From a virus: a stretch of 24,776 bases of DNA. Every line of letters begins with the position of its first letter. The first letter of the stretch is position 1. Positions 1-24,776 of this stretch are shown here, one piece after another. The translations under genes and the position numbers were made by a program. Location: IMG/VR virus record IMGVR_UViG_3300046451_000578, positions 1 through 24,776 of that record, one strand, 5' to 3'. Below the pieces are notes generated by a model. That model ran no database searches, was not told the DNA's origin, and was given only the letters and a program-made list of their open reading frames with translations.

Positions 1-1
1 C

Positions 2-1045
2 CTAATGGTTGACGGAACTCACAAGTTACGAGTAGCCGGTACAGCAGTAACGACTGGAGCAATCACTTGGACAGACGCACTGACCATCGACAGCGCGGGC
101 GCAGTCAGCATCCCCGGCACGCTTGGTGTAACTGGCACTTCTACTTTAGGAAGCGTTAAATCCTACAACGATATATCTCTAACTAACTCAGCCGGTGGAG
201 CTATTGAATCGTGGATTTGGACTAATGACGCAGCAAGCACTATGAAAATTGGTGTAGGTCCAATTTCGTCAGCCAATGCCAAACTCGCAATCACCGCCAC
301 CGGCCTAGCAGTCACCGGCACAGTTTCGGCGAGTGGGAATACCACACTAGGGCCAGCCACAGGCACAGCATCCCCAACATTGACTGTTCAGTCTGGAGAT
401 AGTGGCGTTGGGATTTCTACTGTAAACTTAGGTACTAGAACAAGAGATTGGCAACTGTCTTCTGGCGCAGCACCGTACTCGCTAAAGTTAAGATATAACG
501 GCACGGATACCGGCCCGTTCGATTTACTAAACTTCACAACAGGTGGTGCGCTTGCAGTCACCGGCGCAGTCAGCGCAACGACACTCTCGACATTCTCGGC
601 GGGGATTGCGTTCAAGAGCGCAGCCACCGGCACGGGGGTTACCAATACCGGGCTGACGTTATCAGATTACGAAACCGGCGATTGGACTCCTAGCGTTGGC
701 GGGGATGCTACATATACGACTCAAGTCGGGACATACACCAAGATCGGCGATGTGGTTACGGTGTGTTGTAAGCTAGTCATTAACGTCATTGGAACAGGTT
801 CAGCAAGTCTTATTAGTGGGCTGCCTTTTACGGCGAGTTCGGCGGCTCTTCAATATATTGGGGGGTCAATGGCTGGGTTTTCTGGTTTGGCGATAGCTAA
901 AACCACCGTAATGCCGTTCACGATGCAGTCAAGTCCGTCTATTTATTTCCAGACAACCGCAGCGGCGGTCACAACAGCAACCAACGTGTCGGCAATTATG
1001 GGGAGTGGAACGAATTTAATGTTTACCATCACATTCAAAGCGTGA
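2..1045 (+). CDS. Tail fibre / receptor-binding protein, C-terminal part (5' end outside window)
   Basis: A structural fibre protein likely to sit at the virion's host-contact tip. The frame is open to the left edge, so the ATG at position 5 is probably internal and the gene continues upstream. The first ~200 residues carry degenerate repeats of the form AVTGxVSAxxxTTLG, typical of extended beta-structured phage fibres. From about residue 220 there is the familiar fibre C-terminal pattern, LSDYETGDWTP followed by YTKIGDVVTV and ISGLPF, found at the end of many phage fibres and appendages. Two small genes follow closely, then the lysis cassette. Which receptor it binds cannot be told. The fibre assignment is firm; whether it is the main receptor-binding protein is inference. 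Confidence 0.8.
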   Translation, partial: LMVDGTHKLRVAGTAVTTGAITWTDALTIDSAGAVSIPGTLGVTGTSTLGSVKSYNDISLTNSAGGAIESWIWTNDAASTMKIGVGPISSANAKLAITATGLAVTGTVSASGNTTLGPATGTASPTLTVQSGDSGVGISTVNLGTRTRDWQLSSGAAPYSLKLRYNGTDTGPFDLLNFTTGGALAVTGAVSATTLSTFSAGIAFKSAATGTGVTNTGLTLSDYETGDWTPSVGGDATYTTQVGTYTKIGDVVTVCCKLVINVIGTGSASLISGLPFTASSAALQYIGGSMAGFSGLAIAKTTVMPFTMQSSPSIYFQTTAAAVTTATNVSAIMGSGTNLMFTITFKA

Positions 1046-1076
1046 GTCGCGGCAGCATATACATTTTAAGAACAAT

Positions 1077-1358
1077 ATGGCATTAGAAAAGAAAACAGTT
1101 ACGGGTCAACTTGAGGTTGGCGAAAACGGTTCAATCGGTTTGCGAACCGACACAGTTGTCCTCGATGACGGAGTGGAATTGAGTCGCAGCTTCCACCGCA
1201 AAGTATTAGCACCGGGCGATGACGTTTCGGGCGAAGATGCGAAGGTTCAAGCCGTTGCGTCAGCAGTCTGGACGGATGAAGTTGTTGCAGCATACGCAGC
1301 GGCGGTTGCAGCGGCAGCACCGGCAGAAGCACCAGCGGAAGAAGCAGACGGCGAATAA
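1077..1358 (+). CDS. Small acidic-tailed phage protein, function unknown
   Basis: 93 residues, not assigned to a family. The first ~55 residues look like a small beta-rich domain (VTGQLEVGENGSIGLRTDTVV, then a segment with SFHRKVLAPGDD). From about residue 70 it turns into an Ala/Pro/Glu-rich tail (APAEAPAEEADGE). It lies 31 bases after the tail-fibre stop and 6 bases before a gene with a similar tail. No SD sequence is visible before the ATG. Position between a fibre gene and the lysis cassette suggests a small virion or fibre-assembly component, but that is only inference from place. Confidence 0.7.
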   Translation: MALEKKTVTGQLEVGENGSIGLRTDTVVLDDGVELSRSFHRKVLAPGDDVSGEDAKVQAVASAVWTDEVVAAYAAAVAAAAPAEAPAEEADGE

Positions 1359-1364
1359 TTTGAT

Positions 1365-1691
1365 ATGACGATTAAAACAGTCCCCACAGAAGCACTCAAT
1401 GCCAGCATTGTTGAGATTAAACTAAACTCGGCGGTGATGTTCGGGATGCAGTACAATCTCGAATGCTATAGTACGAGAAACCTAACGGATGAGGAAGGCA
1501 ATCCAGTTGTCGCAACCGGACTAATTCGTTCCGAGTTGCTCCAAGTCACCGGCCCTAAGTGGAAAGATTGGACGCCAGACGCAGCGGCAAGTGACGAGGC
1601 GTATATTGCTGGACTCGCTTTGACTCAATTGGGCTTGGAAGCTGCGCCAGTTGTAGAAGCTGCACCGGCTGAAGAAGCACCGGCGGAATAA
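1365..1691 (+). CDS. Small protein with Ala/Pro/Glu-rich C-terminus, function unknown
   Basis: 108 residues, no family recognised. Residues 1-90 look like a compact mixed domain, including KLNSAVMFGMQYNLECYSTR and a TGPKWKDWTPDAAASDEAY stretch. The last ~18 residues form an acidic Ala/Pro/Glu tail (VEAAPAEEAPAE) closely resembling that of the preceding gene, although the N-terminal domains are not obviously related. The gene begins 6 bases after its neighbour stops, so the two are almost certainly co-transcribed and may act as a pair. It is followed 11 bases later by a holin-like gene with a TTG start. Confidence 0.7.
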   Translation: MTIKTVPTEALNASIVEIKLNSAVMFGMQYNLECYSTRNLTDEEGNPVVATGLIRSELLQVTGPKWKDWTPDAAASDEAYIAGLALTQLGLEAAPVVEAAPAEEAPAE

Positions 1692-1702
1692 CGGGGTGAT
1701 GC

Positions 1703-1999
1703 TTGGGAACCGACACGGCAGATTTAATTCAGACGCTGGGTTTTCCAGTTGTCGCAGCGGCGGCAGCGGGCGTGTTTGGGTACAAGATCGTCTTCTACGT
1801 TCTGCGAAATCTGAGTGGCGAGATCAAGGAATTATATACGATAATTGTCAAACTCATTGACAGGTTGAATGGAAACGACAAAGAAACAAACAAGCTCGCC
1901 AAAGAAATTTCAATGCTGCGGGTCGAAGTCGCTTCCCTCTACAAGTGCATGGGGATTAACGCCAAAAGCAAAAAGGTTCCTAATGATCGCAGCGATTAG
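1703..1999 (+). CDS. Membrane-anchored coiled-coil protein (holin-like or i-spanin-like)
   Basis: 98 residues read from a TTG start preceded by a GGGGTGA sequence; no ATG serves this frame. One hydrophobic segment covers about residues 9-33 (TLGFPVVAAAAAGVFGYKIV, then FYVL). An amphipathic, charged region that looks like a coiled coil follows (SGEIKELYTIIVKLIDRLNG to SMLRVEVASL). This layout is seen in BhlA/UviB-type small holins and in inner-membrane spanins. A lipoprotein gene overlaps its 3' end in another frame, which favours the spanin reading. The neighbouring cluster of tiny membrane and exported proteins supports a role in lysis. Holin versus i-spanin cannot be settled from sequence. 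Confidence 0.65.
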   Translation: MGTDTADLIQTLGFPVVAAAAAGVFGYKIVFYVLRNLSGEIKELYTIIVKLIDRLNGNDKETNKLAKEISMLRVEVASLYKCMGINAKSKKVPNDRSD

Positions 2000-2102
2000 T
2001 GCGGGGGTAATCTGGTGTAGTGTTGGATGCCGGTCACTATCTGGAAACCTACAAATCGACACACCGTTCATCGATGTAGAATATGAAGGAACTCCGAAAT
2101 GA
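1983..2102 (+). CDS. Tiny lipoprotein, possible o-spanin
   Basis: A 39-residue protein beginning at an ATG with AAAAGG six bases upstream. The first ~15 residues are a hydrophobic lipoprotein signal ending in SVGC, so the mature chain would start at Cys16 (C-R-S-L-S-G) and be about 24 residues. It overlaps the end of the preceding membrane/coiled-coil gene by 17 bases in a different frame, as Rz1-type outer-membrane spanins overlap their inner-membrane partners. The frame extends upstream to 1869, but that N-terminus would be a non-hydrophobic shadow of the neighbour, so the lipoprotein start is preferred. Its lack of prolines and very short mature part make the spanin role tentative. Confidence 0.55.
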   Translation: MIAAISAGVIWCSVGCRSLSGNLQIDTPFIDVEYEGTPK

Positions 2103-2257
2103 GTTGGATGGATTTGGAGGATGTGAAGGTCGCAGCGGTAGCTGTAACAGGTCTGGGAAATTGGTTGGTGGATATAGATTTAATTCTGAAGGTCAGTATA
2201 AGCGCGGCTAGTTTGGTATATATAATTTTGAAGATTCGACAGTTGCTAAAAAGATGA
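2099..2257 (+). CDS. 52-residue single-TM protein, holin-like
   Basis: A short gene with a good SD sequence (AAGGA, 8 bases before ATG). It overlaps the previous stop codon and ends overlapping the next start (ATGA). The protein begins with an acidic amphipathic segment (SWMDLEDVKV). It has a hydrophobic stretch from about residue 23 to 46 (LVDIDLILKVSISAASL, then VYIIL) and ends in a basic tail (KIRQLLKR). Size, one membrane span and a charged C-terminus fit a small holin or holin regulator. The tight coupling on both sides and the lysis-type neighbours support this. No catalytic motif is present. Confidence 0.6.
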   Translation: MSWMDLEDVKVAAVAVTGLGNWLVDIDLILKVSISAASLVYIILKIRQLLKR

Positions 2258-2571
2258 AACGTATAATTATTATTGGGGCATTGCTGCTGACTGCGGCTAC
2301 TGCCAATGCTGGTGATCTGTTTGGTGCGGCACTAAAGCCCACTCCAGCGATCACCTTGTTTGGGCAAACACTGACTTGGCCGATCCCCTCGCTATGCGTT
2401 GGCGGTAAAGCAGGGGTGTTGCCAGATGCGAAGGTATCACCAGAGGGGTTGAACTTTAAAATCCCTTACCTCGCTATAGACATTCCGTTTCCGTCTATAA
2501 CGATGAAAGCTGGAACAAACTTGGTTGAGGTTAAGCTGGGTGCAATAGAAAAATCTGATGTTAAAAAGTAA
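2254..2571 (+). CDS. Small exported protein with signal peptide, function unknown
   Basis: 105 residues. The N-terminus is a clear Sec signal peptide: MKR, a hydrophobic core IIIIGALLLTAAT, then a likely cleavage site after ANA (about residue 19). The mature part is ~86 residues, rich in Pro and beta-prone segments (TLTWPIPSLCVGG, IPYLAIDIPFPSITM), with one Cys. I do not recognise a family and see no muramidase, amidase or peptidase motif, so it is not called an endolysin. It starts within the preceding stop codon and overlaps the next gene by 14 bases, so it is part of the membrane/lysis operon and presumably acts in the periplasm. Confidence 0.6.
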   Translation: MKRIIIIGALLLTAATANAGDLFGAALKPTPAITLFGQTLTWPIPSLCVGGKAGVLPDAKVSPEGLNFKIPYLAIDIPFPSITMKAGTNLVEVKLGAIEKSDVKK

Positions 2572-2779
2572 AACAATATGGACGGCGGCGGCGGCAATAA
2601 TTGCTGCAACTGGTGGGTACTTCACGGGCGAATTGGAGGTAGCAGAAATGTTGCAACTGATCGTGACAAGCGGCTTGGCAATATTCCTACGGATCGGTGT
2701 TAAGAAAAGTGAGGTTGCTGCGGATGCTGCGGTTGAAGCGGCAAGCTCAGTTTTGCCAGTTAAAAAAGCCACGGGCTAA
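2558..2779 (+). CDS. Two-TM holin-like protein
   Basis: 73 residues with two hydrophobic segments: about residues 7-24 (IWTAAAAIIAATGGYFTG) and 31-46 (MLQLIVTSGLAIFLRI), joined by a short acidic turn (ELEVAE). An Ala/Glu-rich then basic C-terminal tail follows (EVAADAAVEAASS to KKATG). Two helices with a short linker and charged tail are typical of class II holins and holin-like accessory proteins. It overlaps the previous gene by 14 bases, and its TAA overlaps the next start (TAATG). It is the best holin candidate in the cassette, but single-TM neighbours are also possible. Confidence 0.62.
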   Translation: MLKSKTIWTAAAAIIAATGGYFTGELEVAEMLQLIVTSGLAIFLRIGVKKSEVAADAAVEAASSVLPVKKATG

Positions 2780-3069
2780 TGGGAATCATCAGCGCAATTA
2801 TCGCGTTGTTAAAAGCCGTCCCGTCACTGGAGCGGCTTTTTTTGAAGGTTGCAGATGGGGTTAGGGAGGCACAAGCCCAACAAAGACTCGATGAGAAACT
2901 TACTCACATTGACAATGCTATGCGGCTTGCTCGCGGCGGGATGCTCCACTCCACGAAAAATGAATGGAGTGAAGACGCTGACAGATCACCCACAGTTTCC
3001 GAAGGCGGCACAGTCCGCGCCAGAGTGGACGAGGGCAGCACTGGAGACGGTGGCAAAATTGGAGTATGA
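2779..3069 (+). CDS. Putative inner-membrane spanin (Rz-like), with an embedded lipoprotein gene
   Basis: 96 residues. A short N-terminal hydrophobic/amphipathic segment (GIISAIIALLKAVP, residues 2-15) is followed by a helical, coiled-coil-prone region (LERLFLKVADGVREAQAQQR to DKLTHIDNAM-like sequence, to ~50). The C-terminal half is low complexity, probably because it must also encode the overlapping lipoprotein. That nested gene is in the +1 frame and ends 16 bases beyond this stop, the classic Rz/Rz1 arrangement. The membrane span is weaker than in typical i-spanins, so the assignment rests mainly on gene architecture. The start codon overlaps the previous stop. Confidence 0.6.
   Translation: MGIISAIIALLKAVPSLERLFLKVADGVREAQAQQRLDEKLTHIDNAMRLARGGMLHSTKNEWSEDADRSPTVSEGGTVRARVDEGSTGDGGKIGV
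2811..2843 (+). terminator. Intragenic terminator-like hairpin
   Basis: AAAAGCCG (2811-2818) pairs perfectly with CGGCTTTT (2833-2840) across a 14-base loop, and a run of seven T follows the stem. This has the form of a rho-independent terminator but lies inside the Rz-like coding region. It could attenuate read-through from the lysis genes into the tail genes, or be a codon-driven coincidence. The stem contains only four G-C pairs. Confidence 0.4.
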
Positions 3070-3085
3070 AATAGAGCGAAACTAA
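2891..3085 (+). CDS. Putative outer-membrane spanin lipoprotein (Rz1-like), embedded gene
   Basis: 64 residues from ATG 2891. It has a textbook lipoprotein signal: MRN, a hydrophobic core LLTLTMLCG, and lipobox LAAGC giving mature Cys18. The mature part (~47 residues; CSTPRKMNGVKTL onward) ends in a helical charged segment (LETVAKLEYEIERN). Most of the gene lies inside the upstream i-spanin-like gene in the +1 frame, and its stop overlaps the next start (TAATG). Known Rz1 proteins have exactly this nesting. The frame is open from 2849, but the earlier start would place a non-hydrophobic extension before the signal. Confidence 0.68.
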   Translation: MRNLLTLTMLCGLLAAGCSTPRKMNGVKTLTDHPQFPKAAQSAPEWTRAALETVAKLEYEIERN

Positions 3086-5838
3086 TGCCAGCGAATGATC
3101 CAATCATAGACGGTGACACTCACTTTGTGGGGGTGAATATGCGTCTCGATCCCGGCCAACTGAAGCCGGGTTTTTGTGCGTCTGCGAAGAACAAGAGGTT
3201 TGTGAATGGTAAAGCCGCCACTCGTCCCGGCATTAAGAAGATGCCTTGGTCTAATAAGGCGGCAGATGCTTGGGAGGAAAAAACCTATTTAACGGATAGT
3301 ATAGTTACTTATAGTGGTAGGGCCGCACTTGTAACGGGAAGCACCGCAGCGCAGGTTGATGGAGGCACTGGTGTTTTAGCAGCACAAACCACTAACGCAA
3401 GGATCATTAAGGGTAATTTTCCCGTAGATTCTTTCCTGTGGTGGGAACCTACACTCACTCCCGGCTGGGAAGATTCCAGTGGTACGTTAAATGTTTCGGG
3501 TGGACAAGTTTCTCATTTAGTGTCCTCTGGTTTAGATAATTTATATCAAGATATTAAAGCGGTTCTCGGTTGTGACTACACAATTAAAATCACGGTTACA
3601 AACGCAAACCCATCTGTGGGTCATGTTAAAATAATTGTCGGAACTATGGGGTATGGGTCTTCTGGAACTGTTGCTGACACTCCTACTGGATATACCTTTG
3701 AAGCAAGCACAACCCCATTAAAAGGACAGTACGCTGGCACAGCGGCAGGACAGCAATACACAGTTAGTGCTACATCTAAAGGGATAAACCCTAGCCGACT
3801 GAATATTCAAGCAACTTCGGATTTTGTTGGAAGTGTAGAAGCAATCACAATCGTAGAAGGGGCAACCCCCGAAAAAGTTGTGTTAAGCCCTACAACAGAA
3901 CTTGGAACAAACTCATATCAAGCCGGAGGCCCAATTAGCCAAGAAACAACGCTTGGCCCATTCTACAAAAAGAAAAACCTCTCGTTTGTTGTAAACGGAA
4001 CCTACTCGGTAAGCACCTCCGTTCAAAGTGTGTCAGTAGACGCAACCCCGCACGAAGTTGTATTTGGGGATACTTTAACCTTTCCAACTAGTGGGGGTAA
4101 ACTTCTGGTTAACGCAACTGCGGCTACGGGGGCAACTACTATTAGCGGAACTGTTTCTGAATTTGCACTAGTAAACGACGAAACAGGGGGGGTTGAAATG
4201 CCTCCTCTTACAACACACCTCGCGCAAGACGCCGCCACCGAACTCTACTGGGAAAGCCTCGGCCACCGCACCTACGGCTACGGCACAGTTTACGGCACTG
4301 GAATTTTCCGTGATCCAGCTTCCACCGAATATGTTTTAGTGGCTGCGGCGGACGGTGTGTACGCCACGAAGGAAGGCAATCCATCCACTAAACTTGCTGG
4401 GGTTTCCAGCGTTACTACGGATGTGGAGTTTGTCCAATGCTTCAACACCGTTGTCATGTTTCGTGGGCCAGATGTGGAGCCGCTATCTATGACTCGGATC
4501 GACATAGGGTTTGTGTCGATTAGCCAAACGGATACCGACATAACCATTGATGAGAACGAAGACGATGGCACGGAGAAAATTCCAAATGCCTCCACCGGGT
4601 TATTCTTTGCAAACCGACTGTTGATTCCGCATTCCAAAGATTTGGTGGCGGCGAGCGATTTTCTAAACTACACCCGGTATTCGCCGGTCATGTCGAACTT
4701 CCGAATTAACCAAGGAAGTGAGGACGAACTAGTTTCGTTGGTGCGAATTAACAACTCCACGATTGCGTGTTTTAAGACCAACAGCATCTACATTGTTTCC
4801 AACATCTACGGAAATATGTCAGACATCACGTTGGACGAAGTGACCCGTGAATATGGTGCGGTGGGGAAGAACTCCATTGTGCAGGTTGGGGATGATGTTG
4901 TTTTTCTTTCTAGTAAGAAGGGCGTGACTAGTTTAGGCGTTGCCCAGAATGGGAAAGTGTCGGCGGTGGATGTTCCAATGTCAGAACCCATCCAGCCACT
5001 CATCGACCGAATCAACTGGAATGCCGCCGGTAACGCCGCCGCTGCGTATCACAATAATCGCTTGTACATGGCCGTGCCGCTAGACGGGGCAAGCAGTTCA
5101 CAAGAGAACAATGCCATATTGGTGTTCGACTACCTCGCTGGTGGGTGGGCTGGATACGACACAGGCAACGCAATTAAAGTTAAGAAATTTCTGGAGACAA
5201 CCCACCAAGGCAAACGCCGGTTGTTCTTCCTAGACACAGACGGTTTTATAAATCTCTACGATGATGCGTTGACTGAGTGTGGGTTTGTGGATGAGCTACC
5301 AAAATCCACAGACTCCGCTGATGCAGATTTCGGGAACCTTAAGATTGAGCAGATTAGTGATGAGGTAATTACTAGAGGTTACACTGCTGGAGACATTAGT
5401 TCCAAAAAATGGCAGAGCGCGGAAGTTCATCTAGCCACCAACGATCCCAGCTTTACTATAAATGCACAATTTGATGGGCCGGAAGAAAACAATTTAGAAT
5501 TAGCGGGAAGTAAAACATTTAGCCGCACAAAATATGATCGTCCATTTGATAAGGCCGACTATGTGGAGTCGATGGCTGGAGATGATTTTATGACGAAATT
5601 TCGGCAGGATTACTCGGTGAACCCATCCACCGAGATTGATCTGCCAGATGGAATTGGGGTGGATGACAACACTGGATTCGACCCCGACCTCCACCAGCAA
5701 TCTCAAAACCGATACCGATACCGTGGCGAAGGGCGGTATGTACAATTGAAAGTGACGAACACAAATGGACGGGCCGAGTTAGTGGCGGCGAAAGTGGGGG
5801 CGATCCCCGGTCAGAATTTAACAAATAAAGCGATATGA
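3085..5838 (+). CDS. Tail nozzle / tail tubular protein B-like protein
   Basis: 917 residues, a large tail structural protein probably equivalent to T7 gp12 (nozzle). The N-terminus has the pattern GVNMRLDPGQLKPGF, then N-K-R-F-VNGKAATRPG, common in podovirus tail proteins. Residues ~115-262 look like an inserted jelly-roll, carbohydrate-binding-type module (GWEDSSGTLNVSGG; LYQDI; DYTIKITVTN; FVGSVEAITIVEG). From ~390 there are beta-propeller-like repeats, including KTNSIYIVSNIYG, REYGAVGKNSIVQ, DDVVFLSSKKGV, YHNNRLYMAVPLDG and NNAILVFDYLAGGWAGYD. It starts at the lipoprotein stop (TAATG) and overlaps the next fibre gene (ATGA). The inserted module could help adsorb to host glycans, which is inference. 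Confidence 0.75.
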   Translation: MPANDPIIDGDTHFVGVNMRLDPGQLKPGFCASAKNKRFVNGKAATRPGIKKMPWSNKAADAWEEKTYLTDSIVTYSGRAALVTGSTAAQVDGGTGVLAAQTTNARIIKGNFPVDSFLWWEPTLTPGWEDSSGTLNVSGGQVSHLVSSGLDNLYQDIKAVLGCDYTIKITVTNANPSVGHVKIIVGTMGYGSSGTVADTPTGYTFEASTTPLKGQYAGTAAGQQYTVSATSKGINPSRLNIQATSDFVGSVEAITIVEGATPEKVVLSPTTELGTNSYQAGGPISQETTLGPFYKKKNLSFVVNGTYSVSTSVQSVSVDATPHEVVFGDTLTFPTSGGKLLVNATAATGATTISGTVSEFALVNDETGGVEMPPLTTHLAQDAATELYWESLGHRTYGYGTVYGTGIFRDPASTEYVLVAAADGVYATKEGNPSTKLAGVSSVTTDVEFVQCFNTVVMFRGPDVEPLSMTRIDIGFVSISQTDTDITIDENEDDGTEKIPNASTGLFFANRLLIPHSKDLVAASDFLNYTRYSPVMSNFRINQGSEDELVSLVRINNSTIACFKTNSIYIVSNIYGNMSDITLDEVTREYGAVGKNSIVQVGDDVVFLSSKKGVTSLGVAQNGKVSAVDVPMSEPIQPLIDRINWNAAGNAAAAYHNNRLYMAVPLDGASSSQENNAILVFDYLAGGWAGYDTGNAIKVKKFLETTHQGKRRLFFLDTDGFINLYDDALTECGFVDELPKSTDSADADFGNLKIEQISDEVITRGYTAGDISSKKWQSAEVHLATNDPSFTINAQFDGPEENNLELAGSKTFSRTKYDRPFDKADYVESMAGDDFMTKFRQDYSVNPSTEIDLPDGIGVDDNTGFDPDLHQQSQNRYRYRGEGRYVQLKVTNTNGRAELVAAKVGAIPGQNLTNKAI

Positions 5839-6908
5839 GTTTAACTGTAACAGTCCAGAAGGGACATGATTTTTCGAGCGGCAACGTGACACGGGCCGCA
5901 TTAAATGCTGGAGCCGTTCCAACGGTTGCAGTTACTGGTAGTGTTGGGACGAGTGAGTTGGCGGCGGGTTCGGTGACAGGGACGGAGTTGAAAAGTTCTT
6001 CGTCGGTGGACGCAGACCGGGCCGTTACCACTAACCACATTCAAGATTCGGCGGTAACTACTGCCAAGATTGCAAATGATGCAGTTGATCTCACCAAACT
6101 AGATTACTCCACGGTGAAGGGGGCGTTGATAAAAATTGGAGATACTGCGCTGGACGATGGGGTTATGATACCAGAGGTGTTGGAAGCTAAAACCGATGGG
6201 AAAATCCTAGTGGGAACAGGGGTTGATCTCGCAAGCCTCGGCCACGACACAGAGACATCCACGATAGAAGGAGAAGCTATTCCAGATGGCCACTTAACTA
6301 TCGCGGTAAATGCCGACAAAAATGGCGTTAAACTAAACCTCAAAAATAGAGTGGTGGAGTTGGCGCATTTAAGGAAGAACAAGGATTCTTCGGATGCCGC
6401 TGTTCCAGCCGTTGTGGTGTTTAATAACAGCGGAGAACCGAGTGCCTTGACGGTTAATGAAGCGGATAAAGTTTTAGCTAGTTCGACAAGCGGGGTTGTG
6501 TTGAAAGTAGTTAATAAGAAAATCGACCTCCTTGGTACTGGAGGAGCGAAGTACGGGACAGAATCAACTGATACTAGTGAAGACAACGATAGAACATTTA
6601 TAGGGGTGCATGGTTTAAACCCCTCTGTTCCTTCTATTTTTAGTGTGTATCTTGAATGTATTGATGCCGGTGGAGATAAGGGGTACGCCGTTGGGGATAG
6701 GGTTCTTCTCCCCACAAGTTACGTTTCGGGTAAAAGCAATAACAGCACGGCGTATGTGGACGGAACAAACATCTATTTTAGTGTTAACCACACCCCAACA
6801 TTTTGCGACAAAAGAACAGTTGTCGCTTCTGAAGCTACGGATAGTGGTTACGGATTCGGTCGTCCCATCCCAAACAAGTGGAAAGTAGTAGCCCTAGTTA
6901 GCGCATAA
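5835..6908 (+). CDS. Tail fibre protein
   Basis: 357 residues, rich in Ser, Thr, Val and Ala, with no enzyme motif. The N-terminal ~100 residues carry short repeats around SVGTSELAAGSVTGTEL and SAVTTAKIANDAVDLTKL, a motif class common in extended phage fibre shafts. The C-terminal half is beta-rich (VYLECIDAGGDKGYAVGDRV, TNIYFSVNHTPTF, NKWKVVALVSA). The start overlaps the nozzle-gene stop (ATGA) and the stop overlaps the next fibre-gene start (TAATG), so the fibres are translationally linked with the tail gene. It probably joins the tail to the distal fibre; partner and receptor are unknown. Confidence 0.72.
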   Translation: MSLTVTVQKGHDFSSGNVTRAALNAGAVPTVAVTGSVGTSELAAGSVTGTELKSSSSVDADRAVTTNHIQDSAVTTAKIANDAVDLTKLDYSTVKGALIKIGDTALDDGVMIPEVLEAKTDGKILVGTGVDLASLGHDTETSTIEGEAIPDGHLTIAVNADKNGVKLNLKNRVVELAHLRKNKDSSDAAVPAVVVFNNSGEPSALTVNEADKVLASSTSGVVLKVVNKKIDLLGTGGAKYGTESTDTSEDNDRTFIGVHGLNPSVPSIFSVYLECIDAGGDKGYAVGDRVLLPTSYVSGKSNNSTAYVDGTNIYFSVNHTPTFCDKRTVVASEATDSGYGFGRPIPNKWKVVALVSA

Positions 6909-8080
6909 TGCCAGACCGTTCCGACATATCGCCCCTCTCAATTACTGATGGCAAAATCAGTAAGGCGGCGAAGATTGACCCAACCAAGTTGGCTCCTGCC
7001 ACTTCGGGGCAAGTGTTGATTGCTGGAACGGATGGTAAGTTTAGGCCGGGAAATTTAGTAACAACTTCCAGCGGCGACACCGTTGCCCAAGGGCCAGCAG
7101 GCCCACCGGGCGCAACTGGATCACAGGGAGCTACTGGCGCAACCGGAACAACTGGAGCAGCGGGAACAGACGCCAGTATAACGGAGGCAACGGTTAATGC
7201 TGCTGGTGCGGTGATGCACACGGACGTTCCAGATAGTGATACCGGATTTATTAAGAGAACTGGAGCCGCAACTTATGACGTTGACAACAACAACTATTAT
7301 ACCGAAGCCGAAGCGGACGCACTCAACACGGCCATAGTTGAGGGATACACCTCCCAGCTTGGCACTATGGCAATCAATTTAGTTATAGGGTTGGCCGGTA
7401 AGTCCGCAACGGGACACGACCATGCCGCTTCAGAAATAACCAGTGGTACTCTCCACGCTGATCGGTACACCAACACAACCTACACCGCCGACGATGGAAT
7501 TTCTCTAGCGGGAACTGCTTTTAGTGTAGCAGCAGGAACAGGATTAACTCAAAACGGAAACGGACTTGAGTTAAACCTGCAAGGAGTTGGTGAAGAAGCC
7601 ATTAGAGTTGACCAAGACTACCTTGTGTTTTTAGATGGTGGAGCAACAGGGGCGGCTAAAAAAGAATCTTTTGCAGACTTGGCAACCGCAATGGCGGGGA
7701 CTGGGTTAACTGCAAGTTCGGGGGAATTAGTCGTATCAACTGGAACTACTGGAAGCACTGTTGCCACAGGAGATCAAGGGTTTGATGTTCACAAATACAC
7801 TCGGACAATTACTTGGGGAACTCCCATAACGGATCACGTTACTTACGACACAGACGTAGCCACAGTAACGCACGGGTTAGATACAGAATTTATTACAGTA
7901 TCTGTTTTAGATGTTAGTGGCCGAACTACTGAATCGGGAGCAAAAGGTTTTGTTGATATAGATTCTATATGCAGGATAACTGTTGTCGATTCCACCAAAA
8001 TTAAAATATCGTGGTTTCCAGCCGATTCGGGAACAACTTCGCAAACAGGATATGATTTCAAGTTAACCGTTATCGGATGA
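6908..8080 (+). CDS. Tail fibre protein with collagen-like stretch
   Basis: 390 residues. It opens with SDISPLSITDGKISKAAKID, the same shaft-type repeat as in the preceding fibre. At about residues 63-85 there is a collagen-like run of Gly-X-Y triplets (GPAGPPGATGSQGATGATG), which in phages usually forms a trimeric stalk. An acidic Asn/Tyr segment (DVDNNNYYTEAEADAL) and repeats around GISLAGTAFSVAAGTGLTQN follow. The C-terminal ~110 residues form a beta-domain (VTHGLDTEFITVSVLD; IKISWFPADSG) resembling distal fibre domains. It overlaps both neighbours by 1-4 bases. The fibre call is solid; the exact adsorption role is inferred. Confidence 0.75.
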   Translation: MPDRSDISPLSITDGKISKAAKIDPTKLAPATSGQVLIAGTDGKFRPGNLVTTSSGDTVAQGPAGPPGATGSQGATGATGTTGAAGTDASITEATVNAAGAVMHTDVPDSDTGFIKRTGAATYDVDNNNYYTEAEADALNTAIVEGYTSQLGTMAINLVIGLAGKSATGHDHAASEITSGTLHADRYTNTTYTADDGISLAGTAFSVAAGTGLTQNGNGLELNLQGVGEEAIRVDQDYLVFLDGGATGAAKKESFADLATAMAGTGLTASSGELVVSTGTTGSTVATGDQGFDVHKYTRTITWGTPITDHVTYDTDVATVTHGLDTEFITVSVLDVSGRTTESGAKGFVDIDSICRITVVDSTKIKISWFPADSGTTSQTGYDFKLTVIG

Positions 8081-8442
8081 CCCCACTCCAGCAAGCCAAA
8101 GCAACCTATGACACCGATTCCACAAACACATTTGAAGGCGATCTGGTCTGGCATTTACACAATGCCTACGTTTGGTCTGGAGACGATGCGTTCATCATGG
8201 GTCGCCCAATGCCGAAGGCTAAAGTTGCTGAAGAATGCACTGAACAAACCACCTATCCAGTTAAGGATTGTGATACATGGTTTGTCTGGCTTGGGTCAGG
8301 AAAAGCCGCACTCAAACGATTTCTGGAGGTCGCCCCATTCCGAATGGAATACGTCGCTTGGCACAGGCGCGGGGCGAAATTGAAAATTTACAAATGGAAC
8401 GATTACGAAAGAAAGGTAAATAAGTATGGGAACAAAAGTTAG
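8077..8442 (+). CDS. Conserved-looking phage protein, function unknown
   Basis: 121 residues, rich in Trp, Tyr and charged residues; no family recognised. It starts in the preceding stop codon (ATGA) and overlaps the next gene by 17 bases. Visible segments include DLVWHLHNAYVWSGDDAFIMGRP in the first half and VKDCDTWFVWLGSG, PFRMEYVAWHRRG and KLKIYKWNDYERK in the second. No signal or membrane span is present. The place between fibres and ejection proteins suggests a small virion or assembly protein. The unusually high aromatic content would suit a small folded domain. Confidence 0.6.
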   Translation: MTPLQQAKATYDTDSTNTFEGDLVWHLHNAYVWSGDDAFIMGRPMPKAKVAEECTEQTTYPVKDCDTWFVWLGSGKAALKRFLEVAPFRMEYVAWHRRGAKLKIYKWNDYERKVNKYGNKS

Positions 8443-9265
8443 AGCCCCGAAAGCCCGCGACTATGGTGGCGAGATGAAATCGACCCTCCAAGCCCAAGTG
8501 GATATGGCGGGCGACCTCTATGGCGCAGAAGAACAGTGGCGCGGCAAGTACGCCCAGCTAGACATGGACATCGCCAACCAGATGACTCCACAACTGCTCG
8601 ATCTATACGAGACTTCGCAAAGGCGACTCGGCACAATGGATCGTGAGCAACTCGACCTCCAGCGCGAGGGAGATATTGGGGCGATAGAAAAATACGGTGG
8701 CCGCGCACGGGAAGCACTGGACGCCGCCAACCCAGAACAAGCCGCCCTACTAGAAGAGTTAAATGCCCAAGCTTTGGGTGACCTCCAGCAAGGTGGACAA
8801 TTGAATGCTGGAGAACGCCGCACCATTAACCAATCAGCGAGAGGCGCACAAGCCGCCCGTGGATTTGGCTACGGGATAAACGATGCGGCTATTGAGTCGT
8901 GGGCGAACCTCCAAGGCAGCGAACAAAAACGCCAGCAACGCCAAGGTTTTGCACAGTCAATGGTTGGAATGAACAAGGCAACTGCCGCCGACCCATTCAT
9001 GGCAATTCTAGGCCGACCAAGTTCCATGAACACATCAATGGCTGGAGGCGTGGTTGGACAGGCCGGAGGCTTCAATCCCGGCGCAATGTTTAGTCCAGAA
9101 AGCCAGTATGCTGGAGATATTCATAACCAGAATTACCAAGGGCAACTGGCGGCTAGAACTGCTAGTGCTAAAAACAAAGCTTCTTTGATTGGTGCTGGTA
9201 TGAATATGGTTGGCAGCGCGATGGGTGGTGGTGGTGGTGGTGAAAAACCTTGGTGGATGCCTTAA
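8426..9265 (+). CDS. Internal virion (ejection) protein, gp14-like by position and style
   Basis: 279 residues. Two-thirds are helical, rich in Gln, Ala and Glu (KYAQLDMDIANQMTPQLLDL; EQAALLEELNAQALGDLQQG). An arginine-containing segment GERRTINQSARGAQAARGFG follows. The C-terminus is Gly/Met-rich (GAGMNMVGSAMGGGGGGEKP) and ends WWMP. This organisation is common in podovirus ejection proteins that are packed in the capsid and form the periplasmic DNA-delivery tube. AAAGG lies about 10 bases before the ATG. The following two genes match the sizes and order expected for gp15- and gp16-type proteins. No direct homology to T7 gp14 can be claimed without a profile search. Confidence 0.65.
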   Translation: MGTKVRAPKARDYGGEMKSTLQAQVDMAGDLYGAEEQWRGKYAQLDMDIANQMTPQLLDLYETSQRRLGTMDREQLDLQREGDIGAIEKYGGRAREALDAANPEQAALLEELNAQALGDLQQGGQLNAGERRTINQSARGAQAARGFGYGINDAAIESWANLQGSEQKRQQRQGFAQSMVGMNKATAADPFMAILGRPSSMNTSMAGGVVGQAGGFNPGAMFSPESQYAGDIHNQNYQGQLAARTASAKNKASLIGAGMNMVGSAMGGGGGGEKPWWMP

Positions 9266-9280
9266 AGGAGAACATATAAA

Positions 9281-10816
9281 ATGGCTAATTATTTCAGCAA
9301 ATATAAAGGACGCGGTGGCCCAGCAATAGCACCCGGCATTGTCCAGATGATGGGCAGCATTGGGGATGAATATGCGAAGGGCATTAAGGGGTTGAGCGAG
9401 GGGCTTGAGAAGTATCGGCAGAATAAGGAAAAACGTGAAATCCTGACTGAGAAAGGGGAATGGGTTGCTGAACAAAAAGTGCAAGATTTGGCCGCTTGGA
9501 CGGAAGAAGATCCTCAACGAGTTGACACCAAAGAATACGACGAAAAGCTCAAAGACATCCAGAAGTTTAGCGAAGGAATCACAGATATGCCCCTCGGTAA
9601 ACTGGAATCCGCCATCTCCAACTACGCGATGGATGTGGAACTCGAAAACCGGCGACAAACGAGGGAGATACAGAAAGCGGAAGTGGAGGAATCTAGGCGT
9701 CGGTTTGATGCGGGGCAGCAAGCCACACAGAATTACCGCAACACGCAGACAGGGTTCACCGAACGAGCGGAAGAAAGAACGATTAATGCCTTGGAGGATG
9801 CGCGAGGGAAAGAGGCTGCAGGAAGAAAAGTGCATCAAGCCTTCGCCGCAATTCCGACGCAGACGGAAACTTCAAGAGCCGGGTACTTTGAGGAAAGAGA
9901 GATTCCAAAGGCTCCAGCCGGAACAACGTCAACGAAAAATTATGATTCGTCAGAAGCGCGTATTGGAGATGCTGTTTCAATAATAAACGACACGCTTAAA
10001 CATAAGGAGAAAGCAAGGGATAGGTTCCGGCGTGAAATTAAAGCCAGTGACGCGGAACTGGCGGGGATGAAGGATGAGGAAGGTCAGCCACTAGCTCCGG
10101 GCCGGGGGTGGCATCCCCGCGTTGTGTATGACGCAACGGTAGCCGCAAATACGCGCATGGAAGACGACATCCGCGAGCTTGAATTGGACAAGGAATATCT
10201 GGATAAAGATTCCTATATGTACATATCCGACGAAGACCGGCAAGAGGTATTAAACAAATACGCCAAACCACTCGAACCAATACAAGTTGGTGCAGATGTA
10301 GGGGAAGCCCCGGCTGCGCTAACGGAATACATTTGGAATCCTCCATCAAAAGGAACCCGACCAACCACGCAAATCGAGCGTCACCGCAAGATGCAAGAAA
10401 TTCTTGTCGAACATGGTGGAGACTTGGGAATGGATGAGTTGGGTAAATTTAGAAAAGAAATGGGCAAGCTCGACCCGAACCAGCCGAGTCCGTTTAGGTA
10501 TGAGAAAGGCCCGAACGACACTTGGTTAGCCACTCACCAAGGCACTGGGGCTACGGTTAATCTTGGGCAAGAGGGCCGCATGAGTGCAACGGAGATTGGG
10601 TACATTCACAAGCGAGCGGAGAATCAACTCAAGAGTCTCACGAAGGCAAAGGATTTTCTTGAAAAAGCCCTATTCGAGTATGATCAAAAAGCCGCCGATG
10701 GTATGTCGAGCGAGGCAGAACTCAAGCCACTCAAAGACCGATTGGAACGCGCCAAAGCGGCACTCGAACAAGAACAACCAATCCTAAAATACGGCTCCGG
10801 CGGCTGGGAAAACTAA
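9281..10816 (+). CDS. Internal virion (ejection) protein, gp15-like by position
   Basis: 511 residues, strongly charged and helical throughout, with long Glu/Lys/Arg/Gln-rich stretches suggesting coiled coil (about 30-70, 130-190, 240-310 and 440-500). It has the best SD of the virion genes (AAGGAG before ATG). No enzyme motif, signal or membrane segment is visible. It lies between the gp14-like gene (15 bases upstream) and the giant gp16-like gene, whose ATG follows directly on its TAA. That order and the extended helical character match the middle ejection protein of T7-like phages. Size is shorter than T7 gp15 (747 residues), so the assignment is by context. Confidence 0.62.
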   Translation: MANYFSKYKGRGGPAIAPGIVQMMGSIGDEYAKGIKGLSEGLEKYRQNKEKREILTEKGEWVAEQKVQDLAAWTEEDPQRVDTKEYDEKLKDIQKFSEGITDMPLGKLESAISNYAMDVELENRRQTREIQKAEVEESRRRFDAGQQATQNYRNTQTGFTERAEERTINALEDARGKEAAGRKVHQAFAAIPTQTETSRAGYFEEREIPKAPAGTTSTKNYDSSEARIGDAVSIINDTLKHKEKARDRFRREIKASDAELAGMKDEEGQPLAPGRGWHPRVVYDATVAANTRMEDDIRELELDKEYLDKDSYMYISDEDRQEVLNKYAKPLEPIQVGADVGEAPAALTEYIWNPPSKGTRPTTQIERHRKMQEILVEHGGDLGMDELGKFRKEMGKLDPNQPSPFRYEKGPNDTWLATHQGTGATVNLGQEGRMSATEIGYIHKRAENQLKSLTKAKDFLEKALFEYDQKAADGMSSEAELKPLKDRLERAKAALEQEQPILKYGSGGWEN

Positions 10817-13800
10817 ATGCCCATTATAAAAATAGAAGGGGTTGGCCGCGCCCAGTTTCCAGACACGATGGAGCGGGACGAGATTGAAGCGGCTATTCAG
10901 CTTCGCTACGGGAAGCACCTAAACAAGTTACGCCAGCAAAAACGCGAAGCCGAGTTCCAGCAAGCCCAAGAGGCTGCTCAAAAAGTTGCCGACGAACAGG
11001 GTATTTGGGATAGCTTCACTGAAGGTATGGGGCGGGCGAAGGATGATTTCATTCTTGGCAAGACCCTACTGGAACTCGACCACGCCGACGCTCAAGAACT
11101 CCTAGAAGAAGAATACCGAAACTGGAAGATCACGCCGCGAGCCGACGAGGCCGATATGTTAAGTGTGCGTGGTATGGGGAATCTGTTCGGTGAGGCAGGA
11201 GTTACTATCGCCCCCACCATTGGTGCGGGATTGGGCGCGGGCGCATTAACAACTCCACTTGGAGGACTCATCACCGCCGGGGCCACCGCCACTGGAATCC
11301 AAGCCACCTCCGCAAAAGGCGCAACTTTCCGAAACGACTACATCAACCTACGCCACCAACAAAACATGGAGGGCGCGGATGACCCAAGTACGGCATACGA
11401 AACCGCCCGCGACACCTCGAACAAAGCCGCCATGATTGCTGGTGGAATTGCAGCGGCATCCACGGCCATTCCAGTTGGCAAGTTTATCAAGCCCGGCAGC
11501 ACCGTTGGCCGCACCGTTGGGAAAAAGGTTGGGGCAGAAGTCGCATTCGATACCGGCTTGGGCGCAGCAGAATCCATATCCAGCGATGTGTACGCGGAGG
11601 CGCAAGGGGTTGAGCGAGGAAACATTCTGGAGAATGCACTTCGTAGTGCCGCCGGGGAGGCTTTAATTGGTGGGCCATTTTCAGTGTTTCATGGGCGCGG
11701 GTATCTGCAAGAAGCCAGAGCAGAACGAGCGAGGCAGTATGTGGATGCACAAATACAACCCCCAACGCAACTTGCGCTTCCAGCCCCGCCAGTAAGGCTT
11801 GGACTACCCGGCCCTCCAACACCGGCTGGATTATTAACCGGCCCCGGCATTGATCCAGCACGAAGATTGCCCGGCCCCGACACACCAACCCCCATGATAC
11901 TGGACGGCCCCATCATTGATGCGGACACGGGGAAAGTTTTAGATGTGTCGTTGGAACCAGATGCGCCGATTGCTTTGCTGGACGAACGCGGCAACGTCAT
12001 CAATCGGGGAGTGGAAAATGATGCGGGCCGCATTGCAGCACTGGACATTGAGGCGAAGTTCGATGAACGAATCTCCAACAAGCGCACCAATCCAGAGAGC
12101 GGCAAGCTAGGCTTTAGACGAACCGCCGAGGACTTTATCGACACAAAGCCCCGTGAGCCTGACGTAAATGCGCCGGTTCCAGAGGCTCCCCGCGAACTCG
12201 CGCCGACAGCACCGCTAGAGCCGCCGACAACTCGGACTTTTCAGGAGGGGCATGAAGCTGTTTTTTCAACCTTTAAGGTAACGCAAGAAGCCGCCGATTT
12301 TTACAATGAAGGTGCAACTGAAACCACAATAGCTTCACCGAACGGGCGCATAAAAATAGCAAGCGGTGTGGCCAATTCTCCTAACAAAAATTCAGTTGTT
12401 GATTTTGTCGTTCCAGAAGGGAAACGAGGGCAGGGGCATGGGAATGCTTTAATGGCGAAAGCCGTTGAAATGTTTCCAGAACTAGGGGGGCAAGTGTCTT
12501 CTTTAGCGGCCCTTAAAGTTGCCTACGATGTGGGGAGGCGGCCCGCAACAAAACCAGAGGCTACTTGGGAGGCTTCTAAAGATATGTTCGAAGAAGCGGG
12601 GTCGATTAACATGAAAACCCCCCCAGAACCCAAAGTCGATAAAGGCAAACAACTACTTTTCGAGTTCCAAGAAGCAGTCAAAGACCTTGGAGGCCGCGTC
12701 GGCATGGGCGTCGATCCCATTGCCACCTACAAAGTTTTCAAAACGATGGTCAAAATGGCCGCGTACTGGAGTGCAAACAAAGTTAAGTCTGCCGCTGAAT
12801 TTGCAAAGCGCATTGGAGTCAAGTTGACTGAAGCCGTGAAGCAAGCGTGGGCCGATGGCAGCACGGGAGTTGCGCGGACTCCAGCCGAAATACCACAGGC
12901 AACCGTGGATGACATATCGGGGCGAGGTAAACCAAGCCGCGAAACCGCAACTCGCCGCACTCTCGGCCAGATTGTCAGCGACCACATCGACGCAGCCAAG
13001 AGAAGGCTGGAACTGGATGACACAGACTCCAAGGCGAACGAAGTTATCCGCAAACTGGTGGATAGGTTCGTTGACTTGAAAATCCTCCAGCGACTAATAA
13101 CGGCTGGAAAGAAAATCCCCGACACCATGAACGCATACCTCCACATGGAGTTGTTGTCGGATCGTGTTGGGGCTGCGCTGACAAAACTGCGATCAGATGT
13201 GCTAGACCCGATGGTGGTGAGGATGAAGGAACTCAACCTGTCTGACGCCGACCTTCATTTATATCTCCACGCCCGCCACGCCCATGAGGCGAACAAGCGT
13301 ATGTCGGAAATACGCGACGATATGCCAGACGGTGGCAGTGGCATGACGAACAAAGCCGCCGAGGATCACATTACGAGATTCCAGCAGGAAGGTAAGTTGC
13401 CCGGTCTTCAAGAGATTGAGAAAACTGTTCGTGCCTTGACGCAATCGAAGCTCGACCTCGAACTGGAAGGTGGACTCATCGACGAGGCCAACCACCAAAG
13501 ACTTTCCACCTACTACGAACGCTATGTGCCGCTGAACAGGGAAGGCGAACACTCCGACCACATCGAAAGCGGGAACAGCACATTTAAAGGTCACAAAAAA
13601 CGAGTAGGCAGCGGCAAAGATGTGGTGGATATTACATCAAATCTGTTCGCCCAATACTCCAACGCGATTGAGCAAGTGGAGCGCAACCGCGCAATGGCCG
13701 CGCTGGAACAACTCATCCAGAAATACCCGACCGAAGTTATTTCCAGAGCGAAACCCAAAATGGTTCCAGACTTCGGCCCCGATGGGAAGTTAACTTCCAG

Positions 13801-15571
13801 AGTCGATCCATACTGGAAGTCCGCCGACGACATTGTAAGCTACTGGATTGCCGGGGAACAAAAGTTCCTCCAAGTCAACAACCCGGCCCTCGCCCGCAAC
13901 CTCAAGAACATGGGGTATGGGTCAACCAACGCATTCATCCGAGCCTTCGGCGCGGGCAACCGTTTTCTTGCATTGGTCAACACGCAACTCGCACCTAGTT
14001 TTGTCATACCCAACTTTCTGCGCGATCTCCAGACGGCGAAAATCAACATGGCCGCAGAAGATGTCGAAGCCCTGCGAACCAACATCTTGCGGAGTGTGCC
14101 AAAAGCCTTCCGCGCAGCGTGGAAAGCGGAGGTTGGCGTGAAGGGGAAGAAATCCTACGAAGGAGTTGAGGGCCAATACTATAAGGAGTTTGTAGAAGTT
14201 GGAGGCAAGATTGAATTTTTCGGGTTGAAAGATATTGCTTCGTACAAGAAGCGAATCCAGCAGGGGTTGAAGGATCAGTCCAAGCCAGAGAAAGCCATTC
14301 GGTTCTTACTGGACAAGGCGGGCAGTCTTAACGCCACCGTCGAAAACACGATGCGCCTGTCCGTGTATGCCAATGCCCGTGAGGCTGGACTATCCAAGAT
14401 GCAAGCGGCGAGCCTCGCCAAAAACGTCACAGTCAATTTTTCCAGAAAAGGCGAGTGGTCGAGTGGGCTAAATAGTTGGTTCCTGTTTTTCAATGCAGGA
14501 GTGCAGGGAAGCTATCGCATGGCGCAAGCAATCCAAAGTCCGAAGGTGCAGAAGATCGTTGGGGGCGTTGCGGCGTTTGCAGTCGCACAGGATTTTCTCA
14601 ACCAAATGATCTCGGACGAGGACGAAGACGGCGAATCCTTTTACAACAAAATTCCAGAACACGTTCGGGAACGGAACATGATTGTTATGTCGCCATTCGG
14701 CGGCAAGGATTATATCAAGATTCCAATGCCCTACGGCTACAACGTGTTTCATTACGCTGGAACCAATATGTCCAGAATGTTACGGGGGGAGATATCCGCT
14801 GGGGAAAATGTCGCGCACACATTCAACTCCACGCTCAACGCATTCAATCCTATCGGCGGGGCGAGTGACCTGTTCAGCATGGCTGGACTAGCGCGGGCTG
14901 CAACGCCCGACATATTTAATCCTCTGGTGGAGTTACCGAGTAACAAGGATTGGAAAGACACTCCAATTTATCCAGCCCAAAATCCGTTTGATACATATGA
15001 GAAACCGTGGTCGCAGCGATATTTCTCTAGTGTTTCCGCCCCTTCTAAATTTATCACAGACAAGCTAAACCGAATCACCGGAGGAACAGAAATCCAGAGT
15101 GGACTTGTGGATTTGAGTCCAGAAACACTCGACCATTTGTTTTCCCATTTTTTCGGCAGCGTAGGCAAGGACGCATTGCGACCTTTCACTGGAGAAGGCA
15201 TCAATAAACTTCCAGTGGTGCAACGCTTTGTTGGTGGGCAAACAATTTATTACGACCAAGAAAACTATTACAAACTACGCAGCGAAGCCTTCCAAGCCGA
15301 CGATCAGATAAAGGCACACAAGGCTCGCGGCGAAGTCCAAAAACTCAAAACGTATTTGAACGAGGCAACCCCACTCCGCAAAATACTACCCCGCATCAAA
15401 GATACGGATAAAAAGATTCGGGAATTCAACCAGAAAATTCGTGTGCTGGAAGCCAGCGCAAATCTTGACGAGGCTGAAAAAACCGAACGAGTGGGAAAAC
15501 TCAAGGAACGAAAAGTCCAGTTGATGAAGCTCGCTCGTAAACGCTTTCTCCTCCTCACTGGCAATGAATAG
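10817..15571 (+). CDS. Giant internal virion / polyvalent ejection protein with LPD38-like region and GNAT-like motif
   Basis: 1584 residues, in the position of T7 gp16 (1318 residues), whose product is ejected ahead of the DNA. Order of visible parts: an N-terminal PIIKIEGVGRAQFPDTM motif typical of phage polyvalent proteins; Gly/Ala-rich hydrophobic stretches at ~130-165 and ~195-255; a Pro-rich linker at ~315-375; an embedded acetyltransferase-like segment at ~490-576 with VPEGKRGQGHGNALM, resembling the acetyl-CoA loop of GNAT enzymes; a helical repeat segment at ~610-690; and an LPD38-like region at ~1040-1330 (FVIPNFLRDLQTAK; NVTVNFSRKGEW; WFLFFNAGVQGSYRMAQAI). A Lys/Arg/Glu-rich helical tail follows. 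No lytic transglycosylase active site was recognised. The GNAT part may be inactive. Confidence 0.72.
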   Translation: MPIIKIEGVGRAQFPDTMERDEIEAAIQLRYGKHLNKLRQQKREAEFQQAQEAAQKVADEQGIWDSFTEGMGRAKDDFILGKTLLELDHADAQELLEEEYRNWKITPRADEADMLSVRGMGNLFGEAGVTIAPTIGAGLGAGALTTPLGGLITAGATATGIQATSAKGATFRNDYINLRHQQNMEGADDPSTAYETARDTSNKAAMIAGGIAAASTAIPVGKFIKPGSTVGRTVGKKVGAEVAFDTGLGAAESISSDVYAEAQGVERGNILENALRSAAGEALIGGPFSVFHGRGYLQEARAERARQYVDAQIQPPTQLALPAPPVRLGLPGPPTPAGLLTGPGIDPARRLPGPDTPTPMILDGPIIDADTGKVLDVSLEPDAPIALLDERGNVINRGVENDAGRIAALDIEAKFDERISNKRTNPESGKLGFRRTAEDFIDTKPREPDVNAPVPEAPRELAPTAPLEPPTTRTFQEGHEAVFSTFKVTQEAADFYNEGATETTIASPNGRIKIASGVANSPNKNSVVDFVVPEGKRGQGHGNALMAKAVEMFPELGGQVSSLAALKVAYDVGRRPATKPEATWEASKDMFEEAGSINMKTPPEPKVDKGKQLLFEFQEAVKDLGGRVGMGVDPIATYKVFKTMVKMAAYWSANKVKSAAEFAKRIGVKLTEAVKQAWADGSTGVARTPAEIPQATVDDISGRGKPSRETATRRTLGQIVSDHIDAAKRRLELDDTDSKANEVIRKLVDRFVDLKILQRLITAGKKIPDTMNAYLHMELLSDRVGAALTKLRSDVLDPMVVRMKELNLSDADLHLYLHARHAHEANKRMSEIRDDMPDGGSGMTNKAAEDHITRFQQEGKLPGLQEIEKTVRALTQSKLDLELEGGLIDEANHQRLSTYYERYVPLNREGEHSDHIESGNSTFKGHKKRVGSGKDVVDITSNLFAQYSNAIEQVERNRAMAALEQLIQKYPTEVISRAKPKMVPDFGPDGKLTSRVDPYWKSADDIVSYWIAGEQKFLQVNNPALARNLKNMGYGSTNAFIRAFGAGNRFLALVNTQLAPSFVIPNFLRDLQTAKINMAAEDVEALRTNILRSVPKAFRAAWKAEVGVKGKKSYEGVEGQYYKEFVEVGGKIEFFGLKDIASYKKRIQQGLKDQSKPEKAIRFLLDKAGSLNATVENTMRLSVYANAREAGLSKMQAASLAKNVTVNFSRKGEWSSGLNSWFLFFNAGVQGSYRMAQAIQSPKVQKIVGGVAAFAVAQDFLNQMISDEDEDGESFYNKIPEHVRERNMIVMSPFGGKDYIKIPMPYGYNVFHYAGTNMSRMLRGEISAGENVAHTFNSTLNAFNPIGGASDLFSMAGLARAATPDIFNPLVELPSNKDWKDTPIYPAQNPFDTYEKPWSQRYFSSVSAPSKFITDKLNRITGGTEIQSGLVDLSPETLDHLFSHFFGSVGKDALRPFTGEGINKLPVVQRFVGGQTIYYDQENYYKLRSEAFQADDQIKAHKARGEVQKLKTYLNEATPLRKILPRIKDTDKKIREFNQKIRVLEASANLDEAEKTERVGKLKERKVQLMKLARKRFLLLTGNE

Positions 15572-15573
15572 TC

Positions 15574-15993
15574 GTGAACACAACAACACTAGGCGCAGTC
15601 GGAGAGCGACTTGTCGAGGCTGAATTACTAAAGCTGGGGTTTTGTGTTGCTCGTCCAGCGGTGGATGTTGACGGGTACGATTTACTTGTGGGAACTAACT
15701 CCCGCGAATATCATCGACTTCAGATTAAAACTTGTCGGATTCCAGTAGAATACAAAGGTAGCTACGGCTATCGCTACACTGCGCTCAAAAATAAGAAATC
15801 CGATTATTTCATTTTCGTCTGCTTGATGCACAACACATTCTACATCGTGCCAACCGACCTAACCGCCGCGTCAATTCGTTTCTCTGGAGACGGCAGTGGA
15901 CAGTCCGAACTAGAAAAGTTTTTTGGCGCATGGCACATATTAAAACCAACACCCAACGATCATACCCCCGCGCAAGTTCTTGATGCGGAGTAG
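15574..15993 (+). CDS. PD-(D/E)XK nuclease, group I intron endonuclease-like (PDDEXK_5 / DUF4365 type)
   Basis: 139 residues from a GTG start two bases after the giant ejection gene. The fold signature is clear: GAVGERLVEAELLKLGF (Glu11 in the first helix), PAVDVDGYDLLVG (Asp36), then RLQIKTC giving Q-x-K at 50-52, the expected D...QxK catalytic triad. The C-terminal part (DYFIFVCLMHNTFYIVPTD) matches the closing strands of this family. Relatives include intron-homing nucleases and restriction-like proteins. It lies between the virion module and the attP site, a common place for accessory cargo, and ends exactly at the tRNA-like sequence. Whether it acts in homing, defence or recombination is unknown. 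Confidence 0.7.
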   Translation: MNTTTLGAVGERLVEAELLKLGFCVARPAVDVDGYDLLVGTNSREYHRLQIKTCRIPVEYKGSYGYRYTALKNKKSDYFIFVCLMHNTFYIVPTDLTAASIRFSGDGSGQSELEKFFGAWHILKPTPNDHTPAQVLDAE

Positions 15994-16009
15994 GATGCGT
16001 TGATTCCGC

Positions 16010-16059
16010 CCTGACTGGGGGTCAGGAGGTCGAGAGTTCGAATCTCTCCATCCCGACCA
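16010..16059 (+). other. Candidate attP: 3' portion of tRNA-Pro(GGG)
   Basis: A tRNA 3' half is intact. The anticodon stem CCTGA/TCAGG (16010-14, 16022-26) encloses CTGGGGG with anticodon GGG at 16017-16019. A five-base variable region follows. The T-stem GAGAG/CTCTC encloses TTCGAAT. The acceptor 3' strand CATCCCG is followed by A and CCA (16057-59). G72 and A73 fit proline tRNA. There is no D-arm: only 12 bases separate the anticodon stem from a partial acceptor match GGATG (15993-15997). A working tRNA is therefore unlikely. Phages that integrate in tRNA genes carry such a 3' copy to restore the host gene, and an integrase gene starts about 110 bases downstream. Confidence 0.72.
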
Positions 16060-16166
16060 TTTTAATCATTTTTTTACTTGTTTTCTAGAGGCTAACTTCC
16101 CAATGTCCATTTCAGGACACTTGTTCCGAGGGCTGTTCTCGCACACAAGGCGTCGGAAAACGCAAC
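16060..16166 (+). promoter_or_regulatory. Integrase leader with two small hairpins
   Basis: Non-coding stretch between the tRNA fragment and the integrase ATG. It opens with a T-rich run (16061-16085). TGTCC ATTTCA GGACA (16104-16119) can form a hairpin. A second nested hairpin uses CTTGT (16120-16124) with ACAAG (16145-16149) and, inside it, CGAG with CTCG (16127-16130, 16138-16141). Such repeats could be integrase or excisionase arm sites, operators, or mRNA structure. No convincing -35/-10 pair was identified. Confidence 0.4.
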
Positions 16167-17351
16167 ATGAGTATTGAAAATGAGGTTCCCACATCTGACC
16201 AAATTCCGCTCTACTACCATGACAAAGGGAGAGTGCGGTTCATGTATCGGGGGCGAGCCTACACATTGTTTAAGCCGAAGCTGGGTTCAAATTTCTACAT
16301 AAAAATCCAGCGTCAGGGCTACCGCAAAACAACCTCCCTGCACACTGTCGATCCAGTTCGGGCCGTTACTATGGCTGTGGGGGTCATCGACTTCATGCTG
16401 ACCGGCATTGATCCAGAGGCGTTGAAGGAACCGTCTCACGCCACCGCTGATTTGGTTACTCGTTCGTACCGGGTCATTGCATTGCGTCACGGGTTGAAGG
16501 AACGAACCGTGGAGGGAAATATTTCAGCTTTCAAGAAAATCATTGGCCGACGTAAATCGCTCAAAAGTTTCCCCATATCCCGGCTCACTGGAAAACTCGT
16601 CCGCGAATTTATTGATTTTGAACTGGACTTAATTGCGGGGCAGGGCGAAGACGCCCGGCAAACCAAACTTCGCAGCATTCAGTCCAATTTGAAACAGGCG
16701 AAGTCAATATTCAAAAAGGCATTCCACTCCCGGTACGAGGATGCGGGCATCTACCTCGGCAACCTCGATGACTTCATGCTGGAACAAACCGAGACTCCAG
16801 CCACGGTGGATAAAGAGCCGCTGGAGGATGAAGTGGTGGAGGTGTTGGATGCGAAGGTGGAGGCGTTGAGTGAGGTGCGGCCAGATTTTCATGCGGCCTA
16901 TTTGCTGGCCAAGTCCACGCTTCGCCGAGGTGAAATCCAGCGGGCCAAATGGGATTGGGTTCAAATGAAAAAGGGCCAGCCACACATTGTCATGTCAGCA
17001 GATCAGAAAGGCAAGCGGCCCACCGCCATACCGCTCGACCCCGCCATTTATGAAGCCCTCCAGCAATGGTACAAATTAACTGATGACAAGGAATACATCC
17101 TACCCGAAGACGGCTGGACGGGCGAACGCTGCGGATATTTTATGAAGGAATTGGATAAGTGGTTGAGGGTCGAGGGTGGACTCAAAACCGACAAAACATT
17201 CCACGAACTCCGCGCCCACACACTCCACACCATCCGAGAGAAATATGGGCTGGAAGTTGCGGCCACCGTGGGGCGTCACTCGGAGGCTGGCATCACCGCA
17301 AAACACTACACAGGCAAGAAGCAAACCCCCGCCAATTTCAGCTTTCAATAA
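16167..17351 (+). CDS. int: Tyrosine integrase (site-specific recombinase)
   Basis: 394 residues. Catalyses recombination between attP and a host tRNA gene. Residues ~90-185 form the core-binding SAM-like domain (SYRVIALRHGLKERTVEGN). The catalytic domain runs from ~215 with the full residue set: Arg253 in TLRRGEI, a beta-hairpin Lys at 281 or 283 (ADQKGKRPTAIPL), His346-x-x-Arg349 in FHELRAHTLH, His371 in VGRHSE, and nucleophile Tyr381 in AKHYTG. An N-terminal region (~20-75, RVRFMYRGRAYTLFKPK) may be the arm-type DNA-binding part. It lies directly beside the tRNA-derived attP candidate, as expected. Nothing suggests truncation. Confidence 0.93.
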   Translation: MSIENEVPTSDQIPLYYHDKGRVRFMYRGRAYTLFKPKLGSNFYIKIQRQGYRKTTSLHTVDPVRAVTMAVGVIDFMLTGIDPEALKEPSHATADLVTRSYRVIALRHGLKERTVEGNISAFKKIIGRRKSLKSFPISRLTGKLVREFIDFELDLIAGQGEDARQTKLRSIQSNLKQAKSIFKKAFHSRYEDAGIYLGNLDDFMLEQTETPATVDKEPLEDEVVEVLDAKVEALSEVRPDFHAAYLLAKSTLRRGEIQRAKWDWVQMKKGQPHIVMSADQKGKRPTAIPLDPAIYEALQQWYKLTDDKEYILPEDGWTGERCGYFMKELDKWLRVEGGLKTDKTFHELRAHTLHTIREKYGLEVAATVGRHSEAGITAKHYTGKKQTPANFSFQ

Positions 17352-17388
17352 AAAGATGAAAAAATTCACAATTAAAACTTGTAAAATA

Positions 17389-17604
17389 ATGAGTGAGAGT
17401 CCACCGTCTTCCGTGTGCCGAACTAACATGAACGAAAACACACACAGAGTATTAGTAAAACTAGATAACGAAACCCGCGACAAGGCCAAGACTCAAGCGC
17501 GGCTCCTCGGCGTTCGGCTGTCCGAACACTACCGAAAAACTCTAACGGCTGGACTCAACGAATTCCAGAACGCCGACTTGTTAGAAAAAATCAAACAGAT
17601 ATGA
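17389..17604 (+). CDS. Ribbon-helix-helix (CopG/Arc-like) protein
   Basis: A small DNA-binding candidate. The clear domain is HRVLVKLDNETRDKAKTQAR, then LLGVRLSEHYRKTL: one strand with alternating residues followed by two helices, as in Arc/CopG/MetJ-type dimers. The start is uncertain. ATGs at 17356 (82 aa), 17389 (71 aa) and 17428 (58 aa) share the frame and none has a clear SD; the domain itself starts just after 17428. The stretch before it (17340-17390) is very AT-rich and could hold a promoter. Following the integrase on the same strand, it could be an excisionase-like factor or a repressor of the lysogeny region. That role is inference. Confidence 0.62.
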   Translation: MSESPPSSVCRTNMNENTHRVLVKLDNETRDKAKTQARLLGVRLSEHYRKTLTAGLNEFQNADLLEKIKQI

Positions 17605-17677
17605 AAAACACCCCCCTCCAAAACAACGGGTTGAGTCAGCGGGCATGTGTCCGTGTAGGATCAACCCCACTAATTTT

Positions 17678-18046
17678 ATGGGGGCAAAAAAGAAACAGCC
17701 GAAGCGATCGGTTCTGGAGATTCGTTTCGCATATATTTGGGGAATTATGGACGGGCCAAAACTCGTCGAGGAACTCGCCTTTCACCCGAAGCGAAAATGG
17801 AGGTTCGATTTCGCACATCCAGCAACCAAAACCGCAATCGAGATTGAGGGCGGCGTCTGGAGCGGGGGGCGGCACACAAAACCCGCAGGGTTTACGAAAG
17901 ACTGCGAGAAGTACAATGCCGCTGCTGCCGCTGGCTGGACAGTCTTTAGGCTCACCGGCTATCACATTAACAAGGAACATATTGACCCGATAAAACAGTT
18001 CATATTATGCCAGAAGAACACGCGAAACATTCCCCCTCTCAACTAA
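17678..18046 (+). CDS. Vsr/DUF559-like PD-(D/E)XK endonuclease
   Basis: 122 residues from ATG 17678 (an ATG at 17645 would add 11). The pattern is that of very-short-patch/DUF559-type nucleases: Glu14 in SVLEIRFAYIW, Asp44 in KRKWRFDFAHP, E-x-E at 55-57 in AIEIEGGVWSGGRH, then a helix with DCEKYNAAAAAGWTVFRLT. This typical phage form likely cuts or nicks DNA with metal ions; its substrate (junctions, mismatches or foreign DNA) is unknown. It overlaps the following nuclease cistron by 40 bases, so expression is coupled with the RecB-like nuclease. A CCCC/GGGG hairpin (17665-17684) covers the start codon and could reduce initiation. Confidence 0.66.
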   Translation: MGAKKKQPKRSVLEIRFAYIWGIMDGPKLVEELAFHPKRKWRFDFAHPATKTAIEIEGGVWSGGRHTKPAGFTKDCEKYNAAAAAGWTVFRLTGYHINKEHIDPIKQFILCQKNTRNIPPLN

Positions 18047-18177
18047 AAAGTAAAAAAATATGCCCGCAATGGACGAACGATTCCAGTGGTGACACGACCG
18101 CCGCCGACGAGGGGACGATGCTTCACGACGTAATGGAGAAATGGGCGATTGCCATTAAGGAGGGAGACTTCAAGTGA
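18007..18177 (+). CDS. N-terminal part of a RecB/Cas4-like nuclease (DUF2800 type), separate upstream cistron
   Basis: A 56-residue frame that corresponds to the N-terminus of DUF2800-type PD-(D/E)XK exonucleases. HSPSQLKSKKICPQW holds the N-terminal cysteine (Cys19), and AADEGTMLHDVMEKW matches RecB-family motif I (G-T-x-x-H, His40). It ends at a TGA overlapping the GTG start of the next cistron, which holds the remaining motifs. Alone it has no complete active site. It begins inside the 3' end of the Vsr-like gene. It may be a small subunit, or the first part of a frameshifted fusion. A recent one-base loss in a formerly single gene is the main alternative. Confidence 0.66.
   Translation: MPEEHAKHSPSQLKSKKICPQWTNDSSGDTTAADEGTMLHDVMEKWAIAIKEGDFK
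18157..18163 (+). promoter_or_regulatory. Internal SD (AAGGAGG) before the second nuclease cistron
   Basis: AAGGAGG lies ten bases upstream of GTG 18174, inside the end of the first nuclease cistron. It is among the strongest SD matches in the window, where many genes have none. It supports deliberate re-initiation at GTG 18174. SD-like elements at this distance can also stimulate -1 frameshifting, as in dnaX, but no slippery heptamer is present here. Confidence 0.6.
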
Positions 18178-19100
18178 GTTACGAACTACCCACACTAACG
18201 GACGAACACGCCACGTTGGTTGGTTGGTGCATGAAGAAGGTCGAGCCGCGACTTCGACAGGCCGACCAATTCTACGTTGAGTGCCGACTAGAAATCCCCG
18301 ACATAACGTGGGGAACGTGCGACGAGGTGTTGCTCACCGGCACTCACATCACGCTCATTGATTACAAATTCGGCAAGTGGATTGTCGATGATCCGAAGGA
18401 CAATATGCAAGCCAAGGCCTACACCCTCGGCGCGTTTCACAAATTTCCAGAAGCCAAAACTGCCGAGTTCATATTTCTAACCCCGCGACACAAACTGGAA
18501 CAGTCGTCGAGTTTCAAGCGCGAGGAGGCGATGGGCTGGACGGACGAATTTAAGACTATTGTGGCGCGAGCCGATGACCCCTCCAGCCCGTACCGGCCCG
18601 ACTCCGAAAACTGCCTATTTTGCGGGAGTAAATCCCGTTGCCCCGAATTACAAAAACGCGCTATGGATATTGCAGAAGATTACGACGGGCTACTCCTACC
18701 GGAGTCAGCGAAAACAGCGGCCCTCACCAACCCAATTCAACTCCAGCGGGCGTTGGATGTGGCGTCCATCATGGAACGATGGGCGAGGAACGTCCGCAAC
18801 ACCGCACTCGAACTGCGCCTCGAAGGTGTGGAGATACCGGGGTACGAACTCAAGCAAACCGCCGGGAACCGCAAGATCAAGGACGTTGCCAGCGCGTGGA
18901 GCGCACTAAAAGAAATCGTTCCGCAGGAGGAATTTCTGGAGGCGTGTTCAATAACCCTCGGAACACTGGAGAAGAAGCTCAAGGAGCAAGCCCCGCGTGG
19001 GCAGAAACAAGAATTTGCCAAATCCACCCTCGATGTTCTGGACGGTCTAGGATTAGTCGAGCGTGGGAGGGACAAAACATACCTAACGAAAAAACGATGA
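18174..19100 (+). CDS. RecB/Cas4-like PD-(D/E)XK exonuclease, main part (DUF2800 type)
   Basis: 308 residues from GTG. The nuclease core is clear: Glu37 (YVECRLE), Asp50 (GTCDEVLL), Asp63-Tyr-Lys65 (IDYKFGKW) and Q79-x3-Y83 (DNMQAKAYTLGA), the RecB-family motifs II, III and QxxxY. Three cysteines follow (Cys147, Cys150, Cys156 in NCLFCGSKSRC), matching the C-terminal ligands of a 4Fe-4S cluster. The fourth ligand and motif I are in the preceding cistron. The C-terminal ~110 residues are helical (AWSALKEIVPQEEFL). Expected role: DNA end resection for phage recombination with the neighbouring protein. It overlaps the next gene by four bases (ATGA). Splitting at its N-terminus is the odd feature. 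Confidence 0.78.
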   Translation: MSYELPTLTDEHATLVGWCMKKVEPRLRQADQFYVECRLEIPDITWGTCDEVLLTGTHITLIDYKFGKWIVDDPKDNMQAKAYTLGAFHKFPEAKTAEFIFLTPRHKLEQSSSFKREEAMGWTDEFKTIVARADDPSSPYRPDSENCLFCGSKSRCPELQKRAMDIAEDYDGLLLPESAKTAALTNPIQLQRALDVASIMERWARNVRNTALELRLEGVEIPGYELKQTAGNRKIKDVASAWSALKEIVPQEEFLEACSITLGTLEKKLKEQAPRGQKQEFAKSTLDVLDGLGLVERGRDKTYLTKKR

Positions 19101-19804
19101 CTGATAAAAAGAAAAAAAGCAGCGGCAACGCTGGGACGACCACAGCTATAGCCCTCCCGCAACCGGCGGCTGGATCTGTTAGTGGAGAAATAGACACAAG
19201 TGATTTGGTTGTTCCATCCCTCAAGATGGCCGCTAAAACCGGCGAGTTGGGCGAACTGTTCATGCCCGGTTCACTGGTACTGAACGCCGAGTACGCACTG
19301 TACGGGGCGCGAGCCGACGAGCCAGAGAAGAAAAAGGAAGACCCTGTTTGGCTAACGGTTCTCCACGCCAAAAAATCCTACTACGAACACACCGAGTATG
19401 GGTCTGGCACAATGCCTAAAACCGCCGACACGCTGGATGAAGTGCTGGCTCAAGGTGGCTCACTCGAATGGGTGGATGGCGCGAAGCCAACATGGAACCC
19501 GCAAGTGTGTTGCACTGTGCTGGTACGAGGGGACGATGAAGCCTATTTCCCGTGGGAGTTTGGCAAACACCGCTACGCTATGGCCCGATGGGTTCTCTCC
19601 AGTTTCAGCGCGTACAACAACGCCGCCAAACCCATCCTCACCGCTGCGGCCCTAAACCTCCGCGCCGGGCTGGAGTATGGGAGTTGGGGCTTAACCTCGG
19701 CACTCAAGAAAAAAGGGGCTAATAGCTGGTACATTCCAGTGCTGACCACCGGGGAGAAAAACGACGAAAAATTCGCCACTTGGGCGCGACAACTTACCCA
19801 CTGA
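19097..19804 (+). CDS. Unrecognised protein in the recombination/replication operon, possible ssDNA-binding or annealing partner
   Basis: 235 residues from ATG 19097; the frame is open far upstream, but that part is a shadow of the nuclease gene. The N-terminus is Lys/Ser-rich and flexible (TDKKKKSSGNAG). SDLVVPSLKMAAKTGELGEL, LFMPGSLVLN, WLTVLHAKKSYYEHTEYG and YFPWEFGKHRYAMARWVLS follow. It overlaps the RecB-like nuclease stop (ATGA) and precedes the DNA polymerase. In many phages a DUF2800 nuclease is followed by a single-strand DNA-binding-type protein (for example DUF2815), so that role is plausible from context. No OB-fold signature was verified and no acidic C-terminal tip is present. 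Confidence 0.62.
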   Translation: MTDKKKKSSGNAGTTTAIALPQPAAGSVSGEIDTSDLVVPSLKMAAKTGELGELFMPGSLVLNAEYALYGARADEPEKKKEDPVWLTVLHAKKSYYEHTEYGSGTMPKTADTLDEVLAQGGSLEWVDGAKPTWNPQVCCTVLVRGDDEAYFPWEFGKHRYAMARWVLSSFSAYNNAAKPILTAAALNLRAGLEYGSWGLTSALKKKGANSWYIPVLTTGEKNDEKFATWARQLTH

Positions 19805-19826
19805 TCGGAGGGGGTTGTGTGGGTAC

Positions 19827-19868
19827 GGGGTGGCGGCGGAGGTTATTCATTTCCTCCGTTGCTGCCCC
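19827..19868 (+). terminator. Long RNA hairpin just upstream of the polymerase gene (terminator/attenuator candidate)
   Basis: GGGGTGGCGGCGGAGG (19827-19842) pairs with CCTCCGTTGCTGCCCC (19853-19868) over all 16 positions if four G-U pairs are allowed, closing a 10-base loop. G-U pairing works only in plus-strand RNA, so the structure is for that transcript. ATTTTAAAAAATG follows, so the stem ends 10 bases before the polymerase ATG. It resembles a terminator with a short T-run. It may terminate, attenuate, or control initiation at a start with no SD. Confidence 0.6.
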
Positions 19869-19878
19869 ATTTTAAAAA

Positions 19879-21603
19879 ATGATAGCTATAGATTTCGAGA
19901 CATATTACGACGCCGAATGCACCGTTAAGGGACTCGGCCCCGATGCCTATTGCCGTCATCCAAAATTTGATCCGTACATGGTGTCGCTGTACGGAGATGG
20001 CATTGACTATGTTGGGCCGACGCAAGATGCGCCTTGGTGCGATATTCCAGCCGACGCACCGTTCGTGGCGCACAATGCGGCGTTCGATTCCACGGTGTTC
20101 GAGGCGGCACAGCGCATGGGCTACATCCCCGGCGACTTAACCCCAACATGGGATTGCTCCGCAAATCTCGCCGTGTATGTCCAATGTCCGCGCAATCTCA
20201 AAGGGTTCGCGGAACAAATGTTGGGGGTGAAACCTGACAAATCGGTACGGGACAACATGAAGGGCAAGCTCCCCGCTGACCTCGATAAAACCGAACTCAA
20301 AGCCCTGCTCGAATACGCCCGCTATGACTCCGTTTATTGTCACGAACTATGGCGGCTATATGAAAAGTATTGGCCTTACCATGAAAGAATTTTAGCCCGC
20401 CACACAATGACAAGCGGGCAGCGCGGCATTCAAATCGACAAACCGAAACTGGATGCCGGGGTCGAGACACTTTATGAGATCAAGGAAGCGGCGGGGAAGA
20501 AGGTTCCGTGGAGCGCGGACGAGGAACCCATCAATTCCCTTAAACAACTTAAAATTTATTGCGCCAAGGAAGGCATACCGGCCCCACTCAGCACGAACCA
20601 GAACGAACCCGAATGTGTGGAGTGGGAGGCCGAGTATGGTGACAAATATCCAGTGGTGGCTGCGCTGCGCGATTGGCGAAAATCCAACCGGCTACTCCGA
20701 CTATTTCAGACCGTCAATACTCGACTGCGCGAGGATGGAACAATGCCGTTTGGCCTCAAATACTTTGGCGCAACCCTAACGGGGCGTTGGTCAGGCGATA
20801 CCGGCCTAAATATGCAGAATCTCCCACGGGGCGAGAGCTTCGGGATCGACACTCGCAGCTTGTTCATTCCACGGCCCGGTAAGAAATTTATCATTTGTGA
20901 TCTGGCGCAGATCGAACCCCGCGTCATGGCGTGGCTCACCGACAATACTGAAATGATGGACTACGTTCGCAAAGGCGAGGACATCTACACGGCCCATGCA
21001 CTATCCACAATGGGACTGGATAAGGTGGACAAGCAAGCCCGGCAACTCGCCAAGATTCGAGTGCTGGGGTTGGGGTATGGGTGCGGGGCCGCTCGATTCA
21101 AGCAGATCGCCGATAATTGGGGCGTGACGCTATCCAAGGACGAGGCCGAACACACCGTCAAGGAGTATCGCCGCACGAATCCAGAAATTAAAAACTTTTG
21201 GAGACAACGGGAACGAGAATTCAAAAAAGATGTTAACCAAAACCACTATTATGAACTCCCAAGCGGGCGGCACATTTCGTACTTCAATGTGTTGCACAAA
21301 AATGATCAGTGGTTTGCGTCGATCACAAGAGGCGCAACTCCACGGCACTGGTACGGCGGGAAGTTGGTCGAGAATGTAGTGCAAGCCACCGCCCGCGACG
21401 TATTCGCTGAACACTACTACAACATTGTCCGTTCGGGGTTCGAGGTTTTATGGACAGTCCACGATGAAATCATTGTGGAGGTGGACGAGGACGATACACA
21501 AGCCTGTGCCGAAATTCAGGATTTAATGAGCCGCACTCCAGAGTGGATTAAAGGATGCCCCGTCGCGGCAGAGGCGCACGAGGCGAGCGCGTATACGAAA
21601 TGA
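19879..21603 (+). CDS. Family A DNA polymerase with 3'-5' exonuclease
   Basis: 574 residues; the phage replicative polymerase. Proofreading domain: Asp5/Glu7 (IDFETYY), Asn66/Asp70 (AHNAAFD) and Tyr146/Asp150 (YARYD) are all present. Polymerase domain: GRWSGDTGLNMQNLPRG (302-318), motif A with Asp341 (DLAQIEPRVM), an O-helix with Arg388, Lys392, Leu396 and Tyr400 (ARQLAKIRVLGLGYG), and motif C with His528-Asp529-Glu530 (TVHDEIIVEV). Leu396 corresponds to E. coli Pol I F762, a form associated with temperate phages. There is no 5'-3' exonuclease domain. The ATG is used because the first exonuclease motif begins at residue 4; no SD is visible. Confidence 0.95.
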   Translation: MIAIDFETYYDAECTVKGLGPDAYCRHPKFDPYMVSLYGDGIDYVGPTQDAPWCDIPADAPFVAHNAAFDSTVFEAAQRMGYIPGDLTPTWDCSANLAVYVQCPRNLKGFAEQMLGVKPDKSVRDNMKGKLPADLDKTELKALLEYARYDSVYCHELWRLYEKYWPYHERILARHTMTSGQRGIQIDKPKLDAGVETLYEIKEAAGKKVPWSADEEPINSLKQLKIYCAKEGIPAPLSTNQNEPECVEWEAEYGDKYPVVAALRDWRKSNRLLRLFQTVNTRLREDGTMPFGLKYFGATLTGRWSGDTGLNMQNLPRGESFGIDTRSLFIPRPGKKFIICDLAQIEPRVMAWLTDNTEMMDYVRKGEDIYTAHALSTMGLDKVDKQARQLAKIRVLGLGYGCGAARFKQIADNWGVTLSKDEAEHTVKEYRRTNPEIKNFWRQREREFKKDVNQNHYYELPSGRHISYFNVLHKNDQWFASITRGATPRHWYGGKLVENVVQATARDVFAEHYYNIVRSGFEVLWTVHDEIIVEVDEDDTQACAEIQDLMSRTPEWIKGCPVAAEAHEASAYTK

Positions 21604-21619
21604 AAACAGCACGAATACT

Positions 21620-21736
21620 ATGGACGGCATAAACGACGAACGACCAACCGAATGCCCCGACTGCGGGCTACGGTATACGCAGGAAGATTGTGGAGGAGGC
21701 GACTGTCCGAGGTGCGATGATGGTGATGATGAATAA
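21620..21736 (+). CDS. Zinc-ribbon microprotein
   Basis: A 38-residue frame beginning 17 bases after the polymerase stop. It has two CxxC knuckles (ECPDCGLRYTQ and GDCPRC; Cys12, 15, 29, 32, plus Cys24), the pattern of a small zinc ribbon, and ends in an acidic Asp-rich tail (CDDGDDE). Such tiny proteins often bind nucleic acid or act as adaptors for replication or transcription proteins. No SD is seen. Paired knuckles in a conserved place make it more likely real than chance, but its length leaves doubt. Confidence 0.55.
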   Translation: MDGINDERPTECPDCGLRYTQEDCGGGDCPRCDDGDDE

Positions 21737-21738
21737 TT

Positions 21739-21835
21739 TAGTGGCGGTCAACAAAAAAAACAAAAACCCGGCGGAACGAAAGGCCGCTTTTAGTTTAAGG
21801 TTTTTGGGTTTCTAGTTGGGCAAGACCCGCCACTA
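21739..21835 (+). ncRNA. Candidate structured RNA element (leader or small RNA)
   Basis: No reading frame covers this stretch, but nested complementary segments do. The outer pair is TAGTGGCGG (21739-21747) with CCGCCACTA (21827-21835), 9 perfect base pairs. The middle pair is CAAAAACC (21761-21768) with GGTTTTTG (21799-21806). The inner pair is GCGG (21771-21774) with CCGC (21784-21787). A further hairpin GGG-TT-TCT/AGA-CCC (21806-21828) competes with the outer stem. A terminator-like hairpin follows at once. The set resembles a riboswitch-like or attenuator leader, or a small RNA. I match it to no known class. Confidence 0.42.
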
Positions 21836-21836
21836 G

Positions 21837-21873
21837 CCCCCGGCTCGCGATTGCGGTGTTCGGGGGAGCTTTT
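21837..21873 (+). terminator. Terminator-like hairpin
   Basis: CCCCCG (21837-21842) pairs with CGGGGG (21861-21866). Inside it CGC and GCG flank a GATT loop (21847-21855). AGCTTTT follows, a short T-run ending at the next gene's ATG (21874). It could end transcripts from the polymerase operon or act as the expression platform of the upstream folded element. The run of only four T makes efficiency uncertain. Confidence 0.45.
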
Positions 21874-22038
21874 ATGAACCGAGACACGAACGAGTATGAA
21901 ATATCTGACGCCTGCCCTGAATCAATGAGTTTAGGAACGCGAAAGGAGTTCAATGAAAAGTACGAAAAATGGGAAATCAAACAAGCCAACCAACCCCCCA
22001 CATGGCGGTGGATTTACGAGGAGGAAACCGATGACTGA
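21874..22038 (+). CDS. Small acidic protein, function unknown
   Basis: 54 residues, rich in Glu, Trp and Asn (NRDTNEYEISDACPESMSLG; KEFNEKYEKWEIKQANQPPT; WRWIYEEETDD). No family recognised. The in-frame GTG at 21856 would lie inside the terminator-like stem, so ATG is preferred. The 3' end overlaps the next gene by eight bases and contains that gene's SD (GAGGAGGA). It is likely a small replication-region accessory protein, with no specific evidence. Confidence 0.5.
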   Translation: MNRDTNEYEISDACPESMSLGTRKEFNEKYEKWEIKQANQPPTWRWIYEEETDD

Positions 22039-22237
22039 ACCGCACGAAATTGAAAAGCTTGAGGAACGAGTGCGCGACCTTGAACGCCAACTGGTTCAGG
22101 GACGAGTGGAGCATATAAACGAAATGGCTATTCTCAAACACGACCTCATGCGGGCTAATTTAAAAGCTCGACTCAAACTGCAAGACGAAATCGCCGCCCG
22201 AAAAACAGCACGACGGGAAGCACAATTCTCAGACTAA
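22031..22237 (+). CDS. Small coiled-coil protein, function unknown
   Basis: 68 residues from ATG 22031, chosen because GAGGAGGA lies just upstream; an in-frame ATG at 21953 would give 94 residues but no SD. Almost the whole protein is a charged helix with heptad-like spacing (EIEKLEERVRDLERQLVQ; LMRANLKARLKLQDEI), ending in a basic segment (AARKTARREAQFSD). The primase ATG follows immediately after its stop. It may be an adaptor for the primase/helicase, but this is inferred only from position. Confidence 0.58.
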   Translation: MTEPHEIEKLEERVRDLERQLVQGRVEHINEMAILKHDLMRANLKARLKLQDEIAARKTARREAQFSD

Positions 22238-23071
22238 ATGCCAACAACTCTCCCTCCACGGATAAAAAATTGCCCTTCCAGCGGTGCGGGTGTTCACAGG
22301 TGGATATTTCATGCCGTTTGTGTGTTGGATAAAGCGGGCTACGCCGATGCCGACATCGAGGAATGGGTTGGAAAACATTCCAGTCGATCACTCCAGCCGG
22401 GCGAGGTTCAGAATGCCCTCAAAACAATTCGCAATTCAATTGTGAAGGTGCGCCCCCGCTGGCCTTTCCCCAACCCCATTGACACTAAACGAATAGCCAA
22501 CCTCGGCGGCGGCATGGATGCACTGAGAAGAACGTCAGTGGTCGAGTGTGCGGATGCCGGGGATGCGCTCCAGCAATTATTCGAGGGCGACCCGCTACTT
22601 TGTTGCGGCCTAGACTCCAGAGAATTTGCCACCGAACCGTTGTCGCGCTGGATAAACCTCTCCCAACTCCAATTCATAGTTCCGTCCCCGATGTCCGATA
22701 AGTGGGGCGAAACTCAAGCGGGCAAACGCAGCCAGCATACTCTCTCCAACACCGGGCCTCGTCACTATCTAGTTGTGGAATTCGACGAAGGCTCTCACGA
22801 CTCCCACGCCTCAATAATCCAACACCTAGCCGCCGCTATGCCTCTCTGCATGGCCGTGGACTCTGGAGGGAAGTCGATTCATGCGTGGTTCGATGTACGA
22901 GAGCGGAGTGAAGCCTCCACGCGAAAATTTTTCCAGCTTGCTTGTCAACTCGGCGCAGACCCCGCCACTTGGACAAAATCTCAATTCGTAAGAATGCCTC
23001 AAGGTCGCCGGGCAAATGGCAACCTACAAAAAATAATCCACTTCAACCCCCCAAAATATGCTCCCTTTTGA
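22238..23071 (+). CDS. AEP-like primase with helical N-terminal domain
   Basis: 277 residues. Residues 1-75 form a helical domain (VHRWIFHAVCVLDKAGYADA; LQPGEVQNALKTIR) like primase-associated helical modules. From ~170 there is an archaeo-eukaryotic-primase-like core: HYLVVEFDEGSHD (Glu181, Asp183), MAVDSGGKSIHAWFDV (S-I-H, His215) and FVRMPQGRRANGNLQKI (Arg252). These match motif I, the sxH motif and a later basic motif of AEP enzymes, although the region is short. It overlaps the helicase gene by 14 bases, so the two are coupled and likely make a primase-helicase pair. A degenerate or non-catalytic primase remains possible. Confidence 0.65.
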   Translation: MPTTLPPRIKNCPSSGAGVHRWIFHAVCVLDKAGYADADIEEWVGKHSSRSLQPGEVQNALKTIRNSIVKVRPRWPFPNPIDTKRIANLGGGMDALRRTSVVECADAGDALQQLFEGDPLLCCGLDSREFATEPLSRWINLSQLQFIVPSPMSDKWGETQAGKRSQHTLSNTGPRHYLVVEFDEGSHDSHASIIQHLAAAMPLCMAVDSGGKSIHAWFDVRERSEASTRKFFQLACQLGADPATWTKSQFVRMPQGRRANGNLQKIIHFNPPKYAPF

Positions 23072-24329
23072 AATATTCCACCATCCCGTTTCGGGCCGAT
23101 TCTTCATGCGCGACAACCGCGAACGCTTCCTATCCCTCAATAGCGATGCTGTTAAGCGGCAGTTGAAGTTGCGCGGGGTTCGAGGGTCGAAGCAGCAGGA
23201 TGAAAACATGAGTGACGTTGACCAAGTGCTGGCTGAAGCCACCCATGAGGCGTCGTGCGAATATGCCGGGCCGCTCGCAGGCCACATGGCTGGCGTTATA
23301 AAATTTAAGGGAACTAGGGTGCTGGTTACGGATGATCCCGTCATCATTAAAGGCGAGCCGCGCCCGTTTCCGATGATCGAGAAAATTCTCACCGAACTAT
23401 TTCATGCAGTTGACCCGGATCAAATCCAGCACGTTTTTGGTTGGCTCCACATGGCGCGGTTGATGATGAAAGCGGGGAAGCCCATGCCGGGGCAAGCACT
23501 CGTTATGGCTGGGCCAAGAAATTGTGGCAAAAATCTATTCCAAGACCTCATCACTGAAATGCTAGGAGGCCGCGTTGCGAGGCCCTATCGCTACATGACG
23601 GGGAAAAGCGAATTCAACGCTGATCTATTCCAAGCGGAACATCTGATGATAGCCGATGAAGCCCCCTATCAAGACATAGCGTCGAGGCGGCTGTTCGGGA
23701 CTCGAATTAAGGATTTTGCAGTGAATCAGTTCCAGAGTTGTCATGGTAAACACAAGGACGCGCTCACTCTTGCCCCATGCTGGAGACTAACGGTTTCCAC
23801 AAATGATGAAGCCGAGAATTTGATAATGTTGCCTCCACTTGATAACAGTATCGAGGACAAAATCATGCTATTTAAGGTGGCTCCAGCCAAAATGCCGATG
23901 GACGCTAATTCTCCTGCGGGGCGCGAGGCTTTTTGGAACGGGTTGATGGATGAATTACCGGGTTTTATTTGGTTCGTGGAGAACTATTGCATTCCAGAGG
24001 AACTAAAAGACTCACGTTTCGGCATTAAGGCATATCATCACAAGGATATTGTGGAGATTCTGGAAGATATGGCCCCAGAGGCGAGGCTTTCGGAACTCAT
24101 TGATGTAGTCATCCAGCCGAATGGCAAGCCGTGGCGAGGTACGTTGCAAGACCTCGAAACTCAGCTTTTAGATGACTCCACCTACCGCTCCAGAGTGGAA
24201 AAATTGCTCTCCTATCCAACCGCATTGAAGACTTATATGCGGCGACTCCACCGGGATCGGCCTGACAAATTCGTCCACTCCAAGGTCAACAGCCGAAATC
24301 TTTGGGAGATTAGTGCGCCAGAGCGGTAA
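23058..24329 (+). CDS. SF3-type (D5/DUF5906-like) replicative helicase
   Basis: 423 residues. The ATPase core shows Walker A AGPRNCGKN (Lys158), Walker B LMIADE (Asp200-Glu201) and a motif-C-like STNDE (Asn249) after a polar strand (PCWRLTV), the order expected for viral superfamily 3 helicases. The Walker A ends in Asn rather than Ser/Thr. The N-terminal ~100 residues (FEIFHHPVSGRFFMRDN) resemble the linker domain of primase-helicases. A winged-helix-like tail is possible at ~340-420 (YHHKDIVEIL; YRSRVEKLLSYP). Overlap with the primase gene suggests one complex. The origin candidate lies directly downstream. Confidence 0.82.
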   Translation: MLPFEIFHHPVSGRFFMRDNRERFLSLNSDAVKRQLKLRGVRGSKQQDENMSDVDQVLAEATHEASCEYAGPLAGHMAGVIKFKGTRVLVTDDPVIIKGEPRPFPMIEKILTELFHAVDPDQIQHVFGWLHMARLMMKAGKPMPGQALVMAGPRNCGKNLFQDLITEMLGGRVARPYRYMTGKSEFNADLFQAEHLMIADEAPYQDIASRRLFGTRIKDFAVNQFQSCHGKHKDALTLAPCWRLTVSTNDEAENLIMLPPLDNSIEDKIMLFKVAPAKMPMDANSPAGREAFWNGLMDELPGFIWFVENYCIPEELKDSRFGIKAYHHKDIVEILEDMAPEARLSELIDVVIQPNGKPWRGTLQDLETQLLDDSTYRSRVEKLLSYPTALKTYMRRLHRDRPDKFVHSKVNSRNLWEISAPER

Positions 24330-24358
24330 AAGTCTAGTCCCTTGAGTACCCGAAGGTT

Positions 24359-24414
24359 GGAGTGTTGCGGGAAAACACAGCTCCATGTGTGAAAATCACA
24401 CGCTTAAAATGGAG
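24359..24414 (+). repeat. Nested hairpins with alternative pairing
   Basis: GTGTG AAAAT CACAC (24387-24401) lies inside CTCCAT (24381-24386) and ATGGAG (24409-24414). The same CTCC can instead pair with GGAG at 24359-24362, supported by GTGTT/AACAC in that arm. Two competing folds over one segment suggest RNA-level control or a structured origin flank. No gene is seen here. Confidence 0.45.
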
Positions 24415-24425
24415 GAAACAGACTT

Positions 24426-24523
24426 CCAGCACCCTTAGTACCCACTGTATCCCCTTAATATAGAAAATAGTATTTATATATACAAGTTGGGGTCATGGGT
24501 ACTGAAGGTGCTAAGGGTGCTGG
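24426..24523 (+). repeat. Long inverted repeat around an AT-rich core
   Basis: CCAGCACCCTTAG (24426-24438) is the exact inverse of CTAAGGGTGCTGG (24511-24523). Further in, TACCCA (24439-24444) matches TGGGTA (24496-24501), the right arm having nine extra bases (CTGAAGGTG). CCCC (24451-24454) matches GGGG (24489-24492). The ~34 bases between are almost only A and T. It could form a cruciform. Part of the origin candidate. Confidence 0.8.
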
Positions 24524-24524
24524 A

Positions 24525-24562
24525 GTAAAAAGCCCCGCCCCCCGAAGTGGAGAGGCGAGGCT
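24525..24562 (-). terminator. Rho-independent terminator for the minus-strand gene
   Basis: Read on the minus strand, AGCCTCGCC and GGCGGGGCT (24554-24562 and 24531-24539) pair over eight of nine positions across a 14-base loop, followed by TTTTTAC. The T-run is present only in this direction. It lies 18 bases beyond the stop codon of the minus-strand gene at the right edge. Confidence 0.68.
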
Positions 24563-24580
24563 GGAACCAGTGAGAGAGTG

Positions 24581-24775
24581 TCAGTCGTTACCACGCGATG
24601 CGTGGAGGTTTAGGAATTGCACAAGACCTTCCTTGCCTTTGCGAATTTCGAGTTTATGCGGGCCACCCCAACCGTTGAAATCTTGTGGGTTACCGTTGGC
24701 ACGATATTTGGCCCGCACTTTGGCTTTGATACTGGAGAGATCAGCTTTTGACTTGGCCCAGTGTCGGACACTCCC
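24581..24775 (-). CDS. 3' end of a minus-strand gene, function unknown (partial)
   Basis: The minus strand has an open frame from the right edge to TGA at 24583-24581, encoding the last 64 residues of a protein. It is basic and helical at first (HWAKSKADLSSIKAKVRAKY), then Gly/Asn-rich (RANGNPQDFNGWGGPHKLEI), ending in LVQFLNLHASRGND. The following terminator supports that it is real. The basic KYR...GW segment faintly recalls small DNA-binding proteins, but this is far too weak to name it. It is the only minus-strand gene seen and converges on the replication operon. Confidence 0.6.
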   Translation of the reverse strand, partial: GSVRHWAKSKADLSSIKAKVRAKYRANGNPQDFNGWGGPHKLEIRKGKEGLVQFLNLHASRGND

Positions 24776-24776
24776 A

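Follow-up and report, generated by a model that had tools for sequence, protein, structure and literature searches.

The region directly behind the helicase gene of this phage is very probably its replication origin. Based on sequence comparison, structure prediction and analogy, we assign it to the self-loading-helicase type, resembling the origins of P4 and of the SaPIs (PICIs), and propose that it is read by the wing of the C-terminal helicase domain. The first-pass annotation had already called the region origin-like, and comparative evidence supports this interpretation: the site lies 3′ of the initiator helicase gene, its arrays and A/T core are kept despite sequence turnover, it was unique in the contigs tested, and its units covary with the wing. 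The layout itself is of a known, PICI/SaPI-like kind. Here it is found in an autonomous phage, and the wing-iteron pairing is the most interesting testable part.

The window analyzed is the whole IMG/VR record IMGVR_UViG_3300046451_000578, which is 24,776 bases long and represents a linear piece of a phage genome. No end repeats were found along this length, and the contig ends just past the repeat site. The relevant features are:

19879-21603, family A DNA polymerase gene
22238-23071, + strand, primase-like gene, 277 aa (Pfam AEP-TOTE, E=3.4e-4, under its curated cut-off), overlapping the helicase start
23058-24329, + strand, initiator helicase gene, 423 aa, SF3/D5-like (Pfam DUF5906, PHROG DNA primase)
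24015-24326, + strand, predicted C-terminal winged-helix domain, helicase residues 320-423 (AlphaFold2)
24270-24311, + strand, predicted hairpin of the wing, FVHSKVNSRNLWEI (residues 405-418), hypervariable and proposed to set specificity
24333-24351, - strand, outlying degenerate pair of 9-bp units, GGGTACTCA / AGGGACTAG
24425-24438 and 24511-24524, perfect 14-bp inverted repeat, TCCAGCACCCTTAG / CTAAGGGTGCTGGA
24426-24443, - strand, left iteron array, made up of GGGTACTAA and GGGTGCTGG (9 bp each, order as read from the core outward)
24445-24495, no strand, core separating the two arrays, ~51 bp, A/T-rich (about two-thirds), proposed melting site
24497-24523, + strand, right iteron array, three 9-bp units GGGTACTGA / AGGTGCTAA / GGGTGCTGG
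24581-24775, - strand, small convergent gene, cut by the contig end

Judged by its genes, the replicon is an autonomous phage and not a satellite. It carries its own family A polymerase, and in the relative G008 a major head protein was matched with E 1.4e-35, along with weak terminase and portal matches. The window also encodes tail/virion-like proteins, a tyrosine integrase and PD-(D/E)XK-type nucleases. A 1584-aa protein (10817-15571) resembles very large phage proteins without assigned function and shows a weak DarB-like antirestriction match.

The repeats lie between the helicase stop codon and the convergent small gene. The repeat observation of the first-pass annotation is confirmed, and the first description undersold the feature. 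The perfect inverted repeat is present, with a length of 14 bp instead of 13, and the further inner pairing that had been claimed is found as TACCCA (24439-24444) opposite TGGGTA (24496-24501), which extends the repeat inward. The interior of ~34 almost pure A/T bases corresponds to the stretch at about 24454-24487, which is only part of the full core. The motif GGGTACTnAAGG indeed occurs in three places and both orientations, at 24340-24351 (-), 24432-24443 (-, one mismatch) and 24497-24508 (+). The nine extra, unpaired bases of the right arm, CTGAAGGTG at 24502-24510, are not a partial motif but one whole additional 9-bp unit. The repeats are tandem units of 9 bp with the core GGGTACT/GGGTGCT. 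The inverted-repeat score of the window site was 15.5, compared to a mean of 7.2 and a maximum of 9.0 in 40 dinucleotide shuffles. Single 12-mer matches with up to two mismatches were not above chance in the whole window (6 versus 5.0 expected). The significant feature is the tandem, inverted clustering rather than single motif matches.

The first-pass annotation had placed the site beside primase and helicase genes. The helicase gene is directly 5′ of it, and the primase call rests on the weak AEP match. The primase-like protein has relatives with 57-90% identity (alignment A2). The helicase matched Pfam DUF5906 with E=4e-7, above the cut-off, the PHROG DNA primase with E=2.7e-10, and the papillomavirus E1 helicase weakly. 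Walker A (GPRNCGKN), Walker B (LMIADE) and motif C (RLTVSTNDE) were read by eye, and the SF3 ATPase motifs are invariant or almost so in the helicase alignments (A1/A6). No Toprim domain was matched by Pfam in the window proteins tested, and the AEP-like gene is separate from the helicase gene. A tblastn search of INPHARED with the window helicase, the L161 helicase and the window primase gave no match, the window helicase having no detectable relative among 50,697 phage records, and a solved-structure profile search returned nothing credible. The AlphaFold model of the whole helicase was poor (pLDDT 43), but its C-terminal domain alone was usable: the last 104 residues reached a pLDDT of 82, with the order H-S-H-H-H-S-wing-S. 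In a Foldseek search with this domain all matches were weak (best E 0.07), and many of the top ones were winged-helix proteins. The C-terminal end of the helicase is therefore predicted to be a winged helix. SV40 T-antigen and papillomavirus E1 are SF3 hexamers that assemble at repeats beside an A/T-rich element. Their origin-binding domain is N-terminal (PMC7581432), whereas the DNA-binding domain predicted here is C-terminal.

To see how far the layout is kept, we collected related loci. The helicase scan gave ten viral loci, nine of them with a complete gene (70-93% identity), and in all nine inverted 9-bp arrays surround an A/T core just after the helicase stop codon. A pattern scan with GGGCACT added one true member, L139; its other matches were mostly coding repeats. 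Scans with the primase and with diverse helicases added L160, L161, L162, L164, L178 and L182, and a genome scan 18 MAG loci, whose titles mostly name Verrucomicrobia or its orders, some being labelled Akkermansia and two "uncultured bacterium". Helicase identity to the window was 70-93% where measured for L003-L011 and L139, 49-53% for L160-L164 and L178, and 29-49% for the MAG loci. The inverted repeat scored above all 40 shuffles in 27 of the 34 loci tested. Arrays were weak or absent in L187, L192, L194, L195, L196 and L200; in L185 an inverted repeat was found at +202, and the L197 locus is truncated. The period is 9 bp in nearer relatives and often 8 bp in MAG loci, and the cores mostly measure 40-110 bp with mostly 55-78% A/T. 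The left array starts about 100 bp past the helicase stop codon in the window, compared to 0-60 bp in most relatives; the outlying pair at 24333-24351 corresponds to the extended left arrays of L003 and L004. Unit sequences change between phages (GGGTGCT, GGGCACT, GGGCCCT, AGGCACT, GGGTCAC, TTGCCGCCC, TTGGTATCA), and both arms of one phage change together.

A search for the motif elsewhere, which had been suggested earlier, showed that the tandem units are confined to this site in the window and in eight of the ten relatives covered; in the remaining two the pattern was not matched anywhere. The objection that the motif might be spread before many phage genes thus fails. A GGGTGCT-triple pattern produced 109 matches in viral contigs; nearly all of the 80 readable loci checked were coding repeats of 9-base period, e.g., collagen-like Gly-Ala-X runs, and not origins. 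L003 and L008, both known before, and L067 were the exceptions. The latter, a prophage in an isolate genome, carries tandemly repeated GGGTGCTGC units in either orientation (6973-7235), 5′ and not 3′ of a VapE-like helicase gene. In the L005-L009 group, direct repeats TTAGTCAGTAAT..CGATTACCGACCGATACA follow beyond the array (from about 5460 in L005 and about 5740 in L007). Cumulative GC skew, calculated for seven records, showed no inflection or extremum at the site and mostly rose or fell steadily along the contigs.

The position of the site between convergent genes could also suggest a transcription feature, i.e., a terminator, an attenuator or an autoregulatory operator. A terminator-like element, a GC-rich hairpin with T's after it on the - strand, is present at about 24530-24562. 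This hairpin, which was found in most close relatives, is by its sequence probably the terminator of the convergent small gene, and it is separate from the arrays. The arrays themselves are located downstream of the helicase gene and not at a promoter, lack a T-run and enclose an A/T core of some length; no further copies turned up in the contigs scanned. An Rfam search gave nothing credible and matched no family. We consider a transcriptional function of the arrays highly improbable. The small gene has homologues in nine relatives (35-78% identity), all close to the candidate origin, and gave no match in Pfam and PHROG. Another small hairpin, CTCCATGTGTGAAAATCACACGCTTAAAATGGAG at 24381-24416, lies between the outlying pair and the left array; it has a counterpart in L003 with changes on both sides and none in L004.

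The claim that the repeats match no known origin type did not hold: in layout the site corresponds to PICI/SaPI origins, with overlap to those of P4 and pRN1. In the PICI/SaPI rep-ori systems (SaPIbov1, SaPI1 and E. coli PICIs, with SCCmec Cch2 related), the origin is located directly 3′ of the initiator gene, as is the candidate origin here. SaPI Rep and SCCmec Cch2 helicases use their C-terminal domains to bind iterons located just 3′ of the genes that encode them (PMC7581432); in our phage the predicted winged helix and the wing-iteron covariation would fit a comparable recognition. PICIs and SaPIs are satellites or islands, whereas the replicon described here is an autonomous phage with its own polymerase, and its primase-like protein and helicase are encoded by separate, overlapping genes, unlike in PICI/SaPI. 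In the papers cited here we saw no description of such a covariation. A PICI would be a satellite without capsid genes of its own, but tail/virion matches are present in the window and a head protein in G008; the origin appears PICI-like in its working, and because of the virion-gene matches of G008 we did not file the phage as a PICI. A 2018 paper stated that the organization with two iteron sets is common to no known replicon besides PICIs (PMC6092414), and its presence in autonomous phages challenges this exclusivity. The helicase described here may also be likened to P4 alpha, an initiator helicase that uses a winged helix to bind the repeats of its origin and then unwinds and primes (PMC4234260). 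In P4 alpha, the helicase and a bacterial Toprim-type primase are fused in one protein (PMC4234260), whereas the AEP-like gene is separate here; this comparison covers the protein.

In analogy to SaPI Rep, SCCmec Cch2 and P4 alpha (PMC7581432, PMC4234260, PMC6092414), helicase subunits would dock on each array via the C-terminal winged helix. Its conserved helix would make the general contacts, while the variable bases would be read by the wing. One assembly would form on each array, the two facing in opposite directions; they would then melt the A/T core, from which bidirectional unwinding would begin. The adjacent primase-like protein would prime, and the family A polymerase of the phage would extend.

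An alternative would be an extruded stem-loop of the pRN1 type, in which the initiator recognises paired arms and a large loop instead of tandem units. The pRN1 origin, a 21-nt stem with a 58-nt loop, lies downstream of the gene for an AEP-SF3-winged-helix protein and is required for replication (PMC4234260). pRN1 and Bordetella BIP-1 also combine AEP, SF3 helicase and C-terminal winged helix, and have, as here, an inverted repeat of ~100 bp that lies 3′ of the initiator gene and encloses a large loop (PMC4234260), although in our phage the primase match is weak and the genes are separate. Single-strand folding of the arms gave clearly negative z values (-5 to -9.8; -6.1 for the window site), and the arms of L161 and L162 are long and perfect. 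The pRN1/BIP-1 origin is described as iteron-free (PMC4234260), whereas the arms here consist of tandem 9-bp units. Whole units were gained on one side only (three right versus two left in the window; additional same-strand arrays in L003 and L004), and spacers between the cores are often unpaired while the cores pair (L007 GC,CC versus AG,GC; L003 GC versus TA). Due to the one-sided gain and the unpaired spacers, a pure stem-loop model is unlikely, though the arms can fold.

The self-loading-helicase reading is further supported by the way in which helicase and repeats differ between phages. In the L005-L009 group, the helicase body is nearly frozen, but the last 23 residues, including the wing, are hypervariable. 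Between L007 and L009, one residue differs in 1-401 and ten in 402-424 (Fisher 2.6e-13), whereas 85 synonymous codon differences fall in 1-401 and two in 402-424. The units differ as well, being GGGCACT in L009 and GGGTGCT in L007 and L008. Between L007 and L008, neither the tail nor the unit differs, although the bodies show 80 synonymous differences. For 13 loci, a partial Mantel test of tail against iteron, given body, yielded r=0.44 (p=0.0014 by permutation), with iteron registers set by hand and few independent wing/iteron switches. Wings with NGRN/NSRN pair with TGC/TAC, NSRH/NGRS with CAC, NGRR with CCC and NGQH with AGGCAC. Based on these sequences, the repeats and the DNA-reading tip of the helicase appear to vary in step between phages. 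Since tail and arrays are only 20-100 bp apart, recombination as one block could also yield such a correlation without binding. The pairing makes origin choice by self-loading helicases testable through residue swaps. For an uncultured phage group without INPHARED relatives of the helicase, the analysis as a whole predicts origin, initiator and specificity residues.

Partition, packaging or incompatibility sites might be considered too, bound by another protein and adjacent to the helicase gene only incidentally, as centromeres and packaging sites are likewise built of tandem and inverted repeats. The helicase gene is, however, always adjacent, the change of the units follows the wing and not the body of the helicase, and binding to sites of this kind is known for related proteins (PMC7581432). 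Such a function is very unlikely.

A broader reading, to which we give slightly less than an even chance as a whole, joins recognition, diversification and generality: the wing KxNGRy would set which 9-bp unit serves as origin, wing and origin would diversify together and yield replicons without cross-talk, and the PICI-like layout would be common to SF3-initiator phages in general (Verrucomicrobia phages, BPP-1, phi105, ZoeJ, Acinetobacter 4316) and not a PICI hallmark. In the code proposed as part of it, x=V/I/L with y=N would read GGGTGC/GGGTAC, x=S/T with y=H/S GGGCAC, and y=R GGGCCC, while R to Q would lead to AGG instead of GGG.

In cultured phages, we surveyed the region 3′ of D5/SF3 primase-helicases. 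Acinetobacter 4316, Bacillus phi105 and Mycobacterium ZoeJ have two tandem 9-bp units inverted around a core, each scoring above 15 shuffles; the ZoeJ core has only 48% A/T. In phi105, a phage of B. subtilis, the predicted start would fall about 40-150 bp past gp60. For Wrath and A9Y the layout was unclear, and the BcepC6B record stops too early to tell. In BPP-1 (NC_005357, 26608-26711; L219), 9-bp units (AAACGAGGC), paired in tandem and inverted relative to each other, flank an A/T-rich core that includes the A/T-richest 60-bp stretch of the whole genome. These candidate units are located ~470 nt beyond bbp29. Candidate origins can thus be proposed for cultured laboratory phages, including BPP-1, for which another stem-loop had been drawn next to position 27,177 (PMC4234260); by its sequence, the candidate origin at 26608-26711 is apparently a different site.
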